The notes under the pieces were generated by a model. It did no database searches and was not told where the DNA came from. It worked only from the letters and a program-made list of their open reading frames with translations. Below are positions 1 to 64,000 of a DNA stretch of 64,000 nt, in pieces; the first letter of the stretch is position 1, and every line of letters starts with the position of its first letter. This DNA is from Kibdelosporangium sp. MJ126-NF4. GTDB lineage: Bacteria; Actinomycetota; Actinomycetes; Mycobacteriales; Pseudonocardiaceae. The stretch lies in contig NZ_CDME01000002.1 of NCBI RefSeq assembly GCF_000826545.1, positions 1,931,187-1,995,186 on the forward strand, read 5' to 3'. Position numbers and translations under genes: made by a program.

Positions 1-1
1 G

Positions 2-268
2 CTGGCCGTGGTCTGCGTCGCCGTGCTGGCGTTGGTCATCTGGGGTTATCGGATGTGGTGGCACCGCAGGCCGACCAGGGACAGTTTCGGTTTCGGCAGG
101 CCGTTCCCGCGCGGCGCGTGGCGCAGCGCGCCGATGCCGGTCCTGATCGGACTGGTCCTCGTCACGGCCGTGCTGGCGTGGTGTCTGCCGGTGCTTGGTG
201 TTTCGCTGGCCGGTTTCCTGCTCGTGGATTTTGCTGTTGGGCGGGTGAAGCACGCACAGGCGCGCTAG
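2..268 (+). CDS. PepSY-associated membrane protein, C-terminal fragment
   Basis: The reading frame is open from the window edge, so only the C-terminal part is present. It shows a membrane segment, then the polar stretch GYRMWWHRRPTR, then a second pair of hydrophobic segments and a short basic tail. The W-rich GYRMWW turn followed by a GRP(x)nRGAWR loop is typical of the C-terminal transmembrane part of PepSY-TM proteins, which are inner-membrane proteins often tied to iron or reductase functions. The start lies outside the window. The identification rests on this tail only. A strong hairpin follows about 37 bases after the stop. Confidence 0.6.
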   Translation: MAVVCVAVLALVIWGYRMWWHRRPTRDSFGFGRPFPRGAWRSAPMPVLIGLVLVTAVLAWCLPVLGVSLAGFLLVDFAVGRVKHAQAR

Positions 269-304
269 AACCGCTCTCTTCACGGCCTCGTGTGCAACCA
301 ATGT

Positions 305-335
305 GGCCTTTGGTGCGCGAGGCGCACCGAAGGCC
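305..335. terminator. Strong hairpin after the PepSY gene
   Basis: Two 14-base arms, 305-318 and 322-335, pair completely with one G-U wobble around a GAG loop. It sits between a gene ending at 268 and a convergent gene ending at 487, so it can act as a bidirectional terminator. There is no U tract, as is common in high-GC genomes. The rest of 269-486 shows no convincing gene and is less GC-rich than its surroundings. Confidence 0.6.
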
Positions 336-486
336 GCCTTCGTTGCGCCTCTCACCAGGTCGAAGCGTGGGTTGGGTTGAGTGCCGCTGTGCATGTGGAT
401 GGTGAGTCACGCTCTGCTCACCAGTGGGCTGCTCGCCGCCGTGCTCGGTTTTGACGGATTACTTCTGATTGCGTCAGCGCTGTTGG

Positions 487-1488
487 TTACGTTGGAATTC
501 GGCTTCCAGCCTCGGCTTTCCGTTCCAGCGCTGGTTGCCCTGTGTTGGTTACGTACCAGCCAGTTCTTCTCCCCAGCGTGGTTGGGATTGGGCCAGTTTC
601 GTGCTGGTTTCCGTTGGTCTTTCCAGCGTGGTTGGGGACCGTGGTGGTTCTGTACTTGCCTGGTGGGGTGCCGAAATGGCGTTTGAATGCTGCTGCGAAC
701 GCGAATTCCGACTGGTATCCGACCTTGGCCGCGATCTTCGCGAGTGGCTGGGCGGTCTCGCGCAACAGCTGTGACGCGATGGTCATCCGCCACCACGTGA
801 GGTACGTCAGGGGTGGCTGTCCGACCGTTGAGGCGAATCGGCGGGCGAACGGTGCGCGGGACAGGCCTGCTTTGGCTGCGAGTGTTGCGACTGTCCACGG
901 GTGTGCTGGGTCTTCGTGCATGGTGTGCAATGCCGTGGCGACGACTGGGTCGCGCAGGGCTGGTGCCCAGCCGGTTGTGGATTCGTCCGTGTCGAACCAG
1001 GTTCGGAGGATGTACACGAGCATCGATTCCAGCAGTGCCGGGATCAGTGCCGCTGAGCCCAGTCCTGGTTCGGTCAGTTCCGCGCTGAGCAGTTCCAGTG
1101 CCAGCCGCAGGTCGATGCCCAGTTGGGCGGGCAGGTGGATGACTTCGGGCAGAGTCAGCAAAAGCGGGTGGGCTCGGGTGGGGTCGAGTTCGTATGCCCC
1201 GCACACCGTCACGGTCTGGCTGCCTGTGGGCGACGGCTCGCCGTCGGGTGGGCTGTCGGTCAGGGTGTGGCCCTGGCCGTGCGCCAGGAACAGCACGTCG
1301 CCTTCTCGCAGCTCCAGGGCGGGGTGGCCGGGGCGGACCAGCCAGCACGAGCCGTGCAGGATCACCTGGAATCCCGCGGCGCCCGCGACGGGGCCGAACC
1401 AGTGGCTCCACGGGGCACGCCACGTGATCTTCGCGGAACGTGGTTCGCCGGTTCGCGTCACGGCGATCACGTCGCTGAGGATGTCCAC
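487..1488 (-). CDS. AraC-family regulator with cupin-type sensor domain and odd C-terminal tail
   Basis: A 333-residue protein with a GTG start. Residues 1-190 form a cupin-like ligand domain (AraC_binding/cupin_6 type: FGPVAGAAGFQVILHGSCWL, then GDVLFLAHGQGH). Residues 200-290 hold the two AraC helix-turn-helix motifs, including PFARRFASTVGQPPLTYLTWWRM and the second HTH IAAKVGYQSEFAFAAAFKRHFG followed by PPGKYR. Proteins of this type usually end soon after PGxYR, but this one runs on for about 50 low-complexity residues encoded by degenerate 50-base DNA repeats of lower GC content. It is divergent from the oxidoreductase at 1565, its likely target. The family assignment is firm; the ligand is unknown. 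Confidence 0.88.
   Translation of the reverse strand: MDILSDVIAVTRTGEPRSAKITWRAPWSHWFGPVAGAAGFQVILHGSCWLVRPGHPALELREGDVLFLAHGQGHTLTDSPPDGEPSPTGSQTVTVCGAYELDPTRAHPLLLTLPEVIHLPAQLGIDLRLALELLSAELTEPGLGSAALIPALLESMLVYILRTWFDTDESTTGWAPALRDPVVATALHTMHEDPAHPWTVATLAAKAGLSRAPFARRFASTVGQPPLTYLTWWRMTIASQLLRETAQPLAKIAAKVGYQSEFAFAAAFKRHFGTPPGKYRTTTVPNHAGKTNGNQHETGPIPTTLGRRTGWYVTNTGQPALERKAEAGSRIPT
523..640. repeat. Three degenerate ~50-bp tandem repeats in the AraC 3' end
   Basis: The motif CCAGCGTGGTTGGG occurs at 573-586 and 623-636, exactly 50 bases apart, and a weaker copy (CCAGCGCTGGTTG) begins at 524, about 49 bases earlier. The repeats encode the unusual tail of the AraC protein on the minus strand. 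They look like a recent local expansion that extended the reading frame. Confidence 0.5.
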
Positions 1489-1564
1489 GACCGAGACGAT
1501 CTCATATGAACTAGGGATCCTGACTCATGGTTCGTCTTGTTTCGTGGCCGTAGGGTCCACTTTC

Positions 1565-2392
1565 GTGAAAGCCGCGCGAATCCACAGCCATGGCGACCCG
1601 TCCGTGATCCGGATCGACGAGATCGGCGTCCCCGTCCCCTCGGACGGCGAGACACTGGTCACGGTCGCCGCCACCTCGTTCAACCCGACGGAGATCGCGG
1701 TCCGGCGAGGCGTCTTCGACATCGCCCTGCCGCGCACCCTCGGCTGGGATCTGGCCGGTGAGGCGGACGGCGAGCCGGTGATCGGATTCGTCGACAGCGG
1801 CGCGGCGGCGGAGTTCGCCGCCGCGCCACTCGACCGTCTCGTCCCCGCGCCGACGTCCATTCCCCTCGCACACGCGGCGGCCATCCCACTCGCCGGGCTG
1901 ACCGCGTGGCAGACCGTCTCCCGGATCGAGCGTGGCCAGAAGGTGCTGATCAACGGCGCGGGCGGCGGTATCGGCGGTTTCGCCGTCCAACTGGCCAAGC
2001 ACTGGGGCGCCTACGTCATCGCGACCGCGAGCCCGCGCAGCGCGGCGGCTGTCCGGGCGTACGGCGCCGACGAGGTGGTCGACTACACCCAAGCCGCGCC
2101 CGACCAGCCGGTGGACGTCATGATCCACCTGGTCGGCACACCACCACCGTGGCCTGTCCCGGCTCGCGAGCAGGTCATCTCGGCTGCCGCCCCGGTCGAG
2201 GCGGATGTGCCCAGCACGCACGTCGTGATGCGCTACGACCGCGACCACCTGTCCGCTCTGGTCGCCCTGATCGACGCCGGAGTGATCACAGTGGACGTCA
2301 CCGCGTCCTATCCCCTGGCCGCCATGGCGGAGGTGCATCGACGCGGCGAGGCGGGCGAGTTCCGCGGCAAGGTCACGGTCGTGACGCGCTGA
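1565..2392 (+). CDS. Zinc-independent quinone oxidoreductase-like MDR enzyme
   Basis: A 275-residue medium-chain reductase. I place the start at GTG 1565 because it gives the family's N terminus (MKAARIHSHGDPSVIRIDEI). The GroES-like part follows (TSFNPTEIAVRRG, LGWDLAGE), then AAAIPLAGLTAWQTV and the NADPH-binding Rossmann motif NGAGGGIGGFAVQLAK. No structural zinc cysteines are visible, which fits the QOR/zeta-crystallin branch. It is divergently transcribed from the AraC regulator. The frame is open upstream well into the AraC gene, but that part is antisense to AraC and not coding. It converges with, and overlaps by 20 bases, the methyltransferase gene. Confidence 0.85.
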   Translation: MKAARIHSHGDPSVIRIDEIGVPVPSDGETLVTVAATSFNPTEIAVRRGVFDIALPRTLGWDLAGEADGEPVIGFVDSGAAAEFAAAPLDRLVPAPTSIPLAHAAAIPLAGLTAWQTVSRIERGQKVLINGAGGGIGGFAVQLAKHWGAYVIATASPRSAAAVRAYGADEVVDYTQAAPDQPVDVMIHLVGTPPPWPVPAREQVISAAAPVEADVPSTHVVMRYDRDHLSALVALIDAGVITVDVTASYPLAAMAEVHRRGEAGEFRGKVTVVTR

Positions 2393-3092
2393 CCACCAGC
2401 CGCCGCATGTCATGCCGGAACGGCAGCAGCTTGCGCGCCTCCCCTGCCAGATCACTGATCGCGGCGTCGCTGCCGTCGTCGGCCTCGATCGCCCGCTCGT
2501 AGATGGCGAACTGCCGGGGCAACCACTCCGGCCGGTCATGGGTCTCCACATCGGACAGTTCGGCGAACAGGCCGCGGATGTCGCGGGGGAACCGATCGTC
2601 CATCGCCCCGGCCGCCTCCCACGTGGTCATCACCACCCGGCCGCCCGGCTTGAGCACACGCGTGACCTCACGCATCATCCCCACCGGATCCGGGACCAGT
2701 TGCAGCACGTCGACCGAGACAACCGCGTCGGCCGACCCGTCGGGCAGCCCCGTGTTCGCGACGTCTGCGTGCGCGAACCGTGCGGATGCCAAGCCGGAGA
2801 AGGCGTCCTGGCGCGCGTTGGCGTCGTCGACAGCGACACGTGAACTGTCGACACCGACGATCGACGCGCCTGCCCGCGCGGCCAGCCACATCCCTGGCCC
2901 GCCGCGGCCGCACCCGAGATCGACCAGCGTGTCCCCCGCCGAAAGGCCCAGCAACGAGGACACGAACTCCATGCCCTCCAACGGAACGAACGAGAACGGC
3001 TGGACACCGGCAGGCAGGCCGTCGCCGAACAGCGCCCCGTGCTGAGCGCTTGTCTGCGACATCTGATACCTGTCGTCGTAGCTGTACATCAC
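2373..3092 (-). CDS. SAM-dependent class I methyltransferase
   Basis: A 239-residue protein. Motif I is VDLGCGRGGPGMWLA, with the acidic residue at the end of strand 2 in VGVDSS. Motif IV is SVDVLQLVPDP and motif V follows in LKPGGRVVMTTWE. This is the Methyltransf_11/25 type acting on a small molecule; the substrate is not evident. Its start overlaps the stop of the TetR gene upstream by 4 bases (ATGA), so the two are translationally coupled. Confidence 0.85.
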   Translation of the reverse strand: MMYSYDDRYQMSQTSAQHGALFGDGLPAGVQPFSFVPLEGMEFVSSLLGLSAGDTLVDLGCGRGGPGMWLAARAGASIVGVDSSRVAVDDANARQDAFSGLASARFAHADVANTGLPDGSADAVVSVDVLQLVPDPVGMMREVTRVLKPGGRVVMTTWEAAGAMDDRFPRDIRGLFAELSDVETHDRPEWLPRQFAIYERAIEADDGSDAAISDLAGEARKLLPFRHDMRRLVVSASRP

Positions 3093-3673
3093 ACCCCCAA
3101 AGCCTTGGCCAGCACGTCGAGCGTCAGTTTGCGCAGGCCTTCGACGTCGTAGTACCCGTGGTTGAGCACCTGTGGCAGCAGCAGCCCGTCCGTGATGCCG
3201 ACCACCAGCGTCACCATGTTGTCGATGTTGTCGACCGTGAAGTCACCGGTCTCGACTCCCCCGGTGATCGTGTCGAGGTACGGCTTGCTCCAGTCGCGTT
3301 GCAGCTTCTCGCTGTGTACCCGCAGTTCCTCGTCGTGCATCGACGCGTACCAGAACTCGACCAGCACTCGCCAGAAGCCCTCGTCCGCCGGGTCCAGCGA
3401 GTGGTTGACCAGTGCGACGAGCCGTTCCCACGGCGGCGCGTCGGGTTCGATCGCGGCGAGCCGCTCGACCTCCCGCGCACAGGAGAAGTGCAGGGCTTCG
3501 ACGAGCATGTCGTCGCGGGAGCCGAAGTAGAACTGCAACGTGCTGACCGCGACACCGGCGACCTTGGCGACGTCGGTGAACCGCGTCCGGTCGTAGCCGC
3601 GCTCGATCAGCACCTCGACCACGTGGTTGAGGACTTCCGCGCGTTTGTCGCCGCCGGCTCGCCGTGGACTCAT
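3089..3673 (-). CDS. TetR-family repressor (BetI-like C-terminal domain)
   Basis: A 194-residue regulator. The N-terminal HTH spans about residues 8-55 (TRFTDVAKVAGVAVSTLQFYFGSRDDMLVEAL). The C-terminal half, with FWRVLVEFWYASMHDEELR and a late TDGLLLPQ helix, is of the BetI/TetR_C_6 kind. The gene is divergent from the efflux pump at 3715 with 41 bases between the starts, and that gap holds a perfect palindrome. The arrangement suggests control of the pump and of the co-transcribed methyltransferase. Confidence 0.87.
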   Translation of the reverse strand: MSPRRAGGDKRAEVLNHVVEVLIERGYDRTRFTDVAKVAGVAVSTLQFYFGSRDDMLVEALHFSCAREVERLAAIEPDAPPWERLVALVNHSLDPADEGFWRVLVEFWYASMHDEELRVHSEKLQRDWSKPYLDTITGGVETGDFTVDNIDNMVTLVVGITDGLLLPQVLNHGYYDVEGLRKLTLDVLAKALGV

Positions 3674-3692
3674 GGGGTTACTCTACTCACGG

Positions 3693-3705
3693 CCGTACTG
3701 TACGG
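3693..3705. promoter_or_regulatory. Putative TetR operator (perfect palindrome)
   Basis: CCGTAC-T-GTACGG is a perfect 6-1-6 inverted repeat placed between the divergent starts at 3673 and 3715. A further TACGGTCATACGGTA direct repeat overlaps its right half and reaches almost to the pump's start codon. Confidence 0.6.
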
Positions 3706-3714
3706 TCATACGGT

Positions 3715-5106
3715 ATGGAGATACGAGAAAATCGGTGGCTCGTTCTGGGGCTGATGTGCAGCGGGCTGCTCCTCGTCGCGATGGACAACACGATCCTCAA
3801 CGTCGCGCTGCCCGCGATCGCGACGACGCTGCGGCCGAGCGCGACCGGCCTGTTGTGGATCGTGGACCTGTACTCGCTGGTCGTGGCCGGGCTGCTGGTC
3901 ACCGCGGGCACGGCGAGCGATCGCCTTGGCCGCAAGCGGTTCTTCCTGGCCGGGATGGTGTTGTTCGGTGTCGCGTCACTGGTCGCGGCGTTCGCGGGAT
4001 CGACGGAGGTGCTGCTGCTGTCGCGTGTGCTGCGGGGCGTCGGCGGGGCGATGATCATGCCTGCCACGTTGTCGATCATCCGGACGGTGTTCACCGACGA
4101 CCGCGAACGGGCGTTCGCGATCGGGATCTGGACGTCGACCGCGGCGGCGGGCGCGGCGATCGGCCCGATCGTCGCGGGGGCGATGCTGGAGCACTTCTGG
4201 TGGGGGTCGGTGTTCCTGACCAGCCTGCCGATCATCGCGGTGGCCGTGGTGCTGACCATCAGGTACGTGCCGGAATCGCGTGATCCGCATCCGGGCAGGT
4301 TCGACCCGCTGAGCGTGCTGCTCTCGATGGCGTCGGTGGTCGGCGTGGTATACGGCATCAAGGAACTGGCCAGTCACGGCTCACTGAGCGCGGCGGTGGT
4401 CCTGCTCGTGGCGCTGGTGCTGGGCGTGGTGTTCGTGCGCAGGCAGAACCGGTTGGCGAGTCCGCTGCTGGACCTGTCGCTGTTCCGGGCGAAGCGGTTC
4501 ACCGCCGCCGCGCTGTCGGTGTTGTTGTCGTTCTTCGGTTTCTTCGGTGTGGTGTTCTTCCTGACGCAGTACTTCCAGGTGTTCGAGGGGTTCGGGCCGC
4601 TGGCCACCGGACTGTGGCTGCTGCCGTTGGCGCTGGCGAGCCTGGTCGCCTCGCCGCTGACCGGTGCGATCGTGCGGCGGCTGGGCATTCGGGTGGCGCT
4701 GTCCGGGTCGTTCGGCCTGATCGCGGTGTCCACCGGCCTGTTCACCCTGCTCGGCGGGCCCGCGGACCGGCTGGTCATCGTGCTCGGGTTCATCGGTATG
4801 GGAATCGGCGCCAGCATCGCGGCGACCGCGGGCGCCCAGGCGATCATGACCAGCGTGGCACCGGAGCGTGCCGGTGGCGCGGCCGCGATCCAGGAGACGG
4901 CCTTCGAACTGGGCGCGGGCCTCGGCGTCGCGATCCTCGGCAGCGTGATGGCCGCACGGCTCGGTGGGCAGACGATCGCGGAGGCGGGCAAGGCCGCGTT
5001 CTTCGACGGCCTGGCGACCGCGGCGACGGTGAGCGCGGCGGTGATGCTCGTGACCGCGCTGCTCGCCGCGTTCTGGTTGCCTGCGCGTGATGCCGAACAC
5101 GTGTAG
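3715..5106 (+). CDS. DHA2-family (14-TMS) drug efflux MFS transporter
   Basis: A 463-residue membrane protein. I place the start at ATG 3715 (MEIRENRWLVLGL); an earlier in-frame ATG at 3664 would run through the operator and the TetR start. Motif D1 (LDNTILNVALP-like: MDNTILNVALPAI), motif A (GTASDRLGRKRFFL) and motif C (RVLRGVGGAMIMPATLSII) are all present, as in EmrB/QacA drug:proton antiporters. It is probably repressed by the divergent TetR protein. The pumped drug cannot be inferred. Confidence 0.9.
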   Translation: MEIRENRWLVLGLMCSGLLLVAMDNTILNVALPAIATTLRPSATGLLWIVDLYSLVVAGLLVTAGTASDRLGRKRFFLAGMVLFGVASLVAAFAGSTEVLLLSRVLRGVGGAMIMPATLSIIRTVFTDDRERAFAIGIWTSTAAAGAAIGPIVAGAMLEHFWWGSVFLTSLPIIAVAVVLTIRYVPESRDPHPGRFDPLSVLLSMASVVGVVYGIKELASHGSLSAAVVLLVALVLGVVFVRRQNRLASPLLDLSLFRAKRFTAAALSVLLSFFGFFGVVFFLTQYFQVFEGFGPLATGLWLLPLALASLVASPLTGAIVRRLGIRVALSGSFGLIAVSTGLFTLLGGPADRLVIVLGFIGMGIGASIAATAGAQAIMTSVAPERAGGAAAIQETAFELGAGLGVAILGSVMAARLGGQTIAEAGKAAFFDGLATAATVSAAVMLVTALLAAFWLPARDAEHV

Positions 5107-5179
5107 TCGTCACACGATCGAGCTACATCCTCGTCCATGGTGGACATTCCGGGGTGGATGATCACTAAGGTGTGGCCGC

Positions 5180-6199
5180 ATGAGGTCCTGGATCACCGGT
5201 GTGGTGACGGTGCTGGCCGCGGTCGTGATCATCCCCCCGGCCAGCGCGGCCGAGCAGGTCCTGCTGCCGGATCTGCGGCAGGCACCGCCCGGCTGCCCCG
5301 GCGGCTTCGCGCGTGCCCCCGACAAGTGTGACGACTGGGACGTCTGCATGGTCGCCGACGCCGACGCGCCGAACGGCGACTGCCTCTATCCGGGAAGCGC
5401 GGTGCGGCCCAAGGCTGTCCGGATCCGCTTCACCACAGCGGAGGACAACATCGGCGACGGTCCGCTGCTGCTGTTCGGGCGGCGCAGCGCCGCCTCGCCG
5501 ATCATGGACATCCGCCAGGGTTTCCAGTCGGGAAAGCACGGCCAGATCCCGGACTCCTACACCGAGGCGCGCCAGCAGACGGACAACTCGATGTACTACG
5601 AGCCCGCGCAGATGCACCAGCACTGGCACCTGATGGGCTTCGAGCAGATGCAGTTGCGCTCACCCGACGGCAGGACCGTGGTCCGTGACCGCAAGAACGG
5701 TTTCTGCCTCGGTGACCGCTACCGCAACACCGCGGCGGACTCGCTGCCGAACACGGTGCGGGACGCCAACACCCCCGAGTACCGGCTCTCGGAATACCTG
5801 TCGCAGAACAAATGTGCCTTCCAGGACCCGAACGCGACGGACGTGAAGGTCGGCATCTCGGTCGGTCAGGGTGACGACTACCGCTACGACGTCGACTTCC
5901 AGTGGCTGGACATCACCAGCGTGCCATCCGGCACGTACGACCTGGTCAACACGGTGAACTCGAACCGCACACTGCTGGAGACCAACTACGACAACAACTC
6001 CTCGTCGATGGCGGTGTCGATCCAGTGGCCCAACCAGGCGGCGCACGCGCCGACGGTGCTCGACTGGCCACCGGTGGTCAAGTTGCTGGCCAGTTGCCCC
6101 GGACAGGACAAGTGCGCGACCACGCAGAAGCACCTGCACCCCCGGGTCTCCAGTGACCGGATCGTGCACTCGAAGGACCGCCCCCGCCGACACCACTGA
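5180..6199 (+). CDS. Secreted lysyl-oxidase-like copper protein
   Basis: A 339-residue protein with a signal peptide (about residues 1-23, ending in PPASAA). The core contains MHQHWHLMGFEQMQL, the His-x-His-type copper motif of the lysyl oxidase family, and paired cysteines (CPGGF, DKCDDWDVC, NGDCLYPG, NKCAF). Lysyl oxidases deaminate peptidyl-lysine amines using copper and a lysine-tyrosylquinone cofactor. Bacterial members are secreted and poorly characterised. The C-terminal 40 residues are basic and low in complexity. No partner gene is adjacent. The family assignment is good; activity is not shown. Confidence 0.82.
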   Translation: MRSWITGVVTVLAAVVIIPPASAAEQVLLPDLRQAPPGCPGGFARAPDKCDDWDVCMVADADAPNGDCLYPGSAVRPKAVRIRFTTAEDNIGDGPLLLFGRRSAASPIMDIRQGFQSGKHGQIPDSYTEARQQTDNSMYYEPAQMHQHWHLMGFEQMQLRSPDGRTVVRDRKNGFCLGDRYRNTAADSLPNTVRDANTPEYRLSEYLSQNKCAFQDPNATDVKVGISVGQGDDYRYDVDFQWLDITSVPSGTYDLVNTVNSNRTLLETNYDNNSSSMAVSIQWPNQAAHAPTVLDWPPVVKLLASCPGQDKCATTQKHLHPRVSSDRIVHSKDRPRRHH

Positions 6200-6371
6200 C
6201 GGTGCCCTGCCCGTGCGAGAGCCGCGGGAAGCGGTGAGGGCTCCCGACTTCCTCGAACACCGTGCGGACGTTAGTCCTGCTGAGTGATTGTCCGTCCGGA
6301 AATCGGCGAACCATGGGCGCTGCCCCGGCCGGGACCCTAAGGTGTCTCGCCGGGGAGGTGACTCCGTCACG

Positions 6372-8225
6372 ATGAACGGTCAAGTTCCAACGAAGGAACC
6401 AGGCCGCACCAAGATGATCAACGCCGCGCTCATCGCAGCCGGGACGATCATCGTCACTGTCGTGACCGATCCGCCGGAAGGCGTCGTCGGGTGGTCCCTC
6501 TTCGTTCTCGGCGTGCTGGTCCTGACCGCCGCCGGTGCGGGGCTGGCCGAGTTGATCGCGGCCGTCCTCATCCGGCTGCCGTACGAGCGGATCATCGCTG
6601 CCACACTCGTCCTCGCCCTCGCGGTGTGGGTGGCGTTCGTGCTGGCGCCGAAGATCCCGGAGATCCGGCTGGGGTCGTGCGATCCGCCTGCCCAGGTCCG
6701 CGTACTGACCTCGCCTGATCTGCTGACGGCGTACCGCAGTCTGGCCGACGAGTTCGAGGAGTCCGCGGACGACAGTGACGGCTCGTGTCGCCGCGCCGAG
6801 GTGCACGTGTTCGCGATGCCCGCGAGCAGGGCGATGGACGGCCTGAACGCCGGGTGGAGCGCGGAGTACCTGCGCGAGGGGCCACGGCCGGACGTGTGGT
6901 TGCCGGAGAGCGGAATGCACGTCGAAGAGGTCCGCAAACGCCGTGAGGTCACCAAGTTCGGTCCGGCGATGGAGGTGACCGAGTCACTCGGGTCGAGCCC
7001 GATCGTGCTGGCCGTGCCCGCGCGGACCGGGATCAAGCTGACCGATGAGGCGTGGCAGGGCCAGACCTGGCGCACACTGGCCGACAAGCTGCACGACAGC
7101 GGGATCGGACTGGTCCGGCCGGAGTCGTCCACGGTCGGTGACCTGGCGACAATCGCGATCTACGCCAGCGAGGACGGCCGCGTCCAACTCCGGCAGAACC
7201 CGGCGTGGGCGCGGAGTTTCGAGGCATGGGTGGACAGTTCGGCCAAGGCGGGCCAGTACCCGTCCGGCACGAACATCGACGCGCTGCTGGGCAGGCAACG
7301 CGAACTCGGCGCCAACGGTGCCGCACTGGTGCTCTCGGAAGTGGATCTGGTCCGGTACAACGAATCCGTCCGCGGGCCCAGCGGCCGTGGCTGTGACAGC
7401 CCGAACGGGCCTCCGGCGTGCCTGCGGGCGGTCTACCCGTCGGACACGCACAGTTTCGACCGGCCGCTGGCGCTGCTGACCTGGTCGGAGACAGGCCAGA
7501 GCCCCGCGCAGCACGACGCCGCGGTCGCGTTCCGGACGTGGCTGACGAGCACGGCCGGTGGTCAGGCCGCTGTGCTGCAGCGACTTCGTCCGCCGCCCGG
7601 AATTCCGCTGCAGGCGCCGCTGTCCTCGGTCAACGGCGTGGTGCCCGGCGGCCCACCCGTCTATGTCAGGGAGACGGCCAGCCCCGGGCCGGGGCTGGCC
7701 GAGGAGATGACCGGGATCGAGGACGCGGTGCGCAGGACCAGCCGGGTGCTGATCTCGTTGGACGCCTCCGGGTCCATGCGGGAACGTGTCGGTGGCGAGA
7801 CCCGCTACAGCCTCGCGGTGAAGGCGGTTCTCGAGGCGCACGCCGCTCTGGCCAAGCAGGCCGAGGTGTCGCTGTCGGTCTTCTCGGCGACCATGGGCGT
7901 GCGCCCGGTCGATCCCGGTTCGATCGGACAGGTCCAACCGGCCGGGAACACCCCGCAGCACAAGGCACTGCTGGAGGGGATGCGCGCGGTCGGCCAGGGC
8001 GGTGTCCTGGTGCTGTTGACCGACGGCACGAACAACGTCAACGACGTGTCCCCCGCGCAACTGGCCGAGCAGACCGGCGCGCGGGTGCTGGTGCTGGCCT
8101 TCGGTGAAGCCAGTTGCGGGGCACAGGTGCTGATCGATGTGACAGGCAGGACCGGTGGTTCGTGCCGTCAGGCCGGTGTGGACACCCTGGCCGCGGATCT
8201 GGCCGAACTGCTACGAGCGGTGTGA
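6372..8225 (+). CDS. Membrane-anchored substrate-binding protein fused to a VWA domain
   Basis: A 617-residue protein. The start is ATG 6372, preceded by GGGGAGG. The N terminus has about three hydrophobic segments (residues 15-95). A periplasmic-binding-like domain (SBP_bac_11 type) follows, with DVWLPESGM and SSPIVLAVPARTG, facing outward. The C-terminal von Willebrand A domain carries the MIDAS motif DASGS (in VLISLDASGSMRERVG) and LLTDGTNN. A second protein with the same order of domains lies at 56885. It is followed after 17 bases by a solute-binding protein, so the two probably form one operon. No permease or ATPase is near. A role in sensing or in assembling an envelope complex is inference. 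Confidence 0.8.
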   Translation: MNGQVPTKEPGRTKMINAALIAAGTIIVTVVTDPPEGVVGWSLFVLGVLVLTAAGAGLAELIAAVLIRLPYERIIAATLVLALAVWVAFVLAPKIPEIRLGSCDPPAQVRVLTSPDLLTAYRSLADEFEESADDSDGSCRRAEVHVFAMPASRAMDGLNAGWSAEYLREGPRPDVWLPESGMHVEEVRKRREVTKFGPAMEVTESLGSSPIVLAVPARTGIKLTDEAWQGQTWRTLADKLHDSGIGLVRPESSTVGDLATIAIYASEDGRVQLRQNPAWARSFEAWVDSSAKAGQYPSGTNIDALLGRQRELGANGAALVLSEVDLVRYNESVRGPSGRGCDSPNGPPACLRAVYPSDTHSFDRPLALLTWSETGQSPAQHDAAVAFRTWLTSTAGGQAAVLQRLRPPPGIPLQAPLSSVNGVVPGGPPVYVRETASPGPGLAEEMTGIEDAVRRTSRVLISLDASGSMRERVGGETRYSLAVKAVLEAHAALAKQAEVSLSVFSATMGVRPVDPGSIGQVQPAGNTPQHKALLEGMRAVGQGGVLVLLTDGTNNVNDVSPAQLAEQTGARVLVLAFGEASCGAQVLIDVTGRTGGSCRQAGVDTLAADLAELLRAV

Positions 8226-8242
8226 CTGGGAGGTCGTGGGGG

Positions 8243-9517
8243 ATGAAGGTGAAGTGGCCGTCGTTCGGGTTCGGCGCGCTGGCGGGTGTGCTGGTCGCCT
8301 CGCTGGTCGCGGTGGGGCTCGACGAGCCGTGGGCGTCCGACGACACCGGGCTGGAGAAAGGCCCACTGGTCATCATCTCCGGCAAGGACCAGAGCAACGG
8401 CGGCCAGCGCCAGGAACTGGTCGACCAGTGGAACAAGACCCACCCGGACAACCCGGCACGCATCGAGGAACTCGCGCTCGGCGCCGACGACCAGTACGCC
8501 GAGATGGTCGCCCGCGCCCAGGGCCCCGGCGTCAAGCCGGACATCTACAACCTGGACGTGACGTGGACAGCGGAGTTCGCCAAACGGGAGTACATCGCGC
8601 CCCTCGACGAGTCCAAGGTAGACACAGCGGGTTTCATGGCCACCCCGCTGCGGACCTGCCGGTACGACGGCAAACTGTGGGCGCTGCCGTTCAACACCGA
8701 CGCGGGCCTGCTGTTCTACCGCGATCCGGGCGTGAAGACGCCGAGAACGTGGACCGACATCGTCGACGAGACCCGGCGCCTGATGGCCGGGCCACACGAC
8801 CCCCGCATGGTGGCCGGGTACACCACGCAGCTGGCCGACTACGAAGGCCTGGTGGTCAACACCTTCGAGGCCGTCTGGGACGAGAACGGCCAGATCGTCG
8901 ACGAGGACAACAAGGTCGTCATCGACTCACCGGAGGCACAGGCGGGACTGCACAGGCTCGCCAACGGGCTGAAGGCCACCGCCGACTCGAGGGTGATCAT
9001 GCAGGAGGCGCAGAACCAGGACGAGACCGCCAGCATGAACGCGTTCGGCGAGGGCAAGGTGGCGTTCATGCGCAACTGGCCGGTGGCCTACCGCAACCTG
9101 CACAGCCTGACCTCCGACGACGCCAACCAGCCCGCGTTCTTCAAGGTCGCGCCCCTGCCGGGGCCCAGCGTGCTCGGCGGGCAGAACCTGGCCATCTCGG
9201 CCAAGTCGCCGAGGCCGAACGCGGCCGGCGCGCTGATCCAGTTCCTGACCAGCCCCCGCAGCCAGCAGATCCTCTTCGAACGCGGCGGCTTCGCCGCCAC
9301 CCGCGACCTGGTCTACTCCGACGCCGAGGTCCAGCGCCAGCGCCCGTACGCCGAAGTCCTGCGGGAAGCGATCAACACCGCGAAACTCCGCCCGGTCACG
9401 CCGTGCTACCAACGGTTCGCCAAGATCTTCCGCGCCGTGGTGAAGGACGCGTTGAAAGACAGCGGCACACTTCCGTCCGACGCCACCCAACGCCTCACCG
9501 ACGCGTTGAACTGCTAG
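8243..9517 (+). CDS. Orphan extracellular solute-binding protein
   Basis: A 424-residue protein starting at ATG 8243 behind GGGAGG. An N-terminal hydrophobic segment (FGFGALAGVLVASLVAVGL) acts as signal or anchor; there is no lipobox. The body is a family 1 (sugar-type) binding protein: GPLVIISGKDQSNGGQRQELVDQWNKTHPD, DIYNLDVTWTAEFA, LPFNTDAGLLFYR, and a C-terminal Cys pair. It sits 17 bases after the VWA fusion and 61 bases before a response regulator. ABC permease and ATPase genes are absent, which is unusual for this family and supports a signalling role or sharing of a distant transporter. Confidence 0.82.
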   Translation: MKVKWPSFGFGALAGVLVASLVAVGLDEPWASDDTGLEKGPLVIISGKDQSNGGQRQELVDQWNKTHPDNPARIEELALGADDQYAEMVARAQGPGVKPDIYNLDVTWTAEFAKREYIAPLDESKVDTAGFMATPLRTCRYDGKLWALPFNTDAGLLFYRDPGVKTPRTWTDIVDETRRLMAGPHDPRMVAGYTTQLADYEGLVVNTFEAVWDENGQIVDEDNKVVIDSPEAQAGLHRLANGLKATADSRVIMQEAQNQDETASMNAFGEGKVAFMRNWPVAYRNLHSLTSDDANQPAFFKVAPLPGPSVLGGQNLAISAKSPRPNAAGALIQFLTSPRSQQILFERGGFAATRDLVYSDAEVQRQRPYAEVLREAINTAKLRPVTPCYQRFAKIFRAVVKDALKDSGTLPSDATQRLTDALNC

Positions 9518-9578
9518 CACGAGTTAAGGGCCAGCAATTCGTCCACATCGACCGCACACCGTGGGTTAAGGTGATCCG

Positions 9579-10151
9579 ATGATCCGGGTCGCGGTGGTCG
9601 ACGATCAGGCGCACGTCCGAGAAGGACTGGCCTTCGTGCTGAATACCCAGCCGGACATCACGGTCGTCGCGACGTGCGCGTCCGGCGACGAGGTGTTCCG
9701 CCTCGACCTGGACACGATCGACGTCCTGCTGCTCGACCTGTACATGCCCGGAACGGACGGCCTGGCAGTGCTGCGCGCGCTGGGCGCGGCCACCAGGACT
9801 CTGGTTCTCACCACTGTCGGCAGCGACAGCGACATCCGCGAAGCGCTGGCGCTCGGCGCGTCGGGGTTCGCGCTCAAGGACTCCACCGGCGCCGAGCTGG
9901 CCGCGGCGGTCCACGGTGTCCACTCCGGAATGACCGTGATCAGCCCGGTGGCCACGCGCCCGGTACTGACACCGCGGGAGCGGGACGTGCTGGCGATGCT
10001 CGGCCATGGACTGTCCAACCAGGACATCGCCACCCGGTTGGACGTGGCCGAACGGATGGTGACGGCCCACGTCGGCGATGTGCTGACGAAACTCGGCCTG
10101 CCGAGCCGCACCCAGGCCGCTCTGCGCGCGGAAGCCGTGCTGCGCGCCTGA
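9579..10151 (+). CDS. NarL/FixJ-type response regulator (orphan)
   Basis: A 190-residue protein. The receiver domain has the acidic pair DD at 8-9, the phosphoacceptor Asp53 (VLLLDLYMPG), Thr at 78-79 and Lys100 (GFALKDS). The LuxR HTH spans about 130-185 (LTPRERDVLAMLGHGLSNQDIATRLDVAE). It is about 20 residues shorter than usual because of a short linker. No histidine kinase gene is next to it. The neighbouring binding-protein pair could supply the input, which is inference from position only. Confidence 0.88.
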   Translation: MIRVAVVDDQAHVREGLAFVLNTQPDITVVATCASGDEVFRLDLDTIDVLLLDLYMPGTDGLAVLRALGAATRTLVLTTVGSDSDIREALALGASGFALKDSTGAELAAAVHGVHSGMTVISPVATRPVLTPRERDVLAMLGHGLSNQDIATRLDVAERMVTAHVGDVLTKLGLPSRTQAALRAEAVLRA

Positions 10152-10478
10152 ACCAGGGCGACGGAACCGGCCCCGCGGCCTGCCACCACGCGTACCGAAC
10201 CGATCCGCGCGGGCCGCGAACCGGCGGGCCAGTTCGTCCTGGTCGAACGTGCCGTGGCCGCGCAGGCGTCGCCCCATGCCAGGCCCCGGAGTGAAAGTTC
10301 AGCGTGGTCGACCATGTGCACGATGGTGCCAGCCAGGTGCTGCCGGATTATCGGGCAACCATCGGCGGGTTTCGCTGAGACCGAACAGACTCATAACATG
10401 GAGCTATGGCGTCGGCATGAACCCCCGGCGTCACGGTTGCTCCCAACCCCTGCACGCATGCAACGCGAGGAGTAAATC
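10152..10478. other. 327-bp gap with no intact gene
   Basis: No complete reading frame with credible coding signals was found. On the minus strand, around 10200-10350, short stretches read like protein (AGTIVHMVDHAELSLRGLAWG, then in another frame DQDELARRFAARADRFGTR). These could be the frameshifted remains of a gene. The last 100 bases must carry the promoter of the protease gene. Confidence 0.3.
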
Positions 10479-11039
10479 GTGCTTCGACGCACACTCACCG
10501 GTGTCGTGATCGGTGCCGCACTGGCGCTGCCGCTCACAGCCACCACAGCCACTGCCGCCCCCGCGGCGGCGCCCGCGGTCCTGGTGACCACCCTCACCTA
10601 CGACGACAGCCAGGCCGCCGAGTTCAAGCAAGCGGTCGCGGATGGTGTGAATGTCTGGAACACCAACGTGAAGAACGTCCGGATCGTGAAGGCCACCCCC
10701 GGCCAGCGCGTGAACATCCGGGTGATCGCCGATCCGGGCTGGCCGCGCGCCACCCTCGGCCCGGTCCGTCCCACCGGATCGGTCACGGTGTGGATGGGTC
10801 GCCAGGCGGTCCAGCAGGGCTACCACGTGCCGCGGATCGCGTCCCACGAACTGGGCCACAGCCTGGGCCTGCCGGACGTCAAGCCCGGCCCGTGCTCGTC
10901 GCTGATGTCCGGCTCGACCGGTGGCGTGAGCTGCACCAGCGTCAACCCCAATGCCAGTGAGAAGGCAAGGGTCGAGCAGAACTACGCGGGCACTGCCCAG
11001 CAGAGCACCGGCGTGGTCCTCGACGACGCCGCTTTCTAA
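10479..11039 (+). CDS. Snapalysin-type secreted zinc metalloprotease (M7)
   Basis: A 186-residue protein starting at GTG 10479 with GAGGAG seven bases upstream. A signal peptide covers about residues 1-27 (LPLTATTATAAPA). The zinc motif HELGHSLGLPD at 123-133 matches the M7 consensus HExxHxxGxxD. The size and a Cys pair (PGPCSSLMSG, GVSCTS) also match snapalysin of Streptomyces. The usual divergent LysR activator is not next to it. It is a secreted milk-protein-hydrolysing type protease by family. Confidence 0.88.
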   Translation: MLRRTLTGVVIGAALALPLTATTATAAPAAAPAVLVTTLTYDDSQAAEFKQAVADGVNVWNTNVKNVRIVKATPGQRVNIRVIADPGWPRATLGPVRPTGSVTVWMGRQAVQQGYHVPRIASHELGHSLGLPDVKPGPCSSLMSGSTGGVSCTSVNPNASEKARVEQNYAGTAQQSTGVVLDDAAF

Positions 11040-11052
11040 AGGCAGAGAACAG

Positions 11053-11084
11053 CGAGGGGCCGCGCGGGAACGCCCGGCCCCTCG
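11053..11084. terminator. Bidirectional terminator hairpin
   Basis: CGAGGGGCCG at 11053-11062 pairs perfectly with CGGCCCCTCG at 11075-11084. It lies between the convergent ends of the protease (11039) and the iron-siderophore binding protein (11090). Confidence 0.75.
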
Positions 11085-11089
11085 TCCTG

Positions 11090-12013
11090 TCAGGCCAGGT
11101 GTTTCTGCAGGTCGTCGAGGATCTTCCCGGCGGCGGTGACGCCGATGCCGAGCATCCACACCTCGTCGTCGACCACGTACGTGCGGCCCGCCGCGACGGC
11201 GGTCAACTTGCCCCACAACGGACCGGCGGTCACCTCAGCCTGGCGCTGCGCGGCCTTCTCGCCGTACGCCGACACGAAGATGACGTCACCGTCGACCTCC
11301 TGGACACGTTCCGGCGAGACCTTGTCGAACCGCTTGTCCGACTTGTCCGCCAGCTCCTGCCGCTGGGTACGCGGCACACCCGAGTCCTTCAGCACGATCC
11401 CGGAGAACGACTCCGGGCCGTACACGCGGATCTCGTCGGGCATGAACCGGACGATCGAGACTTTCTGCGTGGTCTTCTTCAGGCCCGACGCGCGCTGCGT
11501 GTACTTGTCCAGCAGCCCCTGCGCCTCGTTCTTCTTGCCCAGCGCGTCCGCGTCGAGCAGGAAGTTCTCCTTCCAGGTGATCCCGACCTTGTCGGTGAAC
11601 ACCGTCGGCGCGATGGAGGTCAGCTCGTCGTAGAACTTCTCCTGACGGAACTTGGAGCCGAGGATCAGGTCCGGCTGCAGCGCCCTGATCGCGTCGAGGT
11701 CGGGCTCCTGCGTGGTACCGACCGCCTTCACCGACGCGAATCCCTGCCCGAGGTACGCCGGGACCTTGGTGTTCTGCGACGTGTTCGCGGCACCGACCGG
11801 CGTCAGGCCAAGGCTGAACATGGTGTCGAGCTTGTCGGTGTCCAACACCACGACCCGTTTCGGCGACGCGGGCACCTTGGTCTCACCCATGGCGTGCTTG
11901 ACCGCGCGGGTCTCACCTGTCCCGGACGCGGGCGCGCCGCCGGGTGGGGTCGTGCCTGTCCCGCACGCGCTCAGCACGAGCGCGGCGGCGAGCAGGGTCG
12001 CGATCCTCCGCAT
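11090..12013 (-). CDS. Iron-siderophore ABC transporter, substrate-binding lipoprotein
   Basis: A 307-residue lipoprotein. The lipobox LVLSAC places the lipidated Cys at position 17. The fold is the FecB/FhuD class III binding protein: SPKRVVVLDTDKLDTMFSLGLTPVG, then LDAIRALQPDLILGS and a C-terminal GRTYVVDDEVWMLGIG. It is the last gene of the iron block, 13 bases after the permease gene, so it completes a FecCD-type importer. The ATPase gene of this importer is not adjacent. The ligand is probably a ferric hydroxamate or similar siderophore, which is inference. Confidence 0.88.
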   Translation of the reverse strand: MRRIATLLAAALVLSACGTGTTPPGGAPASGTGETRAVKHAMGETKVPASPKRVVVLDTDKLDTMFSLGLTPVGAANTSQNTKVPAYLGQGFASVKAVGTTQEPDLDAIRALQPDLILGSKFRQEKFYDELTSIAPTVFTDKVGITWKENFLLDADALGKKNEAQGLLDKYTQRASGLKKTTQKVSIVRFMPDEIRVYGPESFSGIVLKDSGVPRTQRQELADKSDKRFDKVSPERVQEVDGDVIFVSAYGEKAAQRQAEVTAGPLWGKLTAVAAGRTYVVDDEVWMLGIGVTAAGKILDDLQKHLA

Positions 12014-12026
12014 GATGTTCCTTTCC

Positions 12027-13031
12027 TCAGCGCTTTCGGCGCACCAGCAACCAGATCAGGTAGAGGCCGCCGAACGCGGCGGTCATCACGCCGACGGGCA
12101 GTTGATTGGGGGCGAACACGGTACGCGCGGCGGTGTCGGCGAGGACCGTCAGCAACGCTCCCGTCGCCGCGGCGCAGAACAACGGCGGCCGCTCGGCTTT
12201 CGCCAGCTTGCGGGCGATCTGCGGCGCGGCCAGCGCGACGAAGTCCACCGCCCCGACCTGCGAGGTCGCGAACGCCGCGAGGATCACGCCGGACAACGCC
12301 ATCACCAGCCGCCGTGCCCCGACCCGCACACCGATCGCCATGGCCACGTCGTCGGACAGGGCCGAGGTGTCCAACGCCCGGCCCGCCCAGAACAGCACCG
12401 GCGTCAGCACCGCGATCACCACCGCGATGACCAGCGCCTCGTCGTAGCCCCAGCCCGCGAGCGTCCCGACGATCCAGATCTGCGCGCGCTGGCCGTCGAT
12501 CGGGGCCGCGCCGACGATCACGATCTCGGTCAGCGCACGCAACGCCACCGCGACCGCGATCCCGGCCAGCACAAAGCGGTTCCCGCGCACCGACCCGAAC
12601 AGCAGAACCACCGCGGCGGCGCCGAGACCACCCAGCAACGCCAACGGAGGCAGCACCGCGATCGGCGCACCGGACACGATCACGATGCTCGCGGCGAGCC
12701 CGGCGCCCTGCGAGACACCGATGACGTCCGGACTGGCCAGCGGGTTGCGGCTGACGCCCTGCAGCAGCGCTCCCGCCAGCCCCAGCGCGACACCGACCAC
12801 CATGGCCAGCACGACCCGCGGGACGCGTGACTCGACGAGCCTGTCCGCCCACGTCGGAACGTCGAACACGGCCCGCAGCACGTCACCGGGTTCCACGAAC
12901 GTCGACCCGATGCTCAACGACGCCAGCGACGCGAGCACCAGCGCGACCAGCAACGCGGCACCCGTGATCACGCCACGCCGCTGCAGCGTGAACGACACCG
13001 CCGGGACAGGACGCACCACCAGCCGGGTCAT
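12027..13031 (-). CDS. FecCD-family iron-siderophore permease
   Basis: A 334-residue membrane protein of the BtuC/FecD family. It contains VGVALGLAGALLQGVSRNPLASPDVIGVSQGAG, the characteristic loop after helix 2, and a C-terminal LPVGVMTAAFGGLYLIWLLVRR. Its start overlaps the stop of the preceding permease gene by 4 bases. The two permeases form the heterodimeric channel of the importer. Confidence 0.9.
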   Translation of the reverse strand: MTRLVVRPVPAVSFTLQRRGVITGAALLVALVLASLASLSIGSTFVEPGDVLRAVFDVPTWADRLVESRVPRVVLAMVVGVALGLAGALLQGVSRNPLASPDVIGVSQGAGLAASIVIVSGAPIAVLPPLALLGGLGAAAVVLLFGSVRGNRFVLAGIAVAVALRALTEIVIVGAAPIDGQRAQIWIVGTLAGWGYDEALVIAVVIAVLTPVLFWAGRALDTSALSDDVAMAIGVRVGARRLVMALSGVILAAFATSQVGAVDFVALAAPQIARKLAKAERPPLFCAAATGALLTVLADTAARTVFAPNQLPVGVMTAAFGGLYLIWLLVRRKR

Positions 13032-14032
13032 GCGGTCACCAACCTCGGCCGACGGACCAGGTACAACAGGATCGGCGCGCCGAGCACAGCCGTGATCACC
13101 CCGGCCCGCACCTCGTCGGGCAGCAGGATCACCCGCCCGACCACGTCCGCGCCGAGCAGGAACGCTATCCCCAGCGGCACACTCACCCCGAGCAGCCAGC
13201 GATGGTCACTGCCGACCAGTGCCCGCGCGAAATGCGGCACGGCCAGTCCGACGAACCCGATCGGCCCGGCCGCCGCCACCGCCGCCCCGGTCAGCAACAC
13301 CGACCCGGCGGCCGCGGTGAACCTCGTCAGCGCGATCCGGTTGCCCAGGCCGACCGCGACGTCCTCGCCCAGCGCCAGCGCGTCCAGGCCACGCGCCGAG
13401 ACCGCCGCGAGCACCAGTCCCGCCAGGATGAACGGCAGCACGGTGAACGTGACGTCGGCGGGACGCCCTGCCAGCGAACCGATCACCCAGAACCGGTACT
13501 GCTCGAACGTCTGGGCGTCCAGCGTCAGCACCGCGATCACGACAGCGCCGAAGGACGCGTCCAGTGCCGCGCCGACCAGGGCCAGCGTGACCGGGCTGGA
13601 ACCGCTGCGGGTCCGCGCCGCGAGCGTGTACACGAGCATGCCGGTGCCGAACGCGCCCAGGATGCCGAACCAGACGTACCCCGGCAGCGTCTCGACCCCG
13701 AACAGCGTGATCGCGACGACGACACCCAGCGACGCGCCCGAGCTCACGCCCATGATCCGCGGATCGGCGAGCGGGTTGCGGGTCAGGCTCTGCATCAACA
13801 CACCCGCGACGGCGAGCGCGGCACCGGTCGCCACCCCGAGCACGGTCCGCGGCACCCGCTGCGACTGGACGATCAGGCTGTGGGCCGAGTCATCCGGGCT
13901 GACCAGCGCACGCCACACGTCGCCGAGCGGGATCCCGAGATTGCCGACAGCGAGGCTGGCGAAGACCGCGAGAACAGCCAGCACACCCGCGCCGACGAGC
14001 ACCAGCACACGCCGCCGTCCGTCCACCGCCAC
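13028..14032 (-). CDS. FecCD-family iron-siderophore permease
   Basis: A 334-residue membrane protein, partner of the next permease. It shows GAALAVAGVLMQSLTRNPLADPRIMGVSSGAS and the C-terminal EVRAGVITAVLGAPILLYLVRR. The start is GTG at 14032, with a second in-frame GTG at 14026 that has better spacing to the purine-rich GAGG. An iron-box-like palindrome lies only 7 bases upstream, so this gene probably heads an iron-controlled transcript besides receiving read-through from upstream. Confidence 0.88.
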   Translation of the reverse strand: MAVDGRRRVLVLVGAGVLAVLAVFASLAVGNLGIPLGDVWRALVSPDDSAHSLIVQSQRVPRTVLGVATGAALAVAGVLMQSLTRNPLADPRIMGVSSGASLGVVVAITLFGVETLPGYVWFGILGAFGTGMLVYTLAARTRSGSSPVTLALVGAALDASFGAVVIAVLTLDAQTFEQYRFWVIGSLAGRPADVTFTVLPFILAGLVLAAVSARGLDALALGEDVAVGLGNRIALTRFTAAAGSVLLTGAAVAAAGPIGFVGLAVPHFARALVGSDHRWLLGVSVPLGIAFLLGADVVGRVILLPDEVRAGVITAVLGAPILLYLVRRPRLVTA

Positions 14033-14038
14033 CTCGCA

Positions 14039-14057
14039 TTAGGAAAGCCATGCCTAA
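14039..14057 (-). promoter_or_regulatory. DtxR/IdeR-type iron box before the importer genes
   Basis: TTAGG and CCTAA arms with a 9-base spacer give a 19-base site that matches the recalled consensus TTAGGTTAGGCTAACCTAA at 13 positions, including both complete outer arms. It overlaps the stop codon of the adenylating enzyme and lies just before the first permease gene. Iron-loaded DmdR/IdeR would be expected to repress here. Confidence 0.7.
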
Positions 14058-16432
14058 GTCAGAGGGGCAGTGTAAGTGGATGGCCGTCGCCATCCACATC
14101 GGACCCACTCGGCAACACGCCAAGCGACGACACCGACCGCGAGCGTGATCACCACGACCGGCAACGGCGGCAGAACCACGAGCAACGACGCATAGACCGC
14201 ATAGTGCGTGAGATAGATGTACAACGACGCGCCCGCAAGCGCTCCCACAAGCCACACCAAGGACTTCGGCACAGCCACCCGCGGCACCACCATGAGCACC
14301 AGCACACCGCCGATGACCACCGCCTCCCGCAGCGGATGACCGAGGAAATCCGGTATCAACAGCAACGCCGCGGCCAGCACGACACATTTGCGCGTCCCCG
14401 TGGTGGCCCGCTGCGCCAACCAGCCCAACATGAAGAACCACAACACACCGTGCGTACTCAGGCCCCATTGCGGGAAGACACCAGCGGACTCCACCACAAC
14501 CAGCACACCGACCGCGGCGACCAGCCCACTCAACGGCACACCGAACCGGTGCCGACGCTCGAACCGCGCGACACCGGGGACAGCGAACACAGCCGCCATC
14601 AACAGCAGTGTCTGCACCAGCACGTCGATGAACCAGTACCCCCACGAGCCGGTCGCCACATAGTTGTTGACCAGCAGGACATTCGCGGCGTCGACATCGT
14701 CGGAGACGGTCGCGCGGTAGGCCAGCCAGAGCATCGCGGGCACCGCGATCCTGGCCGCGCTGCCCAGAATCCACCGGCCCGGCCGGTCATGTGACAGCCC
14801 GAACCTGGCGAAGCTCCAGCCCGCGATCACCAGCAGCAGATGCGCACCGCCCAGTACGGTGAACAAACCGGTGTGGGTCCCGACGATCAACGTGATCGCG
14901 ATGGCCCGCAACACGATGTCGCTGTCCACCACACTGGCCCCGGGACGCCCGTCCCGCAGCCGCTCCAACTGCGCGACTGACATGGTGTACCAGTTCGACG
15001 GCACACGCCCGATCACCCGTTGCAGCTCCAGCGACATCCGCACGTACGACAGGGAATCCCCACCGAGGCTGACGAACGACGCGGACGCCGCAACGTCACG
15101 ACGGCCCAACACACGCGTGAACGCCTGGCGCACAGCACAATCCTCGACAGGAAGCTCGGGCACAAGCCGCCGGATCGCCTGGTAGTCCCGTTTCCCGGTC
15201 GCCAGCCGGGGAAACTCGTCCACCCGGACGACATGCACACCGCTGGGCGGAAGCCCGGTGCGGTCACACACGGCCGCCCGCGCCCGCTCGGTGTCCGCCT
15301 CCTGCACGGCCACAACCAGCGACTCGTCCGTCGCCGCGGCCGCCGCCGTGAATCCCGAGTCACCCAGCAGCCGCTCGACATCGGCCAAGTCGATCCGCAG
15401 CCCGAACACCTTGGCGAACCTGCTTTTGCGGCCGACGATCTCGTACAGCCCGGCCTCGTCACGCCTGGCGATGTCCCCGGTCGGCAACGCGTCCACGGTT
15501 CGCCCGAGCGCCAGATCCGCAGGTGTCTCCGCGTAGCCGAGCATCACGTTCGGTCCGCGGTAGATCAGCTCGCCGTCCGCGGCCAGGTCGAACGACCCAC
15601 CGGGAATGGGCACACCCACTGCCGCCGGGTGCGCCGCCGCCAGGTCCGGCGGCAGATACGCCATCCGGGCGGTGGCCTCGGTCTGCCCGTACATCACGAA
15701 GAACCGCCATCCCCGCCGCTGCCCCAACTCGGCGTACCGCCGCACACCGGCCGGATCCATCCGCCCACCCGCCTGGGTCACGTACCGCAGACTCGGCAGG
15801 TCCATCCCGTCGAACCCGATCCGGTCGAGCAGGTCGAACGTGTACGGCACACCGTGCAGGCTCGTGCAGCCAAACCGGCGGAACACCGCCCAGAACTCCT
15901 CGTCCACAACGGACTGGTCGCCGAGCAGCACGGCGGCACCGGACATCAGGTTGCTGTTGATCACCGACAGGCCGTAGCAGTAGTGCATCGGCAGCGTCGC
16001 CACCGCACGGTCGGCGTCCTTGATGTCCAGATACCGCGCGATACTCGTGGCGTTCGCGCGCACGTTGGCCGCGGACAGCCGGACCAGCTTCGGCGACCCG
16101 GTCGATCCCGACGTGGACAACAACAACGCGAGATCCGGGTGCAGCTCGTGCACGAGATCCGGATCGTAGACAGTCCGAAGGCTGTCATCGGCCGCCAGCA
16201 GGACCACGTGCCCGCCGCGCAGCCCGGCCAGATACCGCACCAACGAATCCACATCGTTGCGGGCAGTGACGTGCACCAGCCGCCTGTCCGGCCCGAACTC
16301 GTCGACCACATCGGACACCCGCGCGGAAAGATCCCGGTAGGACAGCTCGGCGCCGTCCGGTGTGACCACCGCGAGCCGGGTTCCGTACTGGTCAAGGTCG
16401 AACAGCGCCGCGGTCTCGATCGTCTGGCTCAT
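14054..16432 (-). CDS. Three-domain adenylation / acyl carrier / membrane acyltransferase protein
   Basis: A 792-residue fusion. Residues 1-425 are an AMP-binding adenylation domain: A3 core LLSTSGSTGSPKLV (104-117), A5 MYGQTEA (247-253), TGD (318-320), GRKSRFAKVFGLRI (334-347) and the catalytic Lys414 in LATGKRDY. Residues 430-495 are a carrier domain whose phosphopantetheine site is FVSLGGDSLS (Ser460). Residues 505-785 form an acyltransferase-3 family membrane domain with about ten hydrophobic helices and the early His in IVGTHTGLF. A substrate could thus be activated, loaded and transferred by one chain. The gene overlaps fbpC by ATGA and is flanked by iron importers, so a role in making, modifying or releasing a siderophore or an iron-responsive lipid is likely but inferred. 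Confidence 0.85.
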   Translation of the reverse strand: MSQTIETAALFDLDQYGTRLAVVTPDGAELSYRDLSARVSDVVDEFGPDRRLVHVTARNDVDSLVRYLAGLRGGHVVLLAADDSLRTVYDPDLVHELHPDLALLLSTSGSTGSPKLVRLSAANVRANATSIARYLDIKDADRAVATLPMHYCYGLSVINSNLMSGAAVLLGDQSVVDEEFWAVFRRFGCTSLHGVPYTFDLLDRIGFDGMDLPSLRYVTQAGGRMDPAGVRRYAELGQRRGWRFFVMYGQTEATARMAYLPPDLAAAHPAAVGVPIPGGSFDLAADGELIYRGPNVMLGYAETPADLALGRTVDALPTGDIARRDEAGLYEIVGRKSRFAKVFGLRIDLADVERLLGDSGFTAAAAATDESLVVAVQEADTERARAAVCDRTGLPPSGVHVVRVDEFPRLATGKRDYQAIRRLVPELPVEDCAVRQAFTRVLGRRDVAASASFVSLGGDSLSYVRMSLELQRVIGRVPSNWYTMSVAQLERLRDGRPGASVVDSDIVLRAIAITLIVGTHTGLFTVLGGAHLLLVIAGWSFARFGLSHDRPGRWILGSAARIAVPAMLWLAYRATVSDDVDAANVLLVNNYVATGSWGYWFIDVLVQTLLLMAAVFAVPGVARFERRHRFGVPLSGLVAAVGVLVVVESAGVFPQWGLSTHGVLWFFMLGWLAQRATTGTRKCVVLAAALLLIPDFLGHPLREAVVIGGVLVLMVVPRVAVPKSLVWLVGALAGASLYIYLTHYAVYASLLVVLPPLPVVVITLAVGVVAWRVAEWVRCGWRRPSTYTAPLT

Positions 16433-17427
16433 AACGTGCTCCCCGGGAAGAACAGCACCGGGCCGCGCACCGACACCGCCGTCTGCTCCCCCGGCCGCAC
16501 ATCGGTCCCCAGCACCCGGGAACGCACAGGCGTCCCGTCAGACAGCCGCAGCAACACCGTCGCGTCGTGTCCGTGGAACCGCACGTCCAGCACCGTCGCC
16601 CCGGCCCCCGTGCCGAGACGCACCTGTTCCGGCCTGACCAGGACCGTGCCGTCGCCGCTCCCCCGCACCCCCAGCCGTCCCAACGGCGTCTGCACCGCTC
16701 CACCCGAGGCCGTGCCACGGAACGTCACCGCCTCGCCGACGAACAACGCCACTCCCAGGTCCGCCGGTCGCGAGTACACCTCCTGCGGCGTCCCGAGTTG
16801 CGCCACCACTCCGTCACGCACAACCGCGACCAGGTCCGAGATACCGAGCGCCTCCTCCTGGTCGTGCGTGACCAACAACGCTGTCGCACCAGTCGCGTGC
16901 AAAGCGGCCCGCACGTCACCACGCACCTCGTCACGCAGTCCCGCGTCCAGTGACGAGAACGGCTCGTCCAACAGCACGACACCGGGCCTGGGTGCCAAGG
17001 CACGGGCCAACGCCACCCGCTGCTGCTGCCCACCGGACAGCTCACTGGGCATCCGCCCGCCGAAACCGGTCAACCCCACCAGCTCCAGCAACTCGGCGAC
17101 CCTGCCATCGCGCCGCCGGTCCCTGGCCAGTCCGAAAGAGACGTTCCGGCGCACGGTCAGGTGCGGGAACAACGCACCTTCCTGCGGAACGATCCCGATT
17201 CCCCGGCGCTCCGGCGGGATACCGGACAGGTCACGGCCGCCCAACTCCACCGTCCCGGCCACCGACGGATGCAGCCCCGCCACCACACGCAGCAACGTCG
17301 TCTTGCCACACCCGGACGGCCCGAGCACCGCCACCAGCGCACCTTCCGGAACCACGAGGTCAAGACCACGCAGCACCGGCTCCGTGCCATACCCGGCGGC
17401 CAGGCCCTTGACGACAAGCCCTGTCAT
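16429..17427 (-). CDS. Ferric iron ABC transporter ATP-binding protein (FbpC-like)
   Basis: A 332-residue ATPase. Walker A is GPSGCGKT (36-43), the signature is LSGGQQQR, Walker B is VVLLDEPFSSLD, and the H-loop is LLVTHDQEEAL. A TOBE-type C-terminal domain follows (VLVRPEQVRLG). The start at 17427 (ATG) overlaps the permease stop by 4 bases. The reading frame is open further upstream but that part is antisense-free shadow of the permease gene and lacks ABC features. Confidence 0.9.
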   Translation of the reverse strand: MTGLVVKGLAAGYGTEPVLRGLDLVVPEGALVAVLGPSGCGKTTLLRVVAGLHPSVAGTVELGGRDLSGIPPERRGIGIVPQEGALFPHLTVRRNVSFGLARDRRRDGRVAELLELVGLTGFGGRMPSELSGGQQQRVALARALAPRPGVVLLDEPFSSLDAGLRDEVRGDVRAALHATGATALLVTHDQEEALGISDLVAVVRDGVVAQLGTPQEVYSRPADLGVALFVGEAVTFRGTASGGAVQTPLGRLGVRGSGDGTVLVRPEQVRLGTGAGATVLDVRFHGHDATVLLRLSDGTPVRSRVLGTDVRPGEQTAVSVRGPVLFFPGSTL

Positions 17428-18959
17428 CTCATCCCTCCCTTGTGGAGGAACCGGTCCAGTACCAACGCGGGCAACGCTGCCACCACCAGCAGGACAGCCG
17501 CGTACGGCGCCGCAGCGGCGAACGCCCCGACCTCGGTCTTGCTCCACAGCTCCGTGGCGAGCGTGTCCGTGCCCGTCGGCCTGAGCAGCAACGTCGCCGG
17601 AAGTTCCTTGGCACACGTCAGGAACACCAGCGCCGCACCGGTCACCACCCCGGGCGCGGCCAGTGGAATCGTCACCAGCGCCCTGGTCGCCGCCCTGCCC
17701 TTGCCCAGCGACCTGGCGACGTCCTCCAGAACTGGAGGGGCGTTCGCGACGGCGGTGCGTACCGCCGACACAGCCAACGGCAGGAACAGCACGGCGTACG
17801 CGAACGCCAGCACCGGCATACGCTGGTACAAGCCCGGCACGACACGGACCGCGAAGAACACCAGCGCCAAGCCGACCGTGATCCCCGGCAACGCGTGTCC
17901 GGCGAAACTGGCCAACTCCACTCCCCTGGCCAACCGTCCACGATGCCGGACAACGTAAACACCGACCGGCACAGCGAGGACCAACGCGAACAGCGCCCCG
18001 AGCGCGGACACCGTCACCGTGCCCCACGTCGCCGCCAGCAACGCATCCATGTCGACCCCGGCCGAACTGCCGATCACCAGCCAGCGAACCAGGCTGTACA
18101 CCGGCACACCCAACGAAAGGACCACAAGGGCAATCACTGCGAGCACCGCCGGGACGCGAGCTTTCCCCAGCGGGACAACGGCCACCACGCGACCAGCGGT
18201 CTTCGCCGAGCGCGCCGTCCACGCACCTCGCGCACGGCGTTCGCCGACCGTGAGCGCCAGCGCGAGAATCACCAGCACGCAGCCGAGGATCGCCGCCGGT
18301 GTCCGGTCGAACGTCGCACGGTAGCTGGTGTAGATCCCCATCGTGAACGCCTCGAACCGCATCAGCGACACCGCGCCGAAGTCGCTCAACGCGTACAACG
18401 CCACCAACAGCCCACCAGCCGTCGCCGCGGGCCGGATCTGTCGCAAGGTCACCAGGACGAACGTCTGCCAGCGCGTCTTTCCCAGCGACCGAGCCACTTC
18501 CTCCATGGCCGGATCGGCGGAACGCAGCGCGGCGGCCACCGGCAGCAGGACATACGGGAACGAAACCAGGGTCAGCACCACGAACGCGCCGCCGAACCCG
18601 GACAGCCACGGAAGTTCGGCGATCCAGGTGAAACCCGAGACATAGGACGGCACCGCCAGCGGCAGGACAAGCAGGACCGCGACCAGCCGTCTGGCTGGAA
18701 GATCACTGCGCACGACCAGCCACGCGCCGAACACCCCGATCACCACGCACGCGGCCGTCACCGCACAGGCGAGCAACAGGCTGCGCACGGCCAGTTCCGC
18801 GGTGCGGTCACGCCAGAGCACCTGCCACACGGTGCCGAATCCCCGCTCGAACGACCGCACCACCAAGTAGCCCAGCGGAATCAGCGCGACCACGGCGGCG
18901 GTGACCGCGGTCGCACCAAGGACAGGAGCCCTGCCGCGTAACCGGCTCAGACCAATCAG
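17424..18959 (-). CDS. Ferric iron ABC transporter permease (FbpB-like), CTG start
   Basis: A 511-residue protein with two fused BPD_transp_1 halves. EAA loops are EEVARSLGKTRWQTF and EDVARSLGKGRAATRALVTIPLAAPG. No ATG, GTG or TTG exists in frame between the end of fbpA coding and residue 27, which already lies in the first membrane helix. A CTG at 18959 overlaps the fbpA stop as CTGA and has a perfect AGGAGGT nine bases upstream, so I take CTG as the start. The next alternative, a GTG inside AAVVALIP, would cut the first helix. Confidence 0.87.
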   Translation of the reverse strand: MIGLSRLRGRAPVLGATAVTAAVVALIPLGYLVVRSFERGFGTVWQVLWRDRTAELAVRSLLLACAVTAACVVIGVFGAWLVVRSDLPARRLVAVLLVLPLAVPSYVSGFTWIAELPWLSGFGGAFVVLTLVSFPYVLLPVAAALRSADPAMEEVARSLGKTRWQTFVLVTLRQIRPAATAGGLLVALYALSDFGAVSLMRFEAFTMGIYTSYRATFDRTPAAILGCVLVILALALTVGERRARGAWTARSAKTAGRVVAVVPLGKARVPAVLAVIALVVLSLGVPVYSLVRWLVIGSSAGVDMDALLAATWGTVTVSALGALFALVLAVPVGVYVVRHRGRLARGVELASFAGHALPGITVGLALVFFAVRVVPGLYQRMPVLAFAYAVLFLPLAVSAVRTAVANAPPVLEDVARSLGKGRAATRALVTIPLAAPGVVTGAALVFLTCAKELPATLLLRPTGTDTLATELWSKTEVGAFAAAAPYAAVLLVVAALPALVLDRFLHKGGMR

Positions 18960-19975
18960 GACAAACCCACCTCCTGCAGCACGGACAGCGTCTGCTGCAG
19001 GGACGACAGCCGGGACAGGTCGATGTCCGGCCCGTGGATCTCCGTCAGCGGCGGCAACTTGTGTCTGCCCTGCGGCACAGCGGGGTTGACCGGATACTCG
19101 GCTGTCCGGTCGGCGAAGTACCGCTGTGCCTGGTCGGACACCAGGAACCGGACCGCACGGACGGCGGTATCGGTGCGGGGCCTGCCGCTGACCACACCGG
19201 CACCGGCGACGTTGACCAGCCCGAGCGGGTCGCCGCCGCTGACGAAGTGCAGCTTCGCCTTGACCTTGTCGGCGCCGACCTCGGCCACGCGGGCGTACCA
19301 GTAGTAGTGGTTGATCAGACCGATCGCCAACTGTCCACTGTTGACCGCGTCGAGGATCGCGATGTTGTTCTCGAAGCGTTTCGGCTCGTTCGCGGCGAAC
19401 TTCCGCAGCCACTGCTTCGCGCCGTCCTCGCCGCGGATCACGCGCATCCCGGTGACGAATGCCTGCCATGAGGCATTTGTCGGCGCATAACCGACTTTGC
19501 CGCGCCAGCGGGGATCGGTCACCGCGTCGGCGTTCGCCGGAAGGTCCGCCTGCGCGACCTGACCGGGGTCGTAGGCGACCACACGGGACCGGGCTGATGT
19601 GGCGACCCAGGTGCCGTTGTCCGCGTGGTACTTCTCCGGCACCATGCCGAGAACGTCCTGCGGGAGCGGGGCGAGCCTGCCCTGTTCGGCCAACGCGCCG
19701 AGCGCGCCCGCGTCCTGGGAGAAGAAGACGTCGGCTTTGGTGCCGTCGCCCTCCTCGAGGATCTGCGCGGCGAGTTCGGCGCTGCCGCCGTATCGCACTT
19801 CGACGTTCCCGCCGACCGTCTGTTTGAGCTGGTCGAGCACGCCACCGACGAGTTCCTTGGTGCGGCCCGAGTAGATGACCAAGGTGTCGGCCTCGCCCGG
19901 CGTGTCCGAACACGCCACGGACGAGGCCACCATGGTGATCGCTAGCAGAAGTCCGACGCTCCGGCGGGGTGCCAA
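18956..19975 (-). CDS. Ferric iron ABC transporter, iron-binding lipoprotein (FbpA-like)
   Basis: A 339-residue protein. The start is TTG 19975 with GAGGAGG five bases upstream. A lipobox-like SSVAC gives Cys22. The body is an Fbp/FutA-type binding protein: TLVIYSGRTKELV at the N terminus and NHYYWYA with the tyrosine pair that binds ferric iron. It heads a four-gene translationally coupled unit (fbpA-fbpB-fbpC-adenylating enzyme). Two tandem iron-box-like sites lie upstream, which agrees with iron repression. Confidence 0.9.
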   Translation of the reverse strand: MAPRRSVGLLLAITMVASSVACSDTPGEADTLVIYSGRTKELVGGVLDQLKQTVGGNVEVRYGGSAELAAQILEEGDGTKADVFFSQDAGALGALAEQGRLAPLPQDVLGMVPEKYHADNGTWVATSARSRVVAYDPGQVAQADLPANADAVTDPRWRGKVGYAPTNASWQAFVTGMRVIRGEDGAKQWLRKFAANEPKRFENNIAILDAVNSGQLAIGLINHYYWYARVAEVGADKVKAKLHFVSGGDPLGLVNVAGAGVVSGRPRTDTAVRAVRFLVSDQAQRYFADRTAEYPVNPAVPQGRHKLPPLTEIHGPDIDLSRLSSLQQTLSVLQEVGLS

Positions 19976-20011
19976 TGGGGCCTCCTCGGCTCACCACCTG
20001 CCCCCGCCAGG

Positions 20012-20050
20012 TAAGTTAAGGCTATCCACTGCAAGGTAAGCCTCGCCTTA
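20012..20050 (-). promoter_or_regulatory. Two tandem DtxR/IdeR-like iron boxes before fbpA
   Basis: The site 20032-20050, read on the minus strand, matches the recalled 19-base iron-box consensus at 13 positions (core AGGCTTACC). The neighbouring site 20012-20030 matches at 12 positions (core AGGCTATCC). They are one base apart and lie 37-75 bases upstream of the fbpA start. Both would overlap the likely promoter. Confidence 0.65.
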
Positions 20051-20073
20051 CGCTGAAACAAGCCTCTCTTCGG

Positions 20074-20523
20074 TTACGGCACGACCTGAACCTGGTCGCC
20101 GATCTTCAGGGTGGTGAAGAACGTCGACGCCGCCGCCTGCGACAGGTGCACGCAGCCATGCGACTTCTGTTTCAGGCTTCCCTGATGGAAGGCAATGCCA
20201 CCGTTGAAGAACACCGAGTACGGCATGGGCGCGTTGAACTGCTTGCTGCGGTAGTGCCTGTACTTCCGTTCCACCTTGAACGTTCCAGGCGGCGTCAGCC
20301 AGCCGGGCTTGCCATGGGTGACGGGGACCGGGCCGTACGTGACGGCGCCGTTGTTCATCAGCCAGGCCTGGTTGGCGGACAGATCAAGACATGCTTTCGC
20401 GGTCGCCGCGCAGGGCGCTGACGCCGCGTGAGCTTCCTGGGGCATGACGACAGCCGTACCGATCATGAGCGTCAGTCCAAGCGGGACACTCGCGATCACT
20501 GTCGCAAAGCGACGTACTCGCAT
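20074..20523 (-). CDS. Secreted L,D-transpeptidase (YkuD domain)
   Basis: A 149-residue protein. I choose ATG 20523, preceded by GAGGTGG, giving a signal peptide (MRVRRFATVI to about AHAAS); a longer in-frame start at 20643 adds a non-signal extension. The catalytic motif is complete: His113 in IAFHQGS and S121-H122-G123-C124 in SHGCVHLS. These enzymes form 3-3 peptidoglycan cross-links or attach proteins to the wall. The protein is a minimal form without LysM or Ig-like domains. Confidence 0.88.
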   Translation of the reverse strand: MRVRRFATVIASVPLGLTLMIGTAVVMPQEAHAASAPCAATAKACLDLSANQAWLMNNGAVTYGPVPVTHGKPGWLTPPGTFKVERKYRHYRSKQFNAPMPYSVFFNGGIAFHQGSLKQKSHGCVHLSQAAASTFFTTLKIGDQVQVVP

Positions 20524-20682
20524 CGTTACCACCTCATCGTTGACCTCTCCCCTGAGTACCCCACTGTTTGCCAACGCACACCTCGGAACGGGCCAGTTCA
20601 CCTGATCGCCCCCGCGTCGAAGCCGGTTTTCGATTTTTGTCACTGGAGAATCTACAGTGGACGTAGTCCTGATTGACGTAGT

Positions 20683-20862
20683 TCAGTGGGGAGTCGTGTC
20701 CGGATAGACGTCGACGTCGTAGATCAGCCGGACAGGCTCGCCGTTCGTGATCCCGACGAAGACCGGGTCGGCGGCCGGGGTGCGGCCGCGACGCCAGACC
20801 TCGTCCCGTGCGGCGTCGCGCGATTCCCGATGGATCTGTCCCGCCTGGTAGACGTCACGCAC
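20683..20862 (-). CDS. Small ORF or gene remnant, unrecognised
   Basis: A 59-codon frame from GTG 20862, ending DPVFVGITNGEPVRLIYDVDVYPDTTPH after a charged RESRDAARDEVWRRGR stretch. Third positions are about 85-90 percent G or C, which supports real coding. No Shine-Dalgarno sequence precedes the GTG, so it may be the tail of a gene whose 5' part was lost. It is head to head with the TetR gene, which itself has a damaged 5' end. I do not recognise the family. Confidence 0.35.
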   Translation of the reverse strand: MRDVYQAGQIHRESRDAARDEVWRRGRTPAADPVFVGITNGEPVRLIYDVDVYPDTTPH

Positions 20863-20935
20863 TTGGCTGCGGGAGGAGCCGGACCGTCCCCGCCGCGGGC
20901 AACCGCTGACCCGCGAGCGCATCGTTGAGGAGGCG

Positions 20936-21514
20936 GTGGCGCTGCTCGACGAGCAGGGCACCGATGGGCTGACGATGCGGCGACTGGCGCAGCACCTCTC
21001 GGTCACGTCGACAGCGCTCTACTGGCATGTGACGACCAAGGACGACGTCCTCGACTTGGCCATCGATCAGATCTTCGCCGAAGTGCGGCTCCCCGACGCC
21101 GGTGACGACTGGCAGAGCGACGTGCGCGGGTTGGTGTGCGGGTGGCGTGCGGCCATGCTCCGCCATCCCTGGGCGCCCAGCCTGATCGGACGGCCGATGC
21201 TGGGGCCCAATGTTCTCGCGCGCACCGAGTTCCTGCAGTCGGCGCTCGTCCGCGGTGGCTTCACCGATACCCAACTCGCTGTCGTCACCCGGATGCTGGC
21301 CAACTACGTGATCGGGGCCGCGCTCACCGAAGCCACCTGGCACCAGTCCAAGGCCCCGGAGGCTCGGGCCGAAGCCCGGCGGCACATCGCCGCGAACCAC
21401 ACGGCCTACCCGACCCTCATCGCCTCCGGACACCTCGATGATGAGCGGTGGAGCGACGACGACCTGTTCGAACGCGGTCTCGACGCCATACTTGCGACTC
21501 CCCCACGAAGCTGA
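20936..21514 (+). CDS. TetR-family regulator with missing conventional start
   Basis: From GTG 20936 the protein is 192 residues: LTMRRLAQHLSVTSTALYWHVTTKDDVLDLAID is the HTH, and the C-terminal half is of TetR_C_1 type (LRHPWAPSLIGRPMLGPNVLARTEFLQ). The coding frame clearly continues upstream (RRGQPLTRERIVEEA, the usual first helix), back to a stop at 20849. In that stretch there is no ATG, GTG or TTG, only a CTG at 20867. A GGAGGAG at 20872-20878 has no start codon after it. Either CTG is used, or the 5' end has been damaged, or GTG 20936 makes a protein lacking part of helix 1. Confidence 0.75.
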   Translation: MALLDEQGTDGLTMRRLAQHLSVTSTALYWHVTTKDDVLDLAIDQIFAEVRLPDAGDDWQSDVRGLVCGWRAAMLRHPWAPSLIGRPMLGPNVLARTEFLQSALVRGGFTDTQLAVVTRMLANYVIGAALTEATWHQSKAPEARAEARRHIAANHTAYPTLIASGHLDDERWSDDDLFERGLDAILATPPRS

Positions 21515-21523
21515 GCGCGCGTG

Positions 21524-21931
21524 TCAGTCGATGACGGCGGTCGCCTCGACCTCGACGAGGTGTTCGGGCACGTCCAACGCGGCGACACCGATCAACGTGC
21601 CCGGCGGCACCGGGGTGAAGCCCAGCTTCGCGGCGGCGCGCGCGACGCCCTCCATGAACAGCGCCAGCTTGTCCGGCGTCCAGTCGACGACGTACACGGT
21701 CAGCTTGGCCACGTTGTCGAACGAGCCCCCGACACCGGCCAACGCGGTGGCGACGTTGAGGTAGCACTGCTCGACCTGGGCGGCGAGGTCGCTTTCGCCG
21801 ACCGTGACCCCGTCGGCGTCCCACGCCACCTGCCCGGCGACGAACACGAGTTTCGATCCGGTCGCGATCGACACCTGCCGGTAGGCGCCGATCTCCGGCA
21901 GTCCGGCGGGGTTCACCAGCGTGATGGCCAT
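21524..21931 (-). CDS. RidA/YjgF-family protein lacking the catalytic arginine
   Basis: A 135-residue protein: VFVAGQVAWDADG, AQVEQCYLNVATALAGVGGSFDNVAKLTVYVVD, and the C-terminal LVEVEATAVID identify the family. Active RidA enzymes hydrolyse reactive enamines/imines using an Arg in a P-x-R-S motif; here the corresponding segment is PPGTLIGVAAL, with no Arg. It is therefore likely to belong to a non-RidA subgroup with another role. It is divergent from an HxlR regulator 93 bases away, its probable controller. Confidence 0.85.
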   Translation of the reverse strand: MAITLVNPAGLPEIGAYRQVSIATGSKLVFVAGQVAWDADGVTVGESDLAAQVEQCYLNVATALAGVGGSFDNVAKLTVYVVDWTPDKLALFMEGVARAAAKLGFTPVPPGTLIGVAALDVPEHLVEVEATAVID

Positions 21932-22024
21932 CAGACTCTCCTTGGTCTCTTGCGGTTACTCGGAAACCGTAGGAGAGTGTGCGCTGACGTGGAAGAACGC
22001 ACTTTCCAGTGACTGAGGAACCTG

Positions 22025-22408
22025 ATGGTGACCAAGCAGGACCGGCCCGATTTACCAGCCGACGCGGATCTGCGGCGCGCGGACTCGCTGGCCCGGGAGA
22101 TCTTCTCGGACGTGGCCAACAAGTGGGCGCTGTTGATCATCGAGGCCCTCGGCGGCGGCACACTGCGGTTCACCGAGCTGCGGACCGAGGTGGCGGGCAT
22201 CAGCCACAAGATGCTCACCCAGAACCTCCGCATGCTGGAACGCAACGGCCTGATCGAACGGCACGTGCACGCCACCGTGCCGCCACGCGTCGACTACACC
22301 CTCACCACCCCGGGCAAGGGCCTGCGCAGGACGATCGACGGCATGTGCGACTGGACGCAGGAGTACCTCGGTCACATCGAGGAATCCCGGCGCCGGTTCG
22401 ACGCGTGA
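22025..22408 (+). CDS. HxlR-family winged-helix regulator
   Basis: A 127-residue protein. The HxlR signature is clear: SDVANKWALLIIEALGGGTLRFTELRTEVAGISHKMLTQNLRMLERNGLIERHV, ending with YTLTTPGKGL. The family senses electrophiles or redox state. There is no N-terminal cysteine. It is divergent from the RidA-like gene and lies one base before the LysR gene, suggesting a two-regulator operon. Confidence 0.88.
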   Translation: MVTKQDRPDLPADADLRRADSLAREIFSDVANKWALLIIEALGGGTLRFTELRTEVAGISHKMLTQNLRMLERNGLIERHVHATVPPRVDYTLTTPGKGLRRTIDGMCDWTQEYLGHIEESRRRFDA

Positions 22409-22409
22409 C

Positions 22410-23366
22410 ATGACCGGCCCCCAGGAAGCTCACCTCCGCCAGCTTCGGTACTTCGTCGCGGTCGCGGACGAGCTGCACTTCACCAAGGCGGCACAACGGC
22501 TTTTCGTGTCGCAACCCGTGTTGTCCCGGCAGATCCGCGACCTGGAGTCCCAACTGGGCACCGACCTGTTCGCACGCACACACCGCGCTGTCGCGTTGAC
22601 CGAGGCCGGACGCGCGTTGCTGCCTCGTGCGCGCGAGGTGCTGACGCTGTGGGAGCACGCGGTGGTCGAGGTCAGGGCGGCGACGGCCGCGGCGACCGAC
22701 GTGCTGCGGGTCGGGATGTCCACCGCGCTCGGGCGTGGTCTGCTGTCGCGGGTTCGCCGGTCGTTCGACCGGTTGCATCCCGGTGTCCGGCTGGTCACCC
22801 GCCAGTTCAGCTGGGACGACGCGACCGCGGGCCTGGCCGAGGGGAACGCCGATGTCGGGTTCGTCTGGCTGCCGCTGCCCGTCCCTGGCCTGTTCGACTG
22901 GATCGTGGTCGCCGAGGAGCCACGGCTGGTGCTGCTCCCGCCCGGCCACCGGCTGGCCGACCGCGACCGCGTCGAGGTGTCGGAACTACTGGACGAACCA
23001 TGGCTGGCGCTGCCCGAGCAGTCCGGTGCGCTGCGCGACTTCTGGCTCGGCCTCACGGAGCGCGCGGGCCACCCGGTCCGGGTGGCGGCCGAGGTCAGCG
23101 CGACCGACGAGACCTTCGAGGCGCTCGTCAACGGTGTCGGGCTCTGTTTCGTCGCCGAGGGCAACGCACCGAGCTACACCCGCGACGGTGTCAGTGCCGT
23201 CCCGGTGAACGGGCTGAGCTCCAGCCAGCTCATCCTGGCGTGGCGCCGTGCGGACCGCCGCGCCGCCGTGCGCGACTTCGTCCGCCTCACCGACGACGCC
23301 GCCCATGACACCGCCCATGCTCATCAGGTGAACGCCGTCTCCGGTGGAGTCGGCCCGGCCACCTGA
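22410..23366 (+). CDS. LysR-family regulator
   Basis: A 318-residue protein. The HTH covers residues 8-66 (LRQLRYFVAVADELHFTKAAQRLFVSQPVLSRQIRDLE). The effector domain begins near residue 95 (VLRVGMSTALGRGLLSR). It starts one base after the HxlR stop. Its 3' end overlaps the convergent spermidine-synthase-like gene by 43 bases. The target is not obvious; no divergent gene is present. Confidence 0.88.
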   Translation: MTGPQEAHLRQLRYFVAVADELHFTKAAQRLFVSQPVLSRQIRDLESQLGTDLFARTHRAVALTEAGRALLPRAREVLTLWEHAVVEVRAATAAATDVLRVGMSTALGRGLLSRVRRSFDRLHPGVRLVTRQFSWDDATAGLAEGNADVGFVWLPLPVPGLFDWIVVAEEPRLVLLPPGHRLADRDRVEVSELLDEPWLALPEQSGALRDFWLGLTERAGHPVRVAAEVSATDETFEALVNGVGLCFVAEGNAPSYTRDGVSAVPVNGLSSSQLILAWRRADRRAAVRDFVRLTDDAAHDTAHAHQVNAVSGGVGPAT

Positions 23367-24166
23367 TCGGCGTCGGTGAGCGGTGTGGCGCCACGGTGGA
23401 ACTCGCGTAGCTTCTCCCCCGCGGTCAGCCGGGTCGGGAACACCGCCGCCGCCGCGCGGGAGGCCAGTTCCTCCGTCGGCAGCCCGGAATCCGCTGCCGC
23501 CACGACCAGGTTGCCGAACCGGCGGCCGCGCAGCACACCGGGCTCACCGATCATCAGGACGTCGTCGAACACGTCGGTCACCGCGGCGATCACCCGCCGG
23601 ACGAACCGCAGCCCCGGCCCGTCGGAGACGTTCATGATGTAGGTCCCGCCGGAGCGCAGGACACGCCTGACCGCACGGGCGAACTCGACCGTCGCCAAAC
23701 CACCCGGCATCGACGCGGACACGAACGCGTCCAGCACGACCAAGTCGGCCGAGTCGTCGGCGCGGGTGGCGATTCCTTCGCGCCCGTCGGCGATCCGGAC
23801 CCGCAGTCCGGGCACACCGCGCAGATCCAGCCGCTCGCGGACGAACTCGATCAGCTGCTCGTCCGGGTCGAACACGAGCTGCCGGGAGCCGGGCCTGGTC
23901 TCGGCGATGTAGCGGGGCAGTGTGCACGCGCCACCGCCGATGTGCAGGCTCGTCATCGGCCCGGACGGCAGCAGGTCGATCACGTCGCCGATCTGCCGCA
24001 CGTAGTCGAACTCCAGGTGCGTGGGGTCGTCGAGATCGACGTAGGACTGGGCGACCCCGTCGACGGTCAGCAGCCACCCGTCCGGCCGGTCGAGGTCCCT
24101 GATCAGCTCAGCCATCCCGAAACGCGCGTCACAGCGCCCACCGCGCACTCTGTGACCACTCGACAT
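23324..24166 (-). CDS. Spermidine synthase-like (Spermine_synth fold) protein
   Basis: A 280-residue protein with a Rossmann methyltransferase-like core: LHIGGGACTLPRYIAETRPGSRQLVFDPDEQLIEFVRERL and ADLVVLDAFVSASMPGGLAT. The segment VDGVAQSYVDLDDPTHLEFDYVRQIGDVIDLL matches the N-terminal part of polyamine-synthase-like proteins, widespread and of unknown substrate in actinobacteria. The start may be at the internal ATG (MAELIRDLDR) rather than at 24166. Confidence 0.82.
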   Translation of the reverse strand: MSSGHRVRGGRCDARFGMAELIRDLDRPDGWLLTVDGVAQSYVDLDDPTHLEFDYVRQIGDVIDLLPSGPMTSLHIGGGACTLPRYIAETRPGSRQLVFDPDEQLIEFVRERLDLRGVPGLRVRIADGREGIATRADDSADLVVLDAFVSASMPGGLATVEFARAVRRVLRSGGTYIMNVSDGPGLRFVRRVIAAVTDVFDDVLMIGEPGVLRGRRFGNLVVAAADSGLPTEELASRAAAAVFPTRLTAGEKLREFHRGATPLTDADQVAGPTPPETAFT

Positions 24167-24376
24167 GACGTCAGCCTATGTCGAAGGTTCATCGGTTGTC
24201 CGCAAGGGTCGGCGGGCTGCCGGGTGGAGGAGGCGATCCCGTACGTCGTCGCAGCGCGCACCGACTCGTCCGATGGACGATTCCGGGTCATCCCTTGGTA
24301 CGACAAAAGGCTTTCCGGCGCGGGCGCGGTGTTAGCGTCGGCCGCGAAGCACAGGTCGAGCCAAGGAGGAATCCAC

Positions 24377-24595
24377 ATGGGACTGTTCATCGTGTTCGAG
24401 ATCGTCGGCATCGTCGGGATGGTGCAGGGCTTCGGCTCGGCCATCGCCACCGAGCTGTGGAACGGAGACTGGACGCTGATGCGGTGGGCGCTGGACTGGC
24501 AGCCGGTCAGCGGAATCGCGGTCGGTGTCGTCGGTCTCGTAATCGCTTCGGTCGGCTGGAGCGGCCAGAAGCGGATCAAGGCGTCCCGGCGCTGA
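24377..24595 (+). CDS. Small two-helix membrane protein
   Basis: A 72-residue protein from ATG 24377 with AAGGAGGA seven bases upstream. Two hydrophobic segments (FIVFEIVGIVGMVQGFGSA and GIAVGVVGLVIASVGWSG) flank a Trp-rich loop (ELWNGDWTLMRWALDWQP). The C terminus is basic. No family is recognised. A TCGTCC-GAT-GGACGA palindrome at 24266-24280 lies about 100 bases upstream. Confidence 0.65.
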   Translation: MGLFIVFEIVGIVGMVQGFGSAIATELWNGDWTLMRWALDWQPVSGIAVGVVGLVIASVGWSGQKRIKASRR

Positions 24596-24623
24596 CCGGA
24601 CGCACACGACGCGACCCGCGACC

Positions 24624-25424
24624 TCACGCGGACATGGCGTTGGCCCGCAGGATCGCCACGTGCAGGTCACGAATCGTGGCCACCGGGCCCGTGCCCAGTT
24701 CGGTCGCCAACGTCGTGCGCAGCCGCTCGTACGCGATCAGCGCCCTGGCTGGCTCGCCCATCGCGTCGTGGGCTCGCATGAGCATCCCGTACGCGCGTTC
24801 GTCCAACGGATCGGTCAGGATCGCCGACTCCGCCCATGCCTGCGCCTTGGCTGGCTGCGCCGCGCGCAACGCGCATTCCGCGCCCGCGTGCAGTCCCCGG
24901 CGCAGCAACCCGGACTGTATCGACCGTGCACGCTCGGCCCATTCCGGCGACGGGTAGTCCGCCAGGACCGTGCCCGCACTGATCAGCTCAAGTCCGCGCT
25001 CCGCCGCGGCGAGACCGGCCCCCAGCCGACCAGTCGCCGGAACGGACTCGGCGTACGTGATGTCCTGCGCGGCGTCGTGCAGGTCCACCCGGACCGTGTC
25101 ACCGAGCCGATATCCCAGCCTGCCGCCCACGATCATGTCCGTTCCGAACCTGGCACGCAGGCGGGACACCAACGTGGCCACGTTGGCCCGCGGCTGCCGG
25201 GGCGGGGCGTCGCCCCACAGTTCGTCGACGACTGTCTCCACGGCGACCATCCGGCCGTGCGCAACCCCCAGCAGCGCCAGCAGAGTCCGTGCCTTGCGGC
25301 TGCCCACGTCCGGCGCGTCCCACGCGCCGTCCGTTCCGACCACGGTGACCTCGCCGACCAGGCGCACCTGCCACCTGCCCGCCGCCCGTTGCCAACAGGT
25401 CGTTCCACCCCTGTACTCACCCAT
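24624..25424 (-). CDS. SARP/AfsR-type regulator (winged helix + BTAD)
   Basis: A 266-residue protein. The OmpR-like DNA-binding domain is at about 20-105 (VGSRKARTLLALLGVAHGRMVAVETVVDELWGDAPPRQPRANVATLVSRLR), followed by a bacterial transcriptional activation domain with TPR-like helices (SPEWAERARSIQSGLL, DPLDERAYGMLMRAHDAMGEPARALIAYERLR). It lacks the NB-ARC part of large AfsR proteins. A GTG start at 25466 is also possible. SARPs usually activate secondary-metabolite clusters, but no such cluster is adjacent. Confidence 0.87.
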   Translation of the reverse strand: MGEYRGGTTCWQRAAGRWQVRLVGEVTVVGTDGAWDAPDVGSRKARTLLALLGVAHGRMVAVETVVDELWGDAPPRQPRANVATLVSRLRARFGTDMIVGGRLGYRLGDTVRVDLHDAAQDITYAESVPATGRLGAGLAAAERGLELISAGTVLADYPSPEWAERARSIQSGLLRRGLHAGAECALRAAQPAKAQAWAESAILTDPLDERAYGMLMRAHDAMGEPARALIAYERLRTTLATELGTGPVATIRDLHVAILRANAMSA

Positions 25425-25514
25425 GCCCGGTAGGCGTGACGCCGGTGTGCCATGGGTGTGCCGCACAGTCCATTGTCCGGGCCACTGCCCGGGCCAGTTG
25501 TGCGATCATGAAGA

Positions 25515-26114
25515 ATGCCCGATCTCTTCCAGGCACTGCTGTCCGCTGGGGCGGTGAGCGCCCGCACCCAGCCTGTGCTCGCGATCAACGACCGGTTCAC
25601 GCTGCGGCCATGGCAGGAGCGGGACGTCCTGGTGGTGCGGGCCGCGTTCGACGTTCCGGACATCCAGCGCTGGCATCCGCGCCGGATGGACTCCGACGAG
25701 GAAGCACTGGCGTGGATCACGCGCTGGCGAAGGGAATGGCAGCAGGAGAAGGCCGCGAACTGGGCGATCGCCGACAACGACCGTGCCGTTGGCCAGGTCG
25801 GGCTGCGTGGCGTCGATCTGGTGCAGGCCGTGGCGGAGCTGTCGTACTGGGTGCTGCCCGAGGCCCGCGGCGCAGGACTGGCGGCACGCGCGGTCCGTCC
25901 GATGACGCGGTGGTGTTTCGACACGGTCGGGTTCCACAGGTTGTTTCTGAAGCACTCGACACAGAACATGGCCTCGTGCCGCGTCGCGCACACCGCGGGC
26001 TACGTCTCCGAGGGCACGCTCCGCAGCTCGATGCTGCACGCGGACGGCCTACACGACGCCCACATGCACTCCCGCCTGCGCACTGACGAAAGAACCGACA
26101 ACGGGTCTGCTTGA
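25515..26114 (+). CDS. GNAT acetyltransferase (RimJ/RimL-like)
   Basis: A 199-residue protein of the Acetyltransf_3 type: FTLRPWQERDVLVVRAAFDVPDIQRWHP, then LSYWVLPEARGAGLAARAVRPM, which provides the acetyl-CoA loop, and FLKHSTQNMASCRVAHTAGYVSEGTLR at the end. Members acetylate ribosomal proteins, antibiotics or small amines; the substrate cannot be read here. Confidence 0.83.
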   Translation: MPDLFQALLSAGAVSARTQPVLAINDRFTLRPWQERDVLVVRAAFDVPDIQRWHPRRMDSDEEALAWITRWRREWQQEKAANWAIADNDRAVGQVGLRGVDLVQAVAELSYWVLPEARGAGLAARAVRPMTRWCFDTVGFHRLFLKHSTQNMASCRVAHTAGYVSEGTLRSSMLHADGLHDAHMHSRLRTDERTDNGSA

Positions 26115-26126
26115 CATGGCACAAAC

Positions 26127-26963
26127 ATGACACTCAACCCCGAAATCAACACAACTACACTGCACGACATGGAGTTCGGCGGCACGCACGTCCTGATCAC
26201 CGGAGCCGCCAGCGGGATCGGAGCAGCACTGGCGGAAAGATTCGCCAAGGAAGCCCCCCGCGCACTGACCCTCGTGGACAAGGACGCGCCAGGCCTGACC
26301 GAAACAGCATCCCGAGTACAAGGCCACCCGATCCAAGCGGACATCAGCGAAGAGCCGGAAATCCTCCGGCTCATCACCGAGGCGGAAGAAGAATCCGGCC
26401 CCGTCGACGTCTACATCTCCAACGCGGGCATCCCCCTGCCGACCGGCGGAGTGGAAGTCACCAACGAAGGCTGGCAGCGCCAGTGGAACGTCCACGTGAT
26501 GTCCCACGTCTGGGCGATGCGAACCCTGCTCCCGGCAATGATCGACCGAGGCGGAGGCTACCTGGTCAACACCGCGTCGGGAGCCAGCCTGATCATGACA
26601 CCGGGCGCAGCGCCCTACACGGTCACCCAACACGCGGCGCTGGCGCTGGCGGAGTCATACGCAGTGATGTACAGCCACACCGGAGTGCGTTTCGCCTGCC
26701 TGTGTCCCGGTTTGGTCGAGACGCCGCTGATGCGCGAGGTGGATGACGACCCGGTCGGCCGAGCGGTCCGGATGGGACTGGCCGACCGCGCCCTGTCCCC
26801 GGCCGAAGTCGCGGACATCGCGATCCACGGCCTGACCGAGGAGCGTTTCCTGATCCACACCCACCCGGAGGACATCACCCCGGCGGCCCGGCTGCGCGCC
26901 ACCGAACCCGAGGTGTACCTCTGGGCGATGCAGGAGCTGTGGACCACGGCCCAGCGCCACTGA
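26127..26963 (+). CDS. SDR-family protein with Gln in place of the catalytic Lys
   Basis: A 278-residue short-chain dehydrogenase-like protein. The NAD(P) motif is TGAASGIGAA, NAG appears in YISNAGIPLP, and the Ser is in VNTASGAS. The catalytic YxxxK reads Y-T-V-T-Q: the codon is caa, so the Lys that lowers the Tyr pKa is missing. The rest of the helix (HAALALAESYA) is normal. The start may be ATG 26127 or ATG 26169 (MEFGGTHVL); neither has a clear Shine-Dalgarno. It may be catalytically weak or have another role. Confidence 0.83.
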   Translation: MTLNPEINTTTLHDMEFGGTHVLITGAASGIGAALAERFAKEAPRALTLVDKDAPGLTETASRVQGHPIQADISEEPEILRLITEAEEESGPVDVYISNAGIPLPTGGVEVTNEGWQRQWNVHVMSHVWAMRTLLPAMIDRGGGYLVNTASGASLIMTPGAAPYTVTQHAALALAESYAVMYSHTGVRFACLCPGLVETPLMREVDDDPVGRAVRMGLADRALSPAEVADIAIHGLTEERFLIHTHPEDITPAARLRATEPEVYLWAMQELWTTAQRH

Positions 26964-26973
26964 TTCACCCGGC

Positions 26974-27372
26974 TCACTTCGCGAACGACGGCATCTCACC
27001 CGGCGGAATCAACGGGCCGGACAGCTGCACGTTCGCCATGGTCCAGGCATCGTCGTTCTTCACCGCGACGACGGTCACCCGGAACGAGCCGCTCGTGTCA
27101 CGGCCCATCGCGGTCGTCTTCTGCTCCAGCCGCCCGATCATCACGACGGTGTCGCCGTACGTCCGGATCGTCAGGTCGTGGACGTCGAACGCGTCGTTGC
27201 TGATCATGCCGCTGCGATGCCGGTCGACCCACTGCGCGCTGTCGAGCACGAACCCGACCGGGCCGACAGCGTGGAACTCGGGCGCGAACAGCTCCAGCAG
27301 GCCGTCGGCGTCGCCGTCGAGTTCGCGGCGCGCCCAGGTCTCCACCAGCTCGCGAGCACAGGTGATGGCCAT
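26974..27372 (-). CDS. SnoaL/NTF2-like protein
   Basis: A 132-residue single-domain protein: AITCARELVETWARRELDGDADGLLELFAPEFHAVGPVGFVLD, IRTYGDTVVMIGRLEQKTTAMG, and RVTVVAVKNDDAWTMANVQLSGP are typical of the DUF4440/SnoaL-like cone fold. Such proteins may be enzymes or ligand binders. It is divergent from a TetR gene, with a palindrome between them, and is probably its target. Confidence 0.8.
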   Translation of the reverse strand: MAITCARELVETWARRELDGDADGLLELFAPEFHAVGPVGFVLDSAQWVDRHRSGMISNDAFDVHDLTIRTYGDTVVMIGRLEQKTTAMGRDTSGSFRVTVVAVKNDDAWTMANVQLSGPLIPPGEMPSFAK

Positions 27373-27412
27373 GACTCCTCCTCAGGGTCGATCTAAATTT
27401 AGGGTGACTCTA

Positions 27413-27422
27413 ACTCTAGAGT
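27413..27422. promoter_or_regulatory. Putative TetR operator
   Basis: ACTCTAGAGT is a perfect 10-base palindrome within the 80-base gap between divergent starts at 27372 and 27453. It is flanked by a direct repeat (GTGACTCTA and GTGACCTTA). The gap is AT-rich compared with the coding DNA. Confidence 0.5.
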
Positions 27423-27452
27423 GACCTTAAGTCCACTGCTATGCTCGCTCCT

Positions 27453-28067
27453 ATGACCGAACCGGGCTTGCGTGAGCGCAAGAAGCAGCAGACACGCCGA
27501 CGGATCATCGACGTCGCGATCGGACTGTTCGGCGAGCGCGGGTTCGAGAACGTGCCGGTGGCGCAGATCGCCAAGCAGGCCGAGGTGTCCGAGGCGACGG
27601 TGTTCAACTACTTCCCCAGCAAGGAGGATCTCGTCTACCAGGACATGGAGGAGTACGAGATCACCCTGCTGTCGGCGGTCCGTGCCCGCGCCGACGGCGT
27701 CACGGTCGTCGGTGCCTTCCGGGACTTCCTGCTACGCCCGCGTGGCGCGCTGGCCGACGAGAGCATCGACGTGATCGCGAAGGTCGCCCGGATCATCGCG
27801 GACAGCCCCACCCTGCAGGCACGCGAACTGCGCGCGTTCGACCGGTACACCTCGGAACTGGCGGGCCTGATCAGCCGGGAGAGCCGGGCGCGGACGCAGC
27901 GGATGGAGCCGTGGGTGATCGCCAACGCCCTGATGGGCGTTCACCGGGCGATGAAGGACCACGTACACCGACAGGCCCTCGCCGGGAAGGACGGCGCGCG
28001 GATCGTGCGCGAGGTCATGGCGCAGGCCCGGTCGGCCTTCGAGACTCTGGAGAAAGGGCTGGCATGA
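27453..28067 (+). CDS. TetR-family regulator
   Basis: A 204-residue protein starting at ATG 27453 (MTEPGLRERKKQQTRRRIIDVAI). The HTH is FENVPVAQIAKQAEVSEATVFNYFPSKEDLVYQ. The C-terminal domain resembles the TetR_C_17/MftR-like group. It is divergent from the SnoaL-like gene. Its stop overlaps, as ATGA, the start codon of a truncated luciferase-like gene, so it was once the first gene of an operon. Confidence 0.87.
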   Translation: MTEPGLRERKKQQTRRRIIDVAIGLFGERGFENVPVAQIAKQAEVSEATVFNYFPSKEDLVYQDMEEYEITLLSAVRARADGVTVVGAFRDFLLRPRGALADESIDVIAKVARIIADSPTLQARELRAFDRYTSELAGLISRESRARTQRMEPWVIANALMGVHRAMKDHVHRQALAGKDGARIVREVMAQARSAFETLEKGLA

Positions 28068-28111
28068 AAGTCAGCATCACGAACTACTCGTGGTGCGCAT
28101 CGCCGGACTGA
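28064..28111 (+). pseudogene. N-terminal remnant of a luciferase-like (LLM) oxidoreductase
   Basis: An ATG that overlaps the TetR stop begins MKVSITNYSW, which is the usual N terminus of F420- or FMN-dependent LLM oxidoreductases (MKVSxTNYSWP...). After ten residues the similarity stops and the frame closes (CASPD, stop). The following DNA belongs to the convergent TetR gene. The likely history is a deletion that removed the oxidoreductase and joined its first codons to the end of another gene. The match is from memory of the family. Confidence 0.55.
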
Positions 28112-28622
28112 TGCCCGACATGGTCAGGCCGCGGAACCGCTCGTAGGCCTGGTCGGGTGTCAGCGGCGCCTTCGTGCCCAGCCACCAGCCGACCACCGCT
28201 GTCATGCCACGGATCACGAACGCCGCGATCATGTCCACGTCCTCGGCGGGCAGGTGCGGGCGGAGATACTCGGCGACGGTCCTGGTCATGTCCCGGCGCA
28301 CCACAAGCATCGCGGGCTCGTGCTTCATCACCGTCGCGGCGAACAGTTCCCGGCTGTCGTTCGCACGCCGGAAGACCACGCGCAGCGGGCTGAGCACGTC
28401 GCCGGGTTCGGCACTGTCGGCCATCTCCGTCTTGATGCTCTCGAATCCGCTCAACAGCAGGTCTTCCTTGCTGTGAAAGTGGGTGTAGAACGTCGAGCGG
28501 CCGATGTCGGCGCGGTCGAGGATGTCCTGCACGGTGATCTTCTCGTAGCCGCGCTCGATGATCAGATCCACCAGCGCCCGCCGCAGCGTCTCCCGCGTTC
28601 GCCGCACTCGCCTGTCGACCAT
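28077..28622 (-). CDS. TetR-family regulator with altered C terminus
   Basis: A 181-residue protein from ATG 28622 with GAGGAG five bases upstream. The HTH is YEKITVQDILDRADIGRSTFYTHFHSKEDLLLSGFE. The last residues (SPAMRTTSSS) are read from DNA shared with the truncated LLM gene, so the natural C terminus was probably replaced at the deletion junction. It is divergent from the P450 gene and is its probable repressor. Confidence 0.85.
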   Translation of the reverse strand: MVDRRVRRTRETLRRALVDLIIERGYEKITVQDILDRADIGRSTFYTHFHSKEDLLLSGFESIKTEMADSAEPGDVLSPLRVVFRRANDSRELFAATVMKHEPAMLVVRRDMTRTVAEYLRPHLPAEDVDMIAAFVIRGMTAVVGWWLGTKAPLTPDQAYERFRGLTMSGISPAMRTTSSS

Positions 28623-28721
28623 CCCGCTCCTCGTTTCCGAACAATCCAGCTGGATCCGTCCGTTATCGGACTCTCCCCGGATATTGTCTCTGGCCTGCAC
28701 GTTTGTCTCTGCTCCAGTATC

Positions 28722-28733
28722 GGACACGTGTCC
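28722..28733. promoter_or_regulatory. Putative operator over the P450 start codon
   Basis: GGACACGTGTCC is a perfect 12-base palindrome. It contains the GTG start (28728-28730) of the P450 gene. The word ATCGGAC occurs at its left edge and again about 55 bases upstream. A repressor bound here would block initiation directly. Confidence 0.5.
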
Positions 28734-29864
28734 ATTAACGAACAGATTGTGCAGAAACTCGACGCCCCGGGGATCGGCACCGTATGGCTGGTCAGCGGCG
28801 CTGATGAGGGCCGGGCTCTGCTGGCCGACCCGAGGTTGTCGCGGGACGAGCGCAAGGCGCCGCCGCCGTTGCAGGAGCTCGCGTGGCGCAACCGGGCGAA
28901 CATGTCGATGGGACGTCACCTCCTCGACGAGGACCCGCCGAACCACACGCGGCTGCGCGGCCAGATCAGAAAGGCTTTCACGCCAAGGCGTGTGGCGAAC
29001 CTGCGGCCACGGGCGCAGCAGATCACGGACGCGTTGCTGGACGGGATGTCCGGTGAGGTCGACCTGATCGACGCGCTGGCGTTCCCGTTACCGATGACGA
29101 TCATGTGCGAACTGCTCGGCCTGCCGGAGCAGGACCGGGCCGACTTCCGGGTCTGGGGCGCGGAACTGGCCATGGGCATGGACCCGACCGCCGATCCGGC
29201 GAAGGTGGCGCACGGCGGGAAGGCGCTGCGGGCGTACTTCGAAACCCTGGTCGCCGGGATCACGGTGGACGACCGTGTCGAGGACGACCAGCCGGACCTG
29301 ACCCGAGCGCTGGTCCGTGCGGGCATGCTCGACCACGACGAGCTGATCAGCATGTTGATGCTGTTGCTGCTCGCCGGGCACACGACAACCGTGAACCTGA
29401 TCGGCAACGGCGTGCACGCGTTGCTGACCAACCCTGACCAGTTCGCACTGCTGCGTGCCCGCCCTGACCTGTTGCCGCAGGCGATCGAGGAGTTGCTCAG
29501 GCTCGCCGGGCCACTGCAGGTCTCGTTGCCCCGGATCACCCTGGAAGAGGTGAAGGTGGCGGACGCCACCATCCCGCCGGGCAGCATGGTGCACGTAGTC
29601 ATCGGTGCGGCCAACCGTGACGCGTTCCGCTTCACCGACCCGCAACGGCTGGACATCACCCGCGCGGACAACCAGCACCTGAGTTTCGGGCATGGCGTGC
29701 ACTTCTGTGTCGGCGCGGCCTTGGCACGAATGGAGGCCCAGGTGGCGATCGGCAGCCTGGTGGCACGGTTCGAGAACCTGCGTATGGCCGTGCCGGAGAA
29801 CGAGCTGGTCTGGGAGACGAATCCGCTTGTGCGGTCCCTGGCGTCGCTGCCCGTGCTAACTTAG
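28728..29864 (+). CDS. Cytochrome P450 with a short N terminus
   Basis: A 378-residue P450. The I-helix motif is LLAGHTTTVNL, the K-helix ExxR is EELLR, and the heme loop is LSFGHGVHFCVGAALAR with its Cys ligand. The N terminus is about 20 residues shorter than in most actinobacterial P450s: LLADPRLS, usually near residue 55-60, is reached by residue 37. No better upstream start was found, as the region before GTG 28728 is the TetR promoter. No ferredoxin gene is adjacent. The substrate is unknown. Confidence 0.87.
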   Translation: MSINEQIVQKLDAPGIGTVWLVSGADEGRALLADPRLSRDERKAPPPLQELAWRNRANMSMGRHLLDEDPPNHTRLRGQIRKAFTPRRVANLRPRAQQITDALLDGMSGEVDLIDALAFPLPMTIMCELLGLPEQDRADFRVWGAELAMGMDPTADPAKVAHGGKALRAYFETLVAGITVDDRVEDDQPDLTRALVRAGMLDHDELISMLMLLLLAGHTTTVNLIGNGVHALLTNPDQFALLRARPDLLPQAIEELLRLAGPLQVSLPRITLEEVKVADATIPPGSMVHVVIGAANRDAFRFTDPQRLDITRADNQHLSFGHGVHFCVGAALARMEAQVAIGSLVARFENLRMAVPENELVWETNPLVRSLASLPVLT

Positions 29865-29869
29865 AAATT

Positions 29870-29885
29870 GCCGTGTTCGCACGGC
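29870..29885. terminator. Short TTCG-capped hairpin after the P450 gene
   Basis: GCCGTG-TTCG-CACGGC is a perfect six-base-pair hairpin starting six bases after the P450 stop. It directly precedes the riboswitch, so it may be a terminator or an upstream stem of the leader RNA. Confidence 0.5.
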
Positions 29886-29955
29886 CCGGACGAGGGCGTC
29901 GTACCCGGTTACGCGAAGACGACGCAGTGATGGAGACGTTGCATTACTGCGGAGG
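29886..29955 (+). promoter_or_regulatory. Guanidine-III riboswitch with Shine-Dalgarno platform
   Basis: The aptamer is 29886-29925. It contains CCGGACGAGG, then GCGTCGTACCCGGT, then AAGACGACGC, which is the layout of the ykkC-III (guanidine-III) class; it is nearly the same as the Thermobifida fusca aptamer as I recall it. GCGTCGT (29896-29902) pairs with ACGACGC (29919-29925), and CCGG (29886-29889) can pair with CCGG (29905-29908) to make the H-type pseudoknot. The last CGC is also the base of a ten-pair hairpin (29923-29932 with 29942-29951) that ends on the first G of GGAGG. Ligand binding would open that hairpin and free the ribosome site of the Gdx gene. Confidence 0.85.
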
Positions 29956-29960
29956 TTGTC

Positions 29961-30275
29961 ATGGCGTGGTTGGCTCTTGTCGTATCCGGACTGTTCGAGA
30001 CCGTGTGGGCCGCGGCCCTCAGCGTGTCGCGTGGATTCACCAAACCCGGTGCCACCATTGTGTTCATCATCGCGCTCGTGGTCAGCATGGTTGGCCTGAG
30101 CTACGCGCTCCGAACCATCCCGGTGGGCACGGGCTACGCCGTGTGGGTCGGGATCGGCGCTGTCGGCACGGCCCTGTACGGCATGCTCGCGCTGGGCGAT
30201 CCCGTGTCGGCGGCTCGAATCACATGCCTGGTGATGATCGTGGCCGGTGTCGCCGGGCTGAAGTTCCTCCACTGA
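29961..30275 (+). CDS. gdx: SMR-family guanidinium exporter (Gdx/SugE type)
   Basis: A 104-residue four-helix protein: MAWLALVVSGLFETVWAAALSVSRGFTKPG, with the essential Glu13, then TIPVGTGYAVWVGIGAVGTALYGMLALGDP. The Trp-Gly-rich VWVGIGAVG and overall pattern match SugE/Gdx rather than EmrE. Gdx proteins export guanidinium in exchange for protons as dual-topology dimers. The guanidine-III riboswitch just upstream strongly supports this function. GGAGG lies five bases before the ATG. Confidence 0.9.
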   Translation: MAWLALVVSGLFETVWAAALSVSRGFTKPGATIVFIIALVVSMVGLSYALRTIPVGTGYAVWVGIGAVGTALYGMLALGDPVSAARITCLVMIVAGVAGLKFLH

Positions 30276-30294
30276 GGACATTCACCGGGGACTG

Positions 30295-30759
30295 TCACTT
30301 ACGGAACACGATCCACCGCATGGCCGCGTACATGTACACGGCCTCACAGGCCCCGGCGGCGAGCCGCGCGAGCCGGTAGTCGACGCCGAGCGCGGCCAGC
30401 CCACTGCCGACGCCGAGAATCCACGCGAGGTAGTTGACGACCACGACGAGCACGTAGACGCCGAACTGCGGCCCCATCGGCGAGTGCGAGCGGAAGTTGA
30501 ACGCCCGGTTGAGGAAGTAACTGAGGGCGAACGCGCACGCGTACGCGATCGTGATGCTCAGCCACAGCACGAGGTCGAACACGCCATGCAGGAGGCTGAG
30601 CAACGCGAGGTCGACGGCGAACGTGAAGCTGTTGATCACCGCGAAGCCCAGCAGGCTCGGCGGCACGATCCGGTTGAGCCCGAGCGGCAGCCGGGACGCG
30701 ATCGTGGACATGACGGAGTTGAACTTGCGGCCCCGCTCCTCCGCCGCAGTGGTGTGCAC
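30295..30759 (-). CDS. GtrA-family membrane protein
   Basis: A 154-residue protein with four hydrophobic segments: LLGFAVINSFTFAVDLALLSLL, LWLSITIAYACAFALSYFLNRAFNFRS and the C-terminal AAMRWIVFRK. SYFLNRxFxF and RWxxFR are GtrA/DPMS-flippase-like hallmarks; members help move polyprenyl-linked sugars. The start may be GTG 30759 or ATG 30711. It converges with the Gdx gene, whose stop is 19 bases away. Confidence 0.85.
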   Translation of the reverse strand: MHTTAAEERGRKFNSVMSTIASRLPLGLNRIVPPSLLGFAVINSFTFAVDLALLSLLHGVFDLVLWLSITIAYACAFALSYFLNRAFNFRSHSPMGPQFGVYVLVVVVNYLAWILGVGSGLAALGVDYRLARLAAGACEAVYMYAAMRWIVFRK

Positions 30760-30798
30760 GGCCGCAGCCTGGCAAGGAGAAGTGTCGGGAAGGAGAAG

Positions 30799-30894
30799 CT
30801 AGATCAACGTGTTGAGGAACTCACTCCACGGCGCGGTCGGAAAGGTCAACATCCCCGCAGCCGGGCTCTTGGAGTCACGGACCGCGAGCCCCAC
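30799..30894 (-). pseudogene. Truncated DUF397 protein (C-terminal half only)
   Basis: Three bases after the XRE gene stop, a GTG begins GLAVRDSKSPAAGMLTFPTAPWSEFLNTLI and then stops. This is the C-terminal half of DUF397 (xVRDSKxPxGPxLxFxPxxWxxFL), the small protein normally encoded after DUF5753 XRE genes. The first half, with its conserved WRKSSxS and CVEVA motifs, is missing. The fragment is in the same frame as the XRE gene, so a deletion may have brought them together. Whether the 31-residue peptide is made or works is unknown. Confidence 0.6.
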
Positions 30895-30897
30895 ATG

Positions 30898-31737
30898 TCA
30901 CAGCCCATACAGCTCATCCCCGAGTCGCTCGAGTAGTTCGACAGTTCCCGTAGGGCTGAGCGCTGCCGTTCGCAACCGCTCGAAGTGAGCCTTCGCTTGG
31001 CACACCGCCTCGTCATCGTCGATGTGCGACGATCCGGCAAGATGTGCGACATAGAGCAATGGCTGTTCCTCGGGGCTGGGAAAGGTCAGGTAGACGAACC
31101 CACCTTCCAGCGAATGGTGGGCACCTCGCCGGAAAGGCAGCACCTGGAGGTTCACGGTCGGCAGGGCCGCGACCGACATCAGGTGCCGGACCTGCTGTCT
31201 CATGACCACCGGGCCACCGATCTCCCGGCGAATCGCCGCCTCGTCCACCACTGCGTTCAGCGTCAGGGGCCATTCCGTGTCGGTCAGTCGCTGCTGCCGA
31301 GCCAGCCGGATCTCTCGCTGCGCGCGAGCCTCGTGCGGAAGTCGCGCAGGACCTGTGGCCAGGACCGCGTCGATGTAGGGCACGACCTGCAGCAGGCCCG
31401 GGACTACCAGCGCCGCGAACTCGTTGACCTCCGAGGCTGCCGTCTCGACGTCCACATACCCATAGTCCTTCTTGCTGCGAGGGATCCACGGCTTCTGGTA
31501 GGCCTTGCGGGCCTCGTCGAGCAGGTTCGGGTCGTAGAAGTCGTACTTGTCCATCATCGAGCGGGCCAGGTGCACGTCCAGCCGCGTCTCCCCCTTCTCC
31601 ACGCGCTGCAACGCACTCTTTGTCTTGTCCAGCAGCACAGCCGCTTCCTCCAGCGTCATCCCGGCCTGCTCGCGCATCTTCTTCGTCTTCGCACCCAGCC
31701 TCCGACGCAGGAAGGGCGGGCGTGTCGATACCGTCAC
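30898..31737 (-). CDS. XRE-family regulator with DUF5753 (Scr1-type)
   Basis: A 279-residue protein. The HTH is at residues 10-65 (LGAKTKKMREQAGMTLEEAAVLLDKTKSALQRVEKGE). The DUF5753 domain fills the rest (EVNEFAALVVPGLLQVVPYIDAVL, LNAVVDEAAIRREIGGPVVMRQQVRHL, LEGGFVYLTF). Such regulators pair with DUF397 proteins in a toxin-antitoxin-like or development-linked module (BldB/Scr1/Abaa). Here the partner is reduced to a C-terminal fragment directly downstream. Confidence 0.9.
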   Translation of the reverse strand: MTVSTRPPFLRRRLGAKTKKMREQAGMTLEEAAVLLDKTKSALQRVEKGETRLDVHLARSMMDKYDFYDPNLLDEARKAYQKPWIPRSKKDYGYVDVETAASEVNEFAALVVPGLLQVVPYIDAVLATGPARLPHEARAQREIRLARQQRLTDTEWPLTLNAVVDEAAIRREIGGPVVMRQQVRHLMSVAALPTVNLQVLPFRRGAHHSLEGGFVYLTFPSPEEQPLLYVAHLAGSSHIDDDEAVCQAKAHFERLRTAALSPTGTVELLERLGDELYGL

Positions 31738-31790
31738 AGCGCGTCATACTGCCAGGTGGTAGACACAAAACTGGGAAACCCGGCGATCTG

Positions 31791-31827
31791 GTGAACATCC
31801 ATGTACACTTCTGAACATGAGTGTTCA
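31791..31827. promoter_or_regulatory. Two palindromic operators at the TetR-MFS start
   Basis: Site 1, GTGAACAT-CC-ATGTACAC (31791-31808), is an inverted repeat with one mismatch. Site 2, TGAACA-TGAG-TGTTCA (31812-31827), is perfect and includes the ATG start at 31817. The shared TGAACAT words are 20 bases apart, two helical turns, as expected for cooperative TetR dimers. This indicates autorepression of the operon. Confidence 0.65.
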
Positions 31828-32356
31828 GTCGATCTTGGATATCGCGACCGAGGTGCTGCTGGCCCACCCGAGTGCCTCCCTCGGCGACGTCGCGAAGGCG
31901 GCCGGGGTCAGCCGGACGACACTGCACAAACGCTATGCCACGCGGCACGACCTGCTCGTCGCGCTGTCGCACGACGCCTACGACCGCGTCGAGAAGGCGA
32001 TCGCCGGGGCCGAACTCGACGTCCCCGGGGAGGATGTCGAAGCCGCGCTGGAGAGGGCCATCGCCGGGCTCATCCCGCTCGGCCCGCGCATCGAGTTCAT
32101 GTACCGCCAGATCGGCCTCGACGACGTGCCCGATCTCGTCGCGCGCTACGAGCAGACCGGCGAACCTCTGCTGCGGCTCATCCGGCGAGGTCAGGACGCC
32201 GGGATTCTGCGCAAGGACATGCCCGACTGGTGGATTCTGGCCACGTTGGACGCACAGTTCTACTCCGCGTGGGAGGCCGTCTCCGCAGGCAGGCTCGCCC
32301 CGCTCGACGCCCCTGGCCTCGTCATGAAGACCGTCATGCGGGGTGTCGGGACATGA
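31817..32356 (+). CDS. TetR-family repressor, autoregulated
   Basis: A 179-residue protein with the HTH at the extreme N terminus (ASLGDVAKAAGVSRTTLHKRYATRHDLLVAL). The leader of the mRNA is very short because the operators overlap the start codon. The stop overlaps the start of the MFS gene as ATGA. It most likely represses its own operon and so controls efflux. Confidence 0.86.
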   Translation: MSVQSILDIATEVLLAHPSASLGDVAKAAGVSRTTLHKRYATRHDLLVALSHDAYDRVEKAIAGAELDVPGEDVEAALERAIAGLIPLGPRIEFMYRQIGLDDVPDLVARYEQTGEPLLRLIRRGQDAGILRKDMPDWWILATLDAQFYSAWEAVSAGRLAPLDAPGLVMKTVMRGVGT

Positions 32357-33594
32357 TCGCCGTCATCGGACTGCTCGGCGCCACCGGGCTGTCCGTCGCG
32401 GGCAACGCCATCACGGCGATCGCCATCCCGTGGCTGGTGCTCGAACGGACCGGCAGTCCCGGTCTCGCCGGGCTGATGGCCGCCGCGGCGCTCGGGCCGC
32501 TGGCGTTGTCCACGCTGTTCGGTGGTGCGCTGATCGACCGATGGGGTCGCCGCAGGCTCAGCATCATCGCCGACATCCTCAGCGGGCTCGCCGTGGCCGC
32601 GCTGCCCATTGTGGACAGCACACTGGGGCTCGACATCGTGCTGATCGCCGTGCTCGTCGCCTTGGGTGCGATGTTCGACGGCCCCGGTATGGCCGCGCGG
32701 GAGGCTCTCCGGCCGGACGTGGCACGGCATGCGAACGTTCCGCTGGAACGCGTGAACGCGTGGGGTGAGGCGCTGGAAGGCCTCGGCAACCTGGTCGCGC
32801 CGGGTCTGGCGGCGTTGTTCATCGCCACCGCGGGCGCCACGAACACGCTGTGGGTCACGGTCGGGATGTTCACCGGTGCTGTGCTGTTGACCTGGCTGAC
32901 GATCCCCCGCGACATCCGGCGCGAAAGCGCACCGGACCACTACCTCCGGTCCGTGGTCGAAGGATTCACGTACGTCTGGCGGGAGCCGACGCTGCGTGGC
33001 GCCGGTCTGACGTCGATGCTGCTGGTGCTGTTCGTCGCGCCGATCTCGATCGTGCTCACCGCGCAGGCACAGAGCATCGGCAATCCCGGGCTGCTCGGAC
33101 TGGTGATGTCCACGTTCGCGGTCGGCGGGATCGTCGGCGCGATCGTGTACGGCGCCGTCGCGCACAAGCTCCGCCGCAGGCCAGTCCTGGTGTGGGGCCT
33201 GGTGATCACCGGCGTCGGGATCATGCTGTTCCCGTCCGGCGTGCCCACGGCCGTGCTCGCGGCCGTCGTGGGCATCGCCGCCGCGCCGATCAACCCGATC
33301 ACGGCCGTGCTCATCCAGGAACGCACGCCGGAACGCCTGCGCGGCCGGGTGATCGGCAGTGTCTCGTCGCTCGCGCTGGTGGCCGGACCGATCGGCGTCT
33401 CGCTGGTCGGCGCCCTGATGGAAGGCAGCGGCACCGGTCTTGTGTTCGCCCTGATGGGCGGCGGGTGCGCGCTGGCCGGGCTGTACGCGACCTACGCGCT
33501 GCGTGACATCGAGGCGCGGACCGGCCTGCCCGGCAACGAGTCCAGCACCAGCGCCGAGTCCCGCACCACGAAGGAACCGTTGACCAACAGGTGA
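32353..33594 (+). CDS. MFS transporter (12-TMS, DHA3/MFS_3-like)
   Basis: A 413-residue membrane protein starting at ATG 32353, which overlaps the TetR stop. It has AGNAITAIAIPWLVLERTGSPGLAGLMAAAALGP in the first helices, motif A GGALIDRWGRRRLSIIADILSG, and ERTPERLRGRVIGSVSS between helices 10 and 11. These are marks of the MFS_3/MefA-like macrolide and siderophore export group. Its last 103 bases overlap the convergent amidohydrolase gene, so the C-terminal tail is read in opposition to it. Confidence 0.88.
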   Translation: MIAVIGLLGATGLSVAGNAITAIAIPWLVLERTGSPGLAGLMAAAALGPLALSTLFGGALIDRWGRRRLSIIADILSGLAVAALPIVDSTLGLDIVLIAVLVALGAMFDGPGMAAREALRPDVARHANVPLERVNAWGEALEGLGNLVAPGLAALFIATAGATNTLWVTVGMFTGAVLLTWLTIPRDIRRESAPDHYLRSVVEGFTYVWREPTLRGAGLTSMLLVLFVAPISIVLTAQAQSIGNPGLLGLVMSTFAVGGIVGAIVYGAVAHKLRRRPVLVWGLVITGVGIMLFPSGVPTAVLAAVVGIAAAPINPITAVLIQERTPERLRGRVIGSVSSLALVAGPIGVSLVGALMEGSGTGLVFALMGGGCALAGLYATYALRDIEARTGLPGNESSTSAESRTTKEPLTNR

Positions 33595-34979
33595 ACGACG
33601 CCGAGTGACGGCCGCACACTGTCCACATAGGTCGCCTGGTCGGTGATCCGGTTCGGGTCGAACACCAGCACATCCGCGTCGCTGCCCGCCCTGAGCCGTC
33701 CCTTGTGGCACATGGCGGGCACCGCGTTCTCCAGGATCCGCGCGGGCATCAGCGAACACCGCGCGATGACCTCCGGCAACGTCTGCAGACCGCGTTCCCG
33801 CCACAGCGTCCGCAGCGACTTGGCGTACGTTCCCGCGCTGCGCGGGTGCGACAGAGTGCCCGGCGGCAACGGCCACGTCGTCGGTGGTGGCGGCGGACCG
33901 GGCCAGGTCAACGGCACCGCGTCGCTGGCGATCGCCCCACCCGGATACAGCAGTCCCCGGTCGAGGTGCTTGCGGTCAACGGGATCATCCTCGTTGAGGA
34001 AGTGCACGATCACCAGCGCGCCCGGATCCGCGGCCCGCAACTCCAGCAGGCGTTTCTCGTCCGCGATCCGTTCACCGGTCGCGACGACCACGATGTCGCT
34101 CGGCTTCAGCCCAGCCAGCTTCAACGCCTCCGGGGCGAGGAACGCCGCGCCGATCGCGGTCGACGCGGCGCCGTACGGGTACGCCTCGACCGACACCGGC
34201 GAACCCTCGGCGATCGCCTTGTCCAGCACCGCCCGCACGGTTTCGATACGTCGGTAGGACGTGCTGTTGAGGTGGCAGTAGTGCATGTGCGCACCGGTCT
34301 CGGCCGCAGCGCGGACGATCTCCTTGGCTCCGTCGACCGGGACGTTCGGGTTCATGTCGATCAACGGACGCGCGTGCGTGTACGTCGGCACGCCCGCCTG
34401 CGCCGCGAGCCCGGCGAACAACGTGTACTCGTCCGGGTCGACCATGGGCGCGTAGCCGACGAGGATCCCGATGCCGAGCGCGCCGTCCGCCAGATCCTGG
34501 TAGAGCCGCTGGTAGATCCGGGCGCGCTGGGCCTTCGTCGCGGGCACCTGCCAACCGGGATCGGCCATGTGCTTGAGGATCGCGTGCACGCTCGGGCTGG
34601 GTTCCGCGCCGATCAGCTCGATCATCCGGGCCAGCGCCCAGGAGGTGGCGTAGCCGTAGTTCAACGGCCGTCCCTCGGACGCCGCATAGGCGTACGCGGC
34701 GGCGACCGTCGTCGTGCCCGCTTCCAGTTCCAGTGCCGTGCTCACGCCGTCCAGCGCCTGCAGCCGCTGCTCGGGAATCGCCTGGCCGTGACTGTGTAGG
34801 TCGATGAAACCCGGGCACACCACCATGCCCGACACATCGATCCGTCTCGCTGCCCGCAACGGCACTGTCGACACCGCGACGATCCGGTCACCCGTGATAC
34901 CGACGTCGGCGACGTGGTCGAATCCGCTCTCCGGGTCGATCACCCGGCCGCCGTGCAGGACAGTCTCGATGAACACCAC
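33492..34979 (-). CDS. Amidohydrolase (D-aminoacylase-like)
   Basis: A 495-residue protein: LHGGRVIDPESGFDHVADVGITGDRIVAV is the composite N-terminal sheet, GFIDLHSHGQ gives the metal His pair, and later THARP, HMHYCHLNST and an Asp in GGAIASDAVPL supply other ligands. The ending AGSDADVLVFDPNRITDQATY is typical of N-acyl-D-amino-acid deacylases/dihydroorotase-like enzymes. It stands alone and converges with the MFS gene. Confidence 0.85.
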   Translation of the reverse strand: MVFIETVLHGGRVIDPESGFDHVADVGITGDRIVAVSTVPLRAARRIDVSGMVVCPGFIDLHSHGQAIPEQRLQALDGVSTALELEAGTTTVAAAYAYAASEGRPLNYGYATSWALARMIELIGAEPSPSVHAILKHMADPGWQVPATKAQRARIYQRLYQDLADGALGIGILVGYAPMVDPDEYTLFAGLAAQAGVPTYTHARPLIDMNPNVPVDGAKEIVRAAAETGAHMHYCHLNSTSYRRIETVRAVLDKAIAEGSPVSVEAYPYGAASTAIGAAFLAPEALKLAGLKPSDIVVVATGERIADEKRLLELRAADPGALVIVHFLNEDDPVDRKHLDRGLLYPGGAIASDAVPLTWPGPPPPPTTWPLPPGTLSHPRSAGTYAKSLRTLWRERGLQTLPEVIARCSLMPARILENAVPAMCHKGRLRAGSDADVLVFDPNRITDQATYVDSVRPSLGVVHLLVNGSFVVRDSALVLDSLPGRPVRASMSRSA

Positions 34980-35078
34980 ACGCCCATCATGGCCGATCTT
35001 GGTCGACTCCCGGCCGACGCGGACGCGAACATCCGGACATCACCTGATCGAACCAAAGTCGGCCTGATCGGGCTTGGC

Positions 35079-35244
35079 CGTGTCCACCACTCAAGCACCG
35101 CGTGTCCACCACTCCGGCACAGCGAGATGCACTTTCCAGCACCATGAAATCGCTGGTCCGCTTCCACGCTCCATCTCGGTGTGTCGGAAAGTGCATTTCA
35201 TGGTGCTGGAATGGTGGACACGGTGTGCTGGAATGGTGGACACG
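35079..35244. repeat. Palindromic dispersed repeat, copy 1
   Basis: A 166-base element that begins with two direct copies of CGTGTCCACCACTC(A/C)(A/G)GCAC and ends with two inverted copies (GTGCTGGAATGGTGGACACG). The inner arms carry GAGATGCACTTTCC, CACCATGAAAT and their complements. It lies between two minus-strand genes and has no reading frame of its own. A second copy of the same design is at 51561-51727. Confidence 0.8.
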
Positions 35245-35256
35245 AGCTGGTGGGAG

Positions 35257-36579
35257 TCAGAAGCTGTCGACGCTGATGCGGGTGACCTGACCGCCGTCCT
35301 GCATCGTCACCCAGTCGCCGTAGAACCCCCGCTTGGCAAGGAAGTTGCCGCCCTCCAGCATGCCGAAGGTGTCACCGCTGATGACGATCTCGCTGACGCC
35401 TCCGCTACCGCCGATCGTGCTCCACGGATCGCCCAGTCCTTGCTTGACAAGGAAACGGCCACCGACGACGGCACCGATCCAGGTGCGTGCGACCGCCAGT
35501 CCGGTCGCGTTGTCGTGCACGTGGATCCAGGTCGAGTCCCGGCCGTCCTTCGCGTGCACCTGGCCCCCGTTGGTCAGGAACGCGAACCGGTCACCGGCGA
35601 TGGCGATGTCCTTGATGTCGCCGCCGCCGGTCGCCATCGGGCTCCAAGTACCGCTCAGTCCCTGCTTGGCCCAGAACTCGCCGTTGGCCAGCACGCCGAT
35701 CCGGTCGCCCTCCGTGACCACCTTGGTCGCACCACCGCTGAACAGCGGCGTCCACCCCGAGTTCGCCCCGTCCTTGCCCAGAACATCGCCACCCGTGTTG
35801 ACGAACGCGAACCGGTCGCCGTAGACGGCGACGTCGGTGACCTGGCCGCCGCCCGCCATCGGCACCCACCCGCCGTCCAGTCCCTGTTTGGCGATGAAGT
35901 TCCCGTTCTCGATGGCACCGATCGAGTTGCGACCGGTCGCCGGGTCGGTCGCGCCACCGTTCCTGAGCGTCACCCAGGCGTCGTTGAGGTCGTTCTTGCC
36001 GATCAGCTGCCCACCGGAGTTCGAGTAGACGAACCGCGTGCGGCTGGTGCCGACCTCGTTCATCATCGCGCGCGCCTTGCCCTCCGCGTCGGCGTACCGG
36101 GAGGGGCAGCAGGAGCGTTGCACGTCCTGCGCGATCTGCCAGGCGGCGAATCCGGGGTTGCGCGCCTCGGAGGACTTGGCGCGGGTGAAGAACTGCGTGG
36201 ACGCGTAGGTCACGTTCATGATCTGCTCCGGCGTTCCCCAGCCCTGCGAGGGTCTTTGCTGGAACACGCCTAACGAGTCAAGGTCGCCGCACGGCAGGTT
36301 GTTCATGTGCGACTCGACCCAGCCCGCCTCGAACCCGGCGAGCATCACCTTGTCCGACACCGAATGGTCGCGCCCGACCTGGTGAACGGTTCGCGTGACG
36401 TTGATGTCGCGGTCCGGCGGGATGCTGGTGCACGCCTCGATGGTGTCTTCTACACCAGGGTTGTCACCGGGCCGGGCCGCGGCCACTCCAGTGGAGAACA
36501 TCCCGGCGGCGATCACGGCGGTGAGCCCGATGATCGCGCGTCGGGCCTGCACGGAAAAACACGATGGACGACGTAGCAA
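35257..36579 (-). CDS. Secreted protein: lysozyme-like N domain plus beta-propeller-like repeats
   Basis: A 440-residue exported protein starting at TTG 36579 with AAAGGGG upstream; a shorter start at an in-frame GTG (MQARRAIIG) is possible. A signal peptide ends near GVAAARPG. Residues 60-170 (SDKVMLAGFEAGWVESHMNN, DSLGVFQQRPSQGWGTPEQI) resemble a transglycosylase/lysozyme-like fold with a catalytic-type Glu. From about 180 to the end there are six or seven repeats of about 45 residues (GDRFAFVNTGGDVLGKDG...GWTPL), similar to tectonin or propeller blades that bind glycans. It could hydrolyse or bind cell-wall sugars. Confidence 0.75.
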   Translation of the reverse strand: MLRRPSCFSVQARRAIIGLTAVIAAGMFSTGVAAARPGDNPGVEDTIEACTSIPPDRDINVTRTVHQVGRDHSVSDKVMLAGFEAGWVESHMNNLPCGDLDSLGVFQQRPSQGWGTPEQIMNVTYASTQFFTRAKSSEARNPGFAAWQIAQDVQRSCCPSRYADAEGKARAMMNEVGTSRTRFVYSNSGGQLIGKNDLNDAWVTLRNGGATDPATGRNSIGAIENGNFIAKQGLDGGWVPMAGGGQVTDVAVYGDRFAFVNTGGDVLGKDGANSGWTPLFSGGATKVVTEGDRIGVLANGEFWAKQGLSGTWSPMATGGGDIKDIAIAGDRFAFLTNGGQVHAKDGRDSTWIHVHDNATGLAVARTWIGAVVGGRFLVKQGLGDPWSTIGGSGGVSEIVISGDTFGMLEGGNFLAKRGFYGDWVTMQDGGQVTRISVDSF

Positions 36580-36812
36580 GGGGAGCCCCTTTCACGAACG
36601 AACGATCCTGTTGGCGCACTTGATATCCGCGCGATAGAAACAAACTGACAAGATCCGCGCGCACCTGGTTAATGTCAAGCAGATGTAGCGGTGCTTGAAT
36701 CGTCAACGAACAGCGCGACCTTCGGACTGAGCCGAAAGGTTCAACAGGGCATCGAACGGCCGACACGGTCGCCAGCGGGTGGTTCCACGTCGATCTTGGC
36801 TACGCTGATCCG

Positions 36813-37700
36813 GTGCGACTGAGCGAGGCCGACTTCGAGCGACTGGTCGGCCCGCTGCGCGGCGAGCTGCGGGCACACTGCTACCGGATGCTCGGCTCGG
36901 TGCACGACGCCGAGGACGCGCTGCAGGAGACGCTGGTGCGCGCGTGGCGGGCGATCGACCGGTTCGACGGGACCGCGGTCCGGCCGTGGCTGTACAAGAT
37001 CGCCACGAACCGGTGCCTCACCCTGCTGGAGAACCGCGCGAAGCGCGAGCTGCCAACGGACCTCACGCACACCGCCGACCCGGTCTGGCTGGACCCGTAC
37101 CCGGCCGATCCGGAGGCCGGTTACCTTGCGCGGGAAGGCATCGAGCTCGCGTTCGTCGCGGCGCTGCAGCACCTGTCCGCGACGCAACGGGCGGTGCTGG
37201 TGCTCCGGGACGTGCTCGGGTTCTCCGCCCAGGAGGCCGCCGACCAGTTGGACACGAGCGTTGCCGCGGTGAACAGCGCGTTGCAGCGCGCCCGCAAGGT
37301 CGTCACCCCGCGTGAGTACGTCGAGCCCGGCCCTGAGCTGCGCAAGGTGGCCGACCAGTACGCCCTGGCGTGGGAACGTGGTGACGTCGACGCGATCGTG
37401 GCGATGCTGGCCGAGGACGCGAGGTACGCCATGCCGCCGTTGCCCGAGTGGTACCAGGGCCACGAGGCCATCCGCGGGTTCCTGGCCACTCCCCTGCGGT
37501 ACCGCTGGCGGTTCGTGCCGACCATGGCCAACGGCCAGCTCGCGTTCGGCACGTACATGCTCACGGGCGAGCACTACGAACCCACCGCGCTGGACCTGCT
37601 GCGGTTCGACGGCACCAGGATCGCCGAGGTGGTGTCGTTCCTGACCGCCGACTTCCCCGCCCACGGACTGCCGGACAAGATTCTCACCGACACGCGATGA
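36813..37700 (+). CDS. ECF sigma factor with C-terminal SnoaL domain
   Basis: A 295-residue protein. Sigma region 2 is at about 10-80 ([50 protein letters not shown]), region 4 at 130-180 ([26 protein letters not shown]), and a SnoaL_2 domain fills 190-290. This is the group (TIGR02960/ECF41- and ECF56-like) whose C-terminal domain modulates sigma activity in place of an anti-sigma. Such sigmas often control the oxidoreductase next door, here the SDR gene 55 bases downstream. The start is GTG 36813. Confidence 0.88.
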
Positions 37701-37754
37701 GTTCGCCGTGCCACCCGGGTTGTAGAGGCGACACCAACTCCTGGAGGCACTCCG

Positions 37755-38507
37755 ATGTTGCTCGAAGGCAAGAACGCGATCATCTACGGCGCCGGAACCG
37801 TCGGCACGGCCGTGGCCAGCGCGTTCGTCAGGGAAGGCGCTCGGGTCTTCCTGGCGAGTCGGACCATGGCCACGCTGCGGGACGCGGCGGCCCGGATCGG
37901 CGGCGACGTCGACGTGGCCCAAGTGGACGCGACAAACGAACAGCAGGTCAACGAGCACGCCGACGCCGTGGCCCGGCAGGCGGGCAGCATCGACATCTCG
38001 ATGAACGTCATCTCCGACACCGACGTGCAGGGCACGCCGATGGTCGAGATGTCACTCGACGACTACATCCGCCCGGTGATCACCGCCGTGAGCTCCAAGT
38101 TCCTCACCTCGTGCGCGGCCGCCCGGCACATGATCAGGCAGCGGTCGGGCGTGATTCTGGCGCTGGGCGGGTCGGTCGAGCGCAATCCCGAGATGCACGA
38201 CTACAACTTCGGCGGCATCGAGGTCACCTTCGACGCGGTGGAGTCCATGCGCCGCCAGCTCGCGGTCGAGCTGGGCAGGTATGGCATCCGCGTGGTGAGC
38301 CTGCGCACCAGCGGCCTGCTCGACTCGATCCCGGAGGACTACCGGGATCGGGACATGACCGTGAACAGCATCCTCAAGCAGTCGGTGCTCGGCCGGACGG
38401 CCACGCCAGGGGACGTCGGCGACGTGGCCGCGTTCGTGGCGTCGGACCGGGCACGGACCATCACCGGCACGGAGATCAACATCACCTGCGGTGCAGCGAT
38501 CGTCTAA
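37755..38507 (+). CDS. Divergent SDR-family protein without YxxxK
   Basis: A 250-residue Rossmann protein: NAIIYGAGTVGTAVASAFVREGARVFLASR is the nucleotide-binding motif, and GTEINITCGAAIV the usual SDR ending. In the active-site region it has LALGGSVERNPEMHDYNFGGIEVTFDAVESMRRQL, with no YxxxK. This defines a divergent SDR group that is common in actinobacteria next to SnoaL-type sigma factors. It is the probable target of the sigma gene upstream. GGAGG lies about 9 bases before the ATG. Confidence 0.85.
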   Translation: MLLEGKNAIIYGAGTVGTAVASAFVREGARVFLASRTMATLRDAAARIGGDVDVAQVDATNEQQVNEHADAVARQAGSIDISMNVISDTDVQGTPMVEMSLDDYIRPVITAVSSKFLTSCAAARHMIRQRSGVILALGGSVERNPEMHDYNFGGIEVTFDAVESMRRQLAVELGRYGIRVVSLRTSGLLDSIPEDYRDRDMTVNSILKQSVLGRTATPGDVGDVAAFVASDRARTITGTEINITCGAAIV

Positions 38508-38517
38508 GGGGAATCGG

Positions 38518-41256
38518 CTAGGGCAGGCGGGAGCGGATCTCGGCACGGCTGGAGACGCCGAGTTTGCCGAGGATCTTCTGCACGTGTGTTTCCACTGTGC
38601 GCACCGAGATGTGCACGGTGGCAGCGATCTGCCGGTTGGTCAGTCCCTGGGCGACCAGCCGGGCGATCTCGCCTTCCCGTGGGGACAGCACCCGGGGGCC
38701 GGTCAGGGACTCAGCGGCGGCCACCAGCCGCCGCATCCCGAGTTCATCGGCCATGGCACGGGCGGACATCGCCTGCGCGACGGATTCCTCGGCGTCGCCC
38801 GGTCGGTCGCGGCGGGTGAGCACGCGCGCCAACTCCAGCCGTGCGCTGGCGACATACGGCGGCAGCCCGGCGCGTTCGTTGTGCTCGATGGCGCGGCGCA
38901 GGTGCCGCACCGCGTCGTCGAGCCGGTCGCACACGGCGGCCGCGATACCCAGCGAGGCCGCGACCGAGCCTTCGATGGTGACGACTCCGGCCCCGCCGCA
39001 CTGGATGAGGTCCTCGAACGGCAGCAGCCTGCGGTACGCCACGGCGGCGGTGTCCCGGTCGCCGAACTCGGCGGCGAGCACAATCAGTCCACACAGGACC
39101 GACAGTCGCCGCATGCTGCCGATGACCTCGTGTACCTGCCCCGGCATGTAGCACCGCCGGGCGATGTCGACGCGTCCGCACTGCGCGTGCCACGCGCCGA
39201 CCATCGCGGAGATCATCTCCGGCGGCTGGCAGAGGTACTCCTCGTACCGCGCCAGGATCGGGCCCTCGTCGCCGGTCATCCCGTGCACCAGCGCCGACGT
39301 GGACACCGAGATGGCCAGCACCACCGGCCCGCCGTTGTCCTTCACCAGATCGATCGCCTCGTCCGCCAGCGCCCTTGCGTGGGCGAACCGCCCGCGCACG
39401 TGCTCGACGGCGATCTCGCTGCGCAGGTAGTGCCATCGGGCGATCTTGGTCCGCACCCGGACCACGGCCTCGTTGATCGGCAGCAGCTCGCGCTCGGCGT
39501 CGTCCAGCATGCCGAGCTGGCAGAACGCGTCGAACCGCCACAACCGGCCCCACATCACCGCTTCCGGATCGTTGTCGGCCACTCCGATGGCGACCATCCG
39601 GCCACCGAGCAGCAGCCGTTCCCGCACGCCTTCCGGCCCGGCCAGCGCCAGCTGACGCGCCCGCAGCGCCGCCCGCAAGGCGCGTGGATCCCTGGTCCGG
39701 TCGGCGATCGCCAACGCCTCGACGGAGATCTCGTCCAGTTCGGGCGAGCCGTGGAACGACAGCTCCGCCGCGCGTTGTGCCAGCAGCCGGGCGCGCAGCG
39801 GGCCGTCGTCCAACGTCAGCAACGCCTCGTCGCACAACGACTTGCCCAGCGTCACCCAGTCGGAGCTGCTGACGGTTTCCATCGCGAGCGCCACCTCGGC
39901 GATCACGTTCCCGTCACCGGAGGCTCTCGCCGCGGCCGCGGCCTGCCGCAGCGTCTCCTCGCCGCCGACGATGTCCATCTGCCGCAGCTGCGCGATCCCC
40001 TGGCAGATCAGCAGCATCGCACGGTCGGCCTCGTCCGGCGGCACCGCGCGCAACGCGCGGGCGTAGAGGTCCGCGGCGTTCTCCCACGCCAGTTGCGCCA
40101 TCGCGATGTCCGCCGCGCGCCGGGCCCATTGGGCCGCCTTCGCCGCGTCACCCACGGGCAGCGACTCCAGCCAGTGGTGCGCGATCTCCGCGACCCGAAG
40201 CGAGGCGTCCGCGCGTTCCTCCAGCACGGTCGCGGCACGCGCGTGCAACGCCAGCCGTTGCGCGGTCGGCATCAACAACCTCGCCGCCTCACGGACCAGG
40301 TCGTGGGTGAACCGCCAACCGTCCGCATCGGACAGGACACCGGCGCGCACCGACTCGTCCACTGAGGACAGGACGTCGTCCGGCGGGCGGTCGAGCACCG
40401 CGGCCACGGTCGTCGCGTCGACCTCTGTCCCGAGCACCGACGCGGCGGCCAGCATTTCCCGGCACCGCAGGGACAACGCGTCCACCCGCACCCGCACGGC
40501 GTCCAGCACGGCGTCCGGCAGTCGCGTGCCGTGCTGGTCGAGAATCCGGCCGAGCTCGGCGACGAAGAACGGGTTCCCGCCGGTGCGGTGGCTGACGGTG
40601 GCCACGACGTCGGCGCCGACCGCCTGTCCGGTCAGCCCGGCGAGGTGGTCGGCGACCTGGGCCTCGGACAGCCCGGTCAGGCGGATCCGCGACACCGTGC
40701 TCTCACGGGCCAACGACGTCACCGCTGTGGACAGCGCGTCGGGAACCTCGGTGTCCCGGTAGGTGGCCACGATCATCACCGGGGCCGTGTCGATCGCCAT
40801 GGCCAGGTGGATGAGCAACCGCAGCGTCGGCTGGTCGGCCCACTGCAGGTCGTCGAGCACGATCAGTACCTTGCCCAGACCGGTCAGGTACTCGGTGACG
40901 GCCTCGAAGACGCGGAACCGTTCCTCGGGCGAGGTGGCGGGGCCGTCGCCGAACTCGGGCACCACCAGCGCGAGTTCGTCGGCGAGCACTCCGGGCGCGT
41001 ACCGGCGGGCCAGCAGCTTGAGGATCTGCCGGAACGGCCAGTACGAGGGGCTGCCGTCGTCCTGCACCGCGCGACCCCAGCACGTGTGCACACCGTCGGC
41101 CTCGGCGAGCGCGGTGAGCTCGTACGCCAGTCTGGTCTTGCCGATCCCCGGCTCACCGGAGACCAGCACCACCTGACCGGAGCCCTGCATCGCGGTCCGC
41201 AGCCGAGCGGTGAGCTCGTCGAGCTCACTGTGCCGTCCCACGAATCGCGCCCGCAT
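38518..41256 (-). CDS. LAL-family LuxR regulator with ATPase domain, copy 2
   Basis: A 912-residue regulator. The P-loop is GEPGIGKT (34-41), Walker B is LIVLDDLQWADQPTL, and a long TPR-like region precedes the C-terminal LuxR HTH (LSPREGEIARLVAQGLTNRQIAATVHISVRTVETHVQKILGKLGV). It lies 12 bases after a second gene of almost the same length and sequence, so the two arose by tandem duplication. LAL proteins bind ATP and an inducer to activate transcription; the inducer is not known. Confidence 0.9.
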   Translation of the reverse strand: MRARFVGRHSELDELTARLRTAMQGSGQVVLVSGEPGIGKTRLAYELTALAEADGVHTCWGRAVQDDGSPSYWPFRQILKLLARRYAPGVLADELALVVPEFGDGPATSPEERFRVFEAVTEYLTGLGKVLIVLDDLQWADQPTLRLLIHLAMAIDTAPVMIVATYRDTEVPDALSTAVTSLARESTVSRIRLTGLSEAQVADHLAGLTGQAVGADVVATVSHRTGGNPFFVAELGRILDQHGTRLPDAVLDAVRVRVDALSLRCREMLAAASVLGTEVDATTVAAVLDRPPDDVLSSVDESVRAGVLSDADGWRFTHDLVREAARLLMPTAQRLALHARAATVLEERADASLRVAEIAHHWLESLPVGDAAKAAQWARRAADIAMAQLAWENAADLYARALRAVPPDEADRAMLLICQGIAQLRQMDIVGGEETLRQAAAAARASGDGNVIAEVALAMETVSSSDWVTLGKSLCDEALLTLDDGPLRARLLAQRAAELSFHGSPELDEISVEALAIADRTRDPRALRAALRARQLALAGPEGVRERLLLGGRMVAIGVADNDPEAVMWGRLWRFDAFCQLGMLDDAERELLPINEAVVRVRTKIARWHYLRSEIAVEHVRGRFAHARALADEAIDLVKDNGGPVVLAISVSTSALVHGMTGDEGPILARYEEYLCQPPEMISAMVGAWHAQCGRVDIARRCYMPGQVHEVIGSMRRLSVLCGLIVLAAEFGDRDTAAVAYRRLLPFEDLIQCGGAGVVTIEGSVAASLGIAAAVCDRLDDAVRHLRRAIEHNERAGLPPYVASARLELARVLTRRDRPGDAEESVAQAMSARAMADELGMRRLVAAAESLTGPRVLSPREGEIARLVAQGLTNRQIAATVHISVRTVETHVQKILGKLGVSSRAEIRSRLP

Positions 41257-41268
41257 GATGCGCCAAGC

Positions 41269-44004
41269 CTAGCCAAGGCGGCTGTGGATCTCCGCCCTGC
41301 CGGACACGCCGAGTTTGCCCAGGATCTTCTGGACATGTGTCTCCACTGTGCGGACCGAGATGTGCAGGGACGCGCCGATCTGCCTGTTGGTCATGCCTTG
41401 TGCGACCAGACGGGCGATCTCGTTCTCCCTCGGGGACAGCACATCCGGTCCGGTGACGGACTCGGCCGCGGCGAGCAGGTGCCGCATGCCCATCCGCTTG
41501 GCCATCGACCGTGCGGACTGCGCGAGAGCCGCCGACTCGGCCGCGTCACCGGGCCGGTCGCGTCGCGCGAGAACACGAGCCAGGTCGAGCTTGGCCATGG
41601 CGACGTACGGCGGCGTGCCAGCGCGTTCGTTGTTCTCGATGGCCCGCCGCAGATGCCGGACCGCGTCGTCCAGCCGGTCGCACGCGGCGGCGGCGATGCC
41701 GAGGTATCCGGCGACCGAGCCTTCGATCGTGACCACTCCGGCCCCGCCGCACTGCATGAGGTCCTCGAACGGCAGCAGCCTGCGATACGCCGCGGCGGCG
41801 GTGTCCCTGTCACCGAACTCGGCCGCGAGCACCACCAGTCCACTGAGGACCATCAGCGTCCGCACACCGCCGATGGGCTCGTGGACCTGTGCGGGCAGGT
41901 AGTACCGCCGAGCGCTCTCCACTCGTCCGCAGCGGACGTGCCACGCCCCTGTCCCCGCGGCGATCAGGTCCGATCCGTGGCCGAGGTAGCCGGAGTGCCG
42001 CTCGACGACCGGGCCCTCGTCCCCGGTCGTCGCGGCCACCCCGGCCAGGGTGGCCACCGAGATCGCCAGCACCACCGGCCCACCGGTGTCCTCGACCAGG
42101 TCGACAGCGGCCCACGCCAGCTCGAGCGCCCTGGCGAAGCGGCCGCGAGCGTGCTCGACCGCGATCTCCGCGCGCATGTGGTGCCACCGGGCGATCTTGG
42201 TCCGCATCCGCGACGCGGCCTCGTGGATCCGCGGCAGTTCGCGCTCGGCGTCGTCCAGCCTGCCGAGCTGGCAGAACGCGTCGAACCGCCACAACCGGCC
42301 CCACATCACGGCTTCCGGGTCGTTGTCCGCGACACCGACGGCGAGCATCCGGTCGCCGAGCAGCAGCCGTTCCCGCACGCCTTCCGGCCCGGCCAGCGCC
42401 AGCTGACGCGCCCGCAGCGCCGCGCGCAACGCGAGTGGGTCCCCTGTCCGGTCGGCGATCTCCAGCGCCTCGGCGGACATCGTGTCCAAGGCGGGCGAGC
42501 CGTAGAACGCCAGCTCCGCAGCCTGTTGCGCCAGCAACCGGGCCCGCAGGGGGCCGTCGGGCATCGAGGACAGCGCCTCGTCGCACAGCGACTTGCCCAA
42601 CGTCGGCCAGTCCGAGCTGCTGTGGGTTCCCATCGCCAAGGCCACCTCGGCGATCGCGTTGCCGTCACCGGACGCTCTCGCCGCGGCCGCGGCTTGCCGC
42701 AGCGTCTCCTCGCCGCCGACGATGTCCAGCTTGCGCAGCTGGGCCATGCCCTGACGGGCCAGCAACCTCGCCCGGTCGGCGTCGGCATGCGGCCCGGCGG
42801 CCAGTGCACGCGCGTACAGGTCGATGGCGTTCTCCCACGCCAGCTGCGCCAAGGCGACATCGCCCGCGCGCCGGGCCCACTCGACCGCTTTCGCAGTGTC
42901 CCCGGTGGGCAGTGCCTCCAGCCAGTGGTGCGCGATCTCGGCCACGCGCGACGGCGCGTCCGCGCGCTGTTCGATGACGGTCGCGGCACGCGCGTGCAAC
43001 GCCAGCCGCCGCGCCGTCGGCATCAGCAGCCTCGCCGCCTCACGAACCAGGTCATGAGTGAACCGCCAGCCGTCCGCATCGGACAGAAAACCGGCGCGTA
43101 CCGACTCGTCCGCAGCGGACAGGACATCGTCGAGCTCGCCGCCGAGCACGGTCGCGACGATCGCCGGGTCGACCTCGCTGCCCAGGACGGACGCGGCGGC
43201 CAGCATCCCGCGGCATTCCGGCGACAAGGCTTCGATCCGCACCCGGACCGCGTCCAGCACCACGCTCGGCAGGGGCGTGCTCTCCTGGCCGATGATCCGG
43301 CTGAGCTCGGCGACGAAGAACGGGTTCCCGCCGGTCCGGCCGCTGATCGCGGCCGTGACCTCGGCGTCGACCGGCGCGGCCGTCAGGTCGGCCAACTGGG
43401 CCGCGACCTCCGCCTCCGACAGCCCGGTGAGCCGGATCCGCGACACCGCTTCCTCTCGGGCCAACGCGGCCAGGGTGGCGGACATCGCCTCCGCCTCGGT
43501 GTCCCGGAACGTCACCAGGACCATCACCGGCATCGTGCCGACCGCCATGGCGAGGTGGACGAGCAGCCGCAGCGTCGGCTGGTCGGCCCAGTGCAGGTCG
43601 TCGAGCACGATCAGCAGCTTGCCGACACCGGTCAGGTATTCCGTGATGGCCTCGAAGACCCGGAATCGTTCCTCCGGCGAGGTCGCGGGCCCGTCGCCGA
43701 ACTCGGGCACCACCAACGCGAGTTCGTCGGCCAGCACTCCCGGCGCGAACCGCCGGGCCAGCAGCTTGAGCACCTGCCGAAACGGCCAGTACGAAGGGCT
43801 GCCGTCGTCCTGCACCGCACGGCCCCAGCACGTGAGCACACCGTCCGCCTCGGCCAACGCGGTCAACTCGTGCGCCAGCCTGGTCTTGCCGATCCCCGGC
43901 TCACCGGAGACCAACACCACCTGGCCGGTGCCGTTCATGGCCGCGCGCAGACAGCCGGTGAGCGCGTCGAGTTCGACGCCTCTGCCGACGAAATGCCCCC
44001 TCAC
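41269..44004 (-). CDS. LAL-family LuxR regulator with ATPase domain, copy 1
   Basis: A 911-residue paralogue of the next gene, aligned from end to end; P-loop GEPGIGKT is again at 34-41 and the HTH is LSPRENEIARLVAQGMTNRQIGASLHISVRTVETHVQKILGKLGV. I take GTG 44004 (MRGHFVGRGVELDAL) because it matches the N terminus of its twin; an upstream in-frame start would add 27 unrelated residues and run into the molybdoenzyme gene. It starts 22 bases after the stop of that gene, so all three may be co-transcribed. Confidence 0.9.
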   Translation of the reverse strand: MRGHFVGRGVELDALTGCLRAAMNGTGQVVLVSGEPGIGKTRLAHELTALAEADGVLTCWGRAVQDDGSPSYWPFRQVLKLLARRFAPGVLADELALVVPEFGDGPATSPEERFRVFEAITEYLTGVGKLLIVLDDLHWADQPTLRLLVHLAMAVGTMPVMVLVTFRDTEAEAMSATLAALAREEAVSRIRLTGLSEAEVAAQLADLTAAPVDAEVTAAISGRTGGNPFFVAELSRIIGQESTPLPSVVLDAVRVRIEALSPECRGMLAAASVLGSEVDPAIVATVLGGELDDVLSAADESVRAGFLSDADGWRFTHDLVREAARLLMPTARRLALHARAATVIEQRADAPSRVAEIAHHWLEALPTGDTAKAVEWARRAGDVALAQLAWENAIDLYARALAAGPHADADRARLLARQGMAQLRKLDIVGGEETLRQAAAAARASGDGNAIAEVALAMGTHSSSDWPTLGKSLCDEALSSMPDGPLRARLLAQQAAELAFYGSPALDTMSAEALEIADRTGDPLALRAALRARQLALAGPEGVRERLLLGDRMLAVGVADNDPEAVMWGRLWRFDAFCQLGRLDDAERELPRIHEAASRMRTKIARWHHMRAEIAVEHARGRFARALELAWAAVDLVEDTGGPVVLAISVATLAGVAATTGDEGPVVERHSGYLGHGSDLIAAGTGAWHVRCGRVESARRYYLPAQVHEPIGGVRTLMVLSGLVVLAAEFGDRDTAAAAYRRLLPFEDLMQCGGAGVVTIEGSVAGYLGIAAAACDRLDDAVRHLRRAIENNERAGTPPYVAMAKLDLARVLARRDRPGDAAESAALAQSARSMAKRMGMRHLLAAAESVTGPDVLSPRENEIARLVAQGMTNRQIGASLHISVRTVETHVQKILGKLGVSGRAEIHSRLG

Positions 44005-44026
44005 GACCTCACAGCGTAGCCAAGGA

Positions 44027-46264
44027 TCAGATGGCCTTGAGCTCGACCGGGACGCCGTTGAACACGGCGGTGCCCGACAGGACATCGAGAACGGACTCGT
44101 CGGTGACGGTGTTGACGTTGACGCCGTCGGTGTTCCCGGCCACCGACATCCGCATGCCGGGCTGGTCGTGGCCCCAGCCGTGCGGCAGGCTCACCACCCC
44201 GGGCATGATCTTGTCCGTCGGCTCGACCTCGACCTCGACCGAACCGGTGCGGGACATCACCAGCACCCGCTGGCCCACGCCGACAGCGAGCCGTTCCGCG
44301 TCGCGCGGGTTGATGTGCAGTGTGCAGGTGTTGGAGCCGGTGACCAGCGCGGGCACGTTGTGCATCCAGCTGTTGTTGGACCGCAGGTGCCTGCGCCCGA
44401 TCAGAACCATCCCCTGTGGACGTTCGACCAGCCAGGACAGCAGCCTGGGCACGTCGGCCGCGAACTCCGGCGGGCACAACTGAACCCGTCCATCCGCTGT
44501 GGACAGCACTTCGGCCAGCCTCGGCCGCAACGCGCCGAGGTCGACACCGTGCGGGTTGGCCAGCAGCGTGGCCAGGCGCAGGCCGGACTCGTCGGCCCCG
44601 AAACCCTCGCCGTACGGACCGAGCCGCAGTGACAGGTCGAGGAAACGCTCAAGCGGGCCGTCGCCGTCGATCATCGGCCGCAGTTCGACCGGATCGCGGC
44701 CGTACACCGGGGATCCCTCGACCCGGACGGCCTTGGCCAGCAGGCCGCCGAGCATCATCTCCTCAAGACCGCGCGGATCGGCCGACGCGCTCTGCCCGGC
44801 GGCGATCAGTGCCAGCCTCGCCAGGATCTCCGCCTCGCTCGGGCGGCCGTCCGGCAGCGGCAGCGCGGGCGGCGAGTAGTTGGCGAAGTCCCGCACGCCG
44901 AACTGGGTGAAGCCGAAGTCGAAGTGCGGCGACTGGGTCATCCTCGGCGGCGGGAGGATCACGGTGGCGTGCCGCGTGGTCTCGTTGACGTACGGGTCGA
45001 CGCAGACCATGAACTCCAGGTCCGCCAAGGCGGCCGCGAACCGTGCCGCGTTCGGCGCGGAGGACGCCGGGTTCCCCGCGACCGTGAACAGCGCGCGGAC
45101 CTGCCCCTCCCCCGGTGTCTCGATCTCGTCGGGCAGGGTCGCGGTGGGCAGTTCGCCCAGTGCCTCGGGCAGTCCCCGTACCCGGCTGGCCCACCGACCG
45201 GTGCGGAACGGCTTGCGCCTGACGTACGTCGCCCGTGTCGCGGAGGCGGGGAACATCGCGCCACCGGGCCGGTCCAGGTTGCCGGTGAGCGTGTTCAGCA
45301 CGTCGACCAGCCAGCTCGACAGCGTGCCGAACTCGGCGGTGGTGGTGCCGATCCGGGCGTAGACGACGGCCGTCGGCGCCGCGGCGAGGTCCCTGGCGAT
45401 CCGCCGGATCTCGGCCGCGTCGATGCCGCACGCGGCCGACACCGTCTCCGGCGCGAACTTCGACGCCAGTACCCGCAACTCCTCGACCCCTGTGACGATC
45501 TCGGGGACCTCGGCGGCCAGGTTCTCGTCGAACAGGGTGTGTACCAGGGCGAACAGGAACACCGCGTCCGCGCCGGGCCGGATGAACAGGTGCTGGTCGG
45601 CCAGGTCCGCGGTCCTGGTCCGGCGCGGGTCGACCACCACGAACCGGCCACCGCGCGCCCGCAGTTTCTTGAGCCTGCCGGGGAAGTCCGGCGCGGTGCA
45701 GAGGCTTCCGTTGGATTCCAGCGGGTTCGCGCCGAGCATCAGCAGGTAGTCGGTGCGGTCGATGTCCGGCACCGGGATCGAGTACGGGTCACCGAAGACG
45801 TACCCGCAGGACACGTGCTTGGGCATCTGGTCGCTGGTGCTGGCGGTGTAGACGTTGCGCGTGCCCAGCGCCTTGGCCAGCACGCTGTTGAACACCGGTC
45901 CGGCCATGGTGTGCACGCTCGGGTTGCCCATGTACAGCGCGACGGACTCGTTGCCGTGCGCCGCGCGGACCGCCGCGAGCCCGCGTTCCACCTCCGCGAA
46001 GGCCTCGTCCCACGACACCTCGACGAACTGCCCGTCCCGCTTGACCAGCGGCGCTGCCAGCCGGTCCGGATCCTGGTCGAGGTCGCCGAGCTTCGCGCCC
46101 TTCGGGCAGATGAAGCCGAGGCTGAACACGTCGTCCTTGTCGCCGCGGACGTCGACCACGCGGTCGCCGTCCATGGTGATCTTCAGACCGCAGGTGGCCT
46201 CGCACAGCGGGCATGTGCGGAAGTGCACGGAGTTCGACACAGTGGTCGGCACGGTGGTGGGCAT
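44027..46264 (-). CDS. Molybdopterin-dependent oxidoreductase with 4Fe-4S cluster
   Basis: A 745-residue protein. The N-terminal 4Fe-4S site is Cys18, 21, 25 and 53 (CPLCEATCGLKI ... FICPKG). The molybdopterin domains follow (DYLLMLGANPLESNGS, GRFVVVDPRRTRTADLADQHLFIRPGADAV), and the C-terminal dinucleotide-binding domain ends with NPRDAERLAVGVGQRVLVMSRTG and SLPHGWGHDQPG. There is no Tat signal, so it acts in the cytoplasm. No selenocysteine is apparent. It resembles the FdhF/nitrate reductase-like group of unknown substrate in actinobacteria. Confidence 0.88.
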   Translation of the reverse strand: MPTTVPTTVSNSVHFRTCPLCEATCGLKITMDGDRVVDVRGDKDDVFSLGFICPKGAKLGDLDQDPDRLAAPLVKRDGQFVEVSWDEAFAEVERGLAAVRAAHGNESVALYMGNPSVHTMAGPVFNSVLAKALGTRNVYTASTSDQMPKHVSCGYVFGDPYSIPVPDIDRTDYLLMLGANPLESNGSLCTAPDFPGRLKKLRARGGRFVVVDPRRTRTADLADQHLFIRPGADAVFLFALVHTLFDENLAAEVPEIVTGVEELRVLASKFAPETVSAACGIDAAEIRRIARDLAAAPTAVVYARIGTTTAEFGTLSSWLVDVLNTLTGNLDRPGGAMFPASATRATYVRRKPFRTGRWASRVRGLPEALGELPTATLPDEIETPGEGQVRALFTVAGNPASSAPNAARFAAALADLEFMVCVDPYVNETTRHATVILPPPRMTQSPHFDFGFTQFGVRDFANYSPPALPLPDGRPSEAEILARLALIAAGQSASADPRGLEEMMLGGLLAKAVRVEGSPVYGRDPVELRPMIDGDGPLERFLDLSLRLGPYGEGFGADESGLRLATLLANPHGVDLGALRPRLAEVLSTADGRVQLCPPEFAADVPRLLSWLVERPQGMVLIGRRHLRSNNSWMHNVPALVTGSNTCTLHINPRDAERLAVGVGQRVLVMSRTGSVEVEVEPTDKIMPGVVSLPHGWGHDQPGMRMSVAGNTDGVNVNTVTDESVLDVLSGTAVFNGVPVELKAI

Positions 46265-46339
46265 GCACGGCTCCTTGTCACACGGGCTGCCAGCAACCTA
46301 CCGCGCCCGTGTGACAAAAGGCCATTATGTCCCAGGTAA

Positions 46340-46873
46340 TCACCAGTAGTGGGCTTCGCCTCGGAACACCTTGATGTTCCCCATGGTCACCCTGCCGCTG
46401 ATCCGCACGACCGGCCCGCCGTGGCCTTCGGCGATGCCGAAGATGCTGCGCTTGCCCATCACCGCGGTGCCTTCGTCGATCACGATCGCGTCGTCGGGGA
46501 CGTGCACCGCGACCTTGCCGCAGAACGCGTCGGCGATCACCCGGATCTGCTCCCCCTGCCGCATTCCGGCCAGGTTGAGCACGACCGCGCCGAACGTCGC
46601 CCTGGCGCGGACCTCCCTGGTCGCCTCCGGCGTGCGGATGACCTTGCTGATCGTGGCGACCACCCGTTGCGCCGGTTCGGCCTGCGCCGCGGCCGGGCCG
46701 AGGTCGGCCAGCTGCGGCCCGAGGTCCGCCCTGGTTTTGGCCTGCCAGACCAGCTCGGTCCGCTCGGTGTGCTCGTCCCAGGTGATCCGGCCGTCGCCCA
46801 CGGCCGCGTCCAGCACCCGGATGGCTTCCATCCGGTCTTCGTCCGACAGTCGAATCGCCACGTCCCCGGACAT
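46340..46873 (-). CDS. DUF1707 protein with LiaF-like C-terminal domain
   Basis: A 177-residue protein from ATG 46873 with GAGGGGA upstream. Residues 1-60 are the DUF1707 domain (IRLSDEDRMEAIRVLDAAVGDGRITWDEHTERTELVWQAKTRADLGPQL). The C-terminal half (VRARATFGAVVLNLAG, IDEGTAVMGKRSIFGIAEGHGGPVVRISGRVTMGNIKV) is of the cell-wall-active-antibiotic-response/LiaF type, a beta-helix-like repeat. It is soluble and probably acts in envelope-stress sensing. Confidence 0.85.
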   Translation of the reverse strand: MSGDVAIRLSDEDRMEAIRVLDAAVGDGRITWDEHTERTELVWQAKTRADLGPQLADLGPAAAQAEPAQRVVATISKVIRTPEATREVRARATFGAVVLNLAGMRQGEQIRVIADAFCGKVAVHVPDDAIVIDEGTAVMGKRSIFGIAEGHGGPVVRISGRVTMGNIKVFRGEAHYW

Positions 46874-46927
46874 AGCCCATCCCCTCAAGCACTGATTATC
46901 TTAGTTTGAGAGATTCTTGCACACTGG

Positions 46928-47455
46928 TCACGCCCACGTCCAGGAATCCGCACGGCGACGACCGCGGCCCCTGACCCAGACGACCAGTCCCGCGACCGCG
47001 CCGAGGATCACCGGACCGAGGCCGAGCGTCCAGCTGAGCACGGCCGGAGGCCCTGGCCGAGGGCCGACGGGCACCGCGAGCACACCGGAACCGGGCCCCT
47101 TCGGACCGTCCACCGTGAACTCCAGCTTCCACACGCCTTCCTCCGGCAGCGCGCGGATGTCCAATCCCCATTCGGTGCGGGCACGCGGATGGCGCGCGAG
47201 CCGCTCCTGCTCACCCGGGGTGTGCGGACCGACCATGCGCAACATGCCCTGGTGACCGGAGATGTCACCGTCCGGTACGAAGGTGAAGTCCAGCGACCGC
47301 TCGGCGCGCAAGGGCCACTCGCTGAACGACGCCCGCACGTCGTACGGACCGACCTGCACGTTCTCCGCGTGCACGACCTCGACGGGCGGTGGCGCGGCGT
47401 ACGCGGGCGCGGCCACCACGAACAGGAGAGCAACAGCCAGGATCAACGCTCGCAT
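46928..47455 (-). CDS. Exported single-TM protein of a metal-type operon
   Basis: A 175-residue protein. A signal peptide (MRALILAVALLFVVAAPAYA) precedes a beta-rich domain (VEVVHAENVQVGPYDVRASFSEWPLRAERSLDFTFVPDGD), and a C-terminal helix (GLGPVILGAVAGLVVWVRG) anchors it. The acyl position suggests an Ig-like or CopC-like domain facing outside. It starts two bases after the seven-or-more-helix protein upstream, so the two are one unit. No firm family is recognised. Confidence 0.7.
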   Translation of the reverse strand: MRALILAVALLFVVAAPAYAAPPPVEVVHAENVQVGPYDVRASFSEWPLRAERSLDFTFVPDGDISGHQGMLRMVGPHTPGEQERLARHPRARTEWGLDIRALPEEGVWKLEFTVDGPKGPGSGVLAVPVGPRPGPPAVLSWTLGLGPVILGAVAGLVVWVRGRGRRRADSWTWA

Positions 47456-47457
47456 CG

Positions 47458-48462
47458 TCAGACCTCCGACAGATTCCGTAGTGGCGCACTCATCCGCCAC
47501 GCGGCGAGCCCGATGACAACGCCGAACACCGCCGCGGCGACGACGGACCTGATGTCCATCACGTCGAACTGGATGTGGTACCCGGCCGCCAGCAGGGCCG
47601 CGCCGACCGCACCGGCCAGCATGACCGGGCCCTTCACCGCGCCGAACCGCTTGGCCATCGCCAAAGCACCGGCGAGCAGCAGCGCGACCGGGACCAACGC
47701 GAACGGCGAGAACCCGGCGTAGACCGGGGTCCCGTCGACGTAGTCCCGCACCGGCAGGTCGATCGACGCGGCGTACGCCCTGGTCAGCGGCGGGACGCCG
47801 AACCACGTCAGTGCGTGGATCGCGGCGAACGACAAACCGGAGACCACCACGAGGCCCGGAGAGCGGGTGACCGCCCCGACCAGGATCAGGCCGAGCACGC
47901 ACAGCAGCGCGACGGCGACGAAGAACCCCATGACCCACGACAGCGTCGGAGTCGACAGCAGCAGGAAGATCTGGCCGTACAGGGAAACGCCGACGTAGAC
48001 GGCCAGCCCGACGCGGCCGGACCGCGTGCCGCGCAGCGACGCGAAAGCCATCACCGCGCCGACTCCCTCGACCAGGAAACACAGGGACATCGCCACGTGC
48101 GGCGGCGACGTCGGCGTCGCGTCGAAACCGTAGACGGTGTGCCACCACAGGTCAGTCAGTCCGTACAGCAACTCGGCCGCCGCACCCAGTCCTGCGACCA
48201 GGAACGGGATCGGCGCCTGGAACGCGCCGAGGACCTTGACCGTCCGCACGGCTGGATCCGGGCGCCGGAACGTCCGGTACAGCACCACCGCGAGGCAGGT
48301 GAACCCTGTCGTGGCCGTGCCCAGGTACATCAGCAGGTGTGGCGCGGTGAAGAACGTGTCCGGGCCGACGTCGCTGTGCCACTGGATGTCCCAGGACAGC
48401 CCGATGGTCGCGATCGCGACTCCGGCGAGCAGCATCCACGCGCCTATCCGTTCCGCTTTCAT
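47458..48462 (-). CDS. Polytopic membrane protein with conserved His/Trp motif
   Basis: A 334-residue protein with about nine hydrophobic segments. The first loop reads LSWDIQWHSDVGPDTFFTAPHLLMYLG, and a second reads LTDLWWHTVYGFDATPTSPPHVAMSLC; the His and Trp residues at the same depth suggest a metal or heme site. It precedes the exported protein by two bases. The upstream genes of the operon lie on the other side of the TnpB element. No named family is recognised. Confidence 0.7.
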   Translation of the reverse strand: MKAERIGAWMLLAGVAIATIGLSWDIQWHSDVGPDTFFTAPHLLMYLGTATTGFTCLAVVLYRTFRRPDPAVRTVKVLGAFQAPIPFLVAGLGAAAELLYGLTDLWWHTVYGFDATPTSPPHVAMSLCFLVEGVGAVMAFASLRGTRSGRVGLAVYVGVSLYGQIFLLLSTPTLSWVMGFFVAVALLCVLGLILVGAVTRSPGLVVVSGLSFAAIHALTWFGVPPLTRAYAASIDLPVRDYVDGTPVYAGFSPFALVPVALLLAGALAMAKRFGAVKGPVMLAGAVGAALLAAGYHIQFDVMDIRSVVAAAVFGVVIGLAAWRMSAPLRNLSEV

Positions 48463-48563
48463 CTGTGCTCCTGTCGGTGGAAACCCGGCCGTTCACGGCC
48501 GGGAGGAAGCCGATGCCATGACCCGGCACCGGGCGATCGAACTGGTGTCCTAGGATTCGGAGT

Positions 48564-49712
48564 GTGAAGGTGGTGGTGCAGGTCAAGCTGTTGCCGACGC
48601 CCGCGCAGGCGGCGGCGTTGGCAGCGACCCTGCGCGGGTGCAACACGGCCGCTAACCGTGTGTCGGTGGTGGCGTTCCAGCGGAAGGTGTTCTCCCGCAA
48701 CGACCTGCACAAGCTGGTGTATCCGGAGTTGAAGGCCGGTGGGTTGGGTGCGCAGGCCGCGGTGCGCACGATCAAGAAAGTCGTCGACGCCTATACGACG
48801 CTGCGCGCGAACCTCCGGGCCGGGAACCTCGGGCACGCCGGGTCGAAACGCCGGGCGAAGGCCGAGTCGAAACCGGTCGCGTTCCGTCCGGACAGCGCGC
48901 AGCCGTTCGACGACCGGATGCTGTCCTGGCAGCACGACGCGCGGACGGTGTCGATCTGGACCACCACCGGCCGACTGAAAGACGTCCGCTTCGCAGGCCA
49001 TCCTGATCAGCTCAAGCTGTTGGCCGGGCACCGCAAAGGCGAATCGGACCTCATAAGGCGGGACGGGACGTGGTTGCTGATCGCCACCTGCGAGGTGCGC
49101 GAACCGGACGCGCTCGACCCCGTCGACTGGATCGGTGTCGATCGTGGCATCGCCAACCTCGCCACCACCTCCGACGGCGCGAACTTCTCGGGTCGTCGGT
49201 TGTCCCGGTATCGGCGTTGGCACGCGCGGAAACGCCGCGAGTTGCAGGCGAAGCGGACGAAGTCCGCAACCCGGCGGCTCAAACGGCGCGCCCGGCGCGA
49301 GACCCGGCACGCGCGGCATGTGAACCACAAGATCGGGAAGGAGGTAGTGGCCGTCGCGCAACGCACCGGTCGCGGGATCGCCCTGGAAGAACTGGGCGGT
49401 ATCCGGGATCGGGTACGGCTTCGTCGTGACCAGCGGGCCACCCACACCTCCTGGCCGTTTCACCACCTCGGCAGCGTCATCGCCTACAAAGCCCGCAGGG
49501 CCGGGGTGCCGACGGTGACGGTGGACGCGCATTACACCTCCCAAACGTGTCCGCGGTGCGGGCATGTGGCTCGTGCCAACCGGCCGGATCGGGAACATTT
49601 CCTATGTCGTCGGTGCGGCCTCGCTGGGCCCGCCGACGTCGTCGCCGCCGTGAACGTCCGTGACAGGGCACGGCGAGCGTGGGTGTTCGTCAACACACCC
49701 GCACCCACATAG
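48564..49712 (+). CDS. tnpB: TnpB RNA-guided nuclease
   Basis: A 382-residue protein. The N-terminal part starts MKVVVQVKLLPTPAQAAALAATLRGCN. The RuvC triad is present: Asp in GVDRGIANLA, Glu in ALEELGGI and Asp in GPADVVAAVNV. The zinc finger CPRCG ... CRRCG sits between the second and third. All catalytic residues are intact, so the protein is probably active in RNA-guided cutting. Families of this kind keep the element in place by cutting the empty donor site. Confidence 0.92.
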   Translation: MKVVVQVKLLPTPAQAAALAATLRGCNTAANRVSVVAFQRKVFSRNDLHKLVYPELKAGGLGAQAAVRTIKKVVDAYTTLRANLRAGNLGHAGSKRRAKAESKPVAFRPDSAQPFDDRMLSWQHDARTVSIWTTTGRLKDVRFAGHPDQLKLLAGHRKGESDLIRRDGTWLLIATCEVREPDALDPVDWIGVDRGIANLATTSDGANFSGRRLSRYRRWHARKRRELQAKRTKSATRRLKRRARRETRHARHVNHKIGKEVVAVAQRTGRGIALEELGGIRDRVRLRRDQRATHTSWPFHHLGSVIAYKARRAGVPTVTVDAHYTSQTCPRCGHVARANRPDREHFLCRRCGLAGPADVVAAVNVRDRARRAWVFVNTPAPT

Positions 49713-49815
49713 ACCGTGGGTGGATGCGTCCCGCACGCCACAGCCAGTGGCGCACGGAGAACGCGACCCGGCTTGAACGGCGCCGAGCCCCCAAGCTCAG
49801 CCCTTCAGGGCCGAG
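49713..49815 (+). ncRNA. Candidate omega/reRNA scaffold at the tnpB 3' end
   Basis: The 100 bases after tnpB end in the hairpin at 49796-49815, as in the scaffolds of TnpB guide RNAs, which begin inside the tnpB 3' end. A GCTTG/CAAGC pairing (49771-49775 with 49792-49796) adds a second stem. The guide would be the bases that follow the right end, starting near 49816. The boundary is inferred from general architecture. Confidence 0.45.
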
Positions 49816-50269
49816 AAGTTGACCCCTTTCCTTCCGTTACCGGGATCTGGACGGTGACCGTCTCGTCGGCCAGGTGCAGCGAGACGTCCCACAGGCCGCC
49901 CATGGTGAACAGTTCGCCCTGCGCCTCGAACCGGTCGTCCTGCCTGGTGGCGACGACCTGCGGCATGGCGTGCCCCATCGCGGGCATCACCGTGTCGATG
50001 ACGACCTCCTTGAGCTGGACCGGATTCCTGTCGTGCCGCGTGACGCGCAGGGACGTGGTGACCGGCCCGCTGCGCGGACTGGTGGTCAGCTCGACCCGGT
50101 AGGTCTCGCTGTCGCCGGTCATCGTCGTCGCGGACGTCGCCGACCGCGGCCACAGCGCGAACACCACGACCCCGATCGCGACAAGTCCGATGAGGACGAT
50201 CAGGACGGCCGGACGTCGACGACCAGCGGAACGGTCGTCACCGTGTAGTCGCGTTGGTACTGAACCCAT
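49805..50269 (-). CDS. YtkA-like single-TM protein, His/Met-rich
   Basis: A 154-residue protein with one N-terminal membrane helix (PAVLIVLIGLVAIGVVVFAL). The outer domain has VIDTVMPAMGHAMPQVVATRQDDRFEAQGELFTMGGLWDVSLHL, a YtkA/FixH-type sheet with Met and His residues suited to copper. Its last seven residues and stop codon come from the end of the TnpB element, so the natural C terminus was cut by insertion. The start overlaps the previous gene by 70 bases; a shorter start is possible. Confidence 0.7.
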   Translation of the reverse strand: MGSVPTRLHGDDRSAGRRRPAVLIVLIGLVAIGVVVFALWPRSATSATTMTGDSETYRVELTTSPRSGPVTTSLRVTRHDRNPVQLKEVVIDTVMPAMGHAMPQVVATRQDDRFEAQGELFTMGGLWDVSLHLADETVTVQIPVTEGKGSTSRP

Positions 50270-51468
50270 CCGAAATACCTTCCAGGCTTGGGAAAGGTGA
50301 ACGTGAACCGCAGCCGCGGCTGGAGCGAGGCGACCGTCTCGTCGGCGTTGCGGCGCATCGGCCCCATCTCGTGCACATGTCCGAAGAACCCGCCGCTTTC
50401 GTCACGGAGGACCAGGTGCCCGGCCATCCCGAGCCACGGCTGCAGGTCGGCCCTGCCCCCGACGGACATCTCGACGGTGTGGCCGCGTCCGGCGACGGCC
50501 TGTCTCGCCTCCTTGGGCGTGTCGCCGCCCAGCACCGGCCCTGTCGCCTCGAACGAGCCGGTGACCAGCTGGGACCCGGAGTTCACCCGTTCGAACTCCG
50601 CGTGTACGAGATACCGGCCTGGACGGTCGACAGCCAGGCGCACCCCCAGATCGCCCGGAGCCGACCGGACCATGTGCAGGTGCCGGAAGAACTGTCCGTC
50701 CACACTGGACACCACCAGGTGGGCGAGCGCGTCGTGGTGCGCGATCAGGTCGTCGGCGGGACGGCCGGTGTTCCCGTCGGTGATCGTGAGCCCGAGAACG
50801 AACTCCGTGCCGGTCACCGGACTCCGGTCGGTGCCGATCGAGGCGTTGACGTAGGGCCGTCCACCGGTCGGGTCGACCGGTATCGCCCCTTCGGCCTGCG
50901 CGGGCGGAATCGCGGACGACAACAGCGCGGCCGTGACGGCGACCGTCAACGCGACGACACCGGCACCCGCGGGCAGCACAACCAGCATCCGCCTGCGGGA
51001 GAACACCGCGGTGATCAGCGCGACGGCCATGAACAAGCCGGTCGCCGCCAGCCCGCCGTAGGCCACCGGCTCCCATAACGTGAGCCTGGACTGCATGACC
51101 TGGAACGGAATCCTGGCCTGCTCACCACTGGCGGCACTGAGCGTGAGCTCCCACCGCCCGGTGCGATCCACATCCAGCCGGACGGGACGGGTGCCCCGGT
51201 TCACGATGTCCACTGTGGACTTGCGCGCCGAGCCGACCAGCCCGACCTCGATGGACGTCCTGACAACCGGGTTGTGCGCGATGAAGTCGACGGTCAGCGG
51301 GCCGGGCACGTCCTGCGTGCGGCGGACGACGAGTGTCAGCTCGTTGCCCGCGAAGCTCTGTGCCAGGTGGAAATCAGCGGTGTCACTGACCCCGTGCGCC
51401 CCAGCTCGTGGCGCGCCCACCGCCAGCACGGCGATGACCGCCCCCAGCACCGCCCAGATCCGCCCCAT
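50200..51468 (-). CDS. Exported His-rich membrane protein of the same operon
   Basis: A 422-residue protein with a signal peptide (LGAVIAVLAVGAPRAGAHG; mature N terminus begins with His). A CopC-like Ig domain is followed by two membrane helices around residue 150-200 (AATGLFMAVALITAVF, GAGVVALTVAVTAALLS). The C-terminal domain is rich in His (DDLIAHHDALAHLVVSSVDGQFFRHLHMVR, SGGFFGHVHEMGPM). The pattern implies copper or other metal binding outside the membrane. It begins the operon. Confidence 0.72.
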   Translation of the reverse strand: MGRIWAVLGAVIAVLAVGAPRAGAHGVSDTADFHLAQSFAGNELTLVVRRTQDVPGPLTVDFIAHNPVVRTSIEVGLVGSARKSTVDIVNRGTRPVRLDVDRTGRWELTLSAASGEQARIPFQVMQSRLTLWEPVAYGGLAATGLFMAVALITAVFSRRRMLVVLPAGAGVVALTVAVTAALLSSAIPPAQAEGAIPVDPTGGRPYVNASIGTDRSPVTGTEFVLGLTITDGNTGRPADDLIAHHDALAHLVVSSVDGQFFRHLHMVRSAPGDLGVRLAVDRPGRYLVHAEFERVNSGSQLVTGSFEATGPVLGGDTPKEARQAVAGRGHTVEMSVGGRADLQPWLGMAGHLVLRDESGGFFGHVHEMGPMRRNADETVASLQPRLRFTFTFPKPGRYFGWVQYQRDYTVTTVPLVVDVRPS

Positions 51469-51560
51469 GCCACAGAACGCTAGAGCGCGGCCAGGCCCGG
51501 CCGAGTCCTGCGAAAGCCCGTCCCGCCCTCCTACTTAAGCACGACCCACCCCACCCCCGC

Positions 51561-51727
51561 CGTGTCCACCTTTCCAGCACGTCGTGTCCACCATTGCGGC
51601 ACCATGAGATGCACTTTCCGGCACACCGAGTTGGCACCTCCGAAGCGGGCCAGGAATCTCATGGTGCCGGAAAGCGCATCTCACTGTGCCGCAGCGGTGG
51701 ACACGCGGTGCGGGAATGGTGGACACG
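51561..51727. repeat. Palindromic dispersed repeat, copy 2
   Basis: A 167-base element with CGTGTCCACC at 51561 and again at 51583, and the inverted form GGTGGACACG ending at 51706 and 51727. The inner arms contain CATGAGATGCACTTTCCGGCA and its partner TGCCGGAAAGCGCATCTCA. Copy 1 at 35079-35244 has the same plan with base changes in both arms that keep the pairing. Confidence 0.8.
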
Positions 51728-51740
51728 ACGGGGTGGGGGT

Positions 51741-52226
51741 TTACCAGACTGGGCGGAGTTTTACTCGGCCGTCGCCGTAGCGGGAGTCCAAATAGGACTT
51801 CAGGTCGTCGTGCACGGCGGCGAGCCTGTCGTCGCCGATCAGCCCGGCCCAGTGGTCCTCCACCTGCCCCCACAGGCGGTCCGCCAGGCGCACGTAGTCC
51901 GTGCCGCGCTCGGTCAGCGCGAGGACCTGGGCGCGGCCGTCGGTCGGGTGCGGACATCGCTCGATGTAGCCCCACTCCACCAGCTCGGCGACCGTCTTCG
52001 ATGCCGCCTGCTTGCTCACGTCCAGCCGGGCCGCCAGTTCGACGATCGTCACCGGCCCCGCGCCGTGCAGGTAGCGGAACACGTAGCCGTGCGCGGGCCG
52101 CAGCGGTTCACGGCCGTGCTCGGCCAGCAGGTCGTGCATGTGGTCGGTCATCGCGCGGTAGACCATCGCGAACATCAGGGCGACTTCGCCGGGTTTGCGC
52201 ACTTCTCCAGGATCGGCCACCACCAC
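51741..52226 (-). CDS. MarR-family regulator
   Basis: A 161-residue protein with a wHTH: GPVTIVELAARLDVSKQAASKTVAELVEWGYIERCPHPTDGRAQVLALTERG. It is divergent from the cupin gene, and the gap holds two matching 16-base sites facing each other. MarR repressors of this kind usually control the divergent enzyme and themselves. Confidence 0.88.
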   Translation of the reverse strand: MVVADPGEVRKPGEVALMFAMVYRAMTDHMHDLLAEHGREPLRPAHGYVFRYLHGAGPVTIVELAARLDVSKQAASKTVAELVEWGYIERCPHPTDGRAQVLALTERGTDYVRLADRLWGQVEDHWAGLIGDDRLAAVHDDLKSYLDSRYGDGRVKLRPVW

Positions 52227-52290
52227 ATAGTCAACCTGGTTGCCTATCGAGTCAAATCACGTCTACCATCCAGACAACCAAGTTGACTAT
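52227..52290. promoter_or_regulatory. Twin inverted MarR operators
   Basis: ATAGTCAACCTGGTTG at 52227-52242 and its inverse CAACCAAGTTGACTAT at 52275-52290 match with one change. Each half includes a CAACC/GGTTG palindrome. They lie at the 5' edges of the two divergent genes, so each promoter could be covered by one dimer. Confidence 0.7.
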
Positions 52291-52306
52291 CCCGATGAGG
52301 AGCCCC

Positions 52307-52681
52307 ATGTCCCTCGCCACCCGCGCCGCGGCGCCGCAGTTCGACATCGACGGCTACGAGGTCCATCCCTTGGCCGTGCCGTCCCGCGGCAGCAGCGAAC
52401 TCGCTGTCTGGAGCATCTCCGCCAACCCCGGCGCCGCCAGCGTCCCGCATCAGCACGACCGCGAAGTGGTCTTCGTCGTCGTCTCCGGCCGGATGGTCGC
52501 CAGGATCGACGGTGAGCGGTTCGAGGCCGCCCCCGGCGACGCGATCATCGTCCCGCCGAAGACCGACTTCGCCCTCAGCAACGCCTCGGCCGACGAGCCC
52601 GCGTCACTCACCGTGGCGACTACCGTCGGTATGCAGGCCACCGTCGACGGCAACTCCTTCCCTCCCCCGTGGACGCTGTAG
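52307..52681 (+). CDS. Cupin-domain protein
   Basis: A 124-residue single cupin. Motif 1 is SVPHQHDREVVFVVVSGRM with the metal His residues; motif 2 is GDAIIVPPKTDFALSNAS. The start is ATG 52307, four bases after GAGGAG; an in-frame ATG at 52295 is less well placed. It is probably the target of the divergent MarR gene. The substrate is unknown. Confidence 0.85.
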   Translation: MSLATRAAAPQFDIDGYEVHPLAVPSRGSSELAVWSISANPGAASVPHQHDREVVFVVVSGRMVARIDGERFEAAPGDAIIVPPKTDFALSNASADEPASLTVATTVGMQATVDGNSFPPPWTL

Positions 52682-52731
52682 CGCGCACTGCCCTGCTGCA
52701 CGGATGACCAACCAGTGGTCCACTTGATCGC

Positions 52732-53295
52732 ATGGAACTGCTGGACGCTCACGGCAGTGCGTTGAGCGGGTGCGACTGGCTGGTCAAAGCGATCGGCCCG
52801 GAGGACTGGGCCGCGGCGACGCCGTGTCCCGGCTGGAACGTGCGTGACCTGCTCAACCACCTGGTCGCCGAGCAGCTGTGGGTACCGGCGCTGCTCGACG
52901 GCGCCGGTCTGGACGAGGTCGGCGAGCGGTTCGACGGCGAACTGCTCGGCGACGACCCGGTCGGCGTGTGGACGCGGGCGTCGGCCGACGCCCGCGAGGC
53001 GTGGCTGCGACCCGGCGCGCTCGACCGTGACGTACACCTCAGCTACGGCCTCGTGCCCGCCGCCGAGTTCGGCTGGCAGATGACCCTCGACCTGGCCATA
53101 CACGGCTGGGATCTGGCCAAAGGCATCGGCGAGACCTCGCCACTGCACGACGAGCTGGCCGAGACCCTGCTCGCGGTGTTCTCCCCGCAGGTGTGGCGCT
53201 GGCAGGGCACCGGCATCTTCGCGCCGCCCGTCCCGGTCTCGGTCGACGCGGGCGCGCCCGCACGGCTGCTCGGTTTGGTCGGACGACAGCACTGA
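52732..53295 (+). CDS. TIGR03086-family protein (DinB/mycothiol maleylpyruvate isomerase fold)
   Basis: A 187-residue protein. ATPCPGWNVRDLLNHLVAEQLW is the family's signature, and GWQMTLDLAIHGWDLAKGIG gives the later metal-binding His. These proteins share a four-helix bundle with mycothiol-dependent enzymes of actinobacteria. It lies 50 bases after the cupin gene, in the same direction. Confidence 0.87.
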   Translation: MELLDAHGSALSGCDWLVKAIGPEDWAAATPCPGWNVRDLLNHLVAEQLWVPALLDGAGLDEVGERFDGELLGDDPVGVWTRASADAREAWLRPGALDRDVHLSYGLVPAAEFGWQMTLDLAIHGWDLAKGIGETSPLHDELAETLLAVFSPQVWRWQGTGIFAPPVPVSVDAGAPARLLGLVGRQH

Positions 53296-53299
53296 CGCT

Positions 53300-53437
53300 C
53301 GCTACAATTGGCTGGTCTTTCTTAGGACCCCTGTAGGAGTGAGTACGCAAGGTGTGCGACGCCAAGTCGCCCGGTGGCAGTAGCCAGCCGGGCGATTCTC
53401 CCGGCTGCCATATTCGCCCGGACACCGGAGTTGCACG
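53300..53437 (+). promoter_or_regulatory. Structured leader with competing stems before the CNNM genes
   Basis: TCGCCCGG at 53367-53374 can pair with CCGGGCGA at 53388-53395, which can instead pair with a second TCGCCCGG at 53414-53421. CAGCCGGG (53385-53392) with CCCGGCTG (53400-53407) is a third, exclusive stem. Such alternatives are typical of a riboswitch or attenuator. The 5' part has a few words reminiscent of the Mg-sensing M-box (TTAGG, CCTGTA, TACGC, GACGCCAA) but not its full core. The GTG start and a GGAG are at the end. Confidence 0.55.
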
Positions 53438-54781
53438 GTGACCGGACCATTGCTCGACGTTCTCGGCGTCCTCGCCGTCGTCCTCCTCACGCTCGGCACG
53501 GCCATCTTCGTGGCCGCTGAGTTCTCGCTGACCGCGCTGGAGCGCAGCCAGGTCGAGAACCACGCGCAGCGTCAGGACGACCGCAAGGCACGCAACACCC
53601 TCAAAGCCCACCGCACGCTGTCGTTCCAGCTGTCCGGCGCACAGGTGGGCATCACGATCACCACGCTGACCACGGGTTACCTGGCTGAGCCGATCATCGC
53701 CAAGTGGCTGGTGCCGGTGATGCGCCTGCTCGGCCTGCCCGACGGCGCCGCGCACGGGTTCGCCCTGGCCATCGCGCTGTTGCTGGCCAACTTCATCTCG
53801 ATGCTGTTCGGCGAGCTGGTCCCCAAGAACGTGGCCATCTCCAGGCCGCTGGCGACCGCACGGCGGGTCTCCGGCTTCCAGCTGGGCTTCTCCCGGTCGC
53901 TGAGCTGGTTCATCAACACGCTGAACACGATGGCGAACTGGCTGGTCCGCAGGCTGGGTGTGGAACCGGCCGACGAGCTGGCCTCGGCCCGTTCGCCGCA
54001 GGAGCTCGGGTCGCTCGTGCGCTCCAGCGCCGCGCAAGGCACGCTCGACCAGGGCACGGCCAAGCTGCTGGACCGTTCGCTGCGCTTCGGCGACCGCACA
54101 GCCGGTGAGCTGATGACGCCACGCGTACGTGTGCACGCCCTGCGGGCCGACGCGACCGTGCCCAACCTGATCGAACTCGCCAGGGCGACCGGGTTCTCCC
54201 GGTTCCCCGTACACAAGGGTGACCTCGATGAGGTGATCGGCATCGTGCACGTCAAACAGGTCTTCGGAGTGCCGCACGAGCTGCGCGCCACGACCGAGAT
54301 GGCCAAGCTCGCCCGGCTGGTCCCGACCGTGCCGGAGAGCCTGGACGGCGACACGCTGCTCGACCGCCTGCGTGGCTCCGGCCTGCAGGTGGCGCTGGTC
54401 GTCGACGAGTACGGCGGCACCGCGGGCATCGTCACGCTGGAGGACCTGATCGAGGAGATCGTCGGCGACGTGCGCGACGAGCACGACCGCGGCGAGGTCA
54501 GCCCGGTCCGCCCGCTCGGCAAGGGCAGCTGGATGGTCTCCGGCCTGCTGCGCGACGACGAACTCGACGAGGCGACCAGGTTCCGGATGCCGGAAGGCGA
54601 GTACGAGACGCTCGCCGGGCTCGTGCTGTCCCGGCTCGGCCGGATCCCCGAGGTCAACGACGAGGTCGTGGTGGACGGCTGGCGGATCACCGTGATGCGG
54701 ATGGACCGCCACCGCGTCGCCGAGCTCCGCGTGACCCGGCTGGCCGGCCAGGACACCCCGGCCGAGGCGGGTGCGCGATGA
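53438..54781 (+). CDS. CNNM/CorC-type transporter-like protein (DUF21-CBS-CorC_HlyC)
   Basis: A 447-residue protein. The DUF21 membrane domain covers about 1-190 (TAIFVAAEFSLTALERSQVENHA, SMLFGELVPKNVAISRP), two CBS domains about 205-335 (GELMTPRVRVHALRADATVP, VDEYGGTAGIVTLEDLIEEIVGDVRDE) and a CorC_HlyC domain the rest. CNNM/CorC proteins move or regulate Mg. The start is GTG 53438. The gene lies behind the structured leader and overlaps the next by four bases. Confidence 0.9.
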   Translation: MTGPLLDVLGVLAVVLLTLGTAIFVAAEFSLTALERSQVENHAQRQDDRKARNTLKAHRTLSFQLSGAQVGITITTLTTGYLAEPIIAKWLVPVMRLLGLPDGAAHGFALAIALLLANFISMLFGELVPKNVAISRPLATARRVSGFQLGFSRSLSWFINTLNTMANWLVRRLGVEPADELASARSPQELGSLVRSSAAQGTLDQGTAKLLDRSLRFGDRTAGELMTPRVRVHALRADATVPNLIELARATGFSRFPVHKGDLDEVIGIVHVKQVFGVPHELRATTEMAKLARLVPTVPESLDGDTLLDRLRGSGLQVALVVDEYGGTAGIVTLEDLIEEIVGDVRDEHDRGEVSPVRPLGKGSWMVSGLLRDDELDEATRFRMPEGEYETLAGLVLSRLGRIPEVNDEVVVDGWRITVMRMDRHRVAELRVTRLAGQDTPAEAGAR

Positions 54782-55818
54782 CCGGTGTGCCCGCGATCCT
54801 GATCTCGCTGCTGCTGCTCGGCCTGAACGCGTTCTTTGTCGGCGCGGAGTTCGCGCTGGTCAGCGCCCGCCGTGACCGGCTGGAGGCGATGGCCGAGCGT
54901 GGCATCGACCGCGCGCGGACGGTCATGCGCGCGGCGGAGAAGACGTCGCTGATGATGGCCGGAGCGCAGTTCGGCATCACGCTGTGCACGATCGCGCTCG
55001 GTGCGCTCGGCGAACCGGCCGTGGCCCACTACCTGGAGATGGCACTCGAACCGCTGGGTGTGCCCGCGGCCGTGGTGCACGGCGTCGCGTTCGCGATCGC
55101 GCTGCTGGTCGTGGCGATCCTGCACGTGCTGCTCGGCGAGATGGTCACCAAGAACATCGCGATCGCCGCGCCCGAGCGGACCGCGGTGTGGCTGACGCCG
55201 TTCCTGGTCGCGTGGGTGCGGCTGGTCCGGCCGGTGATCAGCCTGCTGAACTGGATGGCCAACGGCATCCTGCGGCTGCTGAAGGTGGAGCCGAAGGACG
55301 AGCTCGAGACGTCCTACACGCCGGAGGAACTGGCCAGCCTGATCGCCGACTCGCGGCGAGAAGGCCTGCTGGACGACCTGGAGCACCGCAGGCTGACGCA
55401 GACGCTGTCGTCGACCGAGCGGACCGTCGCCGACGTGCTCGTGCCCCTCGAAGAGGTCACGACCGTGCCGTATCCGCCGACGATCGGCGACATCGAGGCC
55501 GCAGTGGCGGCGACCGGGTTCAGCCGGTTCCCCGTCCGGCTGGCCGACGGAAGGCTGAACGGGTTCGTGCACGTCAAGGACGTGCTGGACCTGGCAGGCA
55601 ACTCGGACACACCGTTGCCGTGGGCACGGGTGCGCGGCCTGCCGCAGCTCCCGGCGGACGCCCGGCTGGACGAGGCGCTCGCGGCGCTGCGGCGCGTGCA
55701 GAGCCACCTGGCGAAGGCCGTCGCGTCCGACGGCACAGTGCTGGGCGTGGTCGCGTTGGAGGATCTGGTCGAGGAGTACGTCGGCACTGTCCGGGACAGC
55801 ACGCACATCGGCGAATAA
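54778..55818 (+). CDS. Second CNNM-type protein, without CorC_HlyC domain
   Basis: A 346-residue protein with the DUF21 domain (LNAFFVGAEFALVSARRDRLEAMAERG, LLGEMVTKNIAIAAPERTAVW) and the two CBS domains (DVLVPLEEVTTVPYPPTIGDI, LGVVALEDLVEEYVGTVRD). It stops before the C-terminal CorC domain found in its neighbour, as is common when such genes are paired. The start codon overlaps the previous stop as ATGA, so a 1:1 heteromer is plausible. Confidence 0.9.
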   Translation: MTGVPAILISLLLLGLNAFFVGAEFALVSARRDRLEAMAERGIDRARTVMRAAEKTSLMMAGAQFGITLCTIALGALGEPAVAHYLEMALEPLGVPAAVVHGVAFAIALLVVAILHVLLGEMVTKNIAIAAPERTAVWLTPFLVAWVRLVRPVISLLNWMANGILRLLKVEPKDELETSYTPEELASLIADSRREGLLDDLEHRRLTQTLSSTERTVADVLVPLEEVTTVPYPPTIGDIEAAVAATGFSRFPVRLADGRLNGFVHVKDVLDLAGNSDTPLPWARVRGLPQLPADARLDEALAALRRVQSHLAKAVASDGTVLGVVALEDLVEEYVGTVRDSTHIGE

Positions 55819-55831
55819 CGACCGGCGAATA

Positions 55832-56698
55832 ATGAGCACTGTGAAGGTACTGGCCGAGCAGGAGTGGCGAGACCGGCGGGACGCGCACGCCGAACGGATG
55901 CGCAAGTGGGTCGAGCCGCACCAGGACCGGAAGGCGCGCGGCGAGGCGCACCCGGTCCTGGACTTCCTGTTCAGCTACTACTCCTACCGGCCGACCAGGC
56001 TGCTGCGCTGGCATCCCGGCCCGGACGTGGCACTGGCCGGGGACGCGGCCGAGCACCTGTCGTGGACGGGCTACGTCTCGACGCCGTCGGGCGTCACGCT
56101 GTCGCGCGACGCGCTGACCGAGCAGCGCCGCACGTCGGTGGCGTTCATCCGTGACCTGCTCGCGGCCACGCGCTCCCGGCAGCCGCGCCTGGGCTGCTTC
56201 GGCCTGCATGAGTGGGCGATGGTCTACCGGTCCGACGAGGTCCGCCACGAGTCCTGGCCACTGCGCCTGGGCTCGGCGGGGACCGACACGGTGGTGGAGT
56301 CCCTGCCGATCAGGTGCGGGCACTTCGACGCGTTCCGGTTCTTCACCCCCGAGGCCCGGCCGCTGAACACCCTGCAGCCGACCCGCGCCCAGCAGGTCGA
56401 CTTCGAACAGCCCGGCTGCCTGCACGCGAACATGGACTTGTTCAAGTGGTCGTACAAGCTCGCGCCGTTCACGCCGAGCGAACTGGTCGCCGACTGCTTC
56501 GAGCTGGCCTCGGACGTGCGCGAACTCGACATGCGAGCCAGCCCGTACGACCTGCGCGAGCTCGGCTACTCCCCCGTACCGATCGAGACGCCCGCCGGTC
56601 GCGCGACGTACGCGCGCATGCAGGCGGAGTTCGCCGAGCGGGCCGCTCCCCTGCGCGCCGGGCTGATCGACCTGTGCACGCACCTGCTCGACTGGTGA
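55832..56698 (+). CDS. Conserved actinobacterial protein (called 3-methyladenine glycosylase-like)
   Basis: A 288-residue soluble protein: HPVLDFLFSYYSYRPTRLLRWHPGPDVAL at the N terminus, RLGCFGLHEWAMVYRS, IRCGHFDAFRFFTPEARPLNTLQPTRAQQ and GCLHANMDLFKWSYKLAPF. This family is often annotated as 3-methyladenine DNA glycosylase, but no helix-hairpin-helix or AlkA motif is visible. The function is best treated as unknown. It starts 13 bases after the CNNM genes. Confidence 0.7.
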   Translation: MSTVKVLAEQEWRDRRDAHAERMRKWVEPHQDRKARGEAHPVLDFLFSYYSYRPTRLLRWHPGPDVALAGDAAEHLSWTGYVSTPSGVTLSRDALTEQRRTSVAFIRDLLAATRSRQPRLGCFGLHEWAMVYRSDEVRHESWPLRLGSAGTDTVVESLPIRCGHFDAFRFFTPEARPLNTLQPTRAQQVDFEQPGCLHANMDLFKWSYKLAPFTPSELVADCFELASDVRELDMRASPYDLRELGYSPVPIETPAGRATYARMQAEFAERAAPLRAGLIDLCTHLLDW

Positions 56699-56770
56699 CA
56701 CTCGCGGGCACCGCACCGCCGACCAACCGGACGACACGGATGCACCCAAATAACGATTGTGTCAATTTCG

Positions 56771-56829
56771 GTTACGTAACGCACACCTAGAGTGACAAAA
56801 CTTGACCCTTAGCCTTCGCCTGTTAGCGT
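56771..56829 (+). promoter_or_regulatory. Promoter and palindrome before the second VWA gene
   Basis: GTTACGTAAC at 56771-56780 is a perfect palindrome. TTGACC (56802-56807) and TAGCGT (56824-56829), 16 bases apart, resemble a housekeeping promoter. The gene starts at 56885. Confidence 0.45.
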
Positions 56830-56884
56830 TAAATTGGCTTGAGTAAGGCCCGACGGTTACGGACAGACACTAAGGCGGAGTGTT

Positions 56885-58660
56885 ATGGGTCGACACCGCG
56901 CGCTGGACAACGTCCGGCGCGGCGTCCCCAGGTGGCCACTCACTGTGCTCGGTGTCGTCGCGCTGCTCGCGCTCGCGTGGCTCGGCTGGCGGTGGGTGGA
57001 CGACCAACTCGACCATCGAGCCGCCTCCCAGTCCAAGTCGTGTCCGGAAGGCGACTCCGCGCTCCGCATCGCCGTCACTCCCAGCGCGGCCGGCGCCGTC
57101 GAGGAGGCCGCGAAGCGCTGGAACGCCCAGAAGACCGTGGTCAACGACCACTGCGTGCGCGTCGAGGTGTCCGTGCGCGAGGCGAGCCAGGTGTTCACCA
57201 GCCTGTCCGGCGAGTGGAACGAGCAGGCCATGGGCGGCAAGCCGCACGTGTGGCTGCCGGAATCGACCTACTGGGTCAACCGGCTGTCCGCGGCCGACGG
57301 CACGCTGATCGCCTCAGCACCGGAATCCGTCGCGACCAGCCCGGTCGTGCTCGCGGTGCCGTACGAGGCCGTCAAACCGCTTGAGAATAACGACTCCTTC
57401 ACGTTCGGCGACCTGGCAACGATGACCACCGCGCCGGACGCCTGGACCCGGTACGGCAAACCGGAGTGGGGCAAGTTCAGCCTCGCCATGCCCGATCCCA
57501 CGTCGAACACCGCGAGCGTGCTCGCCCTGCAGTGCGCGATCGCCGGGGTGAGCCCGCAACGGGCCGGGCCGGTGACTGTCGACACGCTGACGTTGCCCGC
57601 CGTCCAGCAGAACCTCGCGCAACTGGCCGCCGCCCGCCCGGCGAACGTGCCGACCACGACCGTCGACGCATTGATCGAACTCGGCAAGGTGGGCAAGGTG
57701 CAGGGCGCGCCGTTCAGCGCGGTGCCGGTCACCGAGGTGGATCTCTACCGGCGCAACCTCGGTCTCGACGGCAGACCGCCGGTCGGCAAGCCGCTCTACG
57801 AGGTGGCCGCGCGCGGCCCCAGCCCCGCGGCGGACTTCCCGTTCGTGGCGCTGTCCGGCGACCAGTCGCAGGTGCGCGCGGGACTGAAGTTCAGCGACTT
57901 CCTGCGGGAAACACCGCAGCAGCAGTTGTTCAACCGCATCGGCCTGCGCGCGGCGGGCGGCGCGGAGTACCCGCACGACGCGCCCGGAATCCGGTGGGAC
58001 AGCGCGACGACAAGCCTGGTTCCCGCCGACGCCACGACGACCCAACAGATCTCGGCCACGTGGGCCAACGCCGCCGACGGCGGCCAAGTGATCACGGTGC
58101 TGGTGGACGTCTCCCGGTCGATGCTCGCCGACGGCGGCGACGGCAAGTCCCGTGTCTCCTGGGTCAAACAGGCACTGCACGGGATGACCGACCGGATGGC
58201 GGCCGGATCGCTTGGCGTGTGGGAGTTCTCCCGAAGACTCGACGCCGACCGCCCGTACCGGCAGCTCGTGCCGACGAGTCCGGTCGCGGCCAACCGGCCC
58301 GCGCTGCACGCCGGGATCGACGCGCTGGCCCCGGCCACCGGCACCCACCTGTACACCAGTCTCGACGCGGTCCACCAGGCCGCGGTCAACTCCTACGCCG
58401 AGGGCAAACGCAACCGGATCGTCGTGATCACCGACGGCCCCAACGACGGCGGCATGACGTACTCGCAACTGCGGGACCGTTTGCGCGACAAGAACATCGC
58501 CAAGGGCAAGCTGCCGATCAGCTTCCTGTCCATCGGATCGGACCTCAACCGCCGCGAACTGACCGACCTGGCCAAGGCGACCGGCGGTTCGGTCTCGGTC
58601 CTCACCGACGCCCACGGCGTCGACGGCGCGCTGGGCCAGCTGTTGTCGACCGAGGGCTGA
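56885..58660 (+). CDS. Membrane-anchored substrate-binding / VWA fusion (paralogue)
   Basis: A 591-residue protein with one N-terminal membrane helix (WPLTVLGVVALLALAWLGWRWV), a binding-protein-like region (ALRIAVTPSAAGAVEEAAKRWN, HVWLPESTYWVNR, TSPVVLAVPYEAV) and a C-terminal VWA domain with the MIDAS motif DVSRS (in VITVLVDVSRSMLADGG) and ITDGPND. It matches the protein at 6372 in domain order and in the words WLPES and SPxVLAVP. It is monocistronic here. Partners and ligand are unknown. Confidence 0.8.
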   Translation: MGRHRALDNVRRGVPRWPLTVLGVVALLALAWLGWRWVDDQLDHRAASQSKSCPEGDSALRIAVTPSAAGAVEEAAKRWNAQKTVVNDHCVRVEVSVREASQVFTSLSGEWNEQAMGGKPHVWLPESTYWVNRLSAADGTLIASAPESVATSPVVLAVPYEAVKPLENNDSFTFGDLATMTTAPDAWTRYGKPEWGKFSLAMPDPTSNTASVLALQCAIAGVSPQRAGPVTVDTLTLPAVQQNLAQLAAARPANVPTTTVDALIELGKVGKVQGAPFSAVPVTEVDLYRRNLGLDGRPPVGKPLYEVAARGPSPAADFPFVALSGDQSQVRAGLKFSDFLRETPQQQLFNRIGLRAAGGAEYPHDAPGIRWDSATTSLVPADATTTQQISATWANAADGGQVITVLVDVSRSMLADGGDGKSRVSWVKQALHGMTDRMAAGSLGVWEFSRRLDADRPYRQLVPTSPVAANRPALHAGIDALAPATGTHLYTSLDAVHQAAVNSYAEGKRNRIVVITDGPNDGGMTYSQLRDRLRDKNIAKGKLPISFLSIGSDLNRRELTDLAKATGGSVSVLTDAHGVDGALGQLLSTEG

Positions 58661-58730
58661 GTGGTCACGACCGGAAGTCTGTCGGGGGTCTCGACGGCCC
58701 AGCTTCCCGCTGACCGCACCGGCCAAAGGC

Positions 58731-58753
58731 GCCGGTACAACAGAGGTACCGGC
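58731..58753. terminator. Terminator hairpin after the VWA gene
   Basis: GCCGGTAC and GTACCGGC pair perfectly around AACAGAG. It lies between the ends of two convergent genes (58660 and 58854). Confidence 0.6.
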
Positions 58754-58853
58754 CCCTTCGTCCGGCACGCCCAGCGAAAACCTGGATCCGCCGAATACCC
58801 CCAACGAACATCCGGTCGCAACCACTAAGCACCCGACTGTCCGATATGGTCAG

Positions 58854-59624
58854 TCAGTGGCCGATTCCCAGCAGGGCCATCGCCCTGGCCACCGCACCGG
58901 AGCCGACACCGGCCCGTGCCATCCGGCGTTGCGCCCACGGCACGAGGAACTGCCGTGCCCAGCGGTACTGGTCGAGCAGGCTCGGCTCGCCCGGGTGGTC
59001 CGGCGCGATCTCGGCGACCGACAGCCGCCGCGGCGGCTGTCCGTCCAACAGGTCCATGCACGCCTCGGCCGCGGCACGGTGCCCGTCCGGGCCGGGATGC
59101 AGCCGGTCCTCGCTCCAGCCGCCGATGCCCGGCGGCATCATCGCGGCCAGGTCGAGACACAGCGCGCCGTGCCGCGCGGCGATCCGCCGGACGAACGCGT
59201 TGGCCAGGTCGAGCCGCTTGACCAGCGTGCGCCGCAGCGGTGTCGGCAACGGCACACCCTGCGCGGGCGTCGGCAGTGTGGCGGTGACCACCTTCGCACC
59301 CGACGCAGCCAGCGTGCCGATCATCCTGTCCTGGTCGTCGACGTACCCGCGGAAGTCGAGCTTCGGCCTGATCAGGTCGTTCATCCCGGCCACGGCGGTG
59401 ACCAGTTCCGGTTCCAGCGCCACAGCCCGGTCGAGCTGCGTGTCGAGGATCTGGCGCACGGTCAGGCCGCCGACGGCCAGGTTCGTGTAGGCCAGCGGGC
59501 CGCGGCGGACCGCGAGCAACTCGGCCAGGCGATCCGCCCAGCCGCGCAGCCGCCCGTCCGGGCCGGGATCGCCCACGCCCTCGGTGAAACTGTCGCCGAC
59601 GGCCACGAACCTGTACTCGTTCAC
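58854..59624 (-). CDS. SGNH/GDSL hydrolase
   Basis: A 256-residue protein from GTG 59624. Block I is FVAVGDSFTEGVGD with the nucleophile Ser, block III is VAGMNDLIRP with the oxyanion Asn, and block V is DRLHPGPDGH with the Asp-His pair. There is no signal peptide, so it acts inside the cell. It is a lipase/esterase type hydrolase. A MITE-like element lies just upstream of its start. Confidence 0.88.
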   Translation of the reverse strand: MNEYRFVAVGDSFTEGVGDPGPDGRLRGWADRLAELLAVRRGPLAYTNLAVGGLTVRQILDTQLDRAVALEPELVTAVAGMNDLIRPKLDFRGYVDDQDRMIGTLAASGAKVVTATLPTPAQGVPLPTPLRRTLVKRLDLANAFVRRIAARHGALCLDLAAMMPPGIGGWSEDRLHPGPDGHRAAAEACMDLLDGQPPRRLSVAEIAPDHPGEPSLLDQYRWARQFLVPWAQRRMARAGVGSGAVARAMALLGIGH

Positions 59625-59635
59625 CCAACCAGGGT

Positions 59636-59827
59636 AGGTCGTGTCTCGAAGTCCCCGTTCGATGAGAGTCTGCCCCGGCCGGAGGCCGGAGTCGGGCCTC
59701 AGTGGGGCGGTTCCTGGCGTCGCCGCCGCGACGGCGCGAATACTGGTTGTCTTTGGCTGTTGCGGCGGTGGCGCCAGGGACCGCATCCGGCCCGGCTATC
59801 GCGGATGGGGGCTTCGAGACACGACCT
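59636..59827. mobile_element. MITE-like element with 21-bp terminal inverted repeats
   Basis: The ends 59636-59656 and 59807-59827 are inverted copies with one mismatch; they share AGGTCGTGTCTCGAAG. The 192-base body has no gene and is rich in short palindromes (CCGGCCGGAGGCCGG). No clear target duplication was found. The size and ends fit a non-autonomous transposon remnant. Confidence 0.65.
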
Positions 59828-59874
59828 GACCACGAACTTGACCTTCCCACTGTGGCAAAGATCAGGATGGACCC

Positions 59875-60630
59875 GTGACCGAACACCTGCTGCCGATCGG
59901 CGAGTTCGCCAGGATGTGCCGCCTGAGCACCAAACAGCTGCGGCACTACGACCAACTCGGGCTGCTGGTGCCCACCGAGGTGGACGCGGCGACCGGCTAC
60001 CGCTACTACTCCTCCGCCCAGGCGCGGCGGGCGTTGGCGATCGCGTTGCTGCGCAAGCTGGACGTCCCGCTGGCCGAGATCCCCGCCGCGCTGGAGGACG
60101 AGCAGGTGCTCGGCACACACCTCGGCCGCGTGCAGGCCGAGATCGAGCACCGCAGGCGGACCGCGCGCGCACTGTCCCGGCTGCTGCAGGAAGGCTTGCT
60201 GCGTCAGGAGGTCACGCTCGCCGACGAACCGGCGCGGCGGCTGGTCGTGGCCAGAACCGGCTGCGCGCCAGAGGAAATCGGGTTCGCCATCGGCCAGTGC
60301 GTTCGGGCTGTCGCGCACCTTTCCGGTCCGATGTGGGGGTTGTTCCCGCTCGATCTGGACGCGGCCCGGATCACAGTCGCGGCGGGCGTGGAGACCGACG
60401 TACCCGGCATCGACATCGAGGACCTGCCGGGCGGTCTGGTCGCGATGACCACGCATGTGGGGCCGTACGAGGATCTCACGCTGGCCTACCAGGGCCTGTT
60501 CGCGTGGATCTACGAACGCGGGCACCGGCCGACCGGGCTCGCCCGCGAGGCCTACCTCGCCGGACCGGTCAGCACGGTGCCCGACCAGTTCGTCACCCGG
60601 ATCGTCATCCCCTTGGAGCAGTCGACATGA
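59875..60630 (+). CDS. MerR-family regulator with GyrI-like ligand domain
   Basis: A 251-residue BmrR-type regulator from GTG 59875. The HTH is LPIGEFARMCRLSTKQLRHYDQLGLLVPTEVDAATGYRYYS, a coiled-coil follows, and the C-terminal half (about 115-250) is a GyrI-like effector domain ending FVTRIVIPL. Such proteins sense hydrophobic cations and drugs. Its stop overlaps the start of a GyrI-like gene. Confidence 0.88.
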   Translation: MTEHLLPIGEFARMCRLSTKQLRHYDQLGLLVPTEVDAATGYRYYSSAQARRALAIALLRKLDVPLAEIPAALEDEQVLGTHLGRVQAEIEHRRRTARALSRLLQEGLLRQEVTLADEPARRLVVARTGCAPEEIGFAIGQCVRAVAHLSGPMWGLFPLDLDAARITVAAGVETDVPGIDIEDLPGGLVAMTTHVGPYEDLTLAYQGLFAWIYERGHRPTGLAREAYLAGPVSTVPDQFVTRIVIPLEQST

Positions 60631-61193
60631 ACGAGTACAAACACCTGTTCTCCGGCCGGGCCGAACCCGCGCTGATCGACGTGCCGCCGTTGCCCTATCT
60701 GATGGTCGACGGCAAGGGCGCGCCGGATTCACCCGAATACAGCAATGCGGTGTCGGGGTTGTACGCCGTCGCGTACGCCGTGCGGGCTGCGCTCAAGCCG
60801 GTCACGACGTACTCCGTACCATCCCTTCAGGGGCAATGGTGGTCACCCGATCCGGCGGTTTTCACGACCGGTGACCGGTCGGCGTGGTGCTGGACGATGA
60901 TGCTCCTGCAGCCCGAGGCGGCCACCCCCGACCTCGTCGCCGACGCGACCGCCAAGGCGGCCACACGTAGGCAGGTCGACGACGTCCGGTTCGAGGAGCT
61001 CACCGAGGGCACGTGTGCGCAGATCCTGCACAAGGGCCCCTACAGCGAGGAGCCCGGCACGATCGCCAGGCTGATGGACTTCGTCCGCCAGGAGGGCCGT
61101 CAGCTCACCGGACGGCACCACGAGATATACCTGACCAGGCCACGGACCGACTTCCCCGAGCGGATGCGGACGCTGATCCGCTATCCGGTCTGA
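60627..61193 (+). CDS. GyrI-like small-molecule-binding protein
   Basis: A 188-residue protein: LFSGRAEPALIDVPPLPYLMVDGKGAPDSPEYSNAVSGLYAVAYAVR, LQGQWWSPDP, and LTEGTCAQILHKGPYSEEPGTIARLMDFV. This is a free-standing GyrI-like (DUF4180-like YjbR-neighbour) domain family. The Glu-rich pocket would bind a cationic ligand. The overlap ATGA with the MerR gene couples the two, so this could be a sequestering or hydrolysing partner. Confidence 0.85.
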   Translation: MNEYKHLFSGRAEPALIDVPPLPYLMVDGKGAPDSPEYSNAVSGLYAVAYAVRAALKPVTTYSVPSLQGQWWSPDPAVFTTGDRSAWCWTMMLLQPEAATPDLVADATAKAATRRQVDDVRFEELTEGTCAQILHKGPYSEEPGTIARLMDFVRQEGRQLTGRHHEIYLTRPRTDFPERMRTLIRYPV

Positions 61194-61220
61194 CCGATCC
61201 GATGTGATGATCCGATCTGA

Positions 61221-61293
61221 TTCTCGCTGACGAGAAAGTTTGGACGCCGTTCCGGAAACCAGCACGGGGGCTGTCGGCTGGTCACCGGAACGG
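61221..61293. terminator. Two hairpins between the GyrI gene and a minus-strand ORF
   Basis: TTCTCG-CTGA-CGAGAA at 61221-61236, followed by AGTTT, is a small terminator. CCGTTCCGG (61247-61255) pairs with CCGGAACGG (61285-61293), with CCAGC/GCTGG nested inside. The rest of 61194-61387 shows no gene. Confidence 0.55.
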
Positions 61294-61387
61294 CACGCCT
61301 ACCGGGCGACGCGTCGGGAGGGGTGCGGCATCAGCTTCTTGGACACAGGCGTCCAGCCGCGATACGCCGTCCGGCAGACGGGTCTCT

Positions 61388-61624
61388 TCACTTGTGGTTG
61401 TTGTTCGTCGTTCCCCGATCCCACAACAGGGTGGCCACGTCGAGTTCAGGCACTTCCCCGGCTGCCTGAACCGCGAACGTGAACATCTGTGCCGCGTCGG
61501 GGCCGTTGGTCCACACCACCCGGTACCGGCGGATCTGCCGGTCGTAGTACACCCGGACGTAGGTACCGGACTTGCTGGTCAGCAGGCTGGCCAGTCGCCG
61601 AGCACTGCGGGCGCGCTTGCTCAT
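61388..61624 (-). CDS. Small basic protein, unrecognised
   Basis: A 78-residue protein from ATG 61624 with AGAGGA seven bases upstream. The sequence is KRARSARRLASLLTSKSGTYVRVYYDRQIRRYRVVWTNGPDAAQMFTFAVQAAGEVPELDVATLLWDRG. A basic first half precedes a WxxxP beta-like stretch. It is divergent from the HTH-deformylase gene, 198 bases away, and may be controlled by it. No family is recognised. Confidence 0.55.
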   Translation of the reverse strand: MSKRARSARRLASLLTSKSGTYVRVYYDRQIRRYRVVWTNGPDAAQMFTFAVQAAGEVPELDVATLLWDRGTTNNNHK

Positions 61625-61822
61625 GACAAGTCCTCTGCCGGGCGACGGAGCGGGACTCGTGGTCTCCGAGGTGGCCGTTGTCGACGTGTTCTGCACGGTT
61701 TCAGCCCCTTCTGTGCTACATCTGAAACACGAGGACACCAGTGACCGGGTATGTCATGGAAGACTGAGAGCTACTCACGGCGCGCTCACGCGTACTCACG
61801 GTCAGCCGGTGCGGGAGGCAAC

Positions 61823-63325
61823 ATGGCGACCCAGGACGAGGACTCGCCTGCGCACCAAGACGTCTTTGTCGGCGAACTGCGCCGATGGCGTGAGGTGCGT
61901 GGGATGTCCCGGACCGCTGTGGCTGTGGCCATGGGCTACAGCCGTTCGTACGTTTCGAAAGTCGAGAGCGGCCACGAACGGCCGTCGCGCGAGTTCGCCA
62001 AGGCGGCCGACGACGCGCTGAACGCCGGTGGGGCGTTACGGCGTGCGTGGCGTGAGTACGAGACGCTTCGTCCGGTCGTGGTGCGGTCTACTCCAATCGA
62101 GCGGACACCGGAACCGTCGGCGCGCAGCCTTTTCGTAGAACATGACGACGCCGAACTCCGTTACGACGGGCGGAACTACCGCGCGATCATGCGGCGCAGG
62201 CTGGTCAACAACGGCAGTGATCCGATCACCCGATACATGATCCGGATCTCGGTCGACCGGTTCCCCGGCGACCCGGACCTGTCCAACCAGCTCTACCGCG
62301 ACCAGCCGCTGACGTGGGAGGAACTGGATCTGCAGGCCTGGTGTGGCGAGGACCGTTCCGAGCCGATGCGGTGGGTGGCGCAGCACGACCGCGACGCGTT
62401 CAAGGAGGTGTGGCTGCAGTTCGCCAACGCCAGCGGCCACTTCCCGCTCTACCCGGGGCAGAGCACGTGGATCGAGTACACCTACACCGTCCGCGATGAC
62501 AAGTGGGGCAACTGGTTTCAGCGCGCGGTGCGGCTGCCGACGTCGTTGTTGTCGGTGCGGCTGGACTTTCCCGAGCACCTCGACCCGGCGGTGTGGGGGC
62601 TGCACACGTCGATGACCGCGGAGTCGATGCCGTTCCGCACCGCGATCGACGAGCAGCGATCCGGCAACCGGCGGGTTTTCTCGTGGACGACGGAGGAACC
62701 GCCGCTGCACGCGCGGTACCGCCTCGAGTGGCACTTCCGCCGCAAGCCGTCGACCCAACCGGCGGAACCGGCCGAGAAGCCAAGCCAGGTCATGCGTTCG
62801 CTCGGTGTCGTGCAGTCCGACGACCCGATCCTGCACCGGTCGGCGAAACCGTTCCAACTGCCCGACGAGGCGGAAGACGCCAGACGGGTGATCGCGGAAC
62901 TCGTGTCAGCCGCCAAACGGGTCTCCGCCGCGCACACGTTCGGCAAGGGAATCGGCTTGGCCGCCAACCAGATCGGCATCGACCGGGCGGCCGCGATCGT
63001 CTTCCCGCCCGGCACCGACGACGTGATCATGTTGCTGAACGCCAGGATCATCGAGAACGGCGAGCGCTACGACGCGCAGTACGAGGGATGCCTGTCGTTC
63101 TTCGACGTGCGCGGCCTGGTGCCGCGGCCGCTGGTGCTCCAGGTCGAGCACCAGGACCTCAACGGAGCACGCAAGATCACGATCTTCGAACGCGGAGTCG
63201 CGCGCCTCGTCGCACACGAGATCGACCACCTGCACGGCAAGCTCTACACCGACCGGCTGCCACCCGGATCGGAGGCGATCCCGATCGAGCAGTACGGCGG
63301 CAGCGGCCTGAACTGGCAGTACTGA
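61823..63325 (+). CDS. XRE helix-turn-helix / peptide deformylase fusion
   Basis: A 500-residue protein from ATG 61823, preceded by GGGAGG. Residues 15-75 are a Cro/CI-type HTH (ELRRWREVRGMSRTAVAVAMGYSRSYVSKVESGHERPS). Residues 100-310 are a beta-rich central domain of no recognised family (YRAIMRRRLVNNGSDPITRYMIRISVDRFPGD, WIEYTYTVRDDKWGNWFQRAVRLP). Residues 325-475 are a peptide deformylase domain with all three motifs: GIGLAANQ (376-383), EGCLS (421-425) and HEIDHLHG (465-472), which give the metal ligands Cys423, His465 and His469 and catalytic Glu466. An enzyme that removes formyl groups joined to a DNA-binding module is unusual. It is unlikely to be the housekeeping Def. Confidence 0.85.
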   Translation: MATQDEDSPAHQDVFVGELRRWREVRGMSRTAVAVAMGYSRSYVSKVESGHERPSREFAKAADDALNAGGALRRAWREYETLRPVVVRSTPIERTPEPSARSLFVEHDDAELRYDGRNYRAIMRRRLVNNGSDPITRYMIRISVDRFPGDPDLSNQLYRDQPLTWEELDLQAWCGEDRSEPMRWVAQHDRDAFKEVWLQFANASGHFPLYPGQSTWIEYTYTVRDDKWGNWFQRAVRLPTSLLSVRLDFPEHLDPAVWGLHTSMTAESMPFRTAIDEQRSGNRRVFSWTTEEPPLHARYRLEWHFRRKPSTQPAEPAEKPSQVMRSLGVVQSDDPILHRSAKPFQLPDEAEDARRVIAELVSAAKRVSAAHTFGKGIGLAANQIGIDRAAAIVFPPGTDDVIMLLNARIIENGERYDAQYEGCLSFFDVRGLVPRPLVLQVEHQDLNGARKITIFERGVARLVAHEIDHLHGKLYTDRLPPGSEAIPIEQYGGSGLNWQY

Positions 63326-63373
63326 CCTCGTGAGTGTTTCGGCCGCTTCTAACCGGCCAAAACACTCACGAGG
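63326..63373. terminator. 20-bp hairpin terminator
   Basis: Arms 63326-63345 and 63354-63373 pair over 20 bases with one mismatch around an eight-base loop. It immediately follows the stop of the HTH-deformylase gene and precedes the end of a convergent gene at 63376. Its inner part (GGCCG...CGGCC, TGAGTGTTT) has the look of a widespread intergenic palindrome. Confidence 0.75.
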
Positions 63374-63375
63374 GT

Positions 63376-64000
63376 TCAGCTGGGGTTGTCGAGCATCATG
63401 GTGCGCACGTCGATGTGCTTGGTGATCTCGCCCTGCTCGAGCATCAGGTCCGCGACCCGTTGCAGCCGCACGGGATCCACGCTCGTCGGGAACACCGGCA
63501 AGGTCATCAACTGGTAGGTGTCCGCGTCGATCCTGAGGTGTTTGGTCAGCACCTCGCCGACCTTGGTGCGGTCGCCGGTGTCCGCGACTCCCTTGTTCAG
63601 CGCCCGTTTGAAGGCGGCGATGAGCTTGGGGTTGGCGTCGGTGAACTCCTTGCGGGCGATCCAGCCGGACCACGGGAAGTTGGCGGTCGGGCCGGAGAAC
63701 GGGTCCATCAGCTTGACCAGGCCGGTCTTGGTCGCCGCGGTCAGGTGCGGTTCGGCGATCACCGCGGCGGCGACGTCACCGCGCTCCAGCGCGGCGGGCA
63801 TGCCCGCGATCTCCATCGAGACGTACTGGATCTTCGAGTAGTCCACCGACATCATCTTGAACTGGGAGTTGAGCGTCAGCTCGGAGATCCCCCGCTTGGA
63901 CGACACCGCGATCTTCCTGCCGGCCAGGTCGGCCGGTTTCCTGATCGGGCTGTTGCGGCCGACGACGCAGAGGATCAGGTTCTCGGTGGTCTGCACCGCG
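63376..64000 (-). CDS. ABC transporter substrate-binding protein, partial (SsuA/NMT1-like)
   Basis: The C-terminal 208 residues of a binding protein; the gene continues past the window end. Visible parts are PIRKPADLAGRKIAVSSKRGISELTLNSQFK, SMEIAGMPAALERGDVAAAVIAEPHLTAATKTG and WIARKEFTDANPKLIAAFKRAL. The L-x-G-K/R-K-I-A-V pattern with a role for GxxE indicates the NrtA/SsuA/TauA group that imports nitrate, sulfonates or thiamine precursors. Signal peptide and start are outside. Confidence 0.8.
   Translation of the reverse strand, partial: AVQTTENLILCVVGRNSPIRKPADLAGRKIAVSSKRGISELTLNSQFKMMSVDYSKIQYVSMEIAGMPAALERGDVAAAVIAEPHLTAATKTGLVKLMDPFSGPTANFPWSGWIARKEFTDANPKLIAAFKRALNKGVADTGDRTKVGEVLTKHLRIDADTYQLMTLPVFPTSVDPVRLQRVADLMLEQGEITKHIDVRTMMLDNPS

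Follow-up and report, generated by a model that had tools for sequence, protein, structure and literature searches.

A recurrent actinomycete protein joining an XRE DNA-binding domain to a peptide deformylase through a putatively M1-aminopeptidase-N-like domain, a possible self-controlled accessory deformylase

In the window, meaning the whole 64-kb stretch of Kibdelosporangium DNA analyzed here, a forward-strand gene encodes a protein in which a helix-turn-helix (HTH) DNA-binding domain of the XRE type is followed by a central domain, called X below, and a peptide deformylase (PDF) domain. This gene, referred to as HTH-X-PDF, and the features belonging to it or lying beside it are as follows.

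61823–63325, plus strand: HTH-X-PDF gene, 500 amino acids
61868–62050, plus strand: XRE/HTH_31 DNA-binding domain, residues 16–76 (PF13560, E 2.4e-15)
62129–62740, plus strand: central domain X, a putative M1-aminopeptidase-N/ribophorin-I-like beta sandwich, residues about 103–306
62807–63265, plus strand: peptide deformylase domain, residues 329–481 (PF01327, E 2.5e-30), with Q383, C423, H465, E466, H469, and R430
61813–61818, plus strand: GGGAGG, a likely ribosome-binding site, from the sequence
61773–61799, plus strand: candidate operator ACTCAC-N5-GCTCAC-N4-ACTCAC, 24–50 bp 5' of the start codon
61388–61624, minus strand: divergent gene of 78 amino acids, in near kin only (L001–L009 of 31 loci)

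The original prediction held that this protein fuses a Cro-type HTH, a central domain, and a deformylase. Pfam searches bear out the fusion, with scores of 57 bits for the HTH profile (cut-off 27) and 105.6 bits for PF01327 (cut-off 22.8). Helices of the HTH part are confined to residues 14 to 81 in the predicted structure, and the window protein had no Pfam match to Peptidase_M78 at E values up to 1. Against six close relatives, dN/dS of the HTH, X, and PDF parts ranges from 0.01 to 0.13; against Allokutzneria, it is 0.10 to 0.11 for the HTH, 0.29 for X, and 0.45 to 0.47 for the PDF. Elsewhere in the window (56885–58660, plus strand), another single protein combines a solute-binding domain with a VWA domain.

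The three-part architecture recurs. A protein search scored 7996 candidates, 1878 of them with E values of at most 0.001, and a deformylase and an HTH family occur together in 117 of 120 among the matches listed. A scan of GTDB contigs yielded 31 loci, an undercount because it requires near-exact peptide words; one of them (L004) is titled Rhodococcus rhodnii and is perhaps mislabelled, since its protein and neighbors are Kibdelosporangium-like. The distribution of X was followed in genome samples drawn by rank, which overlap and include some fragmentary matches, and in which a match does not imply a fused PDF. With alignment A1, X was found in 4/396 genomes of a phylum sample, 64/298 of the order of Kibdelosporangium, and 15/147 of the order of Streptomyces; with A3, in 23/394 of a class sample; and with A4, in 166/200 of the family of genome G633 and 18/197 of the order of G751, most of the latter matches being common to the Streptomyces-order draw. 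The G633 family, which we take to be the Micromonosporaceae of GTDB, includes a Stackebrandtia albiflava genome (G010).

The link between X and the deformylase takes several forms. Among 110 X matches, 88 had at least 170 residues without a stop and 22 were dropped. Excluding the window, 87 were classed, a redundant set in which, for example, L036 and L088 are one gene: 55 carry PDF motifs in the same frame, 22 have a PDF within 2.5 kb downstream, and 10 have no PDF, one of these (L014) being a fusion with a broken frame. A text pattern for the HTH missed 26 of the 87, although Pfam does detect an HTH in some of those 26, L018 being one. Later searches gave 42 loci (15 already known), comprising 33 fused with an HTH, 2 fused where the HTH pattern failed, 5 with a separate PDF, and 2 with none (STAND-like protein, L220). 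At 14 Streptomycetaceae loci, HTH-X and the PDF are two separate frames that overlap or adjoin; with start codons set by eye and a fifteenth, fragmentary locus (L031) omitted, the frames overlap in 13 of the 14, by GTGA in nine and by 8 bases in four, and at L028 the PDF starts 11 bases past the HTH-X stop. Fused copies are present in Streptomyces too, including plasmid-borne ones (H5–H8). Furthermore, in all 10 genomes picked for a short X frame (338 to 356 amino acids), the PDFs found were only 28 to 38% identical to that of the window, and in two of these genomes (L257, L258) a PDF-less HTH-X gene lies between the same neighbors as in the rest of the G633 family. L088–L092 have, after a divergent HTH-X gene, one encoding 317 to 345 amino acids (an alpha/beta-hydrolase by Pfam at L088) and a large convergent protein; the 2.5 kb downstream yielded no PDF.

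Judged from its sequence, the deformylase is complete-looking, with the metal-site and catalytic residues present, as originally proposed. All 21 aligned members share Q383, C423, H465, E466, and H469; in a pattern search, one fused locus of 55 (L034) was without EGC[LMI]S. The domain misses the score of the housekeeping PDF equivalog TIGR00079 (84 versus 103.95 bits). In a tree of 62 rows, including 19 other PDFs from the same genomes and excluding fragments L097 and L079, a 100/99 branch places the X-linked PDFs on one side and the 19 other PDFs plus L099 opposite; the tree program flags L099, L086, L193, and L183 as long. Rows for the residue comparison were chosen on motifs II and III, which are therefore constant by construction; Cys+4, outside that selection, is Phe in 44/44 X-linked PDFs and Pro in 19/19 others. 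If the motif II cysteine is Cys90, as we assume, the arginine at Cys+7 (R430 in the window protein), likewise outside the selection, is Arg97; it is present in 21/21 aligned members and 44/44 X-linked PDFs and, by pattern, in 1/19 other PDFs. The updated PDF motifs are hydrophobic-G-hydrophobic-[A]A-x-Q, EGCLS-hydrophobic, and HExxH-hydrophobic-x-G (PMC12690207), and the window protein carries all three, as GIGLAANQ, EGCLSF, and HEIDHLHG. In Def2 of Vibrio cholerae, R97Y lowers actinonin sensitivity (PMC12690207); the Def2-type signature, Tyr for Arg97, is absent here, which makes the suggested actinonin-type resistance of the R97Y kind less likely. Of the first interpretation, support goes to the fusion, to the metal-site residues, and to the notion of a deformylation-linked regulator, and the actinonin-insensitive type recedes; resistance may come about through extra PDF dosage. 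The 18 genomes tested have 3 to 5 PDFs each, 2 to 4 of them not X-linked, and nearly all of the latter outscore the X-linked PDFs on PF01327. At L026 (1700–2278), a second PDF of the same clade directly follows the first, and L069 also has a second PDF of the X-linked clade.

DNA binding to the 61625–61822 gap had been suggested as a check, and a candidate site does occur there: the triple repeat at 61773–61799, 27 bases with three repeats spaced by 11 and 10. The 64-kb window has VCTCAC pairs at 10-, 11-, or 17-base spacing nowhere else. The triplet was sought with up to two mismatches in 10 Pseudonocardiaceae-type genomes (Kibdelosporangium to Actinoalloteichus). Seven carry a single exact triplet each, located at the HTH-X-PDF gene; the remaining three have, at the gene, a site with one, one, and two mismatches that is the best, best, and joint-best match, respectively, and a second gene copy in G001 has a triplet site with two mismatches. 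The search produced 53 matches, compared with 25 for the reversed control; 42 are away from the gene, three of these with one mismatch (G004, G005, G006), and further weak targets may exist beyond the gene itself. In Streptomycetaceae, ACTCACGGTTCATTCATGCTCAC (up to three mismatches) was found once per genome, at HTH-X, in 7/7, with none in the control; because this pattern and the triplet were built from these very promoters, finding them there is expected, and the informative point of the scans is that a second strong site does not stand out. The occurrence of the exact triplet once per genome, at the gene, suggests that the gene controls mainly itself. CTCAC-N6-YTCA, a motif chosen after inspection of the sequences, lies upstream in 9 of 35 dereplicated loci (shuffled mean 0.035, maximum 1, in 200 rounds). 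The G633 family has a different conserved upstream element (up to three mismatches; 39 matches versus 15 in the control), and in 9/9 genomes no match is better than the one at the gene.

On the other side of this gap, the divergent 78-residue open reading frame at 61388 had been put forward as a partner. This is possible in near kin, where it is under purifying selection (dN/dS 0.00 to 0.11 in seven close relatives and about 0.4 against Allokutzneria), but as a general partner it was rejected, being present at 9 of 31 loci only. These loci are titled Kibdelosporangium, Actinocrispum, Allokutzneria, Actinosynnema, and Rhodococcus, the main protein of the last two being 95 to 97% identical. The 78-residue product has no Pfam family above the cut-off.

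The reading we favor, with somewhat less than even confidence, is that of an accessory deformylase under autorepression, in which X and the PDF together would sense formyl-peptides, PDF inhibitors, or the metal state; the nature of the signal we infer. The HTH would occupy the direct repeats in its own promoter and keep expression low, a role as repressor rather than activator being our assumption, and the X-PDF part would act as both sensing and output module. A ligand at the deformylase pocket or at X would then lift repression, and more competent PDF would be made. Candidate ligands are formylated peptide N-termini, accumulating when housekeeping PDFs become limiting, and a natural, actinonin-like PDF inhibitor; altered metal at the active site is a candidate trigger. 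Fusion in a single protein, or overlap of the Streptomyces genes, would keep switch and enzyme together. Retention of the pocket, with its arginine, is why sensing of formyl-peptides or PDF inhibitors is favored. In favor of an autorepressed deformylase are the kept active-site residues, the single lineage of X-linked PDFs, the further PDFs in the same genomes, the candidate operator, the fused or overlapping frames, the low dN/dS against six close relatives, and the precedent of a cluster-borne immunity PDF in Rhodococcus fascians (PMC12130866). Counting against an autorepressed deformylase are the apparent dispensability of the PDF, the better conservation of X, the higher PDF dN/dS against Allokutzneria, the locus without EGC[LMI]S, and the 26 of 35 loci without the CTCAC motif.

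Domain X was modelled alone because a fold search with the whole protein returned mostly PDFs. Its predicted structure appears to resemble ribophorin I and the M1 aminopeptidase N-terminal domain, at 4 to 12% identity in the matches listed, and it has no Pfam match of either kind at E values up to 1. In a viral structure library, five matches fell under 1e-3, every one a giant-virus protein: an ITIH-family member, an M1-like protein, and three that are uncharacterised. Divergent copies of X occur within STAND-like and trypsin-like proteins, and in Streptomycetaceae X is better conserved than the PDF (63 to 66% versus 50.5 to 56%). The main rival reading is that X, M1-N-like, is the real sensor of a peptide or other ligand and the PDF merely trims or clears that ligand and can be lost; it ranks so because X outlives the PDF and is common to other kinds of protein, and we consider it unlikely on present evidence. 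Among the divergent copies, L086 (5811–7940, minus strand) unites a trypsin-like domain, X, and a PDF in a single protein. L084 encodes two large X proteins with weak STAND-type matches (6444–9326 and 11477–13897, minus strand), one of them also with an inositol-monophosphatase domain, at a locus with aconitase and PhyH genes.

The surroundings of the gene bear on two further explanations. In the G633 family, it lies between FhuF-like and flavohaemoglobin-like genes at 16/16 long loci; with names assigned by eye, FhuF-like genes were seen at 66 and flavohaemoglobin-like genes at 62 of all loci collected, many of them redundant. The iron of PDF is oxidation-sensitive, and both points favor an iron, redox, or NO switch in which the PDF metal center would report the iron or oxidant state to the HTH. 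However, FhuF-like and flavohaemoglobin-like genes were not found in the stretches examined around the 31 loci or on 12 viral contigs, and in the gap upstream of HTH-X at L248–L263 a TAAGGCTAGCCTAACCA-like palindrome, resembling an IdeR/DtxR iron box, lies on the FhuF side. Such a switch seems distinctly unlikely. As general partners, these neighbors were rejected, being confined to the loci of one family.

The other explanation is a repressor or cargo of mobile elements with a role in defense or competition. A divergent glycosyltransferase operon accompanies the gene at 10 of 14 Streptomycetaceae loci (L017, L018, L020–L025, L027, L028), with a relaxase-like gene farther out in 7 of the 10; by Pfam naming on L018 only, it comprises glycosyltransferase-type genes, a 234-amino-acid unknown, and an AAA_33 kinase. 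Plasmids also carry the gene: the protein has matches in 41 plasmid records, of which 13 cover 80% or more of its length and 31 are from Streptomyces; 5 Staphylococcus records are probably plain PDFs. Moreover, 12 IMG/VR virus-like or phage-plasmid-like contigs (L165–L176) carry X with a PDF; profile searches on three of the contigs detected a large terminase within 10 kb on L165 and DnaB, FtsK-like, and DnaC-like genes on L166 or L168. On the other side, a phage immunity repressor would have operators at several promoters of its element, whereas in stretches of up to 10 kb each way repeat pairs occur at 3 of the 12 viral loci, in each case solely by the promoter of the gene itself, and at none of the other 9, which is a weak point; moreover, X has no match in 50,697 INPHARED phage records. 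The presence of X in 166 of 200 genomes of the G633 family, with neighbors shared at the 16 long loci, indicates a resident gene there. A mobile-element role is improbable on this balance; this and iron or redox sensing are weaker than sensing of formyl-peptides or inhibitors and than sensing by X. On L165, HTH-X-PDF is a lone forward gene between reverse arrays. The glycosyltransferase operon was not retained as a general partner; outside Streptomycetaceae it was sought at the 12 viral loci, where it is absent. Membership of a known defense family was rejected, as PADLOC matches are confined to the HTH part (best HTH_VI, E 3.6e-6), although the gene may still serve in defense, given its copies on plasmids and virus-like contigs; tRNA and Rfam scans of selected loci returned nothing relevant to the gene.

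That the PDF is a catalytically idle relic of an ordinary XRE regulator is very improbable, since the active-site residues are kept in 21/21 and PDF dN/dS is 0.06 to 0.13 against six close relatives, even though the domain can be missing (all 10 short-X-frame genomes), its motif II region departs from other PDFs (F for P), and against Allokutzneria it evolves faster than X and the HTH.

A bolder form of formyl-peptide sensing, which we consider a long shot, would make the protein a bacterial intracellular N-formyl-peptide receptor: X, reused in STAND-like, trypsin-like, and transcription-factor proteins, would bind peptide N-termini, and the deformylase would read or erase the formyl mark, so that the translation-start state or a PDF inhibitor would evoke a transcriptional answer. 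Deformylase, a drug target, is essential to translation, and PDF inhibitors such as actinonin are made by actinomycetes. A deformylase within a transcription factor would, if true, link the processing of protein N-termini directly to gene control, and HTH-X-PDF could account for one class of extra PDF genes in actinomycetes. With a candidate operator and a gene pair in Streptomyces at hand, the autorepressed-deformylase reading is testable in innocuous laboratory strains.

Extra PDFs and enzyme-regulator fusions are already known kinds, and HTH-X-PDF proteins are already in databases, mostly named peptide deformylase among the matches listed. In BirA and PutA, a DNA-binding domain is fused to an enzyme fold. 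MocR has this arrangement in common with the window protein (PMC4944035); a deformylase example among such enzyme-like regulators was not found in the literature searched. Nor did that literature, which included few subscription papers, yield a published account of a PDF that an M1-N-like domain connects to a DNA-binding domain; papers that surfaced include one about a formaldehyde sensor and one about a new Paenarthrobacter species. Word searches of main texts found no helix-turn-helix or HTH in PMC12690207 and no deformylase or XRE in PMC7159879 and PMC8195603; the accessible portions of PMC13118837 and PMC8467076 are unrelated to HTH-X-PDF.

Accessory PDFs, such as Def2 of Vibrio cholerae and those of integrons and plasmids (PMC12690207), resemble the present ones in adding a PDF beside housekeeping copies, in keeping the motifs, and in occurring on mobile DNA. 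Def2-type enzymes have the R97Y signature, whereas here a DNA-binding part is the feature, and the sole fusion noted in the accessible portion of that source is def-fmt in Exiguobacterium. Similarly, the self-immunity PDF LydA, a cluster-borne enzyme that protects Rhodococcus fascians from the PDF inhibitor it makes itself (PMC12130866), is an extra actinomycete PDF; it lies in a biosynthetic cluster and is described, in the portion of the source available, with no mention of a DNA-binding part, in contrast to the window protein. The M1 aminopeptidase N-terminal domain and ribophorin I may be like X in fold but are not in sequence. ImmR/ImmA and DdrO/IrrE consist of an XRE repressor and a metallopeptidase and share with the window protein an XRE domain and an HExxH hydrolase; their enzyme is a Peptidase_M78, whereas here it is a PDF, with X in between.
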